Shown here: positions 1-64,000 of the stretch, one piece after another
How positions within the stretch are numbered: the stretch's first letter is position 1
How the letters are laid out: each line of letters opens with the position of its first letter
Assembly: GCF_013410105.1 (NCBI RefSeq)
Contig: NZ_JACCCJ010000003.1
Span: forward strand, 62,001 to 126,000
Direction of reading: 5' to 3'
DNA: 64,000 bases
Source: Sphingopyxis sp. JAI108
GTDB taxonomy: Bacteria; Pseudomonadota; Alphaproteobacteria; Sphingomonadales; Sphingomonadaceae
Notes under the pieces: generated by a model
Seen by the model: only the letters and a program-made list of their open reading frames with translations
Database searches by the model: none
What the model was told of the DNA's origin: nothing
Position numbers and translations under genes: made by a program

Positions 1-1351
1 CGAAGCGGTAGAAGTCGCCGTTCTCGGCAATTTCGAACAGGTCGCCGGTGCGGAACCAGCCGTCGTCGGTGAAGGCTTCGGCGGTGCGCTCGGGGGCGTT
101 GTGATAGCCCTCGAACAGCGTCGGTCCGCGGATCTGGAGTTCGCCCGACACGCCGTCGGCCTCGATCGGATCGCCGCCGCTGGGCGGCACCAGCCGGCTT
201 TCGATGTTCGGCGCGCGGCCTTCGCCATAGGGGCGCTGATAGGTTCCGCGGCGCGGGAAGAGGCTCGCGCGCTTGCCGGGATCGGGCATGTCGCCTTCGC
301 CGGTGATGAAGCTCATCCCCTCGTTCGACCCGAACACGTTGACGATGATGATGCCGAGCTTTTCCTGGAAACCGCGCACCATCGCGGGCGCGAGCGGCGC
401 CGAGCCCGAGGCGATCACACGCAGGCTGGAGAGGTCGACCGACGCGAGCAATGCTTCGTTCTGGAGCAGCATGTTGAGCACTGCGGGCGGCGCGATCGTC
501 AGGCTCGGCCGCTCGGTGGCGATCTGCTTGAGGTAGATGCCGGGATCGAAGGGATGGTGAAGGACCATCGTCCCCGCGCTGGTCAACCAGCACATGGTGA
601 TGCCGCCGATGCTCGCCATGTTGATGAGCGGGAAGGGGTTGAGCAGCACATCGCCCGGCCCGACCTTCAACGCCTCATATCCCGCGGCCGCGACCGCGAT
701 CCAGTGGTTGTGGCTGCGCGGCACGCCCTTGGGAACGCCGGTGGTGCCCGAGGTCCAGCAGATGGTGAAGATATCGTCGGCATCGACCGGGTTCGACGCG
801 ACATGCGCGACGAGCGCGTCCGGGTCGCCCCCGACGGTCGAAAGGTCGAGCGCGCCCGCGGGCGGGTTGGGGCCAAAGGTCATCAGCGCGATGCCGTCAA
901 GCAGCGGTGCCGCAACCCCGACATGATCGCAGCCCTTGACCTGAGTTGCGCAGACGAAGGCTTTGGGCCCAACGACGCCGATCATGCCCTTCAGTTCATG
1001 GCTGCGATATTGCACCGCCGCCGGGCTGACGACCGCGCCGATCTTCGCCGCGGCGAAATAGAGCGCGACGAACTCGCTGATGTTTGGCAGCTGGACCAGC
1101 AGCACATCGTCCTTGCCGATCCCCGCGGCGACGAGCGCGCCCGCGAGCCGATCGATCTCGGCGGCCAGCTCGGCGTAGATCAGCCGCTGCGGTTCGCCGA
1201 AAGCGAAGTCGCCGCGGTTGGGCGCATCGACCAGCGCCAGCCGGTCGGGATGCGCCACCGCATTGGCGAAATACAGGTCGGCGAACGTCTTGTCGCCCCA
1301 CCAGCCGCTTGCGCGGTGTTGTTGTCGCTTGTCCTCTCCCGCAACGATCAT
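1..1351 (-). CDS. AMP-forming acyl-CoA synthetase (3' end cut off by the window edge)
   Basis: The first 450 codons of an ANL-superfamily ligase are visible; the C-terminus lies outside the window. These enzymes activate a carboxylic acid with ATP and then form its CoA thioester. The phosphate-binding loop TSGTTGVPKG starts at residue 200 and the conserved Asp of the WFRTGDL motif is near residue 437. The ATG at 1351 is separated by one base from the stop codon of the upstream oxygenase gene, so the two are almost certainly co-transcribed and coupled. The context (oxygenase, flavin oxidoreductase, nearby TonB receptor) suggests that it activates an acid released by the cleavage pathway, for example an aromatic or isoprenoid acid. 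The substrate cannot be read from the sequence. Confidence 0.88.
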   Translation of the reverse strand, partial: MIVAGEDKRQQHRASGWWGDKTFADLYFANAVAHPDRLALVDAPNRGDFAFGEPQRLIYAELAAEIDRLAGALVAAGIGKDDVLLVQLPNISEFVALYFAAAKIGAVVSPAAVQYRSHELKGMIGVVGPKAFVCATQVKGCDHVGVAAPLLDGIALMTFGPNPPAGALDLSTVGGDPDALVAHVASNPVDADDIFTICWTSGTTGVPKGVPRSHNHWIAVAAAGYEALKVGPGDVLLNPFPLINMASIGGITMCWLTSAGTMVLHHPFDPGIYLKQIATERPSLTIAPPAVLNMLLQNEALLASVDLSSLRVIASGSAPLAPAMVRGFQEKLGIIIVNVFGSNEGMSFITGEGDMPDPGKRASLFPRRGTYQRPYGEGRAPNIESRLVPPSGGDPIEADGVSGELQIRGPTLFEGYHNAPERTAEAFTDDGWFRTGDLFEIAENGDFYRF

Positions 1352-1352
1352 C

Positions 1353-2849
1353 TCAGGCGGCCAACACGCTGTTTTCGCCCATGCCGATGTCGTCGCCGGA
1401 CGCCCAGACGGTGTGTGTGCCCGAACAGATGCGTTCGGGCAGGATGATCCGGCACACCGGCCCCGCCGTGATATTTTTCGCGTCGATCAGCACGCATTCG
1501 GATGTGTCGGTTTCGAGGTCCGCAATGAACGACACGAGGTAACCGTCATCCTCGTCCTTCGCATCGATGCGCGGCGCGAAAGGCGCCTCGCTACCGAAGC
1601 GGCCGGGGCCGAATTCATATTCTTCGCTCGTGCGCGCGTTCAGGTCGTGCTTGACGAGGCCGCGGAACAGGAACCAGCCCGGCTCGGGGATCGCGCTATA
1701 GGCGTAGCGATACGGTTTGCCCGCATAGCGGTGGTTGAACATGCCGAATTCGAGATCGCGGTCGTCGAGCCGCTCTTCGACCGTCGCGCCAGTCTTGAGG
1801 TTGAAGCGCCAGCGATGGAGACGCGGCTTCAACAATCCCTGATCCAAATAGGCCATCATCCGCTCCAAGCCCTCCGGCGCATTGGGATAGGATTTCGGCA
1901 TCGGCTCTTCCTGATAATAGCCGTCGAGGATGATCTCGTCGCCTTCCTCCCATGCGTTCAGCCAGTGGAGCGTGTAGGTCGGCTCGGCCTCGAACCAGCG
2001 AATGTCTTCGGGCTGGCCGTGGCGCGGGATGATCGCGAAGCGCGTCTTCTGATCGGGGTGGAACTGGACGACATGCAGCCGCTTTTCGAGCAGTTCCTCG
2101 TTCCAATAGAGCGGCATGTCGTTGAGGATCGTATAGTTTTCGGTGAACGCCATATCGTGCGGCAGCCGCGGTCCGGGCAGCGGCACCGGGATATAATGCT
2201 TCAGCTTATTGTCCGCGCCTACAACGCCATAGTGCATGTAAGGCGCGTGCTTCGAGTAATTGAAGAACATCAATTCTCCGGTCGCGAGGTCGACCTTGCA
2301 GTGCGCCGAAATGCCGTCGAGCGGCACCCAGCTTTCGGTGCCGAACTGTTCGAGCGTGAAGGGGTCGAGCCGGTACGCCTCGCCGCACTGGTAGAAGGTC
2401 GAGATGATCTTGCCCGCGTGGATTGCGACATCGGTCGAACTCGAATCCTTCAGCCACTCCTGTGCCCCCCAACCATGGCGCGTCGACTTGTGCGGCGGCT
2501 CCATCAGTCCCGCCCACAGCGAACGGCCGGCTTCCTTCTCCGCCGCAAACCCCTTGGTGCGGACGAAGCGGCTGCGATAGCTCGCGCGACCGTCCTTGAA
2601 CGAAATCGCGTGGATGAAACCGTCGCCGTCGAAGGGATGATAACGCCCGATCGGCTCGTGGATCTGGTTTTCGCCCGTGCGGACATAGACGCCGTCGATG
2701 TCGGTCGGGATATTGCCGATCACCTCGGCATCGCCGTTGGCGAAGATCGCGTTCCACTCATTGTAGGTCGGGCGCCACGCGCCCTTCATATAGGGATGGT
2801 CGTTCGGCTGGATCGTCGTCTGGATCGTGTCGACAAGCTGGGCGGTCAT
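1353..2849 (-). CDS. Carotenoid/lignostilbene oxygenase family protein (RPE65-like)
   Basis: This 498-residue protein belongs to the carotenoid cleavage oxygenase family, non-haem Fe(II) enzymes that split a C=C bond with O2 to give two aldehydes. The four iron-binding histidines can be assigned by context: H183 (SAHCKVD), H231 (LPHDMAF), H295 (TLHWLNAWEE) and H479 (GTHTVWAS). There is no signal peptide, so it is cytoplasmic. Its length fits the bacterial lignostilbene/apocarotenoid members. Its ATG overlaps the stop of the upstream flavin oxidoreductase gene by 4 bp, and the acyl-CoA ligase follows after one base, so the three form one operon. Whether the substrate is a stilbene, a lignin dimer or an apocarotenoid is not decided by what I can see. 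Confidence 0.9.
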   Translation of the reverse strand: MTAQLVDTIQTTIQPNDHPYMKGAWRPTYNEWNAIFANGDAEVIGNIPTDIDGVYVRTGENQIHEPIGRYHPFDGDGFIHAISFKDGRASYRSRFVRTKGFAAEKEAGRSLWAGLMEPPHKSTRHGWGAQEWLKDSSSTDVAIHAGKIISTFYQCGEAYRLDPFTLEQFGTESWVPLDGISAHCKVDLATGELMFFNYSKHAPYMHYGVVGADNKLKHYIPVPLPGPRLPHDMAFTENYTILNDMPLYWNEELLEKRLHVVQFHPDQKTRFAIIPRHGQPEDIRWFEAEPTYTLHWLNAWEEGDEIILDGYYQEEPMPKSYPNAPEGLERMMAYLDQGLLKPRLHRWRFNLKTGATVEERLDDRDLEFGMFNHRYAGKPYRYAYSAIPEPGWFLFRGLVKHDLNARTSEEYEFGPGRFGSEAPFAPRIDAKDEDDGYLVSFIADLETDTSECVLIDAKNITAGPVCRIILPERICSGTHTVWASGDDIGMGENSVLAA

Positions 2850-3820
2850 GCGATGACTCCTTCGGCGGGGACAAAGCGCGGGCGCGTTGCGGCCGCATCA
2901 TATTCTTTCACGAGGCGATCGACGATGGTTGCGATGGGTTCGACGCCGCGCACCGCGCCGACGCCCTGGCCCGCGGACCAGACATTCTTCCACGCCTTCG
3001 CATCGTCCTGCGCGTCCGAGAAATTGGGGCGCTTGTCCTCGGGCATGTTTGCAGGGTCGTATCCGGCGGCGATCAGGCTCGATTTCAACCAGTTGGCGGT
3101 TACACCTGTGATACCTTTTGAAGGGACGATGTCTTCGGCGCCCGCGGCCACGATCATGTCCTTATAGCCGGCCGCCGCCATGCTCTCGGCGCAGGCGATC
3201 AGCGACGTGCCGAGATAGGCGAAGTCGGCGCCCAATATCTCGGCGGCGCGCACGGCATGACCTGTCGAAATCGCTCCGCCGAGCACCAGCGGACCGTCCC
3301 AGAACTGCCGCACCTCTTCGACAAAGGCGAAGCCCGCGGTCGCGCCGGTGTGCCCGCCCGCGCCCGCGGCGACGAGCACAAGGCCGTCGACCCCGGCTGC
3401 TGCTGCCTTGCGCGCAAAGCCGACCGAATTGACGTCGGCGAAGACCAGCCCACCATAGCTGTGGATTTCCTCGACCACCCGTGCCGGACTGCCGAGCGCG
3501 GTGATGACGAGCGGTACCTTGTTGCGCACGACGCAAGCGAGGTCTTCGGGCAAGCGGCTGTTCGACGGATGGACGACCAGGTTGACCGCCCACGATGCGG
3601 CGTGAGGATCGTTGGACAGCGCCGCATCGATCCGGCTGATCCAATCCTCCAGGTCGGCGGATGTCCGAGCATTGGGCGCAGGGAAGCTGCCGATCACGCC
3701 CGATCGTGAGGCGGCGATCACCATCTCGGGTCCCGAGACAAGGAACATCGGCGCGGCGATTGCGGGCAGTCGCAAACCCTGCGTCAGCGCCGGTGGAAGG
3801 CCGTTATTCGGCACTATCAT
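2846..3820 (-). CDS. NAD(P)H-dependent flavin oxidoreductase / nitronate monooxygenase family
   Basis: A 324-residue FMN-dependent TIM-barrel protein of the 2-nitropropane dioxygenase family. The N-terminal APMFLVSGPE stretch (about residues 23-32), the glycine-rich AAGAGGHTG segment with H157, and the phosphate-binding GGAISTGHAV segment (about 181-190) are all family features. It is the first gene of the operon and overlaps the oxygenase start by 4 bp. Many proteins with this annotation are not nitronate monooxygenases but quinone or enoyl reductases, and that may apply here. A GGGAG ribosome-binding site lies just upstream of the ATG. Transcription is divergent from the TonB receptor at 3930. 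Confidence 0.85.
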   Translation of the reverse strand: MIVPNNGLPPALTQGLRLPAIAAPMFLVSGPEMVIAASRSGVIGSFPAPNARTSADLEDWISRIDAALSNDPHAASWAVNLVVHPSNSRLPEDLACVVRNKVPLVITALGSPARVVEEIHSYGGLVFADVNSVGFARKAAAAGVDGLVLVAAGAGGHTGATAGFAFVEEVRQFWDGPLVLGGAISTGHAVRAAEILGADFAYLGTSLIACAESMAAAGYKDMIVAAGAEDIVPSKGITGVTANWLKSSLIAAGYDPANMPEDKRPNFSDAQDDAKAWKNVWSAGQGVGAVRGVEPIATIVDRLVKEYDAAATRPRFVPAEGVIA

Positions 3821-3929
3821 GCTCTCCCAAATTATCTGACTTGCATAACGATACTTAAAGACGATAAGAGTCGCAAGACCAGAAAAGCATCGCGGGGCGA
3901 ACCTGACGATGGTGGGAGGGAGAGAGATT

Positions 3930-6218
3930 ATGAAGACCAGCTTTGCCGTGCTGTTCGCCGCGACCGCGCTCGCGACCCCCGGAATCGCCTTTGCGCAGGA
4001 CGCGGCGCCCGCGGACGATCAGGGCGGGCTCGAGGAAATCATCGTTACCGCGCAAAAACGCGCCGAGGGTCTGTCGGATGTGCCGATCTCGATCTCGGCG
4101 GTCAGCGGCAAGCAGGTCGAAAATTACGGGCAGACCAACCTCGAACAGATTTCGTCGTCGGTCCCGAACCTCAAGATCACCCAGACCGCGATTGCCAACC
4201 GCATCGCGATCCGCGGCATCGCTTCGGGCGACAACAAGGGGTTCGAACAGTCGGTCGCGATGTTCGTCGACGGGGTTTACTACGGCCGCGACCAACTCTC
4301 GCGCCTGCCGCTCGTCGACATGGAGCGCGTCGAGGTACTGCGCGGGCCGCAGCCGACGCTGTTTGGGAAAAATGCCATCGCCGGCGCGGTGAACATCACG
4401 ACGCGCAGCCCGACCGACGAATTCGAAGGCTCGGTCAGCGGCCTCTATGAATTCAACCACAAGGAATTTCAGCTTACCGGCGTACTGTCCGGCCCCTTGA
4501 GCGAAGGCGTCGAGGCGCGCGTCGTCGGCTATCACCGTTCGATGGACGGCTATTTCTATAACCAGAAGCTCGATCGCGACGAACCCAACGTCGATGAATA
4601 TTATTTCCGCGGCAAGCTCGAATTCGACAAGGGTGGGCCGTTTGCGGCCGAACTCAAGCTCGAATATGCCGACTTTGAAATGAAAGGACAGCCACGCGAC
4701 GTGTTCGGCGCCGTCGGCAACTACAACGCCGTCTTTCAGGGCCCCTTCTTCGTCAGCACCGATCCCGATTATGTCCGCGAGGACAATGGCTATGAAAGCC
4801 GCAACAAGGTGTTCGGCGCGACGCTCAATGCCGACCTCGAACTCGGCGAGCATACGCTGACCTCGGTCTCGTCGCTGCTCGATTACAAGACGCGCGAGAT
4901 CGTCGACGTCGATTTTTCGGGCATCAGTTTCCTCGACGGCACCAATTTGCGCGAGGATTATCGCCAGTTCAGCCAGGAACTCCGCCTGACCTCACCGGGC
5001 GGCGAGGTGTTCAACTATATCGGCGGCGTCTATTATCAGCACGCGAAGCTCGATGTGCAGGACTTCACCCTCTTCAACCCGACTTTCCTCGCCTTGGGCG
5101 CCCCGTTCAGCGCGCTTGGCGACACCAGCAACGACCGCGATTATGCGCAGAAATCCGATTTGATCTCGGCCTTCGCGCAGGGCGAATTGTCGGTGACCGA
5201 CCAGCTTCGCATCACTGCCGGCGCGCGGTTCAATCACGAGAAAAAAAGCGGCAGCCGCAGCCTCGCTATCGTGCAGGGGCCGCTCAGCACCGCGCCCGCG
5301 CCGGTCGTCGCGGCGGTGTTCCGCGCGCTCAATATCGAAGCGCACAGCATCGCGGGCAAGATCAGCGAGGACAGCTTCAACCCGATGGTCAACGTCCAGT
5401 ATGACGCGACCGACGACCTGATGCTCTACGCCTCCTACGCCAAGGGCACAAAGGCGGGCGGCTTCGACATCCGGTCGAACTCGCTGCCGACCTCGACCAC
5501 CGTCGCGAAGCCGGGGGCGTTCGAGTTCGCGGACGAAAGCGCCGACAATTTCGAGGCGGGCCTCAAATACAAGGGCCGCAATGTCGCGTTCAACCTGTCG
5601 GTCTATCGCACCGATTATAAGGATCTTCAGGTCAACATCTTCGACGGGACGCTGAACTTCAACGTTCGCAACGCCGCCGAAGCGCGAACCCAGGGCGTCG
5701 AGGCCGATTTCCGCGCGGCGCTGGCCCCCGGGCTGACCGTCAGCGGCGCGATCGCCTATCTCGACTTCAAATTCACCAACTTCACCGATGGCCAATGCTA
5801 TTATCTGCAAGTGCCCGGCGCGAACGGTTTTTGCGATTATTCGGGCAAGCGCAACGCGCTCAGCCCCGAATGGTCGGGGAATTTGAACGTCGATTATACC
5901 ACGCCCGTTACCAGCGGCATGAAGGTCGCGTTCAACGTCAACGCTGACTTCTCCTCCTCCTATATCGCCGCGGCGAACCTCGACCCTCGCACGCATCAGG
6001 ACGGCTATGTAAAGCTCGGCGCGCGCCTTGCGCTGGCTGAGATCGACGATCGCTGGGAGGTCGCGGTCATCGGTCGCAACCTCACCAACCAGCGTATCCT
6101 GCAGACCGCGAGTTCGATGCCGCTCGCGACCACGATCACGGGCAATGCCGGCAACGCGTACAATGGTATCGTCGACCGCCCGCGCACGATCGCGGTGCAA
6201 TTGACCGGCCGCTTTTGA
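3930..6218 (+). CDS. TonB-dependent outer-membrane receptor
   Basis: A 762-residue TonB-dependent receptor. A signal peptide covers about residues 1-23 (ending FAQ). It is followed by a segment with EEIIVTAQKR at 35-44, a plug domain with the usual LRGPQ-type motif, and a 22-strand-type barrel that ends in the C-terminal Phe typical of outer-membrane proteins (LTGRF). I chose the ATG at 3930 over one at 3909 because a purine-rich GGGAGGGAGAG sits directly before it and the signal peptide then begins correctly. It diverges from the oxygenase operon and probably takes up that operon's substrate. A weak promoter (TTGCAT at 3841, TAAGAG at 3865, 18-bp spacer) may serve it. Confidence 0.9.
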   Translation: MKTSFAVLFAATALATPGIAFAQDAAPADDQGGLEEIIVTAQKRAEGLSDVPISISAVSGKQVENYGQTNLEQISSSVPNLKITQTAIANRIAIRGIASGDNKGFEQSVAMFVDGVYYGRDQLSRLPLVDMERVEVLRGPQPTLFGKNAIAGAVNITTRSPTDEFEGSVSGLYEFNHKEFQLTGVLSGPLSEGVEARVVGYHRSMDGYFYNQKLDRDEPNVDEYYFRGKLEFDKGGPFAAELKLEYADFEMKGQPRDVFGAVGNYNAVFQGPFFVSTDPDYVREDNGYESRNKVFGATLNADLELGEHTLTSVSSLLDYKTREIVDVDFSGISFLDGTNLREDYRQFSQELRLTSPGGEVFNYIGGVYYQHAKLDVQDFTLFNPTFLALGAPFSALGDTSNDRDYAQKSDLISAFAQGELSVTDQLRITAGARFNHEKKSGSRSLAIVQGPLSTAPAPVVAAVFRALNIEAHSIAGKISEDSFNPMVNVQYDATDDLMLYASYAKGTKAGGFDIRSNSLPTSTTVAKPGAFEFADESADNFEAGLKYKGRNVAFNLSVYRTDYKDLQVNIFDGTLNFNVRNAAEARTQGVEADFRAALAPGLTVSGAIAYLDFKFTNFTDGQCYYLQVPGANGFCDYSGKRNALSPEWSGNLNVDYTTPVTSGMKVAFNVNADFSSSYIAAANLDPRTHQDGYVKLGARLALAEIDDRWEVAVIGRNLTNQRILQTASSMPLATTITGNAGNAYNGIVDRPRTIAVQLTGRF

Positions 6219-6320
6219 GGGGGTGGGAGGGCGGCTCCGGCCGTCCTCGCTGTCGCGGGCGCCAGCCTTGTCGATGCATGTCCCTTGGTCTAGGGGCGGA
6301 GCGAGATAAGGACCGCTTAT

Positions 6321-7253
6321 TTGAAACACGACCGCACCATCAGGGCTTGCTCGATCTGGCGCGCGCTTGATGTCGTCGGCGACGTTCCCGTCCTCCTGAT
6401 CATGGAACAGACGTTCCTCGGCATTCACAGTTTCGACGAATTCGTCGCGCGCACCGGCCTCGCGCGCTCGGTCGTCAACGGGCGGCTCAAGAAGCTGGTC
6501 GAGGAGGATTGCCTCGCCAAGGTGCCTAAGAAGGGCGGGCGCGGATTTCACTATGTGCTGACGCAAAAGGGTCGCGACCAGTTTCCCAACGGCCTGATGA
6601 TGCTGCGCTGGCAGCACAAGTGGGAAGCCGACAGCCGCGATTTCCAGGTCCGGCTCCACCACGCGACCTGCGGCCACGCCACCGAGCCGGTGCCCGCATG
6701 TGCCCATTGCCGGGTGGAGATCGACCCGCGCGACGTCGATTGGCGCGAAGGGCCCGGCCTTGCGCAAGTCGTCCCGCATTATGAACGTCGCCGTTTCAAC
6801 GGCGAGGTCGGCGCGCGGCGGCCCGGCGGACGTCCGCTTGTCGATACGATGATCGAGCTGTTCGGCGATCGCTGGGCGACGCTCGTCGTCCGGGCGATGT
6901 TCACGCGCATCAACCGCTTCGACGATATCCAGCGTGACACGCTGATGGCGACGAACATTCTGACCGGCCGCCTTGAACGGCTGGTGCGGCAGGAAATTTT
7001 AAAGACCGTGCCCTATTCGAGCCACGCCGACCGCGTCGAATATCGCCTGACCGCCAAGGGCCGCGACCTTTACCCGGTGCTGCTCGCGCTGCTGCAATGG
7101 GGCGACAAATGGTTCTCCGACGAGCGCGGCCCCCCGGTGCTGCTGACGCATCGTCCGTGCGGGCATGACTTGCACATGGTCGCGGCGTGCAGCCATTGCG
7201 GCGACGAATTGCAACTGTCGAACAGCCGCTTCACGATCGAAGAGGCGTGCTGA
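6321..7253 (+). CDS. Tandem HxlR-type transcriptional regulator
   Basis: A 310-residue protein with two HxlR-type winged-helix units (about residues 10-105 and 172-265). Each is followed by a short cysteine ribbon with identical spacing: C117/C127/C130 and C280/C290/C293, both preceded by a CGH pattern. HxlR proteins are DNA-binding regulators that often respond to electrophiles, aldehydes or redox state, and the first Cys of unit 1 (C10) matches the family's usual N-terminal Cys. The start is a TTG, supported by AAGGA eight bases upstream and by the domain beginning at residue 9; the next in-frame Met would cut the first wing. It lies downstream of the TonB receptor on the same strand and probably controls the adjacent oxygenase/receptor genes. 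Confidence 0.82.
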   Translation: MKHDRTIRACSIWRALDVVGDVPVLLIMEQTFLGIHSFDEFVARTGLARSVVNGRLKKLVEEDCLAKVPKKGGRGFHYVLTQKGRDQFPNGLMMLRWQHKWEADSRDFQVRLHHATCGHATEPVPACAHCRVEIDPRDVDWREGPGLAQVVPHYERRRFNGEVGARRPGGRPLVDTMIELFGDRWATLVVRAMFTRINRFDDIQRDTLMATNILTGRLERLVRQEILKTVPYSSHADRVEYRLTAKGRDLYPVLLALLQWGDKWFSDERGPPVLLTHRPCGHDLHMVAACSHCGDELQLSNSRFTIEEAC

Positions 7254-7256
7254 GGT

Positions 7257-8486
7257 TCAGGGCAGGATACGGCCCTCGTCGCGGCGCGGCATCGGCGCCA
7301 CGAAACGCAGCACGAGCGCGGATAGAAGAAGCCAGCCGGCCGAACCGAGGATCGCCGCGGGCAAGCTGCTGAGGTCGGCGACCAGTCCGAGCGTATAGGC
7401 ACCGAGCGCCATCGCGCCAAAGGTCACCGCCTGGTAGATCGACAGGCAGCGGCCGAGAATCTCCTCGGGCGATCGCAATTGCATCGCGACATTCAGCGTC
7501 GTCAGCGTCGACACCCAGGCGCCGCCGGCGACGAAGGCGGCGATCATCAGGGCGGGAAGGCTGGCCGTCAGCGCGACCGGCAGCATCGCGGCGGCAAAGA
7601 TCAGCGACGCGGCGGTCACGACGCGGTCGCTGCCCCAGCGGCGGCGCGCCCCCCCGATCCACAGCGCGGCAAAGATCGATCCGGCGCCGAAGGCGGCAAG
7701 GCACAGGCCATAGACGATTTCGGTCCCGTGCAGCCGGTCGCGGACGAGCGAAGGGAGCAGCGCCTGAAACCCCGCCGCGCCGACGCCAAAGGCGAAACCA
7801 CGAATAAGGACGCGGCGTACCGGATCCGAATGGGTGCAGAAGCGGATGCCCGCGGCGATCGCGGTCAACATCGGCGTCCGGCGCGGCGGCACGGTTTCGG
7901 GATGCCAGCGCAGCAGCACGACAATCAGCGCGACATAGCTCATCGCGTTGAGTCCGAACGCGGCGGCTGTGCCGACGATCGAGATCAATATCCCGCCGAG
8001 TGCCGGGCCGACGCTGCGGGCCAGGTTGAAGGCGATGGTGTTGAGCGCGATCGCCTGCGGCAAATCCTTCGGCCCCACCTGGAGGCGCACCGACGCCTGC
8101 CACGCCGGCCCGTTGAGCGCAGTGCCGCACCCGACCGCGAGTGTGAAGAAAAGCAGCGTCAGCGGCGTGATGGCATCCATATAGGTCGTCAGCGTCAGCG
8201 CTGCCGAGACGATCAGCATTCCGGTCTGCGCCGCCAGCATCACGCGCCGCCGGTCGAAATTGTCGGCGATCGCACCGGCGAAAATACCGAGCAGCATGAT
8301 CGGAATCGTGGCACCCGCCTGCACCAGCGCGATGAGCAGATGCGATTCGGTGAGTTCGGTCATCAGCCACGCCGCCGCGACCGACTGGATCATCGACCCC
8401 ATGTTCGAAGCCAGGTTGGCGATCCAGATCGCGCGGAACGCCGGGTAGCGGAAGGGCGCGAACGCAGATGGCGGTTCAGGGCTCAC
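7257..8486 (-). CDS. MFS transporter (MFS_3 / EntS-like)
   Basis: An integral membrane protein of about 409 residues with 12 predicted hydrophobic segments. The loop NFDRRRVML between segments 2 and 3 matches the MFS signature region, and the N-terminus (FRYPAFRAIWIANLASNMGS) is typical of the MFS_3/enterobactin-exporter-like branch. I chose the GTG at 8486 because an AGGCGGA precedes it and the usual N-terminus follows; a TTG at 8522, only 5 bp from the sulfatase stop, is an alternative adding 12 residues. It is the last gene of the bglX-sulfatase operon, which suggests movement of a sugar or breakdown product, though this branch often exports. It is convergent with the HxlR gene, with only 3 bp between. 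Confidence 0.8.
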   Translation of the reverse strand: MSPEPPSAFAPFRYPAFRAIWIANLASNMGSMIQSVAAAWLMTELTESHLLIALVQAGATIPIMLLGIFAGAIADNFDRRRVMLAAQTGMLIVSAALTLTTYMDAITPLTLLFFTLAVGCGTALNGPAWQASVRLQVGPKDLPQAIALNTIAFNLARSVGPALGGILISIVGTAAAFGLNAMSYVALIVVLLRWHPETVPPRRTPMLTAIAAGIRFCTHSDPVRRVLIRGFAFGVGAAGFQALLPSLVRDRLHGTEIVYGLCLAAFGAGSIFAALWIGGARRRWGSDRVVTAASLIFAAAMLPVALTASLPALMIAAFVAGGAWVSTLTTLNVAMQLRSPEEILGRCLSIYQAVTFGAMALGAYTLGLVADLSSLPAAILGSAGWLLLSALVLRFVAPMPRRDEGRILP

Positions 8487-8527
8487 ACCAGTCCGCCTAA
8501 CGCCGCCCGGCGATCGCCGCAACCCGG

Positions 8528-10087
8528 TCAGCGAATGGCGGGGCCGCTCGTATCTTCATATTCGCGGCGCAGCTCGACCAGCCGCCGCTTCATGCGCGCG
8601 ATCGGCGCCTTCATCGCGGGGTCTGCGATCCGGTTATCCATCTCGCGCGGATCGGTCTTGAGGTCGTAAAACTCCCACGCGTCGAGTCCGTCGCCATAGA
8701 AGCGGACCAGCTTGTAGCGCTCGCCGCGCACACCATAATGCGCGCGAACCGAGTGAAATCCGGGGAACTCATAATAATGATAATAGAGGTCCTTGCGCCA
8801 GTCGCGCGGCGTCCGACCCGTGAGCAGCGGCGTCATCGAGCGGCCCTGGATCGTCGCCGGGCCCTTGACCCCGGCATAGTCGAGGAAGGTCGGCGCATAG
8901 TCGATATTCTGGATCGGTGCAGCGATGCGCGTGCCCGGGCGAATATGCCCCGGATACTGGATCAGGAAGGGTGTGCGCATCGATTCTTCATAGATGAATC
9001 GCTTGTCGAACCAACCGTGCTCGCCGAGGTAAAAGCCCTGATCGGAGGTGTAGACGACGATCGTATTCCGATCGAGGCCGCTTTCCTCCAGATAGTCGAG
9101 CACCGCGCCGACGCCTTCGTCGACTGCCGCGATCGTCCCCAGATACTGCTGCATGTAACGTTGGTATTTCCACAGCGCGAGGTCGCGGCCCGAGAGCGGC
9201 GTAGCGTTGAGCCGGTCGTTGTCGGCCTGCATAAGCGCGTCCCACTCGGCCTGCTGCGCGTGCGTCATGCGGTCGAATGCGCCCGGCCAGCGATTGTAGC
9301 GCAGCTGCGCGGACCCCTTCGCGACCGTCATCTTGAGGTCGTGGCCCTCATACATATCGCGATAGATGTTCATTTCCTGCGTGCCGGCAGCAATGCGGCC
9401 GCGATATTCGTCGAAATAATTGTCGGGCACGGGAAAGGTCACGCCCTGATATTTTTGCACATGGCGCAGCGCGGGCATGAAATTGCGATGCGGCGCCTTG
9501 TGGTGGATCAGGATCGCGAACGGCTTGGACTTGTCACGGCCGTTCTTCAGCCAGTCGAGGCTGTACCGGGTGATGAGGTCGGTCGCATAGCCCTCGACCA
9601 CGCTGCGCCCCTTGGGCGTGATGATATCGGGATTATAATATTCGCCCTGATCGTCGAGCACTTTCCAGTCGTCGAAGCCGATGCCTTCGGGCGAATGGTT
9701 GATATGCCATTTGCCGAACATCGCGGTCGCATAGCCCGCCTGGCTCAGCGCGCGGGGCCAGACCCAGACATTATTCTCGAAGCGCTGGCCGTTCTGGGTA
9801 AAGCCATGCGCGTGGCTCTGGCGCCCGGTAAGCAGCGTCGCGCGGCTGGGGCCGCAGAGCGAGTTGCCCACGAAGCTTTGCGTGAACATCGCACCATTCT
9901 TTGCAATGCGGTCGATGTTGGGCGTCGGCGCAAGCTTCGACAACGGCGATCCATAGGCCGAAATCGCCTGATAGGCGTGATCGTCCGACATGATGTAGAC
10001 GATGTTCGGGCGCGCGGCCGGCTGCGCCCCCGCCGCGGCAGCGAAAGCGAGCGGCAGGGCGAGCGCGACCGGAAGGCGAGACCGCAT
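8528..10087 (-). CDS. Sulfatase-family hydrolase (formylglycine type), secreted
   Basis: A 519-residue protein of the type I sulfatase fold (alkaline phosphatase superfamily). A signal peptide ends near residue 21 (AAAGAQ). The metal-binding SDDH is at 34-37. The modification site LCGPSRATLLTGR carries C78, which would be converted to formylglycine. The family cleaves sulfate esters, but some members act on phosphonate or phosphate diesters, so the substrate may not be a sulfate ester. The ATG at 10087 lies two bases after the bglX stop, showing translational coupling; a longer reading from 10147 would overlap bglX and lacks the signal peptide at its N-terminus. No sulfatase-modifying enzyme gene is visible in the window. 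Confidence 0.88.
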   Translation of the reverse strand: MRSRLPVALALPLAFAAAAGAQPAARPNIVYIMSDDHAYQAISAYGSPLSKLAPTPNIDRIAKNGAMFTQSFVGNSLCGPSRATLLTGRQSHAHGFTQNGQRFENNVWVWPRALSQAGYATAMFGKWHINHSPEGIGFDDWKVLDDQGEYYNPDIITPKGRSVVEGYATDLITRYSLDWLKNGRDKSKPFAILIHHKAPHRNFMPALRHVQKYQGVTFPVPDNYFDEYRGRIAAGTQEMNIYRDMYEGHDLKMTVAKGSAQLRYNRWPGAFDRMTHAQQAEWDALMQADNDRLNATPLSGRDLALWKYQRYMQQYLGTIAAVDEGVGAVLDYLEESGLDRNTIVVYTSDQGFYLGEHGWFDKRFIYEESMRTPFLIQYPGHIRPGTRIAAPIQNIDYAPTFLDYAGVKGPATIQGRSMTPLLTGRTPRDWRKDLYYHYYEFPGFHSVRAHYGVRGERYKLVRFYGDGLDAWEFYDLKTDPREMDNRIADPAMKAPIARMKRRLVELRREYEDTSGPAIR

Positions 10088-10089
10088 CG

Positions 10090-12402
10090 TCAATCGGTCA
10101 GCTCGAACGTGGCTTCGGCCCCCTCGGCGGACGACGGCCCGATCCACAGCTTGAATTGGCCGGGCTCGCTGCCCCAGCTCATGTCCGCCCTCGTAAAGGC
10201 GAGATCGGCGTCGGTCAGCGTGAAGCGGACCGTCCGCTTTTCACCCTTCTTGAGGCTGATCTTTTCGAAACCTTTGAGTTGCTTGACCGGCCGCGTCACC
10301 GACCCGACGAGGTCGCGGACATAAAGCTGCACCACTTCCTCGCCGTCGCGCGTGCCGCTGTTGGTGACGGTGACGCTCGCCGTCAACTTATCGCCGGGGC
10401 GGATATTCGCCCGGTCGAGCGTCACCGGCGAATAGGTGAAGCTGGTGTAACTCAGCCCATATCCGAACGGATAGAGCGGGGTGTTCGGCGTATCGAGGTA
10501 GCGGGAGACATATTTGGCATTCGGGTCCGCCGGATTGATCGGCCGTCCGGTATTCTTCATGTCGTAATGGATCGGCACCTGACCGACGTTGCGCGGGAAG
10601 GTGGCGGGCAATTTGCCCGACGGGTTATAATCCCCGAACAGGACATCGGAGATTGCGTGGCCTCCCATCGTGCCCGGGTACCAGGCCTCGAGGATCGCGT
10701 CGACATTGGCGTCGGCCCATTCGATGCTGTTCGGGCGCCCGCTCATCAAAACGAGGATGATCGGCTTGCCGGTTTTCTTGAGTTCCTGAAGCAAGGCCTG
10801 CTGGTTGCCCGGCAGGCCGAGCGAGGTGCGGCTTGCCGCCTCGCCGGTCATGTTCCAATGCTCGCCCATCGCGGCGATGATCACGTCGGATTTCTGCGCC
10901 AGCGCGATCGCCTCGGCAAATCCATCGCTCTTGCCCGCATCGGCGAACTGGTAGCCCGCACCCTTGGCGTAGGCGACCGTCGTTCCCTTCGGCGCGCGCG
11001 CCTGCAGCCCTTCGAGCAGCGTAACCGGCCGCGTCTTGCGGTCGCCCGCGGCGGACCAGCTGCCGATCATATCCTCCTTGCTGTTGCCGAGCGGGCCGAT
11101 CAGCGCAATCGACTTTGCCGAGACGGCGAGGGGCAGGGCATTGTCCTGGTTCTTGAGGAGGACGATCGACTTGCGCGCGACGTCGCGCGCGGCTTCGAGG
11201 AAGTCGGGGCGATAGACGGTCGCCTTTTCCCGCGCTTCGTCCGAATAGCGATACGGGTCCTCGAACAGGCCGAGCCGGTATTTCATCTCGAGGATCGCCT
11301 TCACCGCCGCGTCGACGCGGTTCACATCGACCTTGCCCTCGGCGACCGATTTCGCGAGATGGTCCATGAACACCGCGCCCTGCAGGTCCATATCGACCCC
11401 GGCGTTGATCGCCTGCTCTCCCGCCTGCTTGAGGTCTTTCGAATAGCCATGCGCGACCATTTCGTTGATCGACGTGTAATCGGTTACGACGAAGCCCTTG
11501 AAACCCCATTTATCGCGTAGCACGTCGGTCAGAAGATAATGGCTGCCCGATGCGGGCACGCCGTCATATTCGTTGAACGCCGTCATGAATGTCGCGGCGC
11601 CCGCGTCGGCGGCGGCCTTGAACGGCGGCAGATAGACGTCGCGCAGCGTACGCTCCGAAATATCGACCGTATGATAATCGCGGCCCGCCTGCGCGGCGCC
11701 ATAGGCGGCAAAATGCTTCGCCGTCGCCAGCACGGTATCGACGCGCTTCAAATCGTCGCCCTGAAAGCCGCGCACCCGCGCCGCCGCGATCTTGCTACCC
11801 AGATAGACATCTTCGCCCGCCCCTTCGGACATCCGGCCCCAGCGCGGGTCGCGCGCGACGTCGACCATCGGCGCGAAGGTCCAGTGAATCCCCTCGGCGG
11901 AGGCTTCGGTCGCGGAGATTCGCGCAGCTTTTTCAATGGCGTTCAAGTCCCAGCTCGCCGATTCGCCGAGCGAGATCGGAAAGATGGTGCGGTGGCCGTG
12001 GATCACGTCATAGCCGAAGAGCAGCGGGATCTTGAGCCGCGTTTCCTCGACCGCCAGGCGTTGCAGGTCGCGCGTATATTTGGCGGTGAAGGCGTTGAAG
12101 ATCGACCCGATCCGCCCCTTTCGGATGTCGTCTTGATAGCCGTCCCGCATCGTCGGGCCGGTCGAATCCCAGTCGCTGGTCAGCAACGACAATTGCCCGA
12201 TCTTCTCGTCGAGCGTCATTTTCGCGATCAGATCGGCGATGAACCGGTCCATCTTCGGATCGGCGCGCGTCCACGCTGCCGCATTCGCCGACGTCTCTGC
12301 GGCGGGCGCGAGCTGCGCGAACAGCGGAGCGGGGGCAAGCGGCGCCGTCACCAACAAAGTGGCCAGCGTCAGGCATGTGAGGTTGCGCGTTTTCGGCGGC
12401 AT
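10090..12402 (-). CDS. bglX: Periplasmic GH3 beta-glucosidase
   Basis: A 770-residue glycoside hydrolase of family 3. It has a signal peptide (about 1-30, ending LFAQ), the catalytic (alpha/beta)8 domain with the KHF motif near 229, and the nucleophile D308 in GFVVTDYTS. The GH3 C-terminal sandwich domain follows, and a fibronectin-III-like domain covers roughly the last 110 residues. The layout matches E. coli BglX. Members remove terminal beta-D-glucose from oligosaccharides, and some in Bacteroidetes are specific for sophoro-oligosaccharides. It heads an operon with the sulfatase and MFS genes. GGAAGGA precedes the ATG. A promoter overlapped by a LacI-type operator lies about 100 bp upstream. 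Confidence 0.93.
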   Translation of the reverse strand: MPPKTRNLTCLTLATLLVTAPLAPAPLFAQLAPAAETSANAAAWTRADPKMDRFIADLIAKMTLDEKIGQLSLLTSDWDSTGPTMRDGYQDDIRKGRIGSIFNAFTAKYTRDLQRLAVEETRLKIPLLFGYDVIHGHRTIFPISLGESASWDLNAIEKAARISATEASAEGIHWTFAPMVDVARDPRWGRMSEGAGEDVYLGSKIAAARVRGFQGDDLKRVDTVLATAKHFAAYGAAQAGRDYHTVDISERTLRDVYLPPFKAAADAGAATFMTAFNEYDGVPASGSHYLLTDVLRDKWGFKGFVVTDYTSINEMVAHGYSKDLKQAGEQAINAGVDMDLQGAVFMDHLAKSVAEGKVDVNRVDAAVKAILEMKYRLGLFEDPYRYSDEAREKATVYRPDFLEAARDVARKSIVLLKNQDNALPLAVSAKSIALIGPLGNSKEDMIGSWSAAGDRKTRPVTLLEGLQARAPKGTTVAYAKGAGYQFADAGKSDGFAEAIALAQKSDVIIAAMGEHWNMTGEAASRTSLGLPGNQQALLQELKKTGKPIILVLMSGRPNSIEWADANVDAILEAWYPGTMGGHAISDVLFGDYNPSGKLPATFPRNVGQVPIHYDMKNTGRPINPADPNAKYVSRYLDTPNTPLYPFGYGLSYTSFTYSPVTLDRANIRPGDKLTASVTVTNSGTRDGEEVVQLYVRDLVGSVTRPVKQLKGFEKISLKKGEKRTVRFTLTDADLAFTRADMSWGSEPGQFKLWIGPSSAEGAEATFELTD

Positions 12403-12508
12403 GATTCGTCCTTCCCAGTCGGGTCTGTTTATACATTGTCACGCGGATTGGCCGAATTTCGGCCGGAAACCGGCTGGTCCCCGATCGCATCCACCTGTGT
12501 CGCTTCCC

Positions 12509-12538
12509 CCTATACAGTGATCGTGAAACCGGTTACAA
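12509..12538 (-). promoter_or_regulatory. Predicted sigma-70 promoter of the bglX operon
   Basis: On the minus strand TTGTAA (12538-12533) and TATAGG (12514-12509) are separated by 18 bp. The AACCGGTT operator at 12524-12537 covers the -35 box and half the spacer, so bound repressor would exclude RNA polymerase. The predicted start near 12502 leaves a leader of about 100 nt before bglX. Confidence 0.5.
12524..12537. promoter_or_regulatory. LacI-family operator (site 1, bglX / TonB-receptor divergent region)
   Basis: TGAAACCGGTTACA is a near-perfect 14-bp palindrome (one mismatched pair) of the form expected for LacI-family repressors, with the central CG step. The same core recurs at 24449-24462 and 27011-27024, in front of other genes of the locus. 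It lies between the divergent bglX operon and the Oar-like receptor gene and may control both. Confidence 0.65.
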
Positions 12539-12650
12539 ATCAAAAAAACAACGACGTGGTTTCCCGCGACTCGTTGCTGCACCGGCGGCAAGGCCGGTCG
12601 GCAGGCAAGGCGGGTACGGGAAATGTCGGGGCACAAAAAGGGAGGATGCC

Positions 12651-15600
12651 GTGAAGCTTTCGCATGAATTTCAGACCATGACCGCACGCCGGTCGCGCGC
12701 GCGCCGGTTCGCCGCCGCGCTCGCCTGGAGCAGCGCCGGCGCGGCGCTCGCCGTGGCCGTCGCGACCCCGGCGCAGGCGCAGGTGTCCGGCGCGTCGCTG
12801 CGCGGCACCGTAAAAGCCGAAGGCGGGGTGTCCGAAGTCACCGCGATCAACGTCAATACCGGCCTGACGCGCACTTCGACGGTCAATGCAAACGGGGGCT
12901 ACAGCTTCTCCTCATTGCCGGTCGGCACCTATCGCCTCGAATTGACGACACCGCAGGGCAAGCGTCAGACCGATGAGTTCACGCTCAACGTCGCGCAGAA
13001 TGCGGTGCTCGATTTCGACTTCTCGCAACCCGACATAGCCGAGGGAGGCGACGATGCGATCATCGTGACGGGCAGCCGTATCCGTTCGATGGAGGGGGGC
13101 GAGGTCGGTATCAACATCTCGCAGCGGCTGATCGAGCAACTCCCGCAAAACAACCGCAACTTCCTCGCCTTTGCCGACCTCGCACCGGGCGTTCAGTTCA
13201 TCACCAACGCCAGTGGTCAGTCGCGCCTTCAGGGCGGTGCGCAAGGCAGCAATTCGGTCAATATCTTCATCGATGGCGTGGGACAGAAGGACTATGTCCT
13301 GAAGAACGGCATTACCGGACAGGATTCGACGCAGGGCAACCCGTTTCCGCAGCTCGCGATCGGTGAATATCGGGTCATCGGCTCGAACTATAAGGCCGAA
13401 TATGATCAGGTGAGTTCGGTCGCGATCACCGCGGTGACTAAATCCGGCACCAACGAATTCCATGGCGAAGGCTTCATCGACTTCACCAACCAGGATCTGC
13501 GCGACCGCACGCCCTCCGAAAATTATCCCACTTATATTCCCAAGATCAAGACGCGCGACATTCAGTTCGGTGGCGCGCTGGGCGGTCCGATCGTGAAGGA
13601 CGTCCTCCATTTCTTCGTGACCTATGAAGGCAAGCGGCGGACCGAACCGCGCACGATCACTCCGGGCCTCAACCTGTCGCCCGATTTCTTCCCGACCGAA
13701 TATCAGGGCGCATTCGGTTCGGCGAGCGAGACGTTCGACGAGAATCTCTATTTCGGCAAACTCAACTTCACCCCGACGTCGAGCGATCTGTTCGAATTTT
13801 CGGGTAAATATCGTGACGAAACGGGTGTGCAGATCAACAACGGGCTCGCTGCCTTCGACACACGGACGCTCGCGAGGGTCGAGGAATGGCGTGGCCTCGC
13901 CCGCTGGGAGCATACGGCGGACACTTGGGTCAATGATTTCAAGGTCGCTTATGAAGATGTGAGCTGGGGACCGCGCCCGGCCGAATTCGGCAATGTCAGC
14001 GTCTTCAATGCTACGGTGCCGGGCACCGTCCCAGGCACGACACAGCGCGGTGACATTCTGCGTATCGGTGCGGGCAGCAATTTTCAGGACAAGGGGCAGA
14101 AGGGCTGGCAGGTTTCAAACGACTTCACCTTCACTGGTCTTGAAAGCCACACGTTCAAGGTCGGCGTGAAGGCGAAATGGGTCAAGCTCAACACCAACGA
14201 GCAGGGCGGGGTCAACCCAGTTTTCTTCTACAACGCGCTCTATCCGGCGGGCGTCGATTTCAACGATACCATTCCCTATCGCATGCAGTTCAGCGCGCCC
14301 GTGACCGACGGGGATCCGAACATCCGGTCGAACAATTTCCAACTCGGTCTCTATGCGCAGGACGATTGGGAGGTAACCGACCGGCTGACGGTAAACATCG
14401 GCCTACGCTGGGATTATGAACGGACCCCGGCCTTTCTTGACTATGTCCACGACCCAGCGATTGCTGCCTTCGTGAGCGGTCAAGCCTCCTACACCGCGCC
14501 CGACGGGACGGTGACGCCGCCCTATACCAACTTGCTGAACGCCGATTACGACATCAACGATTATATCTCGACCGGCTCCGAGCGAAAGGCGTTCAAGGGC
14601 GCGTGGCAGCCGCGTATCGGCTTCACTTATGAACTCGACGAAGAAGGGCGCTTTGCTGTTTTCGGCGGCTACGGCCGTTCCTATGACCGGACGCAGTTCG
14701 ATTTCATCCAGCAGGAACTTCGCCAGGGGCTGTTCGCCAACCGCGTTTTCAACTTCAACAATCCGGGCGATACGACCAATGTCTGCGATCCCAGCCCGAC
14801 CTGTATCGCATGGGATCCCGTCTATCTGACGCCCGAAGGACGCGCGGATCTGATCGCGGGCCTGCCGCCGGGCGCGGGGCGCGAATTGCGCTTCATCAAG
14901 AACGACCTCAAGGTGCCCTATTCGGACCAGTTCAGCCTCGGTGTGCGCGGGCGCTTCAACCTGCTCGATGCCGAAGTCGGCTATAGCTATGTGAAGAGCA
15001 AGGACGGTTTCGTCTATCTGCTCGGCAACCGGCGGCCCGACGGCAGCTTCTTCCCGCCGACGGGCAATCCGGACTCACCGTTCGGTTCGCCGCCGTCACC
15101 TTTCGGTTCGATCATCCTCGGCGACAACGGGCTCGAAACAAAGGCGCATACCGCCTATCTCAAGCTGACCAAGCGTTATACCCAGGCCTCGCCGTGGAGC
15201 TTCGACGCAACATACACCTACACCGATGCCAAGGAAAACCGGCAGTTTGGTGAGGTCTTCAGCCTCGATTTCCCGAATATCGACGATTATGGCTTCATCA
15301 CGGCGACGGGTGTGCGCAAACATCGTCTGGTGATGGCGGGAACGGTGGATATCCCGATGGGTTTCACCGTGTCGGGCAAGTTCCAGATCGCATCGCCCAA
15401 ATATCTCGGCGCGATCCTGAACACGCCGGGCACGGGAGGCACGCCGCCATCGCGCGAAGCGATCTCGACCGAGACGGAGGGCAATGGCGACCGCTGGGGC
15501 TATCGGCAGATGGACCTTTCGATCACCAAATATGTCCCGATCGCCTTTGTCAGCGACGAAGCGCGGCTGCGTTTCCGCCTCGATATCATCAACCTGTTCA

Positions 15601-15713
15601 ACGACCGCAATTTCAGCGGCTTCGACGCGATTACCGGGCTGCGCAACCCCAACGACATGGGGCTTGACGGGCCGCCGCGAACGATCAAGCTTTCGGCCGG
15701 TTTCTCTTTCTGA
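12651..15713 (+). CDS. Oar-like TonB-dependent receptor with carboxypeptidase-regulatory domain
   Basis: A 1020-residue outer-membrane receptor. A long signal peptide ends near residue 43 (TPAQA). Residues about 45-125 form a carboxypeptidase-regulatory-like beta-sandwich (LRGTVKAEGG through GGYSFSSLPVGTYRL). The plug begins near DDAIIVTGSR at about 134, and the barrel closes with a terminal Phe (LSAGFSF). Receptors of this build in sphingomonads and xanthomonads commonly import oligosaccharides. The start is GTG at 12651, backed by GGGAGGA five bases upstream. The glycoamylase-like lipoprotein gene follows 70 bp downstream on the same strand, so the pair probably works as surface hydrolase and importer. 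Confidence 0.9.
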   Translation: MKLSHEFQTMTARRSRARRFAAALAWSSAGAALAVAVATPAQAQVSGASLRGTVKAEGGVSEVTAINVNTGLTRTSTVNANGGYSFSSLPVGTYRLELTTPQGKRQTDEFTLNVAQNAVLDFDFSQPDIAEGGDDAIIVTGSRIRSMEGGEVGINISQRLIEQLPQNNRNFLAFADLAPGVQFITNASGQSRLQGGAQGSNSVNIFIDGVGQKDYVLKNGITGQDSTQGNPFPQLAIGEYRVIGSNYKAEYDQVSSVAITAVTKSGTNEFHGEGFIDFTNQDLRDRTPSENYPTYIPKIKTRDIQFGGALGGPIVKDVLHFFVTYEGKRRTEPRTITPGLNLSPDFFPTEYQGAFGSASETFDENLYFGKLNFTPTSSDLFEFSGKYRDETGVQINNGLAAFDTRTLARVEEWRGLARWEHTADTWVNDFKVAYEDVSWGPRPAEFGNVSVFNATVPGTVPGTTQRGDILRIGAGSNFQDKGQKGWQVSNDFTFTGLESHTFKVGVKAKWVKLNTNEQGGVNPVFFYNALYPAGVDFNDTIPYRMQFSAPVTDGDPNIRSNNFQLGLYAQDDWEVTDRLTVNIGLRWDYERTPAFLDYVHDPAIAAFVSGQASYTAPDGTVTPPYTNLLNADYDINDYISTGSERKAFKGAWQPRIGFTYELDEEGRFAVFGGYGRSYDRTQFDFIQQELRQGLFANRVFNFNNPGDTTNVCDPSPTCIAWDPVYLTPEGRADLIAGLPPGAGRELRFIKNDLKVPYSDQFSLGVRGRFNLLDAEVGYSYVKSKDGFVYLLGNRRPDGSFFPPTGNPDSPFGSPPSPFGSIILGDNGLETKAHTAYLKLTKRYTQASPWSFDATYTYTDAKENRQFGEVFSLDFPNIDDYGFITATGVRKHRLVMAGTVDIPMGFTVSGKFQIASPKYLGAILNTPGTGGTPPSREAISTETEGNGDRWGYRQMDLSITKYVPIAFVSDEARLRFRLDIINLFNDRNFSGFDAITGLRNPNDMGLDGPPRTIKLSAGFSF

Positions 15714-15783
15714 CCGGCTGATCAGGCGTCCGGCCCGCACCCCCCTCCCGCGGGCCGGGCGCCTCAAATTTTTGGAGTATTTG

Positions 15784-17280
15784 ATGTCGTTCCGCAGCGT
15801 GGCCCTGTTCCTGCCCCTCATCGCGCTGGCCACCGCCTGCACCCCCGGCGCGGCACCTTCCGCTGTCACCCCCGCGTCGACGATGGCACCGCTGAGCGAG
15901 GCGGCCTTTTCGGAAGAGCTGACCGAACGCACCTTTCGCTATTTCTGGGATACGACCGACACGCAGCGCTGCCTCGCGCCCGACCGCTGGCCGAGCAACC
16001 CCTTCTCCTCGATCGCCGCGACGGGCTTTGCGCTCACCGCTTATGGCATCGGCGCCGAGCGTGGCTATGTGACGCGCGCCGCGGCGGCGGAGCGTACGCG
16101 CGACTGCCTGCGCTTCTACTGGACCGCGCCGCAGGGGGCCGCCGTGACCGGAACGACCGGCCACAAGGGCTTTTTCTATCATTTCCTGAACAATGAAGAT
16201 GGAACGCGGCGGGGCAAGACCGAGCTTTCGACCGTCGATACGTCGCTGTTGCTTGGCGGTATCCTCTTCGCGCAGAGCTATTACGACCGCGATACGCCCG
16301 TCGAGGGCGAGATCCGCGACCTTGCCGAAAAAATCTACGGCCGGGTCGACTGGACCTTCGTCCAGCGCGAGAACAGCAAGATCCCGTCAGCCAACGGCGG
16401 CGGGCGCAAGGCGATCGCGATGGGTTGGTATCCCGAACGCGGCGAGGGCGGCGATTTCGGGACCCACGACTGGGTCGGCTACAATGAAGGGATGCTCGTC
16501 TATATCCTCGCGTTCGGATCGCCGACGCATCCCGTCGGCAAGGATGCGTGGGACAAGGGTTGGGCGGTCGATCTCGAAAAGGACTGGGGCAGTTATTACG
16601 GACAACAGCACCTCCAGTTCGAACCGCTGTTCGGGCACCAGTACAGCCATGTCTGGGTCGATTTCCGCGGGATCCACGACGAATTCATGCGGGGGAAGGG
16701 CATCGATTATTTCGAGAACAGCCGCCGTGCGACGCTGGCGCAGCGTGCCTATGGCTCCGACAATCCGAATAAATGGGCGGGCTATGGCGCCGACATCTGG
16801 GGCTGGACCGCGTCGGACGGCCCCGGCTATTCGGAGGGGCTATATCGTGTGGGCGGCGCGCCGCGGAATTTCAACGGCTATATGGCGCGCGGTGTCAGCG
16901 CGATCCGCGTCGTCGACGACGGCACGATCGTCCCCACCGCAGCGGGCGGCTCGGTCGCCTTCGCGCCCGAGGTGACGATCCCCGCGCTGATGGCGATGCG
17001 CGCGCAATATGGGCCCAGGCTCTATACGCGCTACGGTTTCAAGGATGCGTTCAATCCCAGCTTCACCTTTGCCGACGCGGGCTCGAAATCGGGCGAGGTC
17101 GATCCCGTGCAGGGCTGGGTTGCGAATGATTATCTCGGAATCGACCAGGGACCGATCCTCGCGATGATGGAAAATCATCGCAGCGGCCTCGTCTGGAAGG
17201 TGATGCGAAAGAATCCGCATATCCAGCGCGGCTTGAAGCGCATCGGCTTTACCGGCGGCTGGCTGGACGAGGCGAAATAA
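15784..17280 (+). CDS. Glycoamylase-domain lipoprotein, probable GH144 endo-beta-1,2-glucanase
   Basis: A 498-residue protein with a lipoprotein signal (lipobox LATAC, C19). The rest is one (alpha/alpha)6-type glycoamylase domain of the PF10091 kind. Recognisable stretches include ELTERTFRYFWD near 40, the STVDTSLLLGG segment, HDWVGYNEGM, the HQYSHVWVDFRG segment, and the C-terminal DYLGIDQGPILAMMENHRSG run. This family includes the GH144 endo-beta-1,2-glucanases (SGL of Chitinophaga) and the related domain of cyclic beta-1,2-glucan synthases; I assign it from memory of these motifs. It would be an outer-membrane or periplasmic lipoprotein that cuts long glucan to oligosaccharides. The true start at 15784 follows a clear stop of the receptor gene; longer readings overlap that gene. 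Confidence 0.8.
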   Translation: MSFRSVALFLPLIALATACTPGAAPSAVTPASTMAPLSEAAFSEELTERTFRYFWDTTDTQRCLAPDRWPSNPFSSIAATGFALTAYGIGAERGYVTRAAAAERTRDCLRFYWTAPQGAAVTGTTGHKGFFYHFLNNEDGTRRGKTELSTVDTSLLLGGILFAQSYYDRDTPVEGEIRDLAEKIYGRVDWTFVQRENSKIPSANGGGRKAIAMGWYPERGEGGDFGTHDWVGYNEGMLVYILAFGSPTHPVGKDAWDKGWAVDLEKDWGSYYGQQHLQFEPLFGHQYSHVWVDFRGIHDEFMRGKGIDYFENSRRATLAQRAYGSDNPNKWAGYGADIWGWTASDGPGYSEGLYRVGGAPRNFNGYMARGVSAIRVVDDGTIVPTAAGGSVAFAPEVTIPALMAMRAQYGPRLYTRYGFKDAFNPSFTFADAGSKSGEVDPVQGWVANDYLGIDQGPILAMMENHRSGLVWKVMRKNPHIQRGLKRIGFTGGWLDEAK

Positions 17281-17283
17281 ATG

Positions 17284-17305
17284 TTCCCCGGCTTTCGCCG
17301 GAGAA
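17284..17305. terminator. Hairpin between convergent genes (possible bidirectional terminator)
   Basis: A 9-bp imperfect stem with a TTTC loop lies in the 29-bp gap between the convergent glycoamylase and EEP genes. No clear U-tract follows on either strand. Its core CCGGCTTTCGCCGG also occurs in the repeat at 33931-34007, so it may be a fragment of that dispersed repeat acting as a terminator. Confidence 0.4.
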
Positions 17306-17309
17306 CAGA

Positions 17310-18176
17310 TTAACAGCCCTTTCCGATACACAAATCTGCGACCACCGGATAATGATCCGACGGCAGCTTGCCGCCCGTCTGATCGGTCAGCGTCGCGTGG
17401 CGCAGCACCGTCACATCGTTGCTGACGAAGATATGATCGATCGGGCTCGCGTCCATCCGCGCGATGTCGAAGCCGGTGAAGGTACCGAGCGGGCCGTAGT
17501 GCGGCGTGCGGCTGATCGTGCGGCTGTCGCGCAGCGCGCCGTTGCCGGGTTCTACAATCGCGGCATAGGGGTTGCTCGTCGCGGGGCTGTTGAAATCGCC
17601 CATCAATATGGCGCTTTCGCCTGGCTTGCGCTCGGCGTCGATCCAGCGGCGGATCTGCCGGGCGCTTTCCTGCCGAGCGACCTCGCCGATATGGTCGAAA
17701 TGGGTGTTCACGACGAGCAATGTGCGATTCGCCGTCCGGTCGTGCAGCCGTGCCCATGTCGCGATCCGCGGCAGCGCGGCGTCCCAGCCCTTGCTCGGCA
17801 CCTCGGGCGTCGGCGATAGCCAGAAGGTCCCCGATCCGGCCAGCGTAAAGCGGTCGCGGCGGAAACCCAGCATCGAATATTCGCCTTTATCCTTGCCATC
17901 GTCGCGCGCGACGCCGACGAATTGATATGCGGGCAGATCGGCCTCGACGGCCTGCTTCTGGTGTTGCAGCACCTCCTGCATCCCGACGAGATCGGGCGCC
18001 CGATAGGCGACGAGCGCGGTCAGCGCCGTGCGCCGGTGCGGCCAGCCATTGTCGCCGTCCGAAGCGACATCGAGCCGGATATTATAGGTCATCGCCTCAT
18101 AATGGTCGGCGCGTTCTTTCGCCGCCGCCGGCATCGCGAGCAGCGCCGCCGCGAGGAACAGGGTTTTGCTGATCAT
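17310..18176 (-). CDS. Periplasmic endonuclease/exonuclease/phosphatase-family hydrolase
   Basis: A 288-residue protein with a short signal peptide (about 1-19, MPAAAKE junction). It has the EEP fold: TYNIRLD near the mature N-terminus, the metal-binding Glu in LVGMQEVL, the NTHFDH motif, GDFNS, and the C-terminal SDHYPVVAD His/Asp pair. EEP enzymes cleave phosphomonoesters or diesters of nucleic acids, inositol phosphates or lipids; this secreted single-domain type is common in glycan loci, but its role there is unproven. The ATG at 18176 overlaps the GH1 stop by 4 bp and is preceded by GGAGG. It is the last gene of the lacI operon chain. Confidence 0.82.
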   Translation of the reverse strand: MISKTLFLAAALLAMPAAAKERADHYEAMTYNIRLDVASDGDNGWPHRRTALTALVAYRAPDLVGMQEVLQHQKQAVEADLPAYQFVGVARDDGKDKGEYSMLGFRRDRFTLAGSGTFWLSPTPEVPSKGWDAALPRIATWARLHDRTANRTLLVVNTHFDHIGEVARQESARQIRRWIDAERKPGESAILMGDFNSPATSNPYAAIVEPGNGALRDSRTISRTPHYGPLGTFTGFDIARMDASPIDHIFVSNDVTVLRHATLTDQTGGKLPSDHYPVVADLCIGKGC

Positions 18177-19519
18177 CCGAGATTTCCTCCGTTGGCGGCA
18201 ATCACGCTGCTGTAGAAACGCGCGCTTCGTTTGGGCGTGCGGGCCTGCGTCTCGTAATCGACATGGACGATGCCGAAGCGCTTCGAGAAGCCCAGCGACC
18301 ATTCGAGATTGTCGAGCAGCGACCACGCCATATAGCCGCGCACGTCGACGCCCTTTTTGATCGCGTCGCCGATCGCCGAGATATGCGTGCGGAGATAGTC
18401 GCAGCGCAGCGGATCGTCGACCCCGTCGGGTCCGGCCTTTGGCGGGTCATAGAAAGCGGCGCCATTTTCGGTGATATAGACCGGGATGTCGCCATAGGTG
18501 TCGCGGAACCAGATCAGCATGTCGGTGAGCGCGGGTGGGTAGACCTCCCAGTCGGTCGTCGTGTGCGTCGCATTCTGCCGCACCGGCGACGCGCCGACCG
18601 GCCACTGGTGCGGATCGGCCTTCACGACGTTGCGCGTGTAATAATTGATGCCGATGAAATCGACCGGCTGGCAGATGTCCCGGAGATCCTCGGCGGGCCA
18701 TTCGGGCCAGGCTTCGCCGAACACTTCGGCAAGTTCGTCGGGGTATCTGCCTTTCAGCGCGGGGTCGAGATATTGGCGGTTCATATAGGCGTGCGCGCGT
18801 GCAGTGGCGGCCAGATCCTCGGCGCTGTCGCTCGCTGGATATTTGGGCTCGATATTGACGACGAGGCCGATCTCGTGTGCGCCTTCGCTGCGATAGGCCT
18901 GCACCGCGCGGCCGTGTGCGCGCATCAGATTGTGGCTCGCGATCGGCGTTTCGAACAGGTTGCGGTGCCCGGGGGCAAGCGCGCCGTGGAGATAGCCGCC
19001 GTCGGTGATCACCCACGGCTCGTTCAGCGTCACCCATTTCTTTACGCGGCCGTCGAGGCGGCGGTACATGACCGATCCATATTCGGCGAACCAGTCGGCG
19101 CTGTCGCGGTTCAGCCAGCCGCCCTTGTCGTCGAGTGCCGCGGGCAGGTCCCAATGGTGGAGCGTCAGCAGCGGTTCGATATCGTGCTTGAGCAGTTCGT
19201 CGACGAGCCGCTCGTAAAAGCCGAGCCCCGGTTCGTTGACGCGCCCGATCCCCTCGGGCAGCACGCGGCCCCAATTGACGCTGAAGCGATAGGCCTTCAA
19301 CCCCAATTCCTTCATCAGTGCGACGTCGGCGGGCATGCGGTTATAGTGATCGCAGGCAACGTCACCGGTGTCGCCCTTCGCCGCCATCAGCCGCGGATCG
19401 TGGCTGAAGCGCTGCCAGATGCTCGCGCCCGCGCCATCGGCGAGCGGCGATCCCTCGATCTGATAGGCGGCGGTCGCGGCGCCCCACAGGAAATCGTCGG
19501 GGAAAACGGTCTGCGTCAT
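18173..19519 (-). CDS. GH1 beta-glucosidase (cytoplasmic)
   Basis: A 448-residue family 1 glycoside hydrolase of normal length. The N-terminal FLWGAATAAYQIEG block, the acid/base Glu in TLNEPWV (E167) and the nucleophile Glu in YITENG (E351) are all present. There is no signal peptide, so it would act on disaccharides or short oligosaccharides after import. The family retains the anomeric configuration and releases beta-D-glucose. It overlaps the esterase gene upstream and the EEP gene downstream by 4 bp each, and so belongs to the same coupled operon as the ABC importer. With the periplasmic GH3 enzyme, the locus has a beta-glucosidase on each side of the inner membrane. Confidence 0.93.
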   Translation of the reverse strand: MTQTVFPDDFLWGAATAAYQIEGSPLADGAGASIWQRFSHDPRLMAAKGDTGDVACDHYNRMPADVALMKELGLKAYRFSVNWGRVLPEGIGRVNEPGLGFYERLVDELLKHDIEPLLTLHHWDLPAALDDKGGWLNRDSADWFAEYGSVMYRRLDGRVKKWVTLNEPWVITDGGYLHGALAPGHRNLFETPIASHNLMRAHGRAVQAYRSEGAHEIGLVVNIEPKYPASDSAEDLAATARAHAYMNRQYLDPALKGRYPDELAEVFGEAWPEWPAEDLRDICQPVDFIGINYYTRNVVKADPHQWPVGASPVRQNATHTTTDWEVYPPALTDMLIWFRDTYGDIPVYITENGAAFYDPPKAGPDGVDDPLRCDYLRTHISAIGDAIKKGVDVRGYMAWSLLDNLEWSLGFSKRFGIVHVDYETQARTPKRSARFYSSVIAANGGNLG

Positions 19520-20271
19520 TTCTTGTCCTTGTCGGCATAAGTCGGGGAGGGAAGTTTCTGTTCGAGCAACCAGGCATAGAGCGCTGGGTCGTCATAGGTG
19601 GGATCCCAGGCATTGTGGCCGAGGTCGGGATAGATGGTGAGGCGGACCTTGCGGCCGCCGCAGGCGCGGATTGCGCGCGCCATGGCGAAGCTGCCTTCGG
19701 GCATGACGACATCGTCGCGGTCACCATGGAACGCCCAGACCGGCAGGTCCATCAGGCGGCACGCCTCTCCGGGATTTCCGCGCCCAGCGACCGCGGCGAC
19801 CGCGGCGAACCGCTTGGGCTCGGCGATCGCCCAGCGCCAGCTCGCATGGCCGCCGCGGCTGAGGCCGGTGAGATAGATCCGCGCCGGATCGACGCGATAG
19901 GTCTTGGTTACATGGTCGACGAGCGCGTCGAGCTTTTCGATATCCCAGTCCTGATCGGTGCCGAGCAGCGGCGAGACGGTGAGGAAAGGGAAGGTGGGAT
20001 CGCGGTCGGCGATCTTTGGCGGACCGTGCACCTTCACCTTAGCGACATCGTCGCCGCGCTCGCCCGAGCCGTGGAGAAAGATCAGCAGGGGATAGTGGTT
20101 CGCCTTGTCGGTCAGATAGCCCTGGGGCACGAACAGCTGGTACGGATAATTGCCGGATGCGACCGGCTGCCGGGGTGTCTGGCCTTCGACGACCGGAGGG
20201 GCTTTCGTCCAGGCGGCAGCGGGGGAAGTGGCGAGCGCAAGGCCCAGCAGCGCCGCGGTCCAATATCTCAT
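19516..20271 (-). CDS. Secreted alpha/beta-hydrolase (esterase, dienelactone-hydrolase-like)
   Basis: A 251-residue alpha/beta hydrolase with a signal peptide (about 1-20, SPAAA). The nucleophile elbow GLSRGG gives S138. An acidic residue in FHGDRDD (D186 or D187) and H219 in DLGHNAW complete a plausible triad. LLIFLHGSGERG near 62 forms the oxyanion region, as in the feruloyl-esterase/PHB-depolymerase-like group. I chose ATG 20271, which has AAGGAA in front and starts a good signal peptide; an ATG at 20298 overlaps the permease stop by 4 bp and would add nine residues. Its place between the ABC permease and GH1 genes suggests removal of acyl groups from glycan fragments. The substrate is unknown. 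Confidence 0.82.
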   Translation of the reverse strand: MRYWTAALLGLALATSPAAAWTKAPPVVEGQTPRQPVASGNYPYQLFVPQGYLTDKANHYPLLIFLHGSGERGDDVAKVKVHGPPKIADRDPTFPFLTVSPLLGTDQDWDIEKLDALVDHVTKTYRVDPARIYLTGLSRGGHASWRWAIAEPKRFAAVAAVAGRGNPGEACRLMDLPVWAFHGDRDDVVMPEGSFAMARAIRACGGRKVRLTIYPDLGHNAWDPTYDDPALYAWLLEQKLPSPTYADKDKK

Positions 20272-20294
20272 ATTCGGTTCCTTGGTTGAACGGG

Positions 20295-21110
20295 TCATCC
20301 CTTGACACTCCCGGTCAGCAGCCCGCTCAGATAATAGCGTTGGAGCGCGAGGAAGAGGATGAGGACGGGGAGGGTGGTGACGACCGCGCCGGCCATCATG
20401 ATCTCGTAATCCTGCACATTCTGGCGGCTGTTCGCGGCGAGCGCGACGGGCAAGGTGTAGAGATCCTGGTCGGCGAGAATGATCAGCGGCCACATGAAAT
20501 CGTTCCAGCTCGACAGGAACACATAGAGCGCCAGTGTGACGATGATCGGGGTCAGGATCGGCAGGACGATGCGGCGGAGGATCTGTCCTTCGCTCGCGCC
20601 GTCGATGCGCGCCGCCTCGAGCATCTCGTCGGGGATCGACAGGCAATATTGGCGCACGAGGAAGATGCCGAAAATGCCCGCGAGCCATGGCACCAGCGCG
20701 CCGGCATAGCTGTTGACGAGGCCCATGGCCTTGAGCTCGAGGAACAGCGGCAGCATCCCGATCTGTCCCGGCACGACGAGCGCCGCGACGAGCAAACGGA
20801 AGATCGCGTCGCGTCCCGCGAAGCGCAGCTTGGCAAAGGCGTAGCCCGCCGGGATGGTGAAAAGCAGCGCCAGCCCTGTCGCGAGCGTCGAGATGAGGAT
20901 GCTGTTGAGCAGGAAGCGCCCGACGCCGAAGGTGCCGAACAGCAGGTGGTAGTTTTCGAGTGTCGGGCTCGCGGGCCACAGCGGCGGCGGGAATTGCGCC
21001 GCCTCGCCGCGCGCCATGAAGCTGACCGACACCATCCAGATCAGCGGCGCGATCGTGACCAGTGCGACCAGCGCGGCGAGAAGCGTGACGGACCAGCGAC
21101 GCAGGCTCAT
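20295..21110 (-). CDS. ABC sugar transporter permease (MalG-like)
   Basis: A 271-residue inner-membrane permease with about six hydrophobic segments. The EAA loop that docks onto the ATPase is clear (EAARIDGASEGQILRRIVLP). The length and the short N-terminus match the MalG/UgpE class of carbohydrate ABC importers. Its ATG at 21110 overlaps the stop of the MalF-like gene by 4 bp. It should pair with that protein to form the membrane channel for the binding protein encoded at 22030-23298. Confidence 0.92.
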   Translation of the reverse strand: MSLRRWSVTLLAALVALVTIAPLIWMVSVSFMARGEAAQFPPPLWPASPTLENYHLLFGTFGVGRFLLNSILISTLATGLALLFTIPAGYAFAKLRFAGRDAIFRLLVAALVVPGQIGMLPLFLELKAMGLVNSYAGALVPWLAGIFGIFLVRQYCLSIPDEMLEAARIDGASEGQILRRIVLPILTPIIVTLALYVFLSSWNDFMWPLIILADQDLYTLPVALAANSRQNVQDYEIMMAGAVVTTLPVLILFLALQRYYLSGLLTGSVKG

Positions 21111-22033
21111 ATCGCGCCGCTCCGTTTCGCAAGCCGCAGCTGCACCAGCGTCACGGCAAGAATGCAGAGAAAGAGCAGGAAGGCGACCGCCGCGCCCGAG
21201 CCGAGGTTCCACCATTTGAACCCTTCCTCATACATGAAATAGAGGATCGTGACGGTCGACTGGGCGGGGCCGCCCTGCGTCATCACATAGGGTTCGGCGA
21301 ACAGCTGGAACATGCCCGCGACGGTCAGCACCGATACGAGCAGCACGGTCGGCGCGATCGCGGGCAGGGTGACGTGGCGCAGCCGCGTCAACCACCCCGC
21401 GCCATCGATCCGCGCCGCCTCGTCGAGTTCGCGCGGCACGGTCTGCAGCGCGGCGAGGAAGATGATCATATTATAGCCAAAGGTCTTCCACGCGACGAAG
21501 AGCAGGATCGCGGGCAGCGAGGCGGTGGGGCTGCCAAGCCAGTCGACCGGCGGCACGCCGAAGAAGGAGAGCAGATAGTTGAGCAGGCCGTAACGCGTGT
21601 GGAGCAGGTAGCGCCACACGACGGCGGTCGCGACGAGCGTCGTCACATAGGGCGCGAACAGCGCGACGCGCCACAGCGGCCGCCATTTCAGCCAGCGCGA
21701 ATTGACAATCATCGCGGCGAACAGCGACAGCGCGACGATGAAAGGCGTGCCGACCGCAACGAAGAGCAATGTGTTCGTCATCGCCTTCCAGAATAGCGGG
21801 TTATCGAGCAATCTTTCGTAATTCTGGAGCCCGACGAAGCGCAGGTTGCCGATGTCGGCGAGCGCGTAGATGTCGAAATCGGTGAAGCTCAGGAACAGCG
21901 ACGCGATCGCCGGCAGGACGAAGAAAAGCAGGATCGCCGCGAGCGCCGGAATCGACATCGCCCAGCCCGCGCGTGCCTCGCTCGCCCGGCCGACCGCGCT
22001 CGCGCGTTCACTGGCTCGCGACTGCGCGCTCAC
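21107..22033 (-). CDS. ABC sugar transporter permease (MalF-like)
   Basis: A 308-residue inner-membrane permease of the MalF/UgpA class. A short charged N-terminus is followed by six hydrophobic segments and an EAA loop (DEAARIDGAGWLTRLRHVTLP). The start is a GTG at 22033, which overlaps the stop codon of the binding-protein gene as GTGA. It overlaps the MalG-like gene by 4 bp at the other end, so translation of all three transport genes is coupled. Confidence 0.92.
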   Translation of the reverse strand: MSAQSRASERASAVGRASEARAGWAMSIPALAAILLFFVLPAIASLFLSFTDFDIYALADIGNLRFVGLQNYERLLDNPLFWKAMTNTLLFVAVGTPFIVALSLFAAMIVNSRWLKWRPLWRVALFAPYVTTLVATAVVWRYLLHTRYGLLNYLLSFFGVPPVDWLGSPTASLPAILLFVAWKTFGYNMIIFLAALQTVPRELDEAARIDGAGWLTRLRHVTLPAIAPTVLLVSVLTVAGMFQLFAEPYVMTQGGPAQSTVTILYFMYEEGFKWWNLGSGAAVAFLLFLCILAVTLVQLRLAKRSGAI

Positions 22034-23298
22034 AGAGTCCGCCCCCTATCCAGCATCCAGCGCCGCTTTTCGAGCAGCCGATCGGCGCGCACGTCGATCT
22101 CCTTCGCCGCCTCGTCGACGCTGAACTGCCCGCGCACCATGCGTTCGGCGACGATCTGCATCTCGGTGACGATGCGCTCCCATTCGGGGACCTTCGGCAG
22201 CGCGGTCGCGCGGTCGAGCTGCGTGCGGAAGGGTTCGACCGCCGGGTCGCGTATCAGCCCTGCCGCAGTCCACACCGAGCGCCGCGCGGGCAGATCTCCC
22301 GTCGCCTCGTGGAGCGCAAGCTGTGCGCCGGGGGCCATCAGGCGCGATACCAGATCCCACGCCGCCTCGCCGTGCGCGCTGCTTGCGAAAACGACGAGGC
22401 TCGACCCGCCGGGCGCCGCAGAGCCGACGCCGTCGGGGCCGGGGTTGGCGGCGGTCTCCCACGCGTCCTGCAATTCGGGGGCGAGACGGCTCTTCATATC
22501 GCCGATCGTCCAGGGGCCGGAGAGGAAGAGGCTGAAATAGCCGCGCGCGAATTCGGCCCAGACATTCGAAATCTGCGCCATCGATACCCGCGGCGCCAGC
22601 CCTTCGTCGAACAGCGATTTATAGAAGGCGAGCGCTGCCTTGAACTCGGGGTCCGAAAAGGCACCGCGTCCACCGTCGTCGCGCAGCAGCCGCGCGCCCG
22701 CCGACAGCGCGAGCGTCGTCAACTGCTCATATTCGTTGAGCGGATAGAGCAGCGCGAAATTGCCGTCGCCGGCCTGTTTTTTCACCTTGTGGAGCGCGGC
22801 TTTCCACTCGGCCCAGCCGGACGGCGGCGCGGCATATCCCGCGCGCGCGAACAGATCCTTGCGATAAAATTGCAGCCGCGTGTCGACATACCATGGAATA
22901 CCCCACGTCTTGCCCGCGATCCGGTTGGTATCGACCACCGCGCCGAACTGGTCGCCGAGGAGGCGCATCGCGTGCGCGGGAACCGGCGCGAGCGCGCCGA
23001 TCGCGGCGAGCTCGGCGATCCAGCTGTTGCCGACCTGCCCGACGGCGGGCAGCGAATCCCCGGCAAAGCCCGTCAGCAATTTTTCGTGCGCGGCGGTCCA
23101 GGGCAGCGGCTGGACCGCGATCGGCGGCGCGGTCGCGGGCCAGTCGATACCCCGGACCAGCGCGGGCAGGCTCGCCGCTTCGTTGCCCATCGCCCAGACG
23201 GTCAGCGTATCGCGCCCGCGCGCGCCGCAGCCGCTTAGCAGGGGGGCGAGAGGCAGCGCGGCGAGCGCGCCGGTCAAATGGCGGCGCGTCAGCTGCAT
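22030..23298 (-). CDS. Extracellular solute-binding protein (family 1), lipoprotein
   Basis: A 422-residue sugar-binding protein of the MalE/UgpB type. The N-terminus has a twin arginine (R5-R6), a hydrophobic stretch and a lipobox LLSGC with C24, so it is probably anchored in the membrane. The body carries the typical GIPWYVDTRLQFY segment near residue 140, where family 1 proteins have a Y/F-rich hinge region. ATG 23298 is preferred over a TTG two codons upstream. The gene begins 22 bp after the lacI stop and overlaps the MalF-like gene by 4 bp. It would hand an oligosaccharide to the permease pair. Confidence 0.88.
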   Translation of the reverse strand: MQLTRRHLTGALAALPLAPLLSGCGARGRDTLTVWAMGNEAASLPALVRGIDWPATAPPIAVQPLPWTAAHEKLLTGFAGDSLPAVGQVGNSWIAELAAIGALAPVPAHAMRLLGDQFGAVVDTNRIAGKTWGIPWYVDTRLQFYRKDLFARAGYAAPPSGWAEWKAALHKVKKQAGDGNFALLYPLNEYEQLTTLALSAGARLLRDDGGRGAFSDPEFKAALAFYKSLFDEGLAPRVSMAQISNVWAEFARGYFSLFLSGPWTIGDMKSRLAPELQDAWETAANPGPDGVGSAAPGGSSLVVFASSAHGEAAWDLVSRLMAPGAQLALHEATGDLPARRSVWTAAGLIRDPAVEPFRTQLDRATALPKVPEWERIVTEMQIVAERMVRGQFSVDEAAKEIDVRADRLLEKRRWMLDRGRTL

Positions 23299-23320
23299 CG
23301 GCAAGGGCGCGCCGGCGTGC

Positions 23321-24361
23321 TCATGGCGGCGAGGCTCCCGCCCCGGCGGTCGCTTTCTCGGTTCCGGGCGCGTTCGCGGTGGTGCCGCGCGCGATGAGGC
23401 TGGGCGTGAGGATCGTCGCGCTCGCCGCGCCCAGCGCGTCGCCGCGCAGCAGGCGGAGCAGCATCATCATGCCGGTCGAACCCAGCCGGTCGATATTGAC
23501 CTGCATCGTCGTGAGGCCGGGGCTCAGGTGCCGCGCGAGCGGAATATCGTCGAAACCCGCGACCATGACGTCGCCGGGCACCGACACGCCCGCACGCGCC
23601 AGTTCGGCGATCAGCCCGACCGCCATCTGGTCGTTCGCGGCAAAGACCGCGTCGGCCGGGAGCTGCCCCTCGACGAATAGCCGCGCGGCCTTCTCGCCGC
23701 TTTCTTCCGAAAAGTCGCCGGGCAGGATCACCGGACTACGTTCCCCGGCGATTTTCGCCATCGCATCGGCGAAGCCGCGCTGGCGGTCGCGCGCGTCGCG
23801 GTTGTGCTTGGGCCCGGCGATATGAACGACCTGCCGCGCCCCGCCTGTCAGCAAGGCTTCGGTCATTGCATAGGCGCCGCGATAATTGTCGACCGCCACA
23901 AATGGCAGGTCGAGCGATCCCGCGTCATAATTGAGCAGCACCGTAGGCAGTGCCGGGTCGAGATAGTCCGACAGCAATTCGGGCTTCAGGTCGGGCGGCA
24001 TGACGAGCAGCCCATCGACGCGGCCGCGCATCGCGGCGATCGCCGCCGCCGTCTCGTGCGTGCTGCCGTGCATGTTACCGAGCAGGAGGTGCATCCCCGA
24101 TTCATGCGCGACCAGGTCGATGCCGCGAATGATTTCGGAGAAGAATTCGCCGAACAGGTCGGGCAGGATGACCCCGACGGTGTCGGTCTTGCGCCGGGTC
24201 AGGCTGCGCGCGCCGCTATGGGGCACGAAATTCAGCTTCTTGACCGCCGCCATCACTGCGGCGCGTGTCGGCGCGGTGACATTGCCGAGCCCGTTGATGG
24301 CTCGCGATGCCGTCGCCACCGAAACCCCCGCTTCGCGGGCGACATCCCTCAATGTTGCCAT
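23321..24361 (-). CDS. LacI-family transcriptional repressor of the glycan locus
   Basis: A 346-residue LacI/GalR regulator. The N-terminal helix-turn-helix (ATLRDVAREAGVSVATASRA) is canonical, with the hinge helix near residues 45-58 (RSLTRRKTD after it). A periplasmic-binding-protein-like sensor follows, with VGVILPD and AVFAANDQMAVGL segments. I chose the ATG at 24361 because the HTH then starts at residue 2 and an AAGGGGG lies upstream; an ATG at 24442 would add 27 residues. It is the first gene of the operon with the ABC importer and hydrolases. The palindrome 89 bp upstream of its start suggests autoregulation. The effector is probably a glucose-containing oligosaccharide (inference). 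Confidence 0.92.
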   Translation of the reverse strand: MATLRDVAREAGVSVATASRAINGLGNVTAPTRAAVMAAVKKLNFVPHSGARSLTRRKTDTVGVILPDLFGEFFSEIIRGIDLVAHESGMHLLLGNMHGSTHETAAAIAAMRGRVDGLLVMPPDLKPELLSDYLDPALPTVLLNYDAGSLDLPFVAVDNYRGAYAMTEALLTGGARQVVHIAGPKHNRDARDRQRGFADAMAKIAGERSPVILPGDFSEESGEKAARLFVEGQLPADAVFAANDQMAVGLIAELARAGVSVPGDVMVAGFDDIPLARHLSPGLTTMQVNIDRLGSTGMMMLLRLLRGDALGAASATILTPSLIARGTTANAPGTEKATAGAGASPP

Positions 24362-24446
24362 GCCGCTGGCCCCCTTTCCCTCAATTGGCAGCGGGCCGCT
24401 TGTGCGACTCGGTTCTTCCAGGTTCGCCGGGTGCGGAAACATTCAC

Positions 24447-24476
24447 AGCGTAACCGGTTACACGGGCGAAAGGCAA
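24447..24476 (-). promoter_or_regulatory. Predicted promoter of the lacI-ABC-hydrolase operon
   Basis: On the minus strand TTGCCT (24476-24471) and TACGCT (24452-24447) are 18 bp apart, and the perfect operator palindrome occupies the spacer and part of the -10 box. The match to consensus is moderate. Confidence 0.35.
24449..24462. promoter_or_regulatory. LacI-family operator (site 2, upstream of lacI)
   Basis: CGTAACCGGTTACA contains the perfect 12-bp palindrome GTAACCGGTTAC (24450-24461). It lies between the ABC ATPase stop and the lacI start, overlapping the predicted promoter. It shares the AACCGGTT core with sites at 12524-12537 and 27011-27024. Confidence 0.7.
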
Positions 24477-24478
24477 GG

Positions 24479-25561
24479 TCATTTCCCGGCCTTTCCCAAG
24501 GCTTGGCCGGCGGCGTCAAACAGGTGCAGCCGGTCGGCCGGAAGCACGGCGGTGACCGCGTCCCCCTCATCGAGGCGGCCGTCGTCGCGTAGCTGGCACG
24601 CAATGGCTTCATCGTCCGCATGCGCGCCCAGATGCAGCGTCGCGAGCCCGCCGAGCCGTTCGATAAAACGGATGGTGAAAGGCAGCGCGTCCGGAGCATC
24701 GCCGATCGCGATATCCTCGGGCCGGATCCCGATCGACAGCGGCGTCCCGGTCGCAGGCGCCGCTTCGAGCGAGGGCAGGGCGATGCTCCGCCCGTCGGCC
24801 AGCGCCGCCCGGCCGCCCTCCGCCATGGTTGCAGCCAGGATATTCATCCGCGGCGTGCCGAGAAACTGCGCGACGAAGATATTCGCCGGCCGCGCGTAAA
24901 GTTCGCGCGGTGTCCCTGCCTGTTCGATCCGCCCGTCGCGCAGCACGACGATCCGGTCGGCAAGCGTCATCGCTTCGACCTGGTCGTGCGTCACATAGAG
25001 CGTCGTCGTGCCGAGCTGGCGGTGCAGCTCGGCAAATTCGTAACGCATCCGCACGCGCAGATCGGCGTCGAGGTTCGACAGCGGCTCGTCGAACAGGAAA
25101 ATTTGCGGCTGGCGCACGATCGCGCGGCCGATTGCCACGCGCTGCCGCTGCCCGCCCGACAGTGCCGCCGGCTTGCGGTCGAGCAGGCCCTCGATATTCA
25201 GTATCGCCGCCGCGCGGCGCACCGCGGCATCGATCGCGGATTTGTCCGTCTTCGCGATTTTCAGCCCGAACGCCATATTCTCATAGACGCTGAGGTGCGG
25301 GTAGAGCGCATAGGATTGGAACACCATCGCGATGCCGCGCTCCGAGGGTGCAAGGTCGGTGACGTCGCGGTCGCCGATGACGATGCGGCCGTCCGTCAGA
25401 TCCTCCAGTCCCGCCACGACACGCAGCAGCGTCGATTTGCCGCATCCCGACGGGCCGACGATCACGGTGAATTCGCCGTCGGCGACGTCGATCGACACGC
25501 CTTTCAGGACCTCGGTCGCCCCGAAGCTCTTGCGCGCGCCCTCGATCGATAGTCGAGCCAT
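24479..25561 (-). CDS. ABC sugar importer ATP-binding protein (UgpC/MalK/MsmK-like)
   Basis: A 360-residue ATPase of the carbohydrate uptake class 1 family. Walker A (GPSGCGKST, 36-44), the signature LSGGQ (134-138), Walker B ending in D158-E159 and the switch His in YVTHDQVEA are all present, followed by a C-terminal TOBE-type regulatory domain of about 120 residues. It should power the MalF/MalG-like permease encoded just downstream. It sits upstream of lacI in the same direction, 22 bp after the sugar MFS gene, so it may be transcribed with that gene rather than with the other importer parts. Confidence 0.93.
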   Translation of the reverse strand: MARLSIEGARKSFGATEVLKGVSIDVADGEFTVIVGPSGCGKSTLLRVVAGLEDLTDGRIVIGDRDVTDLAPSERGIAMVFQSYALYPHLSVYENMAFGLKIAKTDKSAIDAAVRRAAAILNIEGLLDRKPAALSGGQRQRVAIGRAIVRQPQIFLFDEPLSNLDADLRVRMRYEFAELHRQLGTTTLYVTHDQVEAMTLADRIVVLRDGRIEQAGTPRELYARPANIFVAQFLGTPRMNILAATMAEGGRAALADGRSIALPSLEAAPATGTPLSIGIRPEDIAIGDAPDALPFTIRFIERLGGLATLHLGAHADDEAIACQLRDDGRLDEGDAVTAVLPADRLHLFDAAGQALGKAGK

Positions 25562-25583
25562 GTTTCGCGGCGTTCCAGGGACC

Positions 25584-26948
25584 TCAGTGAACCGTCACGC
25601 CTGCGCTCGCCTGCCGCGCCGGCGCGCGTCCCGCGGCGATCGCGAACAGGCATAGCGCGACGTAGCAGGCGGCCGGCAGGGCCAGTGCAGCGGCGTAGCC
25701 GACCGCATCGGACAATTGCCCGACAAGATAGGGGATCGCCGCGCCGCCGACGATCGCGGTGCAGAGCAGCCCCGATGTGGCTTCGGCGCGCGCGGTCGAA
25801 CGTTCGAGCGTCAGCGTGAAGATCACAGGAAACATGATCGAATTGAACAGTCCGATCGACAGCGCGACGAAGCCTGCGCTTACGCCGCCGACGGACACGA
25901 TATAAAGGCAGAGCAGCGCCGCGACGGCTGTGAAGATGGAGAGCAGCTTCGATGCGGAGAAGCGCGCGAGCAGCACCGATCCGATCGCGCGGCCGACCAT
26001 CGCGCCGCCCCAGTAAAGCGCGACCGCCTTTCCGGCCTCTTGCAACGAAACGCCGGCGACGCCGTCGCTGCCCATGATCCAGCCGAAGGTACCAAAGGCT
26101 GCGTCCGACTGTCCCCAGATTGCATCGCTGTTGAGGAACAGCGCCATCTGCGTCCCGATCGCCACTTCGGCGCCGACGTACAGGAAGATCGCGAAACCGC
26201 CGAGCAGCGCCCAGCGTGACGAAAAGGCTTCGCGGATCAGTTCCCCCATCCCGGCACGCTGGCCGATCGGCGCGGGTGGCACAGCTTCGTTGACGATCCG
26301 CCGGCTGAACCAGAAGAAGAAAAGCAACGCGATGATCAGCCCGCAGATCCAGAAATAGGCGGCGTCGATCCCGCCAAGCGCCTGCGCTCGCACCGCCTCG
26401 GTCACCACCATGCCCTCCTTGACCTCGACGCCTTCGAGGAAGAGGTGCGCGCCGATCAGCGGGCCGAGGAAGGTGCCGAAACTGTTGAAGGTCTGGCTGA
26501 ATGTCAGGCGGAAATGGCTGCGTTTCGGGTCGCCGAGCGCTGCGGCGAGCGGATTGGCCGCGACCTGCAGGATGGTGATCCCGCTTGCGAGGATGAAGAG
26601 GCCCGCGAGCACGAGCGGATAGACGGCGAGATTCGCCGCGGCGAGCATGACGAGGCAGCCGACGACCATCGTCGACAACGCGGTCAGGATCGACGGTACC
26701 GAGTGAAAGCGGGCGATCAGCGCCGCTGCCGGGAAGGACATCAGGCCGTAGGCGATGAAAAAGGCCGATGCCGAAAGCTGCGCCTCGGCATCGCTCAGCG
26801 TGAAGATACCCTTCACCGCGGCGACGAGCGGGTCGATCAGCGACGTGATGAAGCCCCAGGCGAAAAACAGCACGGTTACCGCGGCAAAGGCCGCCATGGC
26901 AGTCGACCGGCCGCCACTTTGGACGCTCGCCTCGCTGGGCAGGTTCAT
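25584..26948 (-). CDS. FucP-like sugar MFS transporter
   Basis: A 454-residue transporter of the FucP/glucose-galactose permease family with 12 hydrophobic segments. The FFAWGFITSLIDPL segment in helix 1 and QVAANPLAAALG in the fourth helix region are hallmarks of the branch, which imports monosaccharides with protons. The ATG at 26948 is preceded by AGAGGA. It precedes the ABC ATPase gene by 22 bp. An operator of the LacI type lies about 65 bp upstream, tying it to the regulon. It probably takes up the glucose freed by the periplasmic GH3 enzyme. Confidence 0.9.
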   Translation of the reverse strand: MNLPSEASVQSGGRSTAMAAFAAVTVLFFAWGFITSLIDPLVAAVKGIFTLSDAEAQLSASAFFIAYGLMSFPAAALIARFHSVPSILTALSTMVVGCLVMLAAANLAVYPLVLAGLFILASGITILQVAANPLAAALGDPKRSHFRLTFSQTFNSFGTFLGPLIGAHLFLEGVEVKEGMVVTEAVRAQALGGIDAAYFWICGLIIALLFFFWFSRRIVNEAVPPAPIGQRAGMGELIREAFSSRWALLGGFAIFLYVGAEVAIGTQMALFLNSDAIWGQSDAAFGTFGWIMGSDGVAGVSLQEAGKAVALYWGGAMVGRAIGSVLLARFSASKLLSIFTAVAALLCLYIVSVGGVSAGFVALSIGLFNSIMFPVIFTLTLERSTARAEATSGLLCTAIVGGAAIPYLVGQLSDAVGYAAALALPAACYVALCLFAIAAGRAPARQASAGVTVH

Positions 26949-27010
26949 TCGCAATATCCTCTTCGCCGGAACTATGTTATGCGGCGGGTCTAACGGGGCG
27001 TCGGAGGCAA

Positions 27011-27024
27011 TGCAACCGGTTACA
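27011..27024. promoter_or_regulatory. LacI-family operator (site 3, upstream of the sugar MFS gene)
   Basis: TGCAACCGGTTACA has the same AACCGGTT core as sites 1 and 2, with one mismatched pair in 14 bp. It lies between the divergent sugar transporter and guaB genes, 63 bp before the transporter start and 181 bp before guaB. The transporter is the likely target; guaB is a housekeeping gene. Confidence 0.65.
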
Positions 27025-27037
27025 TCGGTGCCGATGA

Positions 27038-28663
<1,626 letters not shown>

Positions 28664-28672
28664 ATCCCATGC

Positions 28673-28780
28673 TTCGTCATTGCGAGGAGCGCAGCGACGC
28701 GGCAATCCAGGGATCGCGTAAACTGCTCTGGATGAGTTGGCCTGCGGCCGCCTTCGGCCCGCTTCGCTCGCAATGACGAA
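28673..28780. repeat. Dispersed palindromic repeat, CGTCATTGCGAG type (copy 1)
   Basis: The 108-bp element lies between guaB and the RsmB-like gene. It is bounded by a perfect 14-bp inverted repeat, TTCGTCATTGCGAG and its complement. Its left arm closely matches the element at 37937-38032, including GGAGCG(C/A)AGCGACGCGGCAATC. Confidence 0.8.
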
Positions 28781-28794
28781 ATAATGGGAAAGCC

Positions 28795-29985
28795 ATGACC
28801 CCCGCCGCCCGCCTCCAGACGTCAATCGAGATCCTCGACGCCATCGCCGCCGCCGCGCGCGAGGGCGGGGCGCCTGCCGACGCGATCTTCGCCGAAGCGA
28901 TGCGCGCGCGCCGCTATGCGGGGTCGAAGGACCGCCGTGCGATCCGCGCCCACGTCTATGACGCGATCCGCGCGGTGCGCTCGGCGCCTGCCTCGGGACG
29001 CGCCGCGATGCTGGCGCTCGTCGATGTGCAGCCCGATCTCGCGGCGCTCTTCGACGGATCCGGTTACGGCCCCGCACCGATCACGGACGACGAGGCGCGC
29101 GCCGAAACCGGGCTCGCCGCAGGGGCGCTGATTGACCTCTTCGACGCGCTCGTCGGCGAAGACGAGCATGAAGCGATGCTGGCGCGCGCGCCGCTCGACC
29201 TTCGCGCCAACCGCATCAAATCGTCGCAAGGCGATCTCTCCCATCTTTTTCCCGATGGCGAAGCGATCCCCGGCGCGCCGGATGGCTGGCGCCTGCCGCC
29301 CGAAACCGCGGCCGTCCAGCATCCTGGCTATGCCGAAGGCCGCTTCGAGGTGCAGGATGCGGCGAGCCAATATGCCTCCGCTGCGCTCGATACCGCGGCG
29401 GGGCAGGCGATCGTCGATCTTTGCGCGGGCGGCGGCGGAAAGACGCTCGCCATCGCGTCGCTCACCGGCAATGACGCCGAAATTCTCGCCTGCGACACCA
29501 ATCGCGCGCGCCTCCAGCAACTCCAGCCGCGCGCCGAACGCGCGGGCGCGACGCGCGTCGAAACCCGCCTGCTCAATCCGGGGCAGGAAAGAGCGATGCT
29601 TGATGACTGGCAGGGCAGGGCCGACCGTGTCTTCGTCGATGCCCCCTGCTCGGGCAGCGGCACCTGGCGTCGCAGCCCCGAACTGCGCTGGCGCCTGACC
29701 CCCGCGCGGCTCGATCGTCATCGGGCCGACCAGGCGAAGCTCATCGACATCGGCGCCGATCTTGTGGCGCCCGGCGGCAAACTCCTTTATGCTGTCTGCT
29801 CGATCATCACGCGCGAGGGGCGGGCACAGGTGGACGATTTTCTGAACCGGCATCCGGGCTGGACCGCCGACGCGGGCTATCTTCCCGAGGGTATCGGCCG
29901 TGCCGCGGGCGCGGGTTTCCTGCTGACGCCCGGCCATGATGGCTGCGACGGATTTTTTCTCGCACGGCTGACATCGCCATGTTAG
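28795..29985 (+). CDS. RsmB/NOP-family RNA m5C methyltransferase
   Basis: A 396-residue SAM-dependent RNA (cytosine-5) methyltransferase. The SAM loop is VDLCAGGGGKT (207-217). The two catalytic cysteines are C285 in DAPCSGSGTWRR (motif IV) and C335 in YAVCSI (motif VI). The N-terminal half has a helical region but no clear NusB domain, so calling it RsmB itself would go too far; it is the short alphaproteobacterial type that probably methylates 16S rRNA. GGGAAAG precedes the ATG, which lies 15 bp after the palindromic repeat. Confidence 0.88.
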   Translation: MTPAARLQTSIEILDAIAAAAREGGAPADAIFAEAMRARRYAGSKDRRAIRAHVYDAIRAVRSAPASGRAAMLALVDVQPDLAALFDGSGYGPAPITDDEARAETGLAAGALIDLFDALVGEDEHEAMLARAPLDLRANRIKSSQGDLSHLFPDGEAIPGAPDGWRLPPETAAVQHPGYAEGRFEVQDAASQYASAALDTAAGQAIVDLCAGGGGKTLAIASLTGNDAEILACDTNRARLQQLQPRAERAGATRVETRLLNPGQERAMLDDWQGRADRVFVDAPCSGSGTWRRSPELRWRLTPARLDRHRADQAKLIDIGADLVAPGGKLLYAVCSIITREGRAQVDDFLNRHPGWTADAGYLPEGIGRAAGAGFLLTPGHDGCDGFFLARLTSPC

Positions 29986-30017
29986 CATCCCTCTCGATGA
30001 AGCGATGGGAGAATGCG

Positions 30018-30548
30018 ATGCGCATCAGTTTTCTGGCTATTGGCGCCGGCCTCGTTCTGGCCAGCCTGCCGACCGCCTCCGATGCCCAGCGTGCGGACAA
30101 CGACATCTTCCCCCGCTCGATCGCGCTTCAGCAAGAAGGCCACAAGGCGCAGGACGCCGGCGACCTCGACCTTGCCATCGATTTTTACGAATCGGCACTC
30201 GCCGCCGACCCGCGCAACCGTTCGGCGATCATCGCGCTTGCGCAGGTCGCGCGTGCACAGGGCCTGCCGGGCAAGGCGATCGGCCTCTATCGCGAGGCGC
30301 TGATCCTTGAACCCAAAGACATCGTCGCGCTGACCGGGCAGGGCGAAGCGCTCGCCGACAAGGGCGCGCTTGAACTGGCGCGCGAAAAGCTGGTCGAGGC
30401 CGAGCGTGTTTGCGGCGCGAAATGCCCGCAGGTCGCCGCGCTGGAAAAGACGATCGCCTCGAGCGCATCGAAGCGCGTCGTCGCCGCCGAAGCGCTGGTG
30501 CCGACGCCGGTCGTCGCGACGGTCAAGCCGGCCACCGGCCAGAACTGA
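30018..30548 (+). CDS. TPR-repeat periplasmic protein
   Basis: A 176-residue protein with a signal peptide (about 1-23, ending ASDAQ). Two to three tetratricopeptide units span about residues 36-135 (the clearest are around ALQQEGHKAQDAGDLDLAID and AIGLYREALILEPKD), followed by a low-complexity Ala/Val/Thr/Pro tail. TPRs mediate protein contacts; no enzyme motif is present. Two Cys residues (VCGAKC) near position 133 could form a disulfide. The ATG at 30018 follows GGGAGAA and starts the signal peptide. Confidence 0.75.
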   Translation: MRISFLAIGAGLVLASLPTASDAQRADNDIFPRSIALQQEGHKAQDAGDLDLAIDFYESALAADPRNRSAIIALAQVARAQGLPGKAIGLYREALILEPKDIVALTGQGEALADKGALELAREKLVEAERVCGAKCPQVAALEKTIASSASKRVVAAEALVPTPVVATVKPATGQN

Positions 30549-30561
30549 AATTCCGCGGTGC

Positions 30562-31401
30562 CTAGGCGCCAAGCGCACGCGCCAGCGCGACCCATTCGCC
30601 GACGCTGACGGTTTCGGCCCGCCGCGTCGGATCGATCCCGATCGCTTCGGCCGTGGCGACCGCGCCCTCGACCCCCTTCAAGCTTTGCCGCAGCATCTTG
30701 CGCCGCTGGCCGAACCCCTTTTCGGTCAGCTTCGACAGGATTTTCGGATCGACACCGTCGGGCTGATCGCCCGGGGTCACGTGGACAATCGCCGACATCA
30801 CCTTGGGCGGCGGGGTAAAGGCCGAACGATGCACTTTCATCGCGATTTTTGCGTTCGAGCGCCACTGCGCGAGCACCGCGAGCCGGCCGTAAGCGCTCGT
30901 CCCCACCGGCGCGACGATCCGCTCGGCAACCTCGAGCTGGAACATCAACGTCAGCGACACCCAGCGCGGCGGCCATGCCGCGGGCTTGAGCCAGCGCGTG
31001 AACAGCGCGGTGCCCACATTATAGGGCAGGTTCGCGACGATATGGTAAGGCGTCCCGCTGGTCAGCGCCTCGACATCGACCGCCATCGCATCGTCGGGGA
31101 CCACCGTCAGCTGACCCGGAAACGCCTCCGCCAGCTCGGCGAGGAGCGGCAGGCAGCGATCGTCGCGCTCGACCGCGATCACCTTTGCGCCCGCGCGCAG
31201 CAACGCGCGCGTCAGCCCGCCGGGGCCCGGCCCGACTTCGAACACCGTCGCGCCGCTCAAATCGCCCGGAAGTGCCGCGATCCGGTCGAGCAATTGCTCG
31301 TCGAACAGGAAATTCTGCCCCAGCGCCTTGCTGGCCGACAGGCCGTGGGCGCGCACCGTTTCGCGCAGCGGCGGCAGCGGCGTGCGCGGCTGGATCGTCA
31401 C
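30562..31401 (-). CDS. rsmA: 16S rRNA (adenine1518/1519-N6)-dimethyltransferase RsmA (KsgA)
   Basis: A 279-residue KsgA-type methyltransferase that dimethylates two adjacent adenines near the 3' end of 16S rRNA. The GQNFL motif (28-32), the SAM loop EVGPGPGG (about 55-62) and the catalytic NLPYN motif (about 125) are present, with the small C-terminal helical domain (FGQRRKMLRQSLKG). It overlaps pdxA by 4 bp in the conserved lptD-surA-pdxA-rsmA order. Confidence 0.97.
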   Translation of the reverse strand: MTIQPRTPLPPLRETVRAHGLSASKALGQNFLFDEQLLDRIAALPGDLSGATVFEVGPGPGGLTRALLRAGAKVIAVERDDRCLPLLAELAEAFPGQLTVVPDDAMAVDVEALTSGTPYHIVANLPYNVGTALFTRWLKPAAWPPRWVSLTLMFQLEVAERIVAPVGTSAYGRLAVLAQWRSNAKIAMKVHRSAFTPPPKVMSAIVHVTPGDQPDGVDPKILSKLTEKGFGQRRKMLRQSLKGVEGAVATAEAIGIDPTRRAETVSVGEWVALARALGA

Positions 31402-32417
31402 TTTGCCGGCGCGCAGCCGCGCTCGCGGGCCAGCGCCATGCGCGCGGCCATCGCGATCGCCGCGATCGTCGGCCCGGGATCGGCCCGGCCGGTGCCTGCG
31501 ATGTTGAACGCGGTGCCATGATCGGGCGAGGTGCGGATGATCGGCAGCCCGAGCGTCAGATTGACCCCGTCATGGAAATGCAGCGCCTTGAACGGCGCGA
31601 GCGCCTGATCGTGATAACCGCACAGCAGCGCGTCATATTGATCGCGAATGCCGGGGGCGAAGAGCGCGTCGGCGGCAAGCGGGCCATCGACAAGAATGCC
31701 GTCCTGGGCAAGCTGGGCGACCGCGGGCTTCATCACCCGTTCTTCCTCGCTCCCGAGCTGGCCATTCTCGCCCGCGTGCGGGTTGAGTCCCGCCAGCGCG
31801 ATGCGCGGCGTGTCGATGCCGAAATCGCGGCGCAGCCCGCGCGCGACGATCCGCGCCTTGGCGACGATCAATTCGCTCGTCAGCCGCTCCGGCACGTCCG
31901 CGAGCGGGATATGCACGGTCAGCGGCACGACGCGCAATGACGGCCCCGCCAGCATCATCACCGCATTGGTCGCGGTCACGCCGCAGCGTTCGGCGATGAA
32001 TTCGGTCTGCCCGGGATGCGTATAGCCGATGCCGTGCAACGCATGTTTCGATACCGATCCGGTGACGAGCGCCGAGCTCGCCTGGTTGCGCGTCAGCCCG
32101 ATGCCGGTTTCGAGCGCGTGGAGCGCGCAGGTCGCGCCGGCGGGCGTAGGCGATCCGGGGGTTAGCGGACCGCTGTCCTCAAGATGCCAGACGGGCAAGG
32201 CCGCGTCGAAGGTGCGCACGACCTCGTCCATGTCGCCGACGCGGGCCACGGGGCCGTCCCACACGGCTTCGATCGCGGCGAGGTCGCCGATCGCGACAAA
32301 GGGAGGAAGGTTGTTATCACGGCGCGCGGCCCATGCGCGCGCCGTGACTTCGGGGCCGACGCCGGCCGGGTCACCCATGGTGACCGCGATCGGGCGTCGA
32401 ATGTTGCAATCCGACAT
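31398..32417 (-). CDS. pdxA: 4-hydroxythreonine-4-phosphate dehydrogenase
   Basis: A 339-residue PdxA, the NAD-dependent step of the DXP-dependent pyridoxal phosphate pathway. The start VTMGDPAGVGPE is the family signature. Zinc-binding histidines are in the expected TVHIPLADV and GYHDQALAPFK regions, and the C-terminal TSPDHGTAF motif is intact. Its ATG shares one base with the surA stop (TGATG), and rsmA overlaps its end, so translation is coupled along the operon. Confidence 0.97.
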   Translation of the reverse strand: MSDCNIRRPIAVTMGDPAGVGPEVTARAWAARRDNNLPPFVAIGDLAAIEAVWDGPVARVGDMDEVVRTFDAALPVWHLEDSGPLTPGSPTPAGATCALHALETGIGLTRNQASSALVTGSVSKHALHGIGYTHPGQTEFIAERCGVTATNAVMMLAGPSLRVVPLTVHIPLADVPERLTSELIVAKARIVARGLRRDFGIDTPRIALAGLNPHAGENGQLGSEEERVMKPAVAQLAQDGILVDGPLAADALFAPGIRDQYDALLCGYHDQALAPFKALHFHDGVNLTLGLPIIRTSPDHGTAFNIAGTGRADPGPTIAAIAMAARMALARERGCAPAK

Positions 32418-33757
32418 CAGCTATATTCGATCACGGCATCCCGGCGCAGGTCGCGCAGATAGCGCTGGGCCCGCTTGTTGACCTTGTCCTCCAGCAGTTT
32501 CTGCTCGATCTGCTCGAGGTTCGGCGCCGTCGCCGTCTGCGGCATGTCGCGGCCGCAAAGGACAAGGACGCTGACGCCTTCGTTCGCGGCGCCGAAGGGC
32601 TGCGTCGTCTGCCCGATCTGGAGATTGGCGAGCGTGGCCTGGAGCGGCGCGGGCAGCGCGCGCATTTCGATATTGTCGCGCGACACGACGCTCGCGCCCA
32701 ATTGCTGCGCCACCGCGTCGGCGCCGCCGCAGCCGGCGATGGTGCGCGTGGTTTCGGCGAACTTGCTGGCGAGTTCGGACGCCTTTTCCGGTGTCGTCCC
32801 CGCCGGGAAATCGAGCGAAAGCTGCTTGAGGCTCAGGACCGCGTCGCGCGGATCGGCGGTCAGCACCTGGCGCCGGTCGATCAGCAGCATGATCGAAATG
32901 CCGCCCGGCACCTCGATCGGCCCGACGAGCTGACCCGGCTGCATCTGCGTTGCGGCCTCGCCCATCGACGCGGGCAGCTGGCCGGCTTTCACCCAGCCCA
33001 GGTCGCCGCCGACAACCGCCGTCGATGCTTCGGAAAACTGGCGCGCATAGGCGGCAAAGCTGCCACCCGCCTGCAACGCCTGGATGATCTTCTTCGCATT
33101 TTCGGTGACCGCGGCCATATTGTCGGGGGTCGCCGACAGATAGATTTCACCGAGGTGAAATTCATCCTGACCCTTGGCGGCTTCCATCTGTTTGACGATC
33201 AGGTCGACCTCTTCGGTCGATACGTTGGTCGTCGACTGGATGTTGCGCGACAACAGTCGATCCCATGCAAATTCGCCGCGGATCTGCTGCTTCACCGCCG
33301 CGGCGGACGAGCCTTTCGAGGCAAGATACTCCGAAAATTGTTCGGGCGTCTGCTTGAAGCGCGTCGCGAGCCGGGCGAACTGCTCGTTGACGATATTTTC
33401 GTCGATCGCGATTTCGGCCGCCTTCGCTTCCTGGATCTGCAGCTTTTCATCGATCAGGTTGCTGAACACCTGGTTGCGCAACCGCTCGACCTCTTCCGGC
33501 GGCAACTCGACATTGTTGTTGGCGATGCGGATCAGCGCCATACGCTGTTCGATGTCGGTCGCGGTGATGATTTCGCCGTTCACCGTCGCCGAGGGGCGAT
33601 AGACGTTCGGCTTGGCATCGCCGTAAAGCTGCACATTGCCGGGGATGTTGAGGCTGGTCGTCGGCACTTCGCTGTCGGGGACGGTTTGGGCCAGCACGGG
33701 CACCGCACCGACAGCGGCCAAGGCGATCAGGCCGGTCATGGTCGAAAATTTGGTCAT
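32417..33757 (-). CDS. surA: SurA-like periplasmic peptidyl-prolyl isomerase/chaperone
   Basis: A 446-residue protein with a signal peptide (about 1-24, PVLAQ). It has the helical SurA N-domain (residues about 55-170, starting SATVNGEIITATDIEQR) and a PpiC/parvulin domain (about 180-290, with HLGEIYLS and GGDLGWVKAGQLP). A second, weaker parvulin-like region follows. SurA escorts outer-membrane proteins, LptD among them, through the periplasm, which fits its place downstream of lptD. Its stop shares one base with the pdxA start. Confidence 0.92.
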   Translation of the reverse strand: MTKFSTMTGLIALAAVGAVPVLAQTVPDSEVPTTSLNIPGNVQLYGDAKPNVYRPSATVNGEIITATDIEQRMALIRIANNNVELPPEEVERLRNQVFSNLIDEKLQIQEAKAAEIAIDENIVNEQFARLATRFKQTPEQFSEYLASKGSSAAAVKQQIRGEFAWDRLLSRNIQSTTNVSTEEVDLIVKQMEAAKGQDEFHLGEIYLSATPDNMAAVTENAKKIIQALQAGGSFAAYARQFSEASTAVVGGDLGWVKAGQLPASMGEAATQMQPGQLVGPIEVPGGISIMLLIDRRQVLTADPRDAVLSLKQLSLDFPAGTTPEKASELASKFAETTRTIAGCGGADAVAQQLGASVVSRDNIEMRALPAPLQATLANLQIGQTTQPFGAANEGVSVLVLCGRDMPQTATAPNLEQIEQKLLEDKVNKRAQRYLRDLRRDAVIEYS

Positions 33758-33930
33758 CTTTACCCTATTCGAGAAAGTCCGGACGCTCCGTATCAGCGGA
33801 CACGCCCGATGGTCCAGCGCAATCCGCCATCGGAGCCATTTGATGTCGGCGCGGATAGCGCGGGGACGCTTAACCTAGGCTGAGCGGAAACGACCGTCGA
33901 CTTTTGAGGTGGAGAGCCGCCGCTTGTGAA

Positions 33931-34007
33931 CCCCGGCGAAAGCAGGGGCCCAGAGCGGGAACGCGCTGAGTTCGCGCCGGTGTTCCGGACTCCGGCTTTC
34001 GCCGGGG
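33931..34007. repeat. Dispersed inverted repeat, CCCCGGCGAAAGC type
   Basis: Perfect 13-bp arms, CCCCGGCGAAAGC (33931-33943) and its complement (33995-34007), enclose 51 bp in the 286-bp gap between lptD and surA. The core also appears in the hairpin at 17284-17305. The element interrupts an otherwise conserved operon. Confidence 0.7.
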
Positions 34008-34043
34008 CGCACATCTCCAACGATGGCTTCCGGTCGACTGCCG

Positions 34044-36347
34044 TCAGAACCCCAGGTTGCGGAACGCGATGCGGAACGAAAAGCTGTTGCCGCGCCGTGC
34101 ATCGCCGGTATCCGCATAATCGCGCCGCCAGGTCAGCGCGATCGACAGGCATTCGTCGTCATAGGCGAGGCCGAGACGGTGCCGAATCGGCTCGAACCCG
34201 TCGGCATCGCTCAGCGGATCGTCGCTTTGCTGCGTCAAATCGACGATCGCCGATCCGAACAGCGACCAATGTTTCGCGAACGCGACGCGCCCGCCCGCCC
34301 GCACTTCCTCGCGGTCCTGCAAATCCTCGCCGAGCAACAGGATGTCGCGGTTGAGCCGCGAATAGCCGAGCACCGCATAGGTCGAGCGGTTGCCGATCGT
34401 CGCGTCGAATTCGTTGCGGCGGATCGCGAGATTGTCCTTGTCGAGCCGGTAGCGGTGGGTCAGGCGCAGGAAATCCCTGTATGCAATCGTCGTCCGGCCG
34501 ACGATGTCCGACGTGCGGTCGGTCAGGCCGGTGCCGTCGGGGAACAGGCTCGGCTTGTCGGTCAGACGATAGCTCTGCCCGACGATGCTGTTGATGTTGA
34601 AGCCCGGGAGGCTGTAATTCCATTCGAGGCCATAGGTGATGCGCGCGCCGTCCTCGAACCGGTCGTGGCCGTTGAAACGGTTGATCGCGAAGAGATTGCT
34701 GTCTTCCAGGTCGAAGGCGCGCGAATCCTCGTTCGGAATGTCGAGATTCTTGATCGGCGGCGTCGCGACCACCTGGACGCGCGGGGTCAGCGTTTGCGTC
34801 CCGCCGGCGAATTCGCCGATGAACGGCCAGCGCATGTCGGCGGCGATCGCAGCGATCCCGCGCGCCTGCCAGCCCGACTTGCCGCGATAGCCGGGGATTT
34901 CGGTCAGCAGATTTTCGTCGCTGTGATAAACGTCGCCGCGCACCATCGCGGTCAGGGTGACTTCCTGCCCCAGCCCGGTCAGTCCGCGCAAATTCCACTG
35001 CGCGCCGGCAAAGGCGCGCTGCGTGTCCTGCCCCGCGGTGCGGCCGATCGCGAGCGTGTTCAACTGCAGCTCGAACTGCCCGCCGAAGATCGGATCGTCG
35101 AGCCGCTGGCGATAATCGATGATCGGCAGCGCGATCGGCTGCTGGCCCTGAATGTCGTTGACGCGCAGCGTCTGCGTCGCCCAGCCGGCGATGGAGAGAT
35201 AGCTATTGCCGCCGATCCGTTCGAGTTCGAAGGTCGAGCGCAGCCGGTCGTCGCGGCTGATGTCATAGCGGCGCATGAAGGTGCGGTCGGTCGCGATGCG
35301 CCCCGAATAGGTAAGGCTCCAGCGCGGATCGAACTGGAACTTGCCCGCGCTTTCGAGATAGCCGCGGAACCTTTTCTGGCTGTCCGGGTCCTCGCCGACC
35401 AGCGGGACGAGCGAACCATAGGTCGCATAGCCGTTGATGCGGAACGACCCGATGTCGGTCAGCGCGCGGAACTCGCCCTCGATCATCGGCGCCGCGTCGG
35501 TGTAGAGATGCGGCGTGATCGTGATGTCGCGATCGGGGGCGAGGCGCAGATAATAGGGCACCGCGATCTCGAAGCCGTTGCTTCGGTCGAGCCGGATTTC
35601 GGGCACCAGGATGCCGCTGCTCGCCTCATTGTTGATCGAATGGCTGAGGCCGGGGAGCGGGATCAGCGGCAGCCCGAAAATCTCGACGCGCGCGCCCTTG
35701 TACCGCACCTTGTTTTTCACCCGGTCGTACATCACGCGGACGGCGCGGATCTGCCAGCTCGGATTCTTGGGACAGCCGTCGTCATCCTCGACGGGGCAGG
35801 GGGTATAGGCGGCATTCTCCAGCTCGATATTGCCGTTGTCGAAGCGCGTGCCCTTCACCGCAGCGAGGCGCGATCCATTGTCGAGCACGACGAGCAGATT
35901 CTCGACCACGCCGTCGCGCAAGCTGTCGGTGAGCTCGATCTTGTCGCCATAGGCGGTGTCGCCCTCGGGATTCTTGATCGTGACATTGCCTTCCGCAAAG
36001 ACTTGTCCCGTCTGCCGGTTCCACGTCACCTTGTCCGCGCGCATCTCGATCGCTTCGCGGTTCATCTGGACATTGCCCTCGGCGATGACCACCTCGGATT
36101 CGCTGTCGTAATTGAGGTTGTCGGCGGCAAAGCCGATCTGCTGCTCGCTCTGGGTATCAGGCGCGTCGGATGTCGTCGGGGCGACGTCGGGCGTCTGGAG
36201 GTCGGGTTCCCCCACGACCTCTTGCGCCTCGGCCGGATTCGCCTCGCTCTGGGCCAGCACCGGACTGGCGGCCAGCGCAAAGCCGCTCGCCGTCGCCAGC
36301 CAGAACGGCCGCGCATCCGCTGCCCGATGGAACAAAGCCCAGCTCAT
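34044..36347 (-). CDS. lptD: LPS-assembly protein LptD
   Basis: A 767-residue LptD (OstA/Imp), the outer-membrane barrel that with LptE inserts lipopolysaccharide into the outer leaflet. A signal peptide ends near residue 32 (SPVLAQ). The OstA-like periplasmic domain is at about 75-200 (NLNYDSESEVVIAEGNVQMN), followed by a long barrel ending in the C-terminal Phe (FRNLGF). Paired cysteines occur only near CPVEDDDGCPKN, so the E. coli four-Cys disulfide pattern is not fully present. It heads lptD-surA-pdxA-rsmA and diverges from pepA. Confidence 0.95.
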   Translation of the reverse strand: MSWALFHRAADARPFWLATASGFALAASPVLAQSEANPAEAQEVVGEPDLQTPDVAPTTSDAPDTQSEQQIGFAADNLNYDSESEVVIAEGNVQMNREAIEMRADKVTWNRQTGQVFAEGNVTIKNPEGDTAYGDKIELTDSLRDGVVENLLVVLDNGSRLAAVKGTRFDNGNIELENAAYTPCPVEDDDGCPKNPSWQIRAVRVMYDRVKNKVRYKGARVEIFGLPLIPLPGLSHSINNEASSGILVPEIRLDRSNGFEIAVPYYLRLAPDRDITITPHLYTDAAPMIEGEFRALTDIGSFRINGYATYGSLVPLVGEDPDSQKRFRGYLESAGKFQFDPRWSLTYSGRIATDRTFMRRYDISRDDRLRSTFELERIGGNSYLSIAGWATQTLRVNDIQGQQPIALPIIDYRQRLDDPIFGGQFELQLNTLAIGRTAGQDTQRAFAGAQWNLRGLTGLGQEVTLTAMVRGDVYHSDENLLTEIPGYRGKSGWQARGIAAIAADMRWPFIGEFAGGTQTLTPRVQVVATPPIKNLDIPNEDSRAFDLEDSNLFAINRFNGHDRFEDGARITYGLEWNYSLPGFNINSIVGQSYRLTDKPSLFPDGTGLTDRTSDIVGRTTIAYRDFLRLTHRYRLDKDNLAIRRNEFDATIGNRSTYAVLGYSRLNRDILLLGEDLQDREEVRAGGRVAFAKHWSLFGSAIVDLTQQSDDPLSDADGFEPIRHRLGLAYDDECLSIALTWRRDYADTGDARRGNSFSFRIAFRNLGF

Positions 36348-36407
36348 TTAATCCCTTTGTCCCAGACCCTAATCGATGCGTCCCGGCTTGGACCGGCTGC
36401 TTTGTTT

Positions 36408-36436
36408 TTGCAACTCGCAGGCGAAACCCCTATCGG
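36408..36436 (+). promoter_or_regulatory. Candidate pepA promoter
   Basis: TTGCAA (36408-36413) and TATCGG (36431-36436) are 17 bp apart in the 131-bp lptD-pepA gap. The -10 match is weak. Confidence 0.3.
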
Positions 36437-36478
36437 TCCGCCACGTTCCAATCAATCATCGCATAAGAAAGTTAAGGC

Positions 36479-37924
36479 ATGGACATTCAGTTTGTCGCGC
36501 AAATCGATGCGTCTGCCGACGTCGTCGCTTTTCCGGTCCGCAAGGGCGAGGCGGGCGCGCTCGGGGCGCTGCTCGGTGCGGCGGCGGCGCAGGCGCGCTT
36601 CGATGGCGCGGCGGGTACGATCGCCGAAACCGCGGCGATCGACGGCGCACAGGCGAAGCGCCTCCTGCTCGTCGGTATCGGCGAGGGCAGCGAGCAGGAT
36701 CTTGAACGCGGCGGCGCGGCGCTGACCGCGAAGCTCCAGACGAGCGGTGCGACCCAGGTCCAAGTCGATTTCGCGAGCACCGGGCCGAGCGACGCCGACG
36801 ATGTGCTCGCCTTTGCGATGGGCGCGCGCTTGCGCAACTGGCGCCTCGATACCTATCGCACCCGCCTCGCCGACAAGGCGAAACCGAGCCTCAAGACGGT
36901 GACGATCGCGTCGCCGCACGGCGACCTTGCGGCGCGCTGGGCCATAAATGAAGCGATCGCCGATGGTGTCGCGCTCACCCAGACGCTCGTCGCCGAACCG
37001 CCGAACATCCTCTATCCCGAAAGCTTCGTCGAACGTTGCCAGCATCTCGCCGACCTTGGCGTCGAACTGGAAGTGCTCGACGAGCGCCAGATGAAGGCGC
37101 TCGGCATGGGCGCGTTGCTCGGCGTCGCGCAGGGCTCGACGCGCCCGCCGCGCCTCCTCGCGATGCGCTGGAACGGCGGCAATCCGGGCGACGCGCCCGT
37201 GGTCTTCATCGGCAAGGGCGTCACCTTCGACACCGGCGGGATCAGCCTCAAGCCCGGGCCGGGCATGGACATGATGAAATGGGACATGGGCGGCGCAGGC
37301 GCGGTCGCGGGTGCGATCAAGGCGATCGCGGGCCGCAAGGCGAAGGCGAATGTCGTCGGCGTCGTCGGCCTCGTCGAGAACATGCCCGACGGCAACGCGA
37401 TGCGCCCCGGCGACATCGTTACCACCATGTCGGGGCAGACGGTCGAGGTGCTCAACACCGACGCCGAGGGTCGCCTCGTCCTCTGCGACGCGATCAGCTG
37501 GGCACAAAAGGCCTATGATCCCAAGGTGATCGTCGATCTCGCCACGCTGACCGGCGCTATGGTCATCTCGCTCGGCCACGAATATGCGGGCATCTTCGCC
37601 AATGACGACACGCTCGCGACCGATCTGCTCGCAGCGGGCGAGGCGAGCGACAACAAGCTGTGGCGTTTCCCGCTGTCGCCCGCTTACGACAAGCTGATCG
37701 ACAGCCCCATCGCCGACATGAAGAATATCGGCCCGCGCGAAGGCGGCTCGATCACCGCGGCGCAATTCCTGAAGCGCTACGTCGAGGATGGCGTCGCCTG
37801 GGCGCACCTCGACATCGCGGGCATGGCGTGGGCGGACAAGGACGGCCCGGTCTATGCCAAGGGCGCGACCGGCTACGGCGTGCGCCTGCTCGACCGCTAC
37901 ATCGCCGCCAAACACGAAGGCTGA
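36479..37924 (+). CDS. pepA: Cytosol aminopeptidase (leucyl aminopeptidase, M17)
   Basis: A 481-residue M17 metallopeptidase that removes N-terminal residues from peptides. The catalytic core includes GKGVTFDTGG (K246, D251), the second metal-binding Asp in the MKWDMGGAG segment, and the signature NTDAEGRL (326-333, with D328, E330 and R332). The variable N-domain covers about residues 1-150. AAGTTAAGG lies directly before the ATG. The palindromic repeat at 37937 follows its stop by 13 bp. In some bacteria PepA also binds DNA, but nothing here shows that. Confidence 0.96.
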   Translation: MDIQFVAQIDASADVVAFPVRKGEAGALGALLGAAAAQARFDGAAGTIAETAAIDGAQAKRLLLVGIGEGSEQDLERGGAALTAKLQTSGATQVQVDFASTGPSDADDVLAFAMGARLRNWRLDTYRTRLADKAKPSLKTVTIASPHGDLAARWAINEAIADGVALTQTLVAEPPNILYPESFVERCQHLADLGVELEVLDERQMKALGMGALLGVAQGSTRPPRLLAMRWNGGNPGDAPVVFIGKGVTFDTGGISLKPGPGMDMMKWDMGGAGAVAGAIKAIAGRKAKANVVGVVGLVENMPDGNAMRPGDIVTTMSGQTVEVLNTDAEGRLVLCDAISWAQKAYDPKVIVDLATLTGAMVISLGHEYAGIFANDDTLATDLLAAGEASDNKLWRFPLSPAYDKLIDSPIADMKNIGPREGGSITAAQFLKRYVEDGVAWAHLDIAGMAWADKDGPVYAKGATGYGVRLLDRYIAAKHEG

Positions 37925-37936
37925 TCGTCCTATGCT

Positions 37937-38032
37937 CGTCATTGCGAGGAGCGAAGCGACGCGGCAATCTCCTGCTAGCGGCCTTGCGCAAGGCTGCGGG
38001 CTGGAGATTGCTTCGCTTCGCTCGCAATGACG
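37937..38032. repeat. Dispersed palindromic repeat, CGTCATTGCGAG type (copy 2)
   Basis: A 96-bp element bounded by perfect 12-bp arms (CGTCATTGCGAG and its complement) between pepA and holC. Its left 34 bp differ from copy 1 at 28673 by only one or two bases, while the centre differs (a CTTGCGCAAG dyad here). It ends 9 bp before the holC start. Confidence 0.8.
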
Positions 38033-38041
38033 GAATTGGTC

Positions 38042-38491
38042 ATGGCGCGCATCGACTTCTACCGGCTGACCCGCGACCCCGCCGAACGGGTGCTCCCGGC
38101 GCTCGCGACGCGCATCCTTGGCAACGGCGACCGCCTGCTGGTGGTCGCCGCCTCGGCGATGCAGCGTCAGGCGATCGACGAGGCGCTCTGGACGCTGACT
38201 CCAGCCAGCTTCCTGCCGCACGGTCACGCGGGCTCGCCCGACGAGGCGATCGAGCCGATCCTGATCGCAGGCACGCTCGACCCGTCGCCGCCCAACCGCG
38301 CAACCCTCCTGGCGCTCGCCGACGGAGAGTGGCGCGAGCAGGCGCTGGTGTTCGAACGCACCTTCCTCCTTTTCGACAACAGCCGCATCGACGACGCCCG
38401 CGCGCTCTGGCGCGCACTCGCCGCGCGCGAGGATATCGATAACCGCTTCTGGAAACAGGACGAAGGCGGTCGCTGGTCGGAAGGGCCCTAG
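38042..38491 (+). CDS. holC: DNA polymerase III subunit chi
   Basis: A 149-residue HolC-type protein, the clamp-loader accessory that links SSB to the polymerase III holoenzyme. The start MARIDFYRL, the LLVVAASAMQRQAIDEALWT segment and the C-terminal RFWKQDEGGRW stretch are typical of alphaproteobacterial chi. The start codon is not strongly supported: only GGAA lies upstream, and an in-frame ATG at 38027 falls inside the palindromic repeat. Confidence 0.9.
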   Translation: MARIDFYRLTRDPAERVLPALATRILGNGDRLLVVAASAMQRQAIDEALWTLTPASFLPHGHAGSPDEAIEPILIAGTLDPSPPNRATLLALADGEWREQALVFERTFLLFDNSRIDDARALWRALAAREDIDNRFWKQDEGGRWSEGP

Positions 38492-38577
38492 GGCGTCGGC
38501 GCTCTGTCCTTGCGGTCCCGCAAAAGCGCCGCTAGAGGCGCGCGCATCAGATAACACACCAACGCAGGAGCTTTCCC

Positions 38578-39000
38578 ATGGCGGTCACCCGCACCTTTTC
38601 GATCATCAAGCCCGACGCCACGCGTCGCAACATCACCGGCGCCGTCACCAAGATGCTGGAAGACGCCGGCCTGCGCGTCGTCGCGTCGAAGCGCATCCAC
38701 ATGACCCGCGAACAGGCCGAAGGCTTCTACGCGGTCCACAAGGAACGCCCCTTCTTCGGCGAACTCGTCGAATTCATGACCTCGGGGCCCGTCGTCGTGC
38801 AGGTTCTCGAAGGCGAGAATGCAATGCAGCGCAACCGCGACATCATGGGCGCGACCAACCCCAAGGACGCGGCCCCCGGCACGATCCGCAAGGAACTGGC
38901 CGAGAGCATCGAGGCGAACACCGTGCACGGGTCGGACAGCGACGAAAATGCGGCGATCGAAATCGCCTATTTCTTCAAGCCCGAAGAAATCGTCGGCTAA
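38578..39000 (+). CDS. ndk: Nucleoside diphosphate kinase
   Basis: A 140-residue NDP kinase, which transfers the gamma phosphate of ATP to other nucleoside diphosphates. The catalytic His is H117 in NTVHGSDS, and the N-terminal [14 protein letters not shown] and [11 protein letters not shown] segments are conserved. GGAG lies before the ATG. An intrinsic terminator follows 26 bp after the stop. Confidence 0.98.
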
Positions 39001-39026
39001 GCTGAACGGCATGACCGAAAAGATAA

Positions 39027-39055
39027 GGCCGCCGGAGCGATCCGGCGGCCTTTTT
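39027..39055 (+). terminator. Rho-independent terminator after ndk
   Basis: A perfect 10-bp stem GGCCGCCGGA (39027-39036), loop GCGA and its complement are followed by TTTTT (39051-39055). It sits between the convergent ndk and purN genes. The minus-strand side has only TTATC, so it mainly serves ndk. Confidence 0.9.
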
Positions 39056-39057
39056 CG

Positions 39058-40005
39058 TCAGAACTCGTCGGCTACCCCCATCAGCCCCGCCAGCTTCTTC
39101 GGCGCTACCGCCAGCCAGCTCTTGCGCAGCCAATCGCCAATCGCATCCCAGTCGGTATCGCCAAGATCGAGGCGGATGCCGATCCAGCCGTCACCGAAAT
39201 AGGCGGGGCGGTAATAGCGCTCACAGTCCATTTCGATCAGCGACGCCTGTTCGTCCGCACCGCTGATCTTGACCAGCAGCGCGGTCTTGCCATCGCCATG
39301 ATGATCCTCGGTGAAATAGGCGAATTTCTTGCCTTTCACGATCCCGAAACACGGCATGCCGTGCGACACCACCTCGTCAGCCTCGGGCAATGCCATCGCG
39401 AGTTCGCGCACCCGGCCGCGCAGATAATCGGGCGACCGCTCGCGCGTCACGAAGGCCGCGAGCGTGGCGGGATAAAGCTGATGCTCGGCGAGGCGCACGC
39501 GTGCGCTCAATGTCTCGACCGTGTCGCCGGGCAGGATAGCCACCGGCGTCTGCGCCAGCACGGGCCCCTCGTCGACGCCGGGCGTCACGATATGAACGCT
39601 GCATCCACCGAACCTGTCGCCAGCATCGATGGCTTGCTGGTGCGTGTTGAGGCCTTTGTAGAGCGGGAGCAGGCTCGGGTGGATGTTGATCATCCTGCCC
39701 GCCCAGCGCCCGACGAAATCGTCCGACAGAATGCGCATGTAGCCAGCCAGCGCGACGAACTCGGCGCCTGCGCCGCGCAATTGCTCGTCGACCAGCGCGT
39801 CGAAGGCGTCGCGATTCATGCCCTTGTGCGACAGGCTCCACGTCGCGATGCCTTCGGCCTGGGCGATCTTCAACCCCGCTGCGTCGGGATCGTTGCTGCC
39901 GACGAACACCAACTCATAGGGGCAGTTTTCGGCCTTCGCCGCATAAAGCAGCGCCGCCATATTGGTCCCGGCGCCGGAGATCAGGACGGCGACCTTGGCC
40001 TTCAA
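39058..40005 (-). CDS. purN: PurN glycinamide ribonucleotide formyltransferase fused to a YjbR/MmcQ-like domain
   Basis: A 315-residue two-domain protein. Residues 1-187 are a complete PurN: SGAGTNM at 10-16 and the catalytic N107, H109 and D145 (INIHPSLLP and VDEGP). PurN makes formyl-GAR from 10-formyl-THF in purine synthesis. Residues about 188-305 form a YjbR/MmcQ-like domain (ELAMALPEADEVVSHGMPCF through GWIGIRLD), normally a free-standing protein of unknown function with a CyaY-like DNA-binding fold. PurN alone is about 190-220 residues, so the extension is real, and no stop codon or frameshift lies between the domains. It follows purM on the same strand after a 39-bp gap with a hairpin. 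Confidence 0.93.
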   Translation of the reverse strand: MKAKVAVLISGAGTNMAALLYAAKAENCPYELVFVGSNDPDAAGLKIAQAEGIATWSLSHKGMNRDAFDALVDEQLRGAGAEFVALAGYMRILSDDFVGRWAGRMINIHPSLLPLYKGLNTHQQAIDAGDRFGGCSVHIVTPGVDEGPVLAQTPVAILPGDTVETLSARVRLAEHQLYPATLAAFVTRERSPDYLRGRVRELAMALPEADEVVSHGMPCFGIVKGKKFAYFTEDHHGDGKTALLVKISGADEQASLIEMDCERYYRPAYFGDGWIGIRLDLGDTDWDAIGDWLRKSWLAVAPKKLAGLMGVADEF

Positions 40006-40010
40006 CTTCT

Positions 40011-40032
40011 CCCCTCCCGCAAGCGGGAGGGG
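40011..40032. repeat. Short perfect palindrome between purM and purN
   Basis: CCCCTCCCGC and its complement are separated by two bases. No U-tract follows on the minus strand, so it is more likely a small dispersed repeat or an attenuating hairpin than a full terminator of the purM-purN operon. Confidence 0.5.
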
Positions 40033-40044
40033 GCTTCTGCGGCC

Positions 40045-41163
40045 TTAGCCATTATGCGTCGCGCTCCATGCCCCCATCGCGCTCCACGTTTCGGCGCTGC
40101 CCGTCACGGTGCAGCCCTTTTCGCCTTCGGCGATATCGCCGATCCGGAACACCGTCTCGCCCGCGGCTTCGAGCGCCGCCGTGACTTCGGCGACATCGCC
40201 TTCGGCAACGACCACCGCCATGCCGATCCCGCAGTTGAAGGTGCGCGCCATTTCCTCGGGTTCGATATTGCCCTGCGCCTGCAGATACGCCATCAGCCGC
40301 GGCTGCGCCCACGCGTCGGCGTCGATATGCGCGTGCAAGGTCTTCGGCAGGATGCGCGGAATATTTTCGAGCAACCCGCCGCCGGTGATGTGCGCGAGCG
40401 CGTGAATCTTTCCGGTCTTCACGAGCGGGAGCAGGCTCTTCACATAGATGCGCGTCGGCGCCATCAGCGCGTCGATCAGCAGGATGGTCTGGTCGAACAA
40501 GGCGGGGCGGTCGAGCTTCCAGCCCTTGTCCGCCGCGAGCCGGCGCACGAGCGAGAAACCGTTCGAATGGACGCCCGACGAGGCAAGGCCGAGGATGACG
40601 TCGCCGGCCGCCACCTTGTCGGCGGTCAGCACCTGATCGCGCTCGACCGCGCCGACGCAAAAGCCGGCGAGGTCATAATCGCCGTCGCTGTACATGCCGG
40701 GCATCTCGGCGGTTTCGCCGCCGATCAGCGCGCACCCGGCCTGCTTGCACCCTTCGGCGATGCTTGCCACGACTTCGGTCGCGACGCCATTGTCGAGCTT
40801 GCCGGTCGCATAATAATCGAGGAAAAACAGGGGCTCGGCGCCCTGCACGATCAGGTCGTTCGCGCACATCGCAACCAGGTCGATGCCGACGCCGTCATGC
40901 TTGCCCGATTCGATGGCCAATTTGAGCTTGGTGCCGACGCCGTCGTTCGCCGCGACGAGCAGCGGGTCGTTGAACCCCGCCGCCTTCAGGTCGAAAAAGC
41001 CTCCGAACCCGCCCAGGTCGGCATCGGCGCCGGGACGGCGCGTCGCGCGGGCGAGCGGGGCAATGGCACGGACCAAGGCGTTGCCGGTCTCGATCGATAC
41101 GCCGGCCTCGGCATAAGTGTAGGAGGCGGGTTGCCCGTCTCGTTTGTTCTGCTTGGAATCCAT
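40045..41163 (-). CDS. purM: Phosphoribosylformylglycinamidine cyclo-ligase (AIR synthetase)
   Basis: A 372-residue PurM, which closes FGAM to aminoimidazole ribonucleotide with ATP. The N-terminus [17 protein letters not shown], the glycine-rich segment [10 protein letters not shown], the [10 protein letters not shown] motif and [11 protein letters not shown] are diagnostic. I chose ATG 41163 because the family start lies at about residue 14; the longer in-frame reading to 41514 runs into the divergent gene. purN lies downstream, so the two purine genes form an operon. Confidence 0.97.
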
Positions 41164-41248
41164 GGCACGCGCGACTAACGGTTCCAGCCGAGAATTGCCA
41201 TGATTTCCTTGTCGGGGCCCGCGCTTTTGGGCAAAGCATAGAGAAGAT

Positions 41249-42523
41249 ATGATTTCGGCTGCTTTCCCCCGCTTCGCGCCTCGGCTTCCCTTCGACGCAA
41301 TTCGTTTTCGCGATGGGCGCTGGGCTGTGCTATTCGGCCTTTTCTTCGCGATTCTGCTCGCCGGGATCGTCGATGGACAGATCACTCGCGGCAATCGCGG
41401 CATTACCCCGATCAACAGCAGCGGCGATTTCCTCGCCAGCGGGATCCTCGTCGACGTAACCGGCGACAATGCCGACGACGCGCGCTCAAAGGGCTGGCGC
41501 GAGGCGCAGCGCAAGGGCTGGGCACAGCTCTATCGTCGGCTGAACGGCAGCGACGGCCCCGCGCTCGGCGATTCGGTCCTCGACGGCATCGTCACGTCGA
41601 TTGTCGTCGAGGAAGAACAGATCGGCCCGCGCCGCTATGTAGCAAAGCTGGGCATTCAGTTCGACCGGGTGCGCGCCGGGCAGATTTTGGGCGTCAGCGG
41701 CCGGACGCTGCGGTCGCCGCCCCTGCTCGTCATCCCCGTCTATTCGATCGATGGCATCCCGCAGGTGTTCGAACAGCGCAGCGCCTGGCAGCGCGCCTGG
41801 GCCGAATATAATACGGGGCAGAGCGCGATCGACTATGTCCGCACCGCGGGCACCGGGGCGGATACCTTGCTGATCAACGCGGGGCAGACGGGCCGCCGCG
41901 GCCGCGTCTGGTGGCGCGTGATCCTCGATCAATATGGCGCCGCCGACGTGCTGACGCCGATCGCGCGCGTCGAATATTCCTATCCCGGTGGGCCGATCAA
42001 AGGCTATTTTACCGCGCGTTTCGGTCCCGACGGCAAGCTGATTTCCAGCTTCACGATGACCGGGCCGAGCGCGGCGGCGTTGCCCGACATGATGGAAAAA
42101 GCCGTTGCGCGGATGGATTCGATCTACACGAACGCGCTCACAGAGGGCGTCTTGCGTACCGACACCTATCTCGTGCTCGAAAAGCCGGTCGAACGGGAAG
42201 ACTTGCCCGAAGAAGTCGCGACGACGGATGAACAGGCCTTGCCCGGCGAGATCGACGCCAGCGTGCCCACCGGGCCTGTCGCGGGTGTCCAGAGCTTCAC
42301 CGTTCAGTACAGCTCGCCTGACGTCGATTCGGTGACCGCGACCGAACGCGCCGTCGCCGGCGCCGCCGGCGTCCAGTCGGCTTCGACCACCAGCCTCGCG
42401 CTGGGCGGCATGTCGGTGATGCGCGTCACCTTCCGCGGCGACATCGCGGCGCTGCGCGCGGCGCTCGCGGCACGCGGATTCAACGTCCAGGAAGGCGGCG
42501 GGCAGCTGCGGATCAGCCGCTGA
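41249..42523 (+). CDS. DUF2066-like membrane-anchored protein
   Basis: A 424-residue protein with one N-terminal hydrophobic segment (about 28-43, [16 protein letters not shown]). A conserved mixed domain follows ([16 protein letters not shown] near 80, [11 protein letters not shown] near 130, and a [10 protein letters not shown] segment). I call it DUF2066-like because that family sits between purM and hda in several proteobacteria, which is exactly the place here; the motif evidence alone is modest. The last third may be a separate small alpha/beta domain. The function is unknown. It shares one base with the hdaA start (TGATG), so the two are co-translated. Confidence 0.55.
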
Positions 42524-43176
42524 TGAGCCCGAAATCTTCACAAATTGCCCTGCCGCTCGATTGGAGCGCGGGTGGCGCCAACGACGGCCCGCTGATTATC
42601 GGTACCAGCAACGCCGATGCCGTGCGCTATCTGCGCCACGTATCGACCTGGCCGGTCCGCACTGCGGTGCTCAACGGACCGCGCGGTTCGGGGCGCAGCC
42701 TGATGGGTCGGCTGTTCGCACAGGACACGGGCGGGCGGGTCATCGACGGCCATGAAAGCGTTTCGGAAGAGGAAATCTTCCATGCGTGGAACGCCGCGCA
42801 GGTCGGCCCGCCGCTGCTGATCGTCGCCGACGCGCCCCCCGCGGACTGGAATGTCGCTCTGCCCGATCTCCGCTCGCGCCTCGCGGCGGTCCCGGTACTG
42901 ACGATCGGCGAACCCGACGACTGCCTTGCGCGCGACCTGATCGAGGCGCTGTTCGCCCAGCGCGGCGTCGCGCTGGCGCCCGGCGTCGCCTCCTATATCG
43001 TGCCGCGCATGGAGCGCAGCTATGCTATGCTCCACCGCGTCGTCGCGGCGCTCGACGCGGCATCGCTCGAACAGGGGCGGCGTCTTGGCATCCGTCTCGC
43101 GCGTGAAACATTGCTGTCACAAGGGCTGATCGACCCCGATCTCCTCGAAAGGCAGGATGGAACGACATGTCGATAG
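42523..43176 (+). CDS. hdaA: HdaA, regulatory inactivator of DnaA
   Basis: A 217-residue DnaA-like AAA+ protein. The N-terminal QIALPLDW (7-14) is a beta-clamp-binding motif, as in Hda, which works with the loaded clamp to turn DnaA-ATP into DnaA-ADP. The P-loop reads GPRGSGRS (52-59): the usual Lys is Arg at 58. The Walker B region is also weak (IVADAP). The C-terminal lid region is present, and there is no DnaA DNA-binding domain. It overlaps ppk1 by 10 bp. Confidence 0.88.
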   Translation: MSPKSSQIALPLDWSAGGANDGPLIIGTSNADAVRYLRHVSTWPVRTAVLNGPRGSGRSLMGRLFAQDTGGRVIDGHESVSEEEIFHAWNAAQVGPPLLIVADAPPADWNVALPDLRSRLAAVPVLTIGEPDDCLARDLIEALFAQRGVALAPGVASYIVPRMERSYAMLHRVVAALDAASLEQGRRLGIRLARETLLSQGLIDPDLLERQDGTTCR

Positions 43177-45335
43177 CCGGTGGACCTCTTCGCGCCGACA
43201 ATGATCCCGATACGGCGGGGCCGGATTTCGGGCCGGAGCGCTTTTTCAACCGCGAACTTTCCTGGCTCGCCTTCAACCGGCGGGTGATGGAGGAGGCGCG
43301 CAATCCCGCGCATCCGCTGCTCGAACGCCTCCGCTTCCTGTCGATTTCGGGCAGCAACCTCGACGAATTCTTCATGGTCCGTGTCGCGGGGCTCAAGGGG
43401 CAGCAGCTCCAGGGGATCGACGACCCCTCCGCCGACGGCCGCTCGCCGGGGCAGCAACTCGCAGAGATCGAGGCCGAGGTGAACCGCCTCGTCGATCAGC
43501 AACAGAGCGAATGGCAGTTGCTCCATCGCCAACTCGGCGAACAGGGCATCGTCGTCCACGGCGCGGGATCGGACAAGGACGCGCTCCGCGCCGCGCTGCG
43601 TCAATATTTCATCGACCAGATCTTTCCGATCCTGACCCCGCAGGTGCTCGATCCCGCGCACCCCTTTCCCTTCATCCCCAACCGCGGCCTCGGCGTCATC
43701 TTCGACCTTCAGCGCAAGGCGAACGGAGAGACGGTGCGCGAACTGGTGATGATCCCCGCCTCGCTGGCGCGCTTTGTGCCGGTGCCGGGCCAGGTGAGCA
43801 GCTTCGTGCCGATCGAATATCTGATCGAGCTGTTCGGCGACCTGCTGTTCCCGGGTTTCACGATCCGCTCGCTCGGCGTGTTCCGTATCATCCGCGACAG
43901 CGATATCGAGCTGGAGGAAGAGGCCGAGGATCTCGTGCGCCTGTTCCGCACCGCGATCCGCCGCCGCCGTCGTGGCCGTGTCATTCTGCTTGAGCTGGAG
44001 GCCGACATGCCCGGCGAAATCGCCGAGGTCTTGAACGCCGATATCCAGGGACACGAGGCGATCGTCGCCAAGATCGGCGGTTTCATTGGCCTCGCGGCGC
44101 TGTCGCCGCTCGTCGACGTCGATCGTCCCGACCTGAAATTCCCGGCCTATTCGCCCCGCTTCCCCGAACGTATCCGCGAACATGGCGGCGACTGTTTCGC
44201 TGCGATCCGCTCGAAGGACATCGTCGTCCATCATCCCTATGAAAGCTTCGACGTCGTCCTCTCCTTCCTGCGGCAGGCCGCCGCAGATCCCGACGTCGTC
44301 GCGATCAAGCAGACGCTTTATCGCGCGGGCAACCAGTCCCCGGTCATCCGCGCGCTGATCGAGGCGGCCGAGGCCGGCAAGTCGGTCACCGCAGTCGTCG
44401 AGCTCAAGGCGCGCTTCGACGAGGAGCAGAATCTGCTTTGGGCGAACCAGCTCGAACGCGCCGGGGTGCAGGTTGTCTACGGCTTCATCGAGTGGAAGAC
44501 GCACGCCAAGATTTCGATGGTCGTCCGCCGCGAGGGGCAGGGGTATCGCACCTATTGTCACTTCGGCACCGGCAATTATCATCCGGTCACCGCACGCATC
44601 TATACCGATCTCAGCTTCTTCACCGCCGATCCGCGCGCGGGCCGCGATGCGGCGCAGCTGTTCAACTACATTACCGGTTATGTCGAGCCCGAACGGCTCG
44701 ACCTGATCACCATGTCGCCGCTCAACATGCGCGCGCATCTCAGCCAACTGATCGACTCCGAAATCGCCGCGGCGAAGGCGGGGGCGCCCTCGGGGGTGTG
44801 GGCGAAGATGAACAGCCTCGTCGACCCCGACATTATTGACAAGCTTTATGAAGCGAGCGCCGTGGGCGTCCCGGTGGAACTGATCGTGCGCGGCATCTGT
44901 TGCCTCCGCCCCGGCGTGCCCGGCCTTTCCGAAACGATCCGCGTCAAGTCGGTCGTCGGCCGCTTCCTCGAGCACAGCCGCGTCTGGGCCTTCGCGAACG
45001 GCGCGCCGCTGCCGCATCGCGGCGCCAAACTCTATATCAGCAGCGCCGACTGGATGCCGCGCAACTTCGACCGCCGCGTCGAATATATGATCCCGATCGA
45101 AAATCCGACGGTGCACGACCAGATTTTGGATCAGGTGCTTGTTGCGAACCTCATCGACAATGAACAAAGCTGGATATTGCAGCCTGACGGCACTTATATG
45201 CGCGTCGCTCCGGGAGACAAGCCTTTCAATTTACACCATTATTTCATGAATAACCCGTCGCTGTCGGGTCGCGGAACCGCGCTCCACCAGCGCCAGGACG
45301 TTCCCACGCTCGCCTTTGACATGCGTGAAGATTGA
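43167..45335 (+). CDS. ppk1: Polyphosphate kinase 1
   Basis: A 722-residue PPK1, which makes polyphosphate from ATP. The N-domain starts FFNRELSWLAFNRRV. The catalytic domains contain H446 in KTHAKI and H465 in YCHFGTGN, 19 residues apart as in the E. coli pair H435/H454; the first is the expected phospho-histidine. YLSSADW-type and NIDxR-type C-terminal motifs also appear (YISSADWMPRNFDRR). It overlaps hdaA upstream by 10 bp and ppx downstream by 20 bp, so polyphosphate synthesis and hydrolysis are encoded in one coupled operon. Confidence 0.97.
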   Translation: MSIAGGPLRADNDPDTAGPDFGPERFFNRELSWLAFNRRVMEEARNPAHPLLERLRFLSISGSNLDEFFMVRVAGLKGQQLQGIDDPSADGRSPGQQLAEIEAEVNRLVDQQQSEWQLLHRQLGEQGIVVHGAGSDKDALRAALRQYFIDQIFPILTPQVLDPAHPFPFIPNRGLGVIFDLQRKANGETVRELVMIPASLARFVPVPGQVSSFVPIEYLIELFGDLLFPGFTIRSLGVFRIIRDSDIELEEEAEDLVRLFRTAIRRRRRGRVILLELEADMPGEIAEVLNADIQGHEAIVAKIGGFIGLAALSPLVDVDRPDLKFPAYSPRFPERIREHGGDCFAAIRSKDIVVHHPYESFDVVLSFLRQAAADPDVVAIKQTLYRAGNQSPVIRALIEAAEAGKSVTAVVELKARFDEEQNLLWANQLERAGVQVVYGFIEWKTHAKISMVVRREGQGYRTYCHFGTGNYHPVTARIYTDLSFFTADPRAGRDAAQLFNYITGYVEPERLDLITMSPLNMRAHLSQLIDSEIAAAKAGAPSGVWAKMNSLVDPDIIDKLYEASAVGVPVELIVRGICCLRPGVPGLSETIRVKSVVGRFLEHSRVWAFANGAPLPHRGAKLYISSADWMPRNFDRRVEYMIPIENPTVHDQILDQVLVANLIDNEQSWILQPDGTYMRVAPGDKPFNLHHYFMNNPSLSGRGTALHQRQDVPTLAFDMRED

Positions 45336-46830
45336 GAAGAGGTTGAGTTTCCTGCGCACCTCCCGACAAGCGGTCAGCCGGTCCGCCGTCATCGATATCG
45401 GTTCGAACTCGGTCCGCATAGTCGTTTATGAAGGCCCGTCGCGCGCGCCCGCGGTGATTTTCAACGAAAAGGTCGCCGCCGGCCTCGGCCGCGGCCTCGC
45501 GATCGACGGCCGCATCGCGGCCGAAGATGCCGAACGCGGCCTCGTCGCGCTTCGTCGCTATGCCCTGCTTGCGAAGCATATGGACGTGAAGACGATCCAG
45601 TGCGTCGCCACCGCCGCCGTGCGCGACGCGGCGAACGGTCCCGACTTCATCGCCGCGGCGGCCGAAGCCGGCCTTGAAATCCGGCTGCTCTCGGGCGAGG
45701 AGGAGGCCGAAGCCGCCGGGCATGGTGTGCTTTCGGCGATTCCCGACGCGCGCGGCATCGCGGTCGATCTGGGGGGCGGCAGCCTCGAACTGGCCGAGGT
45801 TTCGGACGGGCGGGTCGGCCGCTGCGTCTCCTTCCCGCTAGGCGTGCTCCGCCTGCCGGCGCTGCGCAAGGATGGCGAACAGGCGTTCGAGCGGGCGATC
45901 CGCAAGATGCTCCGCGCCGCCGGCTGGCCCGGTGACGGACTCACCGGGCTGCCGCTCTACCTCGTGGGCGGTTCGTGGCGCGCGCTCTCGCGCCTCGACC
46001 TCGAGCTGACCAAGGACCCGCTCGCGGTGCTCGATCAGCACACGCTGCCGCGCGGCGCGCTTCGCCGACTGATCCGCGCGACCAAAAGGCTGAGCTTCGA
46101 GGAATTGCGCGCGATTCCCGGCATGGCGTCGAACCGCGCGGCGGCCTTGCCCGATGCGGCGGCGCTGCTCGCGGCGCTCGTCAACATCCTCGACGTGCCC
46201 GAAATGACCGTTTCGTCTTCGGGGCTTCGCGAAGGGCTGCTCTATCAGGCGCTCGATGCCGAAACGCGCGCGCAGGATCCGCTGATCGTCGCCGCCGAAT
46301 TCGAAGGCCGTCGTCTCGCTCGCTTTGCCCCACACGGCCGCGCGATCGCCGACTGGATCACACCGCTCTTTGCCGACGAGGCGCCGGCCGACAGCCGAGT
46401 GCGACTCGCCGCGAGTCTGCTCAGCGACGTCGCCTGGTCGGCAAACCCCGATTTCCGCGCCGAACGCGGTACAGAAATCGGCCTGCACGGCAACTGGCGC
46501 AGCATCGACATACCGGGACGAATCCTGCTCGCCCGCGCGCTTTACGCGGGCTTCGGCGGTGCCGATGCCGAATTTCCCGCAATGGGCACACTCGTTTCGC
46601 AGGAACGGCTCGCCCGCGCGCGGCAATGGGGTCTCGCGATCCGCCTTGCGCAGCGACTGACCGGCGGCGTCGAGGCTCCGCTCAAGGCGAGCGGGATCGC
46701 GCTTGTCGATGGCAGGTTGCGGCTGTCTCTCGCGGCCGGATGGCATCATCTGGCCGGCGAATCGGTCGAACGCCGCCTGCGCGTTCTCGCGCAGGCGCTT
46801 GATGCCAAGCCTGAGCTTGTGCTGCTTTAG
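45316..46830 (+). CDS. ppx: Exopolyphosphatase / GppA-family phosphatase
   Basis: A protein of up to 504 residues of the Ppx/GppA family. The actin-fold motifs are VIDIGSNSVRIVVYEG near 25 and DLGGGSLELAEV near 157. A C-terminal HD-like helical domain follows (about 310-500). It releases phosphate from polyphosphate ends, possibly also acting on pppGpp. The start is uncertain: a TTG at 45316 overlaps ppk1, a GTG at 45325 and a TTG at 45343 are in frame, and GAAGAGG sits too close to the last. The stop codon overlaps the stop of the convergent rnd gene. Confidence 0.93.
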   Translation: MTCVKIEKRLSFLRTSRQAVSRSAVIDIGSNSVRIVVYEGPSRAPAVIFNEKVAAGLGRGLAIDGRIAAEDAERGLVALRRYALLAKHMDVKTIQCVATAAVRDAANGPDFIAAAAEAGLEIRLLSGEEEAEAAGHGVLSAIPDARGIAVDLGGGSLELAEVSDGRVGRCVSFPLGVLRLPALRKDGEQAFERAIRKMLRAAGWPGDGLTGLPLYLVGGSWRALSRLDLELTKDPLAVLDQHTLPRGALRRLIRATKRLSFEELRAIPGMASNRAAALPDAAALLAALVNILDVPEMTVSSSGLREGLLYQALDAETRAQDPLIVAAEFEGRRLARFAPHGRAIADWITPLFADEAPADSRVRLAASLLSDVAWSANPDFRAERGTEIGLHGNWRSIDIPGRILLARALYAGFGGADAEFPAMGTLVSQERLARARQWGLAIRLAQRLTGGVEAPLKASGIALVDGRLRLSLAAGWHHLAGESVERRLRVLAQALDAKPELVLL

Positions 46831-48014
46831 ACTTCGGCCGCGGCTGCGGCGTCGATCTCGCTCATCACCAGCTTGCCGTTCTTGACGGCGAAGCCCATCC
46901 GCCCTTCGACAAGGTCGAGCGCCGCGTGTCCGAACACGTCGTAGCGCCAGCCCTGCATCATCTGGATGCCGTCGCGTGCGCCTGCCGCAAGCGCCTCCAG
47001 ATCGTCGCTGCGCGCGATCAGCCGCGCCGCGACATTAAGTTCGCGTGCGCGGATCTTGAGCAGCAGCTTGAGCAGGTCGGCGACGAGCGTCCCTTCCTTG
47101 CCCAGCCCCGGACCGCGCGGTGCGCGGTCGGGCATATCGTCCTTCGACATCGGCTTGGCGTTTGCGATCGCGTCCATCAGCCGGCCGCCGATATCGTTCG
47201 TCCGCCACGTCGCAGACAGCCCGCGCACGCGGCCCAGCCCGTCCTGATCCTTCGGCGGATGCGCGGCGAGGTCGGCGAGCGTTTCGTCCTTGACGATGCG
47301 CCCGCGCGGCAGATTCTTGTTCCGTGCCTCGCGTTCGCGCCACGCGGCAAGCGCCTGCAGCCGGCCGAGCACATCGGCTTTGCGCGTCGGAATCTTGATT
47401 CGTTGCCATGCCTTGTCGGGATCGACGCTGTAGTTCGCGGGATCGGCGAGCTTTTCCATTTCCTCGTCGAGCCAATGTCCGCGCCCGGTCTTGATCAGCT
47501 TGTCGAGCATCATCGGGAAAATCTTTGCGAGGTGCGTGACGTCGCCGATCGCATAGTCGATCTGGCGCTTGTCGAGCGGGCGCCGGCTCCAGTCGGTGAA
47601 GCGCGCGCCCTTGTCGAGTTGCAGGCCGATCCACGCCTCGACGAGGTTCGAATAGCCGACCTGCTCAGCTTGTCCGAGCGCCATCTGACCGATCTGGGTG
47701 TCGAAGATCGGGTGCGGGGTCTTGCCGGTCAGGTTAAAGATGATTTCGACATCCTGCCCGCCCGCGTGAAAGACCTTCAACATATCCTCATTGTCGACGA
47801 GCAGGTCGAGCAGCGGCTTCAAATCGATGTTCGGTGCCATCGGATCGATCGCCGCGGCATGGTCGCGGTCGGCCACCTGGATAAGGCAAAGCTCTGGCCA
47901 GAAAGTGTTTTCGCGCATGAATTCGGTATCGACGGCGATGAAATCGCTGCTGCGAATGAGGTCGCAGAATTCGACGAGCGCGGCGTTGGTTTCGATCAAC
48001 GGATGGACTTGCAT
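46827..48014 (-). CDS. rnd: Ribonuclease D
   Basis: A 395-residue RNase D, a 3'-5' exoribonuclease that trims tRNA precursors. The DEDD motif begins with D29 and E31 in AVDTEFMRENTFWP. The later acidic/Tyr motif is in QIDYAIGDVTHL. An HRDC domain lies around 205-290 (AWREREARNKNLPRGRIV). The length is normal. Its last four bases overlap the end of the convergent ppx gene. Confidence 0.95.
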   Translation of the reverse strand: MQVHPLIETNAALVEFCDLIRSSDFIAVDTEFMRENTFWPELCLIQVADRDHAAAIDPMAPNIDLKPLLDLLVDNEDMLKVFHAGGQDVEIIFNLTGKTPHPIFDTQIGQMALGQAEQVGYSNLVEAWIGLQLDKGARFTDWSRRPLDKRQIDYAIGDVTHLAKIFPMMLDKLIKTGRGHWLDEEMEKLADPANYSVDPDKAWQRIKIPTRKADVLGRLQALAAWREREARNKNLPRGRIVKDETLADLAAHPPKDQDGLGRVRGLSATWRTNDIGGRLMDAIANAKPMSKDDMPDRAPRGPGLGKEGTLVADLLKLLLKIRARELNVAARLIARSDDLEALAAGARDGIQMMQGWRYDVFGHAALDLVEGRMGFAVKNGKLVMSEIDAAAAAEV

Positions 48015-48123
48015 AGCGCGCCTATACAGCTAGTTGAAAGGAACGGGCAGGAAAAATTGCCCGCTCTCTTCGGGTTGCGGAGCCGGAACACCGGCCGGGA
48101 AAAAAGACGAAGGGGTTTGGGGC

Positions 48124-48453
48124 ATGATCTGGCTTGGTTGGGCGCTCGCCGCGCTCGGTTTTGCGTTGCTTTTCGGGCAATATCTGGCGGGGCAGGCGGA
48201 TGTCTTCCTCTCGATCGCCAATCCGCGGCCGCTCGATGAGGAATCGATGGTTGTGACGCAGAAAGGCTGGGGCTTCGCGGCCGAGGCCGCGCAGCCGTTC
48301 GTGACGCCCGAATCCGACCATGGCCTTTGCGATGTCCGCGTCTTCGCGACACGGCCCCAGATGCTCGTCGCGATCGCGACCTTCGGCTTCCTCCGCCCCG
48401 TGACGGTGGCCTGGCGCGCGCATGCCGGCATCCTTCCGCTGGGAGAGGCATGA
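48124..48453 (+). CDS. Small membrane protein coupled to a FAD oxidase
   Basis: A 109-residue protein with one strong N-terminal hydrophobic helix (IWLGWALAALGFALLFGQYLA). The rest is a soluble stretch, with a second, weaker hydrophobic patch near residue 85. I do not recognise the family. Its stop overlaps the start of the FAD oxidase gene (ATGA), which strongly suggests a joint function, perhaps as a membrane anchor or electron-transfer partner. A purine-rich GAAGGGG lies upstream of the ATG. Confidence 0.65.
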   Translation: MIWLGWALAALGFALLFGQYLAGQADVFLSIANPRPLDEESMVVTQKGWGFAAEAAQPFVTPESDHGLCDVRVFATRPQMLVAIATFGFLRPVTVAWRAHAGILPLGEA

Positions 48454-49964
48454 TGCCGATCGTCAAACTGGGCGAGGAGGGACGCTGGACCAATTATCAT
48501 GGCACCGGGACCTGCGAGGCGGCGACACGCTTCGCGCTGCGCAGCGGCGATGCGGAGCGCGGGCGCGACGAGATCGCGATCGCGGCGAAGGCGGTACTGG
48601 CCTGGCTCGCCGAGGCCGCCGCCGCACGCCGGCGCGTCCGACCGCTCGGCGCGGGCTGGTCGCCATCGAACATCAATATCAGCTCGCAGAGCTGGCTGCT
48701 GCATACGCGCCGGTTCAACCGTTGCTTCCGTATCGGCGCCGAAGATGTACGGCCGGGCGTCGATGCGGCGGCCTTGATGCTCGTCGAGGCGGGCGCGCTC
48801 GTCGATGAAGTGTCCGACAAGTTCGAAGCGCAAGGCCGCTCGCTGTGGACCAGCGGCGCGGGCAACGGGCAGACCTTTGCCGGGGCCTGCGCGACCGGCA
48901 CCCACGGCTCGATGATCGCGCGCGGGGGTATCCAGGACCATATCCGCGCGGTGCAGGTCGTGACGTCCGGCGGCGTCCACTGGATTGAACCCGAAGCCGG
49001 CGTGATGAGCGACGCTTTCATCGCCGCGACCGGATCGACCCCGATGCGCGATGACGAGATATTCGCCGCGGCGCAGCTTCCCGTCGGCGCGCTCGGGATT
49101 ATCACCGCGCTCGTCGTCGATAGCGTGCCCAAATTCCTGGTTCGCCCGATCCAGAATCTTCGCAAGGTCGACTGCGCCGCGCTCGACTGGCTTTCGGCAG
49201 GCGATTTCAGGCGCTTCTCGGCGACCTATGCACTCGATCGGGACCCCGATTTCGTCCAGATGATCGTCAATCCCTACAAGCCGTTCAAACGGCCCGCGAT
49301 GCTCCGCTTCCTCTATCGCGAGCCTTGGCGTGACGATTATCCGCGCGCGACGCCCGGCCAACTCGGCGCGGGGTACGACGCGCTCAGCCTGCTCGGCCGG
49401 CTGCTCAATGACTATCCGTGGGCGCGCGGCGCGTTGCTGCAATTCGCGATGAAACAGGGCTATGCCAGCGGCCCCGACGTCGATGCGCCCGCCGTCTATG
49501 GCAGCTGGGGGGAGGGGCTTGATACGCACCGGCCGCTCGCCGACCTGTTCAACGCCTCGGTCACCATCGACCGTGCCGACCTTGCGCGCGCCTTCGAACG
49601 CATCTGCGCGGTTTACGCGCGTCACGGCGGCTCGACCGTCGTCACCGTGCGCTTCATGGAGCGCGCGCAGGGCTTGCTCGCGCCTGCGCGCTTCCTTCAC
49701 AATGCCGTGATCGATTTCGATGGTCCGCGCAGCCCGCGCACCGCCGATGCCTATGCGCGCGTCGTTGAATGCCTCGATGCCGAGGGGGTCGCCTTCACGC
49801 GGCACTGGGCGAAAAGCTGCCGCCTCGACGCGCTGCGCGTTGCTGCCGACTATGAGGAGGATTTCCGGCGCTGGCGCGCTGCGCGTGATCGGCTGCTCCC
49901 GGATCCCGGGCATCGCGCCCTGTTCGGCAGCGAGGTTCTCGACGGGCTGGGCCTGACCTGTTGA
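48450..49964 (+). CDS. FAD-linked oxidase (VAO/aldonolactone-oxidase-like)
   Basis: A 504-residue protein with a PP-loop FAD-binding domain in its first 200 residues (RPLGAGWSPSN near 56 and SGAGNGQTFAGACATGTHGS near 135). The C-terminal region (FRRWRAARDRLLPDPGHRALF) resembles the aldonolactone oxidase family. No signal peptide is seen. The substrate is unknown; the lactone/sugar-alcohol assignment is weak. It starts in the stop codon of the small membrane protein gene and has GGGAGAGG in front. Confidence 0.8.
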   Translation: MMPIVKLGEEGRWTNYHGTGTCEAATRFALRSGDAERGRDEIAIAAKAVLAWLAEAAAARRRVRPLGAGWSPSNINISSQSWLLHTRRFNRCFRIGAEDVRPGVDAAALMLVEAGALVDEVSDKFEAQGRSLWTSGAGNGQTFAGACATGTHGSMIARGGIQDHIRAVQVVTSGGVHWIEPEAGVMSDAFIAATGSTPMRDDEIFAAAQLPVGALGIITALVVDSVPKFLVRPIQNLRKVDCAALDWLSAGDFRRFSATYALDRDPDFVQMIVNPYKPFKRPAMLRFLYREPWRDDYPRATPGQLGAGYDALSLLGRLLNDYPWARGALLQFAMKQGYASGPDVDAPAVYGSWGEGLDTHRPLADLFNASVTIDRADLARAFERICAVYARHGGSTVVTVRFMERAQGLLAPARFLHNAVIDFDGPRSPRTADAYARVVECLDAEGVAFTRHWAKSCRLDALRVAADYEEDFRRWRAARDRLLPDPGHRALFGSEVLDGLGLTC

Positions 49965-50067
49965 CCGACGCCCTTCAACCCTTGACAAATGGCTCTGCGC
50001 GCTGCCTTAGGCGCGGCCATATCGGCACGTTTGCGCGTGCCTTCCCGGACAATTGAAAGACGAGACA

Positions 50068-51849
50068 ATGCACGCCTATCGGACCCATAATTGCGGCCAG
50101 CTTCGCGCCGACGACGTCGGCCAGACGGTACGCGTATCGGGCTGGGTGCATCGCAAGCGCGATCATGGCGGCCTGCTGTTCGTCGATCTGCGCGATCACT
50201 ATGGCCTGACCCAGATCGTCGCGGACTCGAGCGACGCGGCGTTCGCCACGCTCGACGGGTTGCGCGTCGAAAGCGTCGTGACGATCACCGGCGAGGTCGT
50301 CGCGCGCTCGCCCGAAACGATCAACGCCAACCTGCCCACCGGCGCGATCGAAGTGCGCGCGCGCGAGGTTACCGTCCAGTCGGCGGCGGTCGAACTGCCG
50401 ATGCCGGTCGCGGGCGAACAGGACTATCCCGAGGATATCCGTCTGAAATATCGCTTCCTCGACCTGCGCCGCGAACGCCTGCACGCGAACATCATGCTGC
50501 GCTCGAATGTGATCGCGTCGCTCCGCCGCCGCATGGTCGAACAGGGCTTTACCGAATATCAGACGCCGATCCTGACCGCCTCGTCGCCCGAGGGTGCGCG
50601 CGATTATCTGGTGCCGAGCCGCGTCCACCCCGGCAAATTCTATGCGCTGCCGCAGGCGCCGCAAATGTTCAAGCAGCTGCTGATGGTTGCGGGCTTCGAC
50701 CGCTATTTCCAGATCGCGCCCTGCTTCCGCGATGAAGATGCGCGCGCCGACCGCTCGCCCGGCGAATTCTACCAGCTCGACTTCGAGATGAGCTTCGTCA
50801 CCCAGGATGACGTTTTCAACGCGATCGAGCCGGTGCTCGCAGGCGTGTTTGAGGAATTTGCGAACGGCAAGTCGGTGACCCCGGCGGGTTCGTTCCCGCG
50901 CATCCCCTACCGCGAATCGATGCTGAAGTACGGCAATGACAAGCCCGACCTGCGCAACCCGCTCATCATCACCGACGTCTCGTCGCACTTCACCGGTTCG
51001 GGCTTCGGCCGCTTTGCCGACATCGTCGCCGCGGGCGACGTCGTGCGCGCGATCCCCGCGCCCGCGACCGCCGAGAAAAGCCGCAAATTCTTCGACGACA
51101 TGAACAGCTGGGCGCAGGGTGAGGGTTTTGCGGGCCTCGGCTATGCGACGCGCAAGGGCGGCGGATGGGGCGGCCCGATCGCCAAGAACCACGGCACGGA
51201 CAAGATGGACGCGCTCGCCGCTGAGCTCGGAATCGGTCCCGACGACGGGCTGTTCTTTGCGGCGGGCAAGGAAGCGACCGCGGCGAAGCTCGCGGGCTTT
51301 GCACGGACGCGCGTCGCCGAACAGCTCGAACTGATCGATCCGAACAAGTTCGAAATGTGCTGGATCGTGGACTTCCCGATGTTCGAGGCCGACGAGGACA
51401 CGGGCAAGATCGATTTCAGCCACAACCCGTTCAGCATGCCGCAGGGCGAGCTCGAAGCGCTCGAAACCAAGGACCCGCTCGACATCCTCGCCTGGCAGTA
51501 TGACATCGTCTGCAACGGCGTCGAACTGTCGTCAGGCGCGATCCGGAACCATCGCCCCGACATCATGTACAAGGCGTTCGAAATCGCGGGTTACAGCCAG
51601 GCCGACGTCGATGCGAATTTCAGCGGCATGATCAACGCCTTCAAGTTCGGCGCGCCGCCGCACGGCGGCTCGGCACCGGGTGTCGATCGCATCGTGATGC
51701 TGCTCGCCGACGAACCGAACATCCGCGAAGTCGTCGTCTTCCCGATGAACCAGAAGGCCGAAGACCTGATGATGGGCGCGCCCGCGCCGGTCAGCGACAA
51801 GCAGCTCAAGGAACTTGGTATCCGCATCGTCGACGGCCCCAAGAGTTAA
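50068..51849 (+). CDS. aspS: Aspartyl-tRNA synthetase (probably non-discriminating)
   Basis: A 593-residue bacterial-type AspRS. An OB-fold anticodon-binding domain (about 1-105), the class II core with motif 2 ([20 protein letters not shown]) and motif 3 ([11 protein letters not shown]), and the inserted GAD domain (about 285-420) are all present. In the anticodon domain the sequence [10 protein letters not shown] has His at position 33. In Pseudomonas and other bacteria lacking AsnRS, His at this site goes with charging of both tRNA-Asp and tRNA-Asn; I recall this from the literature. ATG 50068 matches the family start [10 protein letters not shown]; an ATG at 50053 adds five residues. Confidence 0.97.
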
Positions 51850-51852
51850 GGC

Positions 51853-52725
51853 ATGAGCGAGCCCCGGGAGCACCGGCTGGAAACGCCGGAAGGCGATATC
51901 TGCTGGTTCGAATGGGGAACGCCGGGGCGGGGCGCTTCGCTGCTTTTGCTCCACGCGACGGGCTTTCATGCGCGGCTGTGGGATCGGGTCGTCGCGGCGC
52001 TACCGGCGGGCACGCACGTCATCGCGCCTGATCACCGCGGACATGGGCGCAGCTATCGGCCCACGACGCTCGCCAACTGGGCGGCGACCGCCGACGTGCT
52101 GCTGCCGCTGCTCGACGGGCTTGGCGGCCACCCGCTCGTCGGCTGCGGGCACAGTATGGGTGCCTATATATTGACCCGGCTCGCGTCGCAGCGGCCTGCA
52201 GCTTTCGGCCACCTGATCCTCATCGATCCGGTGATCATGGACCCGGCGCTTTACGAGGGCGAGAGTGCCAAGCCGATTCCCGAACCCGCCGATCATCCCG
52301 TCGCGCGCCGGCGCAATGTCTGGACGGACGTCGAGGAGATGCGCGCGCGTTTTGCCGACCGGCCGCCATATGCGAACTGGGAACCGGGTGCCCTCGACGA
52401 TTATTGCGCCTACGGACTGGTTCCGGCAGCCGATGGCGACGGGTTGGAGCTTGCCTGCCCGCCAGCGCTCGAGGCCTCGGTCTATCAAAATGCGCTGCGC
52501 ACCAACCCGCATGAGTGGCTGCACTATCTTTCGGTGCCTTCGACCTTGATCCGTGCCCCGACCGGCGAGCGCGGTGGCCCGCTCGATTTTTCGCTGAGCC
52601 CGACCTGGACCGGCCTTGGTCCGGCGATCGGCGCCGAACGTGACGAACTATGGACCGAACACAGCCATTTCATCCCGATGGAAGCGCCGGCGCGCGTCGC
52701 CGCTCTTCTCGCCGGACATCTCTGA
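51853..52725 (+). CDS. Alpha/beta hydrolase
   Basis: A 290-residue alpha/beta hydrolase without a signal peptide. The oxyanion segment LLLHATGFHARLW, the nucleophile elbow GCGHSMGA (S101) and a C-terminal His in HSHFIPMEAP are visible. The DHRGHGRS motif after strand 4 is typical of the epoxide-hydrolase/haloalkane-dehalogenase-like branch. It begins three bases after the aspS stop, so it may be co-transcribed. The substrate is unknown. Confidence 0.85.
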   Translation: MSEPREHRLETPEGDICWFEWGTPGRGASLLLLHATGFHARLWDRVVAALPAGTHVIAPDHRGHGRSYRPTTLANWAATADVLLPLLDGLGGHPLVGCGHSMGAYILTRLASQRPAAFGHLILIDPVIMDPALYEGESAKPIPEPADHPVARRRNVWTDVEEMRARFADRPPYANWEPGALDDYCAYGLVPAADGDGLELACPPALEASVYQNALRTNPHEWLHYLSVPSTLIRAPTGERGGPLDFSLSPTWTGLGPAIGAERDELWTEHSHFIPMEAPARVAALLAGHL

Positions 52726-52789
52726 CGCAATCCCGCGTAACAAACCGCGCTGGCTCTGTGCCAGAAAATGACAGGGGCGCATCGCCCGC

Positions 52790-52819
52790 TTGGTCCGAAC
52801 CGCTTGTTTGCGCTAGAAT
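52790..52819 (+). promoter_or_regulatory. Predicted sigma-70 promoter of the PPK2 gene
   Basis: TTGGTC (52790-52795) and TAGAAT (52814-52819) are 18 bp apart. The expected start, six to eight bases downstream, falls on or next to the ATG at 52826, and no Shine-Dalgarno is seen, so the transcript may be leaderless. Confidence 0.45.
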
Positions 52820-52825
52820 GAGCCG

Positions 52826-53611
52826 ATGAGCATTTCCCTTTCCGAATTTGAAACCGGCGCCAAATATGACGGCGATTATTCCGCGGCTATCGCGGCGCTC
52901 GAAGACCGGCTCGAGCGGCTACAGGCCGCGCATATCATCCACGCCCAGCGCAGCGTCATCATGATCGAGGGCTGGGACGCAGCGGGGAAGGGCGGGATCA
53001 TCCAGCGGCTGACCGCATGCCTCGACGCGCGCTATTTCGAGGTGTGGCCCATCGGCGCGCCGACCGACGAGGAAAAGGCACGCCATTTCCTCTGGCGCTT
53101 CTGGAAGCGCCTGCCCGGCAACCGCGAAATCTCGATCTTCGACCGCAGCTGGTATGGGCGCGTGCTTGTCGAGCGCGTCGAGGGCTTCGCGAGCGAGGCC
53201 GAATGGCGCAAGGGCTATGACGAGATCAACGAGTTCGAGGCGCAGCTGACCGGTAGCCGCACCAACCTCGTCAAATTGTTCGTCCATGTCACGCAGGAGG
53301 AACAGGACAAGCGCTTCGCCGACCGGCTCGACGACCCGTGGAAACGGTGGAAGACCGGCACCGAGGACTATCGCAACCGGGCGAAGCGCAATGACTATCT
53401 CGCCGCAATGGATGAGATGTTCGCGCAGACGAACACGCGCTGGGCGCCGTGGAAGGTGATCGATGGCAACAACAAGAAGGCGGCACGGATCGCGGCGCTG
53501 ACTTATATCATCGAAACGCTTGAGGCGGCGGTGCCGATGACGCCGCCCGATCTCGACCCCGCGGTCGTGAAGCTCGCGAGCAAGGCGTTCGGCTACAGGC
53601 CTAAAGACTAG
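52826..53611 (+). CDS. ppk2: Polyphosphate kinase 2 family protein
   Basis: A 261-residue single-domain PPK2, which transfers phosphate between polyphosphate and nucleotides. Walker A is EGWDAAGKGG (48-57, K55), and Walker B is FDRSWYGR (D106). A lid region with RxxxR-type basic residues follows (KRWKTGTEDYRNRAKRN). The EGWDAAGKGG form is the one I associate with the polyphosphate:AMP/ADP phosphotransferase branch, but which nucleotide is used is not settled by this. It adds a second polyphosphate enzyme to a window that already has ppk1 and ppx. Confidence 0.93.
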   Translation: MSISLSEFETGAKYDGDYSAAIAALEDRLERLQAAHIIHAQRSVIMIEGWDAAGKGGIIQRLTACLDARYFEVWPIGAPTDEEKARHFLWRFWKRLPGNREISIFDRSWYGRVLVERVEGFASEAEWRKGYDEINEFEAQLTGSRTNLVKLFVHVTQEEQDKRFADRLDDPWKRWKTGTEDYRNRAKRNDYLAAMDEMFAQTNTRWAPWKVIDGNNKKAARIAALTYIIETLEAAVPMTPPDLDPAVVKLASKAFGYRPKD

Positions 53612-53666
53612 GTTTTTCGCCCCGCTCGGCTAGCAATTCCGGCCTCCAGCCGCTACATGGGGTGGA

Positions 53667-54203
53667 ATGAGCCGCGCCAAGAGATCCGACGACTGGGGTT
53701 TTCCCCGCTGGCGCCCTTATGGCTCGTCGCGCGAAGCGCAAAAGATACGTCTGTGCGACCGCCACGGCTGCACGAACCCCGGCAACTGTCCGGCACCCAA
53801 GTCGCCGAACAGCCCCGAACGCTGGTATTTCTGCGAAACCCACGCCGCCGAATATAATCGCGGATGGGACTATTTTGAGGGATTGAGCGCCGAAGACGCT
53901 GCCGCTCGCGCCGCCGAGGAAGCACGCGGGGCGAATAGCTATGCACGCGCACAGCATTATGCCTGGGGCGGGTCGGGCGACGGCAGCCGCAGCGCCGACG
54001 AAATGCGCGCGCTCGAAATCCTCGACCTCGAACCTGACGCCGATTTCGAGGCGACCAAAAAGGCATGGCGCGCGCTTGCGAAGGAATGCCACCCCGACGT
54101 CAAGCCCGGCGACGCCGACGCGGCGAAACGTTTCACGGCAGGGCAGGCGGCGTTCGAGGTGTTAAAGCAGGCTGAAGAGCGGAAGAGCTGGAAGCCGGCG
54201 TAA
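53667..54203 (+). CDS. J-domain protein with an N-terminal cysteine cluster
   Basis: A 178-residue protein with a C-terminal J domain (about 113-175, HPD at 142-144), which stimulates Hsp70/DnaK ATPase. The N-terminal half holds four Cys (C30, C35, C41, C56) plus H33 and H59, arranged like a small zinc-binding module, with an aromatic-rich stretch (RWYFC, GWDYFEG). An Ala/Glu-rich linker separates the two. A J domain at the C-terminus is the reverse of classic DnaJ; proteins of this build occur in Sphingomonadales and other alphaproteobacteria with unknown clients. Confidence 0.85.
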   Translation: MSRAKRSDDWGFPRWRPYGSSREAQKIRLCDRHGCTNPGNCPAPKSPNSPERWYFCETHAAEYNRGWDYFEGLSAEDAAARAAEEARGANSYARAQHYAWGGSGDGSRSADEMRALEILDLEPDADFEATKKAWRALAKECHPDVKPGDADAAKRFTAGQAAFEVLKQAEERKSWKPA

Positions 54204-54273
54204 AGGCCGGAAACGACCGGATGCGGACAAGAATATCCTCCCTGTCGCGGAGCGATGGCGAGGATTCTTCTCC

Positions 54274-54348
54274 TCGTCACCCCGGACTTGATCCGGGGTC
54301 GATGCCTCCAGTGCTGCCGTGAGTCCCGGATCAAGTCCGGGATGACGA
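54274..54348. repeat. Dispersed nested palindrome, CCCGGACTTGATCCGGG type
   Basis: Two 23-bp arms with one mismatch, the left being CGTCACCCCGGACTTGATCC and so on, enclose a short spacer. Each arm holds its own palindrome CCCGGACTTGATCCGGG. It lies between the convergent J-domain gene and mtgA. Elements of this kind are common in alphaproteobacteria. Confidence 0.75.
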
Positions 54349-54390
54349 AGCTGAGCGAATGAACGTCTGCTTCCCACCCCAAAGCGCCCG

Positions 54391-55104
54391 CTATTTATAA
54401 ACGCAAGCATCCAGTCCGTCGCGCCGGACCTGGCCGATGCGCGCGGTGATGGTGTTGCCGTAACGGCGCGTGAAACCCGACGGGCTGATCGCCTCGCGCT
54501 TCTTTGGCAGCGGCAGGATCGCCGCGATGCGCGCCGCCTCGCGCGGGGTCAGCTTGGCTGCGCCATGCTTGAAATAACGCTGGGCGCCGGCCTCGACTCC
54601 ATAGGTACCGATGCCCGTCTCCGCGACGTTGAGATAGACTTCCATGATCCGGCGCTTGCCCCAGATCGTCTCGATCAGGAAGGTGAACCACACCTCGGGC
54701 ACCTTGCGCACATAGCGCGTCCAGCCGCTGCCCTGCCACAGAAAGACGTTCTTTGCCGTCTGCTGGCTCACGGTCGATCCGCCGCGCAGCTTCTTGCCCT
54801 TGGCGTTGCGCTCGATCGCCTCTTCGATCGCGTCGCGATCGAACCCGTCATGGCTGCAGAATTTTCCGTCCTCGGCCGCGATCACCGCCCGCACCATATT
54901 GCGGTCGATATTCGACAGGCTTTCCCAATCCTTAGTGATGCCGTTGCTGTCGGCGAGCATGGTGAAGGTCACCGGCGGCGGTACGACGGCATATGCCAGC
55001 ACCCACGCGATCGAAATCACGACAAACCAGAGCAGCCATTTGAAGGGCCGCAGATACCATGGCAATTTGCGGCGCTTCTGTTGTTTCCTGGCGGCGGTCG
55101 TCAT
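54391..55104 (-). CDS. mtgA: Monofunctional biosynthetic peptidoglycan transglycosylase
   Basis: A 237-residue GT51 glycosyltransferase that polymerises lipid II. One N-terminal membrane anchor (about 20-42) precedes the catalytic domain. Catalytic Glu78 is in AAEDGKFCSHDGFD, and the second motif RGGSTVSQQTAKN and the KRRIMEVYLN motif are intact. There is no transpeptidase domain. The length fits MtgA. Confidence 0.95.
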   Translation of the reverse strand: MTTAARKQQKRRKLPWYLRPFKWLLWFVVISIAWVLAYAVVPPPVTFTMLADSNGITKDWESLSNIDRNMVRAVIAAEDGKFCSHDGFDRDAIEEAIERNAKGKKLRGGSTVSQQTAKNVFLWQGSGWTRYVRKVPEVWFTFLIETIWGKRRIMEVYLNVAETGIGTYGVEAGAQRYFKHGAAKLTPREAARIAAILPLPKKREAISPSGFTRRYGNTITARIGQVRRDGLDACVYK

Positions 55105-55165
55105 TCGATTTCCATAGCCGCTTGCCCGCGTCCGGCAAGCGGCTGATTGCGATTGTCACTCTATC

Positions 55166-55780
55166 TCAGGGCTTAGGCGGGTCGTCTTCTTTCTTGCCGG
55201 TCGCGTTGTCGGCCGCTTCGCCCGCCCTCGCCGCTGCGGCTTTCGCCTTTTCGCCGGCCTCGGCCGCAAGCGAGCGCATCTTCGCCTCGGCTTCGCCTTC
55301 CTTGCCGCTCATCACCAGCCACGCCATCGCCGCCGCGACGACTAGCGACAGCATCGCGAGCCAATATCCGATTTCCCAATGAACCTGGATCATCGCCAGC
55401 GCCGCCTGGTCCATGCCGCTGTTCTGGCCGTTCTTCGCCGCCTCCTCGAGGAGAGCGTGCTTGCTGTATCGCCAGGTGCCGATGAAGATCAGCGCAACCG
55501 CCGCGATCGATGTGCCGAGCACGAGTTTAGCGGCCTCCCGCCCCTTCATGAAGAGCAGCGCCAGCCCGCCCGCGATCGCGAGCAGCGCGAGGATCAACCA
55601 GAGGTTGAGCGACGCGCTGTCGCCTGCCTGCGCCGCCTGGCCCATCGCGGTGACGCGGCCGAACGCGAGGCCGAAGCCGGTCGCCTCGACGAGCTTCTGT
55701 TCGGAACAGCTGACAGTCATCCATGGCAGCAGGAAGGCCGCCAGCGCGATGCCTTTCGGAATTCGGATCCATTTCCACAT
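55166..55780 (-). CDS. Four-helix membrane protein of unknown function
   Basis: A 204-residue protein with about four hydrophobic segments (near 10-25, 60-77, 86-103 and 138-156) and a charged Ala/Glu/Lys-rich tail (about 158-204) likely to form a helix in the cytoplasm. I do not recognise the family. It stands between mtgA and rpoH, all on the minus strand. Its ATG at 55780 is preceded by GGGGGAGG, a strong ribosome-binding site. Confidence 0.7.
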   Translation of the reverse strand: MWKWIRIPKGIALAAFLLPWMTVSCSEQKLVEATGFGLAFGRVTAMGQAAQAGDSASLNLWLILALLAIAGGLALLFMKGREAAKLVLGTSIAAVALIFIGTWRYSKHALLEEAAKNGQNSGMDQAALAMIQVHWEIGYWLAMLSLVVAAAMAWLVMSGKEGEAEAKMRSLAAEAGEKAKAAAARAGEAADNATGKKEDDPPKP

Positions 55781-55871
55781 GAGGACCTCCCCCTTCGGTC
55801 GAACCTAAGGGGGAGGCTGGTCCTTTTGCACCCGCGAGTCAAATCGCAGGTTTATGACATCGAAACGCCGG

Positions 55872-56774
55872 TCAGGCGGAGACGAGGCGCCGGTCGCCGG
55901 CGAGCTTGAGCATCGCCTTCTGCAGCTTTTCGAACGCCCGCACCTCGATCTGGCGGACGCGTTCGCGGCTGACGTCATAGACCTGGCTCAGATCCTCGAG
56001 CGTCTTCGGGTCGTCGGTCAGGCGGCGTTCGGTCAGGATATGGCGCTCGCGCTCGTTGAGCGTTTCGAGCGCTTCGTTCAGCAGCGAATGGCGCACGTCG
56101 CGCTCCTGCGCTTCGGCGACGCGTTCGTCCTGCAGCGGACCTTCGTCGCCGAGCAAATCCTGCCACTGGCTGTCGCCATCCTCGCCCATGGGCACGTTCA
56201 GCGAGGTGTCGCCGCCCATCGCCATGCGGCGGTTCATGCTGACGACCTCGTCCTCGGTGACGCCGAGGTCGGTCGCGATCTTCGCGACATGCTCGGGGCT
56301 AAGATCGCCGTCCTCGAACGCTTCGAGATTGTTCTTCATCCGGCGAAGGTTGAAGAACAGCTTCTTCTGCGCCGCGGTGGTCCCCATCTTGACGAGGCTC
56401 CACGAGCGCAGGATGAATTCCTGGATCGAGGCGCGGATCCACCACATCGCATAGGTCGCGAGACGGAAGCCGCGTTCGGGGTCGAACTTCTTCACGCCCT
56501 GCATCAATCCGATATTGCCTTCGCTGATCAGCTCGCTGACCGGCAGGCCATAGCCGCGATAACCCATCGCGATCTTCGCGACGAGGCGGAGGTGCGAGGT
56601 GACGAGCTGCGCGGCGGCTTCATTGTCACCATGCTCCTGGAAACGCTTGGCGAGCATATATTCCTGCTCGGGCGTCAGAAGCGGAAATTTGCGGATTTCG
56701 GCCAGGTAGCGGTTCAGGCTCGCCTCACCGCCGAGCGCGGGCACCGTTGCCGGAACATTGCTTTTGTTAGCCAT
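55872..56774 (-). CDS. rpoH: RNA polymerase sigma-32 factor
   Basis: A 300-residue heat-shock sigma factor. Region 2 has ISEGNIGLMQGVKKFDPERG with the MWWIRASIQE helix. The RpoH box QKKLFFNLRR (136-145), which separates sigma-32 from other sigma-70 proteins, is exact. Region 4 ends in the SRERVRQIEVRAF helix-turn-helix. It directs transcription of chaperones and proteases. A strong sigma-70 promoter lies just upstream (56804-56832). Confidence 0.97.
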   Translation of the reverse strand: MANKSNVPATVPALGGEASLNRYLAEIRKFPLLTPEQEYMLAKRFQEHGDNEAAAQLVTSHLRLVAKIAMGYRGYGLPVSELISEGNIGLMQGVKKFDPERGFRLATYAMWWIRASIQEFILRSWSLVKMGTTAAQKKLFFNLRRMKNNLEAFEDGDLSPEHVAKIATDLGVTEDEVVSMNRRMAMGGDTSLNVPMGEDGDSQWQDLLGDEGPLQDERVAEAQERDVRHSLLNEALETLNERERHILTERRLTDDPKTLEDLSQVYDVSRERVRQIEVRAFEKLQKAMLKLAGDRRLVSA

Positions 56775-56803
56775 GGAGAGTGTCTTCCCTAAAACCTGAA
56801 ATC

Positions 56804-56832
56804 ATTCTGCCCCGGTTCGGCCCGGCGGTCAA
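56804..56832 (-). promoter_or_regulatory. Sigma-70 promoter of rpoH
   Basis: On the minus strand TTGACC (56832-56827) and CAGAAT (56809-56804) are 17 bp apart. The predicted start near 56797 gives a leader of about 22 nt with AGGGAAGA before the ATG. It is the best promoter match I found in the window. Confidence 0.65.
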
Positions 56833-56852
56833 AATAGATTTTCATTCGAAAC

Positions 56853-57809
56853 CTAAACGCGCAATTCATCGATCAGTTCCCGCATGTCCGCTGGGAGTTC
56901 GCTGTCGAGCGCGATCCTGTTACCGGTCACCGGATGAATAAAGCCCAAATGGGCCGCGTGCAATGCCTGCCGCTCGAAATTCCGCGCTTTCAGAACCTCG
57001 GACAGCGGCTTTCTGGCGCGGCCATAGACCGTGTCGCCGACCAGCGGATGCCCGATATGGGTCATATGAACGCGGACCTGGTGCGTGCGGCCCGTCTCGA
57101 GCCGGCATTCGACCAGCGTCGCCCCGTTCAGCGGCTCGACCGTCCGGTAATGGGTGATCGCATGCTTGCCGCGCCCCTCGGCGACGACCGCCATCTTCTT
57201 GCGGTTCGTGCTCGACCGGCCCAGCGCTGCGTCGATTGTCCCGTTCGCGGGCATCGGGCGCCCGGTTGCGATCGCGAGGTAACGGCGGTCGATGCTGTGC
57301 GCCGCGAACTGTTTCGCAAGGCCTTCGTGCGCCTTGTCGTGCTTCGCCGCGACGATCAGCCCGCTCGTATCCTTGTCGATCCGGTGGACGATTCCGGGGC
57401 GCGCGACGCCGCCGATCCCCGACAATTGCCCGGCGCAATGATGGAGCAGCGCATTGACCATCGTGCCATCGAGATTGCCCGCAGCAGGATGGACGACCAT
57501 CCCGGCGGGCTTATCGACGACGATCAGATGCTCGTCCTCAAAAGCGATGACAAGGCTCATGTCCTGCGCCACATTGTGCGCGGGCGTCGCGGCGGGCAGG
57601 CGGACCTCGATCGTCGAGGACACGGCGGCCTTCGCCGAGGGGTCCCACAGAATCACGCCGGTCGCATCGGCGACGCGTCCACCCTTGATCAAGGTCTTCA
57701 ACCGCTCGCGCGAAAGGGAGGGGAGCGCCTCGGCCAGCGCGCGGTCGAGCCGCAGCCCGGCCGCGCTGTCCTCCAGCGTCACAGTCAGTATCTCGTCGTC
57801 CCCCAACAT
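56853..57809 (-). CDS. rluD: RluD-type 23S rRNA pseudouridine synthase
   Basis: A 318-residue RluA-family pseudouridine synthase. The catalytic Asp is D145 in VHRIDKDTSG. An S4-like RNA-binding domain is at about 15-75 (RLDRALAEALPSLSRERLKTLIK). LETGRTHQVRVHM and the GDTVYG motif complete the core. The S4 domain and the length point to RluD (positions 1911/1915/1917), though RluC cannot be excluded. ATG 57809 is preferred; a longer reading to 57989 overlaps the divergent chpT region and has no conserved sequence. Confidence 0.9.
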   Translation of the reverse strand: MLGDDEILTVTLEDSAAGLRLDRALAEALPSLSRERLKTLIKGGRVADATGVILWDPSAKAAVSSTIEVRLPAATPAHNVAQDMSLVIAFEDEHLIVVDKPAGMVVHPAAGNLDGTMVNALLHHCAGQLSGIGGVARPGIVHRIDKDTSGLIVAAKHDKAHEGLAKQFAAHSIDRRYLAIATGRPMPANGTIDAALGRSSTNRKKMAVVAEGRGKHAITHYRTVEPLNGATLVECRLETGRTHQVRVHMTHIGHPLVGDTVYGRARKPLSEVLKARNFERQALHAAHLGFIHPVTGNRIALDSELPADMRELIDELRV

Positions 57810-57987
57810 TGGTCGGGATATGTGTTTGGCGTGCCGATTTTCAAGGGGCCGGGGGCGCCGTGCCTTCGCCGGTATGACGGTGAGGGGTGAATGGAAAAGG
57901 AACCAGCTTGCCCTGGGCGCCGTGCCTGCCCTAGGGACGACCCACGCCGGAAACATCCGGCCGCTGCGCTGGGGAGCCTGTTCATCC

Positions 57988-58629
57988 ATGTCCGACGATC
58001 GCGTCGATTTCGCCTCGATGCTGGCCTCGCGCCTGTGTCACGATCTTCTGAGCCCGGTGGGGGCCTTTGCCAACGGCCTCGAACTGCTCGCGGACGAGAA
58101 GGATCCCGAAATGCGGGCCCGGTGCATCGATCTGCTCGAACAGAGCGCGCGCACCTCGGCGAACAAGCTCAAATTCTTCCGCCTCGCCTTCGGTTCGGCA
58201 GGCGGCTTCGGCGAATTCGTCCCGGCCGATGAAGCCAAATCGGCGATCCAGGGCATCATCGGCGACCGCGCGATCGAGCTGAACTGGATGATCGGCGCCG
58301 AACCGCTGCCCAAGCCCGCGGTCAAGATCATCCTCAACCTGTCGCTGCTTCTCGTCGATGCGCTGGTGCGCGGCGGACGGCTCGACATCGGCTGCGAAAA
58401 GCAGGGGGAGGGCATCGAGATCGCGCTGCATGTCGAGGCCGAACGCATCTTCCTCGACGCCGACGTCGAGCGCATCCTTGCCGAAGGTGAGGGCGCGACC
58501 GCGATGACCTCGCGCACCGCGCCCGCGGTACTGGTGCAGGCGGTCGCGCGGCAGAACGGCGGCACTGTGATGCTCGCGCGCGAGACGCCGACCTCGCTGC
58601 TGGTCGGCGCGGTGCTTAGGGGTAACTGA
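57988..58629 (+). CDS. chpT: Histidine phosphotransferase ChpT
   Basis: A 213-residue ChpT, which relays phosphate from the CckA kinase to CtrA and CpdR in alphaproteobacteria. The phospho-accepting His is H18 in SRLCHDLLSPVGAFANG. The rest is a degenerate HATPase-like domain without ATP-binding N/G boxes, as in Caulobacter ChpT. In sphingomonads this relay controls motility and other CtrA outputs, which suits its place near the che operon. The ATG at 57988 gives the family N-terminus. Confidence 0.92.
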   Translation: MSDDRVDFASMLASRLCHDLLSPVGAFANGLELLADEKDPEMRARCIDLLEQSARTSANKLKFFRLAFGSAGGFGEFVPADEAKSAIQGIIGDRAIELNWMIGAEPLPKPAVKIILNLSLLLVDALVRGGRLDIGCEKQGEGIEIALHVEAERIFLDADVERILAEGEGATAMTSRTAPAVLVQAVARQNGGTVMLARETPTSLLVGAVLRGN

Positions 58630-58650
58630 CGGGCTTCTCCCGCGACGGCG

Positions 58651-59262
58651 TCATCCGGCGGCGGCTGATGATCGGCTGTCTGTGGTCGGCACGACCAGCT
58701 CGACCCGCCGGTTCTTTGCGCGCCCGACGGGATCATCGGCGCCCGCGGCCTTTTCGTTGGGCGCGATCGGCGCAGTCTCGCCCCGGCCCGACACGAGCAA
58801 CTCGCGCTGGCGAACGCCGACCTGCTCGCGAAGCCAGTCCGCGACCCTGTTCGCGCGCGCTTCGGAAAGCGTCTGGTTGTACGCTTCATCGCCCTTGTTG
58901 TCGGTATGTCCGACCACCCGTATCGCCCCGGGCGGGCTACGACGGATCATTTCGGCTGCCTTGCGCAGTTCCACCTCGGCCGCAGGCGTCAGCACGGCCT
59001 TGTCATATTCGAACAAGGCGTCGGCGGGCAGGTCGATGATCGTGCCCATGTCGGTGACCCGCGTCTGAAGTCCGCTCACCGTGCCCGTGAGCGGGCTGAC
59101 TTTTGCGCTGAGGCCGGGGCGCGCCGGCGGCGGAGTCGTGTCGGCGGCGGGGGCCGGCGTAGCGATCGGGCTTTCGTCCTCGTCGGCGGCATCGGCCGGG
59201 GCGTTCGCCGAACAGCCGCCGATCGAAGCAGCCGTGGCGATGGACAAGAGCGCCCGCTTCAT
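58651..59262 (-). CDS. OmpA-domain lipoprotein
   Basis: A 203-residue lipoprotein (lipobox SIGGC, C17) with an Ala/Pro/Asp-rich linker to about residue 55. A C-terminal OmpA-like peptidoglycan-binding domain follows (GTIIDLPADALFEYDKAVL, VVGHTDNKGDEAYNQTLSEARA and GRAKNRRVEL). It would tie the outer membrane to the wall. Its ATG at 59262 overlaps the stop of the upstream lipoprotein gene by 4 bp. Confidence 0.88.
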   Translation of the reverse strand: MKRALLSIATAASIGGCSANAPADAADEDESPIATPAPAADTTPPPARPGLSAKVSPLTGTVSGLQTRVTDMGTIIDLPADALFEYDKAVLTPAAEVELRKAAEMIRRSPPGAIRVVGHTDNKGDEAYNQTLSEARANRVADWLREQVGVRQRELLVSGRGETAPIAPNEKAAGADDPVGRAKNRRVELVVPTTDSRSSAAAG

Positions 59263-59816
59263 CGCTGGACGGGAATGCCGTCGAAGGGTGCGACCCCGGG
59301 AAGGCTGATCGAAACCGTGGGACTCGTGGCCGGCGGCGCCGGGAATTTGGCCCACATCACGCCGGGCTTGGAGGTGCAATCGACCATCATATTATCGTTT
59401 TCCGGACTGCTGCTGCGGTTGAGGTTCGACACCATCGCATTGCCTTCATTATCCTTCAGCACGCCAATGCGCTGCGACGTGGCATCGTCGATCACGCTGA
59501 CCTGGGCGACGCGGATCGATTCACGATTGTATCGCTCGGGGCTCGAGCAACGCAGGGTGACGGTCAAGATGTCGCCCGTGACCTTGACCGAAAGCAGGTC
59601 GACCTGCGATCCGTCGGGGCCGGGCTGGGACTGGATCACCGTCGCGGCGGGCATCGGTGTGACCGGCGAGGTTTCCGGTTCGGCCTTGGCCTCGTCGCGC
59701 ATCACGCCGCCGGTGGCAGCACCTGCCGTGTCGTCTTGCGTCGGCTTTTCCTTCGCCGCGCATGCAGCTAGCGCCAAAACCGCCGCGCCGGCCAGCGTAA
59801 ATATCTTCAATTGCAT
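59259..59816 (-). CDS. Lipoprotein of unknown function
   Basis: A 185-residue protein with a lipoprotein signal (LALAAC, C19) and an acidic/Ala-rich linker. A mixed beta domain contains two Cys (TLRCSS near 113 and VDCTSK near 160) that could form a disulfide in the periplasm. GGGAGGAA precedes the ATG. I do not recognise the family. It overlaps the OmpA-lipoprotein gene by 4 bp, so the pair probably acts together at the cell envelope. Confidence 0.7.
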   Translation of the reverse strand: MQLKIFTLAGAAVLALAACAAKEKPTQDDTAGAATGGVMRDEAKAEPETSPVTPMPAATVIQSQPGPDGSQVDLLSVKVTGDILTVTLRCSSPERYNRESIRVAQVSVIDDATSQRIGVLKDNEGNAMVSNLNRSSSPENDNMMVDCTSKPGVMWAKFPAPPATSPTVSISLPGVAPFDGIPVQR

Positions 59817-59977
59817 GAAATTCCTCCCGGTCAGCTCGTGCCCGAATACGCACGACCGCCTGCAGGGTTCCGCGCATTGCCCGGCGACCGGGCCAGCTGG
59901 CGCGAAAGAATGGGTTGTCGCCCCGCCGTCCCTCGGCGGAGCAGCGCAAGTAAAGCCACTTTTAACCATTGTCCGCC

Positions 59978-62413
59978 ATGGTGAAGCCTCAGTTTTTGGG
60001 GCGCACCGATACGGCGATGGACGATCTGCTGAACGACTTTTTGGCCGAAACGGCAGAAATCCTGGCCGAAGCGGGCGGGGCGATCGTGGCGTGGGAGGCG
60101 GATCCCGCCGACCGCGCGCAGCTCGACGCCATTTTCCGCTTCGTGCACACGATCAAGGGCAGCTCGGGCTTCCTCGCCTTGCCGCGCGTCACCGCGCTCT
60201 CGCACGCCGCCGAGGACGCGCTCGATCAGGTGCGCCGCGGCAACCGTGTCGCAGATGCCGCGCTCGTCACGGCGGTGCTCGGCGTCGTGGACCGGCTGAA
60301 CGACCTTTGCGCCGCGCTCGGGCAGGATGGAACCGAACCGGCGGGCGACGACCGCGACGTGATCGGCGCGCTCGCCGAACGATCGGCCGACGACGACGCG
60401 CGGCTTGAAATCGCTGGTGTTCCCCTGCGCAGGGAGGACGACCTTGGCGCCGACCTGCAGAGCTGGCGCTCGATCCGCGTTCCGTTGCCGTTGCTCGACA
60501 GCGTGATGACGGGCGTCACCGACATCGTGCTCGCGCGCAACGAATTCGCCCGGATGCTGCGCGAATCGGGCGCCGACCTTTCGCTGATCGCCTCGTTCGA
60601 CCGCCTCTCCGATTCGATCGCCGGCATGCGCCAGTCGGTCAGCCAGATGCGGATGCAGCGGATCGACAAGCTCTTCGCGCCGCTGCCGCGGATCGTTCGC
60701 GATCTTGCCCAGGAAATGGGCAAGAAGATCGCTTTCCAGACGAGCGGCGGCGAGGTCGAACTCGATCGCGAGATGATGGAGAATATCCGCGATCCGTTGA
60801 TCCACATCGTGCGCAACGCGATCGATCACGGTATCGAACCGCTCGAGGATCGCGTCGCGGCGGGCAAGGAGATCACCGCGACGATTTCGGTATCGGCGCG
60901 TCAATCGGGAAACCAGATCGAGATCGAAATCCGCGACGACGGCCGCGGGCTCTCGCCCGATGCCCTTGTCGCGAAAGCCGTTGCGGCGCGTCTCGTCTCC
61001 GCAACCGAAGCGCGTGCGCTGGGGCCGAAGGAAAAGCTCGAGCTGATCTTCCGGCCCGGCTTCTCGACGGCTGCGACGGTCACCGCCATCTCGGGCCGCG
61101 GCGTCGGCATGGACATCGTCAAGGCGAACGTCGAAAAGATCGGCGGCGTCGTCGAACTGCGCAATGACGAGGGCCGAGGCCTGACGATCCTGCTTCGCGT
61201 GCCGATGACGCTGACGATCATTTCGGGCCTGATGGTGCGCGCGGCGGGGCAATATTTCGCCATCCCGCGCGGCGCAGTGCGTGAAATCCTGCTCGAAGGC
61301 GGCGATAGCGTGCGCATCGACCGGATCGGCGGCGGCGAGCTTGCGACGGTGCGCGGCGAGCAATATCCGCTGCTCCGCCTCGAAACCGCGCTCGGCCGCG
61401 GGCGCCATCATGGCGACGACCTCGACGATCGCGCGCTTGTCATCGTCCGGCCGGGGCAGGGGCAAAGCTACGCGCTGAGCGTCGCGGCTATCCACGATCA
61501 TGAGGAGTTGGTGATCAAACCGGCGGCGCCGATGATCATGGCGACGGGGCTGTATGCGGGGACCACGCTACCCGACAACGGCCGCCCCGTGCTGCTGCTC
61601 GACGTTCAGGGCCTGCTCGCCGCCGCGGCGATCGATGCGAACGAAGCGGGGCGCGGCCGCGACCGTGCCGCCGAAGTCGAAGCCGAGGCGGTGGCGGCGC
61701 GCAACGCAGCGCAGTTGCTGCTTTTCCGCGACACGAACGCCCGCATTCGCGGGGTGCGCCTGTCGGTGATCGAGCGGGTCGAAGAAGTGCCGGCATCGAG
61801 CCTGTTCGAAAGCGCGGGGCGGATCCAGGCCCGGATCGGCGACGATATCTTCCCCGTTCATGCGGCGACCTTGCCGGGCGGCGAGGGGACGCTGAAGCTG
61901 CTTCGTCTCTACGACGGGCAGGCCGTGCTCTGTTATCCGATCGCCGAGGTGATCGACATCGTCCGCCTGCCCGACGCGGTGCAACCCTCGGCCGCGCCCG
62001 GACTGATCGCCGGTGTCGTGCTCGTGGGCGGCGAGCCGGTCGAGCTCATCGATCCCTTCTGGCTGATGGAGCAATATGCCCGAGATGCGGCCGCGGCACC
62101 GTCGCTGCGCCAGCCGGTGTGCCGCCTTGCCGACGATCGCGACGGTTGGGGCGACCATTTCCTCGCCCCGATCCTGCGCAGCGCCGGCTATCGCGTGATC
62201 GCGGACGGCGACCCGTCCAACGAGGCGGCGGACGTCCTCCTCTGCCTGACCGGAGACGGCGAAATCTGCCCGCACATCGAGTGCGACGTGCCGGTGATCC
62301 GCCTGCGCACGTCGATCGCCGCGACGGGGCCCGAGGACGAAAGCGTCTATCGTTACGACCGCCAGGCGCTGCTCGACGCGATGCGCCGCAGCGTCGGGGG
62401 AAGGGGGCAATGA
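59978..62413 (+). CDS. cheA: Chemotaxis histidine kinase CheA (extended C-terminus)
   Basis: An 811-residue CheA. The HPt domain (about 1-115) has H57 in FVHTIKGSSGF. No P2 CheY-binding domain is evident, and the P3 dimer helices follow near 165-240. The HATPase domain shows the N box HIVRNAIDHGIEP and the G boxes DDGRGLS and GRGVGMDIVK, and a CheW-like P5 domain starts near MTLTIISGL. A second CheW-like region (about 575-690) and a receiver-like tail (about 705-805) come after it. The tail has DVLLCLTGDG where a receiver keeps its phospho-Asp strand. ATG 59978 was chosen; a TTG at 59969 and an ATG at 60017 are alternatives. It overlaps cheW by 4 bp. Confidence 0.93.
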   Translation: MVKPQFLGRTDTAMDDLLNDFLAETAEILAEAGGAIVAWEADPADRAQLDAIFRFVHTIKGSSGFLALPRVTALSHAAEDALDQVRRGNRVADAALVTAVLGVVDRLNDLCAALGQDGTEPAGDDRDVIGALAERSADDDARLEIAGVPLRREDDLGADLQSWRSIRVPLPLLDSVMTGVTDIVLARNEFARMLRESGADLSLIASFDRLSDSIAGMRQSVSQMRMQRIDKLFAPLPRIVRDLAQEMGKKIAFQTSGGEVELDREMMENIRDPLIHIVRNAIDHGIEPLEDRVAAGKEITATISVSARQSGNQIEIEIRDDGRGLSPDALVAKAVAARLVSATEARALGPKEKLELIFRPGFSTAATVTAISGRGVGMDIVKANVEKIGGVVELRNDEGRGLTILLRVPMTLTIISGLMVRAAGQYFAIPRGAVREILLEGGDSVRIDRIGGGELATVRGEQYPLLRLETALGRGRHHGDDLDDRALVIVRPGQGQSYALSVAAIHDHEELVIKPAAPMIMATGLYAGTTLPDNGRPVLLLDVQGLLAAAAIDANEAGRGRDRAAEVEAEAVAARNAAQLLLFRDTNARIRGVRLSVIERVEEVPASSLFESAGRIQARIGDDIFPVHAATLPGGEGTLKLLRLYDGQAVLCYPIAEVIDIVRLPDAVQPSAAPGLIAGVVLVGGEPVELIDPFWLMEQYARDAAAAPSLRQPVCRLADDRDGWGDHFLAPILRSAGYRVIADGDPSNEAADVLLCLTGDGEICPHIECDVPVIRLRTSIAATGPEDESVYRYDRQALLDAMRRSVGGRGQ

Positions 62414-62847
62414 TGGAAAGGCTCTATCTCGTCGCGCGCATCGCCGACACGCGCGTGGCGCTCCGCAGCCGCGCGATCCATTCGGTCGTCACCGTCGGCG
62501 CGCCGGTGGAGGTGCCCGGTGCACCGCCGCATGTCGCGGGCCTTTTCGCGCTGCGCAGCCGCGTGTTCACGCTGATCGACCCGCATGTCGTCATCGGCCT
62601 TTCGGCGGTGCCGGTCGTTCCGGGCCAGCGCGTGATCGTCGTCGAGGTCACCGAGCATGGCTATGCGCTGCTCGCCGACGAAATCGAGGATGTCTGTTTC
62701 ATCGAGGCGCCCGAAACGCGCGTCACCGGAAAGCTGCTTCCGGGCTGGGCGCGCGTCGCTGATGCGGTGATCGAATATGACGGCGCCTCGCTGCTCGTCG
62801 TCGACCCGTCCAATTTTATCACGCTGCCGGCCTTAAAGGCGGCATGA
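62410..62847 (+). CDS. cheW: Chemotaxis coupling protein CheW
   Basis: A 145-residue CheW-domain protein, the adaptor between CheA and chemoreceptors. The VPGAPPHVAGLFALRSRVFTLIDPHV segment corresponds to the conserved VPxxPxxVxGxxNLRGxVxPxxD block. The start is one of two adjacent ATG codons (62410 or 62413); the first overlaps the cheA stop as ATGA and has AAGGGGG upstream. Confidence 0.9.
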   Translation: MMERLYLVARIADTRVALRSRAIHSVVTVGAPVEVPGAPPHVAGLFALRSRVFTLIDPHVVIGLSAVPVVPGQRVIVVEVTEHGYALLADEIEDVCFIEAPETRVTGKLLPGWARVADAVIEYDGASLLVVDPSNFITLPALKAA

Positions 62848-62923
62848 ATCTGGCCGTTTATTAACGGGCTGCACACGCCTTGGTCGTAAATGTCCCAAAT
62901 CCCCGGGGGTCGGAGTTAATTGA

Positions 62924-63298
62924 ATGTCGAAATCTTGTCTGGTCGTCGATGACAGCAAAGTCATTCGCAAGGTCGCGCGCCATATCCTTGAAAGCATGTC
63001 CTTTGCCGTCGAAGAGGCGGCCGATGGCCAGGAGGCGCTGACCTTCTGCCGCGCCAATCGTCCCGATGTCATCCTGCTCGACTGGAACATGCCGGTGATG
63101 AGCGGGATGGAGTTCCTCGGCGCATTCAACGACCTCGACTATGGGCGCGAAGAACGCCCGCGCGTCGTTTTCTGCACGACCGAAAACAGCATCGACCATA
63201 TCCGCGCCGCGATCGAAGCCGGAGCGGACGAATATGTGATGAAGCCGTTCGACCGCGAAACGCTCGAAGGAAAGCTGCAGCTCGTCGGCATCGCTTGA
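62924..63298 (+). CDS. cheY: Chemotaxis response regulator CheY
   Basis: A 124-residue single receiver domain. D9 and D10 (VVDDS), the phospho-acceptor D53 in LLDWNMP, the switch Thr in FCTTEN (T85/T86) and K107 in MKPF form a full active site. The 76-bp gap after cheW ends in GGGGGTCGGAG before the ATG. It is the likely output of CheA towards the flagellar motor or, with ChpT next door, towards other pathways. Confidence 0.94.
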   Translation: MSKSCLVVDDSKVIRKVARHILESMSFAVEEAADGQEALTFCRANRPDVILLDWNMPVMSGMEFLGAFNDLDYGREERPRVVFCTTENSIDHIRAAIEAGADEYVMKPFDRETLEGKLQLVGIA

Positions 63299-63308
63299 GG
63301 TTTTGCCC

Positions 63309-64000
63309 GTGGCCCAGCCGCAACCCCGAATTCCGGATATCGAGCCGACCGCCCGCACCGTGCGCGTGATGCTGGTCGATGACAGCCTCGTCGTTCGCAG
63401 CATCCTCGAACGGATCGTCGACCAGCGGCCGGGTCTCAAGATCTGCGCCTCGGTCGCTTCGGCGCACGACGCGCTCGACTATCTTTCGCGCGAGCCCGTC
63501 GATGTCGTCGTGCTCGACGTCGAGATGCCGGGCATGAACGGAATCGACGCGCTGCCGCACATATTGGAACGGGCCGAAAAGGCGCGAGTGCTCATCCTCT
63601 CGTCGAACTGTGTCGAAGGCGGCCCCGCGGCCATCGAAGCCCTTGCGCTGGGCGCCAGCGACACGCTTGCCAAACCGGGACGCGGAAGCTTTTCGGGGCG
63701 TTTCGCCGAGGTGTTGACCGAGCGGATCATGACGCTCGGCCATCTGCAGGATCATCCGGCGCCGGTGCCTGTCGCCGAACGTCAGGCGCCGGCGCCGGTC
63801 GCGCTCGCGATCGATACCGACCAGCCGGTCGAGTGCATCGCGGTAGCGGCATCGACGGGCGGCATTCCCGCCTTCACCAACTTCCTCGCTCACCTCGATC
63901 CGCGGATCAGCGCGCCGATCCTGTTGACCCAGCATTTGCCCGACGCCTTCATGGAATTTTACGCGAAGCAGATCGGGATGATGACGGCGCGCCGCGTGTG
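63309..64000 (+). CDS. cheB: Protein-glutamate methylesterase CheB (cut by window end)
   Basis: The first 230 codons of CheB are visible. An N-terminal receiver (D24, D25 and D70 in VVLDVEMPGMNG) is joined by a Pro/Val/Ala-rich linker to the methylesterase domain, with the nucleophile S182 in AVAASTGGIPAF and H209 in LLTQHLPD. It removes methyl groups from chemoreceptors when phosphorylated by CheA. The start is a GTG 10 bp after the cheY stop. The final third lies outside the window; cheR may follow there. Confidence 0.93.
   Translation, partial: MAQPQPRIPDIEPTARTVRVMLVDDSLVVRSILERIVDQRPGLKICASVASAHDALDYLSREPVDVVVLDVEMPGMNGIDALPHILERAEKARVLILSSNCVEGGPAAIEALALGASDTLAKPGRGSFSGRFAEVLTERIMTLGHLQDHPAPVPVAERQAPAPVALAIDTDQPVECIAVAASTGGIPAFTNFLAHLDPRISAPILLTQHLPDAFMEFYAKQIGMMTARRV

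Follow-up and report, generated by a model that had tools for sequence, protein, structure and literature searches.

The chemotaxis kinase CheA encoded near the right end of the stretch of Sphingopyxis DNA analysed here (64,000 nucleotides, hereafter the window) continues for about 262 residues (550–811) after its P5 domain, which raises the question of what this long tail is, where it comes from and what it may do. A sequence-only reading had proposed that the tail holds a second CheW-like region followed by a pseudo-receiver, in a CheA lacking the typical P2 domain, and that the pseudo-receiver could replace P2 in docking CheY or CheB, or sense something by itself. The view that the tail is a degenerate receiver borne by a two-CheW CheA is well supported by the results reported below. 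What the first reading overlooked is the origin of this domain, an altered form of a known receiver that two-CheW CheA proteins carry and that is ordinarily phosphorylated.

CheA proteins that carry a receiver besides a pair of CheW domains, such as those of Azorhizobium caulinodans and Azospirillum brasilense, form the F5 class, which is marked by the duplicated CheW in 99% (PMC10782961; this and all other statements from this source draw on excerpts of it). In A. caulinodans, the receiver of CheA is required for Hpt dephosphorylation, and deletion of CheW2 together with the receiver is as harmful as deletion of cheA, while the receiver of H. pylori CheA works as a phosphate sink (PMC10782961, excerpts). 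No description of the pseudo-receiver was found among the literature matches listed, and the word beginnings "sphingo" and "degenerate" are absent from the text of PMC10782961, names of the Novosphingobium type escaping such a search.

Domain architecture of CheA

The cheA gene comes first in the order cheA-cheW-cheY-cheB-cheR (Table 1). Its start may be the ATG at 60017 (residue 14) instead of the one at 59978, since most orthologs align from about residue 12–13. The protein has a complete histidine kinase core, P1, P3, P4 and P5 all scoring above the Pfam cut-off. The His box of P1 is present in the 110 orthologs of the family, and a pattern search recovered the N, G1 and G2 boxes of P4 in 109, 100 and 110 of them, respectively.

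Table 1. Features of the cheA locus, with positions in the window
Feature	CheA residues	Position	Strand	Basis and remarks
chpT-type gene		57988-58629	+	PF10090, E 8.2e-27; closest solved ChpT 4fmt/4fpp
cheA	1-811	59978..62413	+	ORF, 811 aa
P1 / Hpt	16-113	60023..60316	+	Pfam; phospho-accepting His box present
P1-P3 linker	114-162	60317..60463	+	Pfam boundaries; little room for P2
P3 dimerisation domain (H-kinase_dim)	163-224	60464..60649	+	Pfam
P4 ATPase (HATPase_c)	272-411 (Pfam match)	60791..61210	+	Pfam
P5, first CheW domain	417-549	61226..61624	+	Pfam
W2, second CheW domain	579-698	61712..62071	+	AF2, VIA, ortholog-tail profile
Pseudo-receiver	714-810	62117..62407	+	AF2, VIA, hhalign, HMM control
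Trp724, replacing the invariant Phe of intact receivers	724	62147..62149	+	residue counts
Leu757, phospho-Asp place	757	62246..62248	+	hhalign alignment, residue counts
Arg777, conserved Thr/Ser place	777	62306..62308	+	alignment, residue counts
Tyr-Arg-Tyr-Asp-Arg motif	791-795	62348..62362	+	Arg792 at the catalytic Lys place
cheW		62413..62847	+	Pfam; start overlaps the cheA stop
cheY, complete receiver		62924..63298	+	Pfam
cheB		63300..64000	+	start approximate; continues beyond the window, followed by cheR and an amidase-like gene

As the sequence-only reading had noticed, the typical P2 is missing. Indeed, Pfam gives no match to this CheY-binding domain in the window CheA, and the P1-P3 linker, of about 50 residues here and of 36–79 residues in 107 of the 110 orthologs, is so short that it leaves little room for one. 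A P2 concealed in the linker was rejected by Pfam for the window and by length for the window and 106 other orthologs (L097, L098 and L099 being the exceptions). The intact-receiver relatives show the same absence, by linker length, in seven cases out of nine, and P2 is lacking from nearly 52% of CheA proteins as well as from most receiver-bearing CheA (PMC10782961, excerpts).

A second CheW domain followed by a receiver fold

The first half of the tail, W2, stays under the Pfam cut-off in the window (15.8 bits versus 23.5). The AF2 model of residues 556–700, built with 64 relatives, reaches a pLDDT of 90.5, and its nearest solved folds according to VIA are CheA P5 domains (Z 15.3 over 117 residues, 2.2 Å), then CheW, which bears out the second CheW-like region of the first reading. 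(L177 was left out of alignments A3 and A4, and A4 comprises 64 of the 79 available loci.) A profile made on the tails alone found W2 in all 110 orthologs, including the 12 in which no receiver domain follows it; compared with the PDB sequences, the W2 profile gave no CheW match.

Behind W2, from which it is separated in the window by about 15 residues and which it always follows, lies the pseudo-receiver. The structure prediction of the tail, which the sequence-only reading had proposed as a check, gave a receiver fold: the AF2 model of residues 696–811 (79 relatives; pLDDT 79.6, pTM 0.69) has the order β1-α1-β2-β3-β4-β5-α5, with β1 at 714–718, α1 at 724–735, β2 at 739–742, β3 at 753–758, β4 at 773–777, β5 at 790–791 and α5 at 795–810, and is devoid of helices 2, 3 and 4. 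The best match of VIA-align 2 has a Z of 10.8 over 99 residues at 3.2 Å, and 49 of the 50 matches listed are response-regulator entries, judged by title, among them entries such as PhyR and MicArec, which we take to be response regulators. Foldseek returned no match at E <= 0.001 (best 1.2e-3); its top five rows are weak matches to receivers, NAD-kinase and TIR folds appearing lower in the list.

The domain escapes the usual sequence profiles. The Pfam receiver family (PF00072) is matched by none of 80 members and is not among the 11 families touched at E <= 10, and the pseudo-receiver profile compared with the PDB sequences gives only insignificant matches, to CheY (best E 0.22). hhalign aligns the profile of the pseudo-receivers with that of the nine intact receivers found at the same position in relatives at 97.6% and E 2.6e-12, and with an HMM made from these nine receivers, all 89 pseudo-receivers outscore all 890 shuffled tails. 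Model, fold matches and profile comparisons thus concur on the pseudo-receiver that had been proposed. A sequencing or frameshift artefact was also rejected as the source of this tail, which is conserved in 89 family genomes.

Residues lost and kept

The segment DVLLCLTGDG, formerly read as the phospho-Asp strand, does correspond to β3, but the phospho-Asp place in it is occupied by Leu757. Asp is found at this place in a single pseudo-receiver out of 89 (L038), versus nine of the nine intact receivers. The catalytic Lys, present in the nine intact receivers, is replaced by Arg in all 88 pseudo-receivers with letters at this place; the Asp that follows it is kept in 88/88 and the next Arg in 81/88. 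The conserved Thr/Ser place holds Arg in 59 of the 89 pseudo-receivers and Thr or Ser in nine, and the acidic pair is poorly kept (Asp or Glu at both places in 11/89). Just after this pair, the Phe found in 9/9 intact receivers has become Trp in 89/89 pseudo-receivers. Residues invariant in the 80-row alignment are Cys715, Trp724, Pro731, Gly737, Tyr738, Arg792-Tyr-Asp-Arg795 and Leu798. Since the phospho-Asp is absent, the pseudo-receiver should not be a phosphate sink, and, judging from these residues, it should no longer act as a step of Hpt dephosphorylation either.

Origin and distribution of the pseudo-receiver

The orthologs considered are the 110 fetched from the 150 genomes with a match, the remainder being other CheA types, partial sequences or sequences left out (for example those of G073, G179, G121 and G147). 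Their tails are in three states: 89 carry the pseudo-receiver, 12 end after W2 and nine carry a full receiver. Intact receivers were recognised by reading the tails and confirmed by residues, absence of a receiver was called from tail length, and L101, which runs off the end of its contig, was counted as a pseudo-receiver. In the tree, pseudo-receiver and no-receiver rows together form one clade of 101 members with a single origin. The domain is retained in 89 of them, and the no-receiver state requires about six changes, at least four of which fall on well-supported branches. The receiver chemistry was lost a single time, at the root of this clade, to which the window belongs, and the ancestral state is the phosphorylatable receiver of a two-CheW (F5-type) CheA.

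Other families of the class agree with this polarity. A full receiver motif is found at the C-terminus of 27 of the 30 best class loci from other families (96 genomes), in a sample skewed to intact receivers because the query itself carried one; L234 and L235 end before the receiver, and L239 fails the motif pattern with part of the motif visible. A quick tree was made with 34 of the 101 clade members, 29 class relatives (L235 out), the nine intact family members and 12 other CheA. It places the 34 clade members inside the two-CheW group, with six intact family members out of nine as neighbours (SH-aLRT 100). The 34, the 29 class relatives and the nine intact family members group together against the 12 other CheA (SH-aLRT 100), in a tree that has no named F5 reference sequences. 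In the same quick tree, the stem leading to the window's clade measures 1.2 changes per column for the kinase core, such long branches calling for caution. This stem corresponds to a burst of change that affected CheA in its entirety around the period when the receiver was altered.

Three intact-receiver loci, L094, L097 and L098 (from G040, G056 and G052), cluster with CheA proteins from other families and, among the 110, have the sole genomes with CheZ; their CheA may be either a kept ancestral copy or the product of a transfer. Two small genomes of the window's genus also stand apart: in L078 (G181), the receiver is wholly absent and the branch is very long, and in G572 a partial profile match lies at C5:476400-476516 (E 2.0e-5) in an ORF of 785 aa. 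In G087, the profile of the pseudo-receiver has a second match, a weak one (C2:608876-609034, E 2.8e-4), in a separate ORF of 265 aa.

Searches with the single sequence matched three of the 289 class genomes, each of them a member of the same family (there are four family genomes among those listed). The profile search gave matches in 18/289 class genomes and 62/147 order genomes. The matches that fall outside the family are weak, most of them spanning the first half of the domain within long ORFs (with G492, 23–108, as an exception), and they are putative intact receivers.

Selection and possible roles of the pseudo-receiver

The ratio pN/pS was calculated between four species of the window's genus, G560 being dropped as a near copy of G042. 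It amounts to 0.44 (0.31–0.56) for the whole pseudo-receiver versus 0.47 (0.34–0.61) for the P1-P3 linker, to 0.25 for W2 and to 0.15–0.16 for P4 and P5, about one third of the value of the pseudo-receiver. As a whole, the pseudo-receiver is thus no more constrained than the P1-P3 linker by this measure. Within the domain, values are 0.29 (0.12–0.46) for β1-α1-β2 and 0.33 (0.12–0.69) for β5-α5, both with wide ranges, 0.36 for β3, 0.65 for β4 (0.00–3.52, very wide) and 0.49–0.56 for the loops. The three linkers reach 0.47, 0.55 and 0.89, the last being that between W2 and the receiver. What speaks for a function is the set of frozen residues, and not pN/pS. The fixed replacement residues suggest a new role in preference to decay, and the repeated deletions fit either a dispensable role or decay.

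Helix 1 and the β5-α5 loop are the elements by which receivers bind their Hpt or kinase partners. Because these two elements survive in the pseudo-receiver, would correspond to its Hpt-binding face and have P1 as their natural partner in cis, it can be proposed that the domain has become a non-phosphorylatable docking module whose candidate partner is the P1 of the same CheA dimer. We put this reading first, albeit tentatively. Helix 1 and the β5-α5 loop would contact P1 and this contact would gate the movement of P1 between the kinase domain and CheY/CheB, W2 would couple the pseudo-receiver to the receptor array, and the domain would tune the kinase. It would do so without being essential, since several lineages have dropped it. 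A variant to which we give little weight is that the domain reads phospho-P1: it would bind the phospho-His, or some other acidic or phosphoryl moiety, but would not take over the phosphoryl group. This is conceivable because Arg777 and Arg792 stand at the Thr/Ser and Lys places while the Asp is gone. Such a reader would keep P1~P bound or present it and would control the flow towards CheY/CheB, in a system devoid of CheZ and of an internal sink.

The strongest rivals to docking on P1 are slow decay and a purely structural role. According to the former, the receiver became functionless after the loss of its phosphosite and is eroding, with deletion as the end point. The six or so deletions, a pN/pS like that of the P1-P3 linker, the values of the loops and the high value of the linker that precedes the domain are all in line with this, but retention by 89 of 101 clade members, replacement residues that are invariant or nearly so over a deep clade and the receiver score still reached by all 89 make it rather unlikely. 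The latter, a cap that packs on W2 or on neighbours in the array and aids array geometry without any contact with P1, CheY or CheB, would explain the short linker to W2 and the constant position behind it; as W2 stands alone in 12/12 orthologs without receiver, this too is unlikely.

The other explanations are considerably weaker. Docking of CheY or CheB in place of P2, suggested by the first reading, draws on the absence of P2 from the window and, by linker length, from 107/110 orthologs, yet this loss is ordinary among CheA proteins and, by linker length, also affects most intact-receiver relatives. Moreover, the 12 of the 110 orthologs that lack both P2 (by linker length) and the pseudo-receiver have cheW, cheY and cheB adjoining in 12/12 each, with cheY and cheB at separate places in all 12, so that a substitute for P2 is improbable. 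Pseudo-receivers elsewhere bind small molecules, and the Arg-rich corner of this one could hold an anion; nevertheless, among the 80 members searched, ligand-binding Pfam families are matched in a few at most, and a sensor of its own ligand or metabolite seems very improbable. Finally, the lack of any Pfam receiver match in the 80 members might suggest an unrelated alpha/beta domain acquired independently. Such an origin is barely credible in view of the position of the domain, the hhalign result, the Asp-Arg kept after the Lys place, the fold and the shuffle control.

Signal termination and comparison with known systems

Phosphatases that could compensate for the loss of the sink are rare. 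Pfam detects CheZ in four of the 199 family genomes. Three of these four have an intact receiver, and none is among the 101 of the window's clade. Therefore, CheZ does not substitute in this clade for the lost phosphate sink. Above the Pfam cut-off, CheX was found in 3/199 genomes and CheC in 6/199; within the clade, either CheX or CheC is present in four genomes (G011, G031, G144 and G171). At these Pfam thresholds, 97 of the 101 genomes are thus devoid of CheZ, CheC and CheX and have no intact receiver on this CheA. The clearing of CheY~P in these bacteria could possibly rely on spontaneous hydrolysis, on a phosphatase that escapes recognition or on a second CheY.

CheV is a coupling protein made of CheW and a receiver. 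The succession of W2 and a receiver fold reproduces its domain order, but the module of the window is fused to CheA and has lost its phosphosite. The closest likeness is with the F5 class (PMC10782961, excerpts), which shares P1-P3-P4-P5, a second CheW and a C-terminal receiver fold, and among whose architectures the window's clade nests. In contrast with F5 proteins, the receiver of the window is shortened, lacks the phospho-Asp and the Lys, does not conserve the acidic pair and is unseen by Pfam. As the second CheW was kept and the C-terminal phosphorylatable receiver lost, descent from the F5 class is claimed here, but not full likeness to it. The CheA of H. pylori similarly combines a C-terminal receiver fold with the absence of P2, but its receiver is phosphorylated, unlike that of the window CheA, which has no phospho-Asp, and the excerpts of PMC10782961 report no second CheW for it. 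Cereibacter sphaeroides CheA3, an inactive kinase with Hpt and P2-like domains, also keeps non-catalytic remnants of signalling domains inside a CheA; its kinase domain and extra Hpt are altered, whereas in the window CheA the receiver alone is (PMC10782961, excerpts).

Globally, the chemotaxis kinase of much of the family carries a domain invisible to Pfam, and profile surveys would record these proteins as CheA without a receiver. The coexistence of intact, altered and deleted forms in related species provides a natural series on the roles of CheA receivers beyond phosphate.

Gene neighbourhood of cheA

A genome-wide Pfam search found two genes with a CheW domain, the cheA described here and cheW, and three receptors. 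Upstream of cheA, the window contains a gene for a ChpT-type cell-cycle phosphotransferase, and a chpT gene is close to cheA in 70 of the 80 named loci (E <= 1e-5). The apparent link with the state of the receiver, chpT being close to cheA in 8/9 intact-receiver loci versus 0/6 loci without receiver domain, was rejected. One large sub-clade accounts for 10 of the 12 no-receiver rows. Of its rows, 39 extend 400 bases or more upstream of cheA, and chpT was found beside cheA in none of them, irrespective of the state of the tail; chpT therefore follows descent. Past the right end of the window, sequence reading places a gene resembling N-acetylmuramoyl-L-alanine amidase genes after cheR (L004:6119-7033), and an amidase-like gene lies downstream of cheA in 72 of the 80 named loci.
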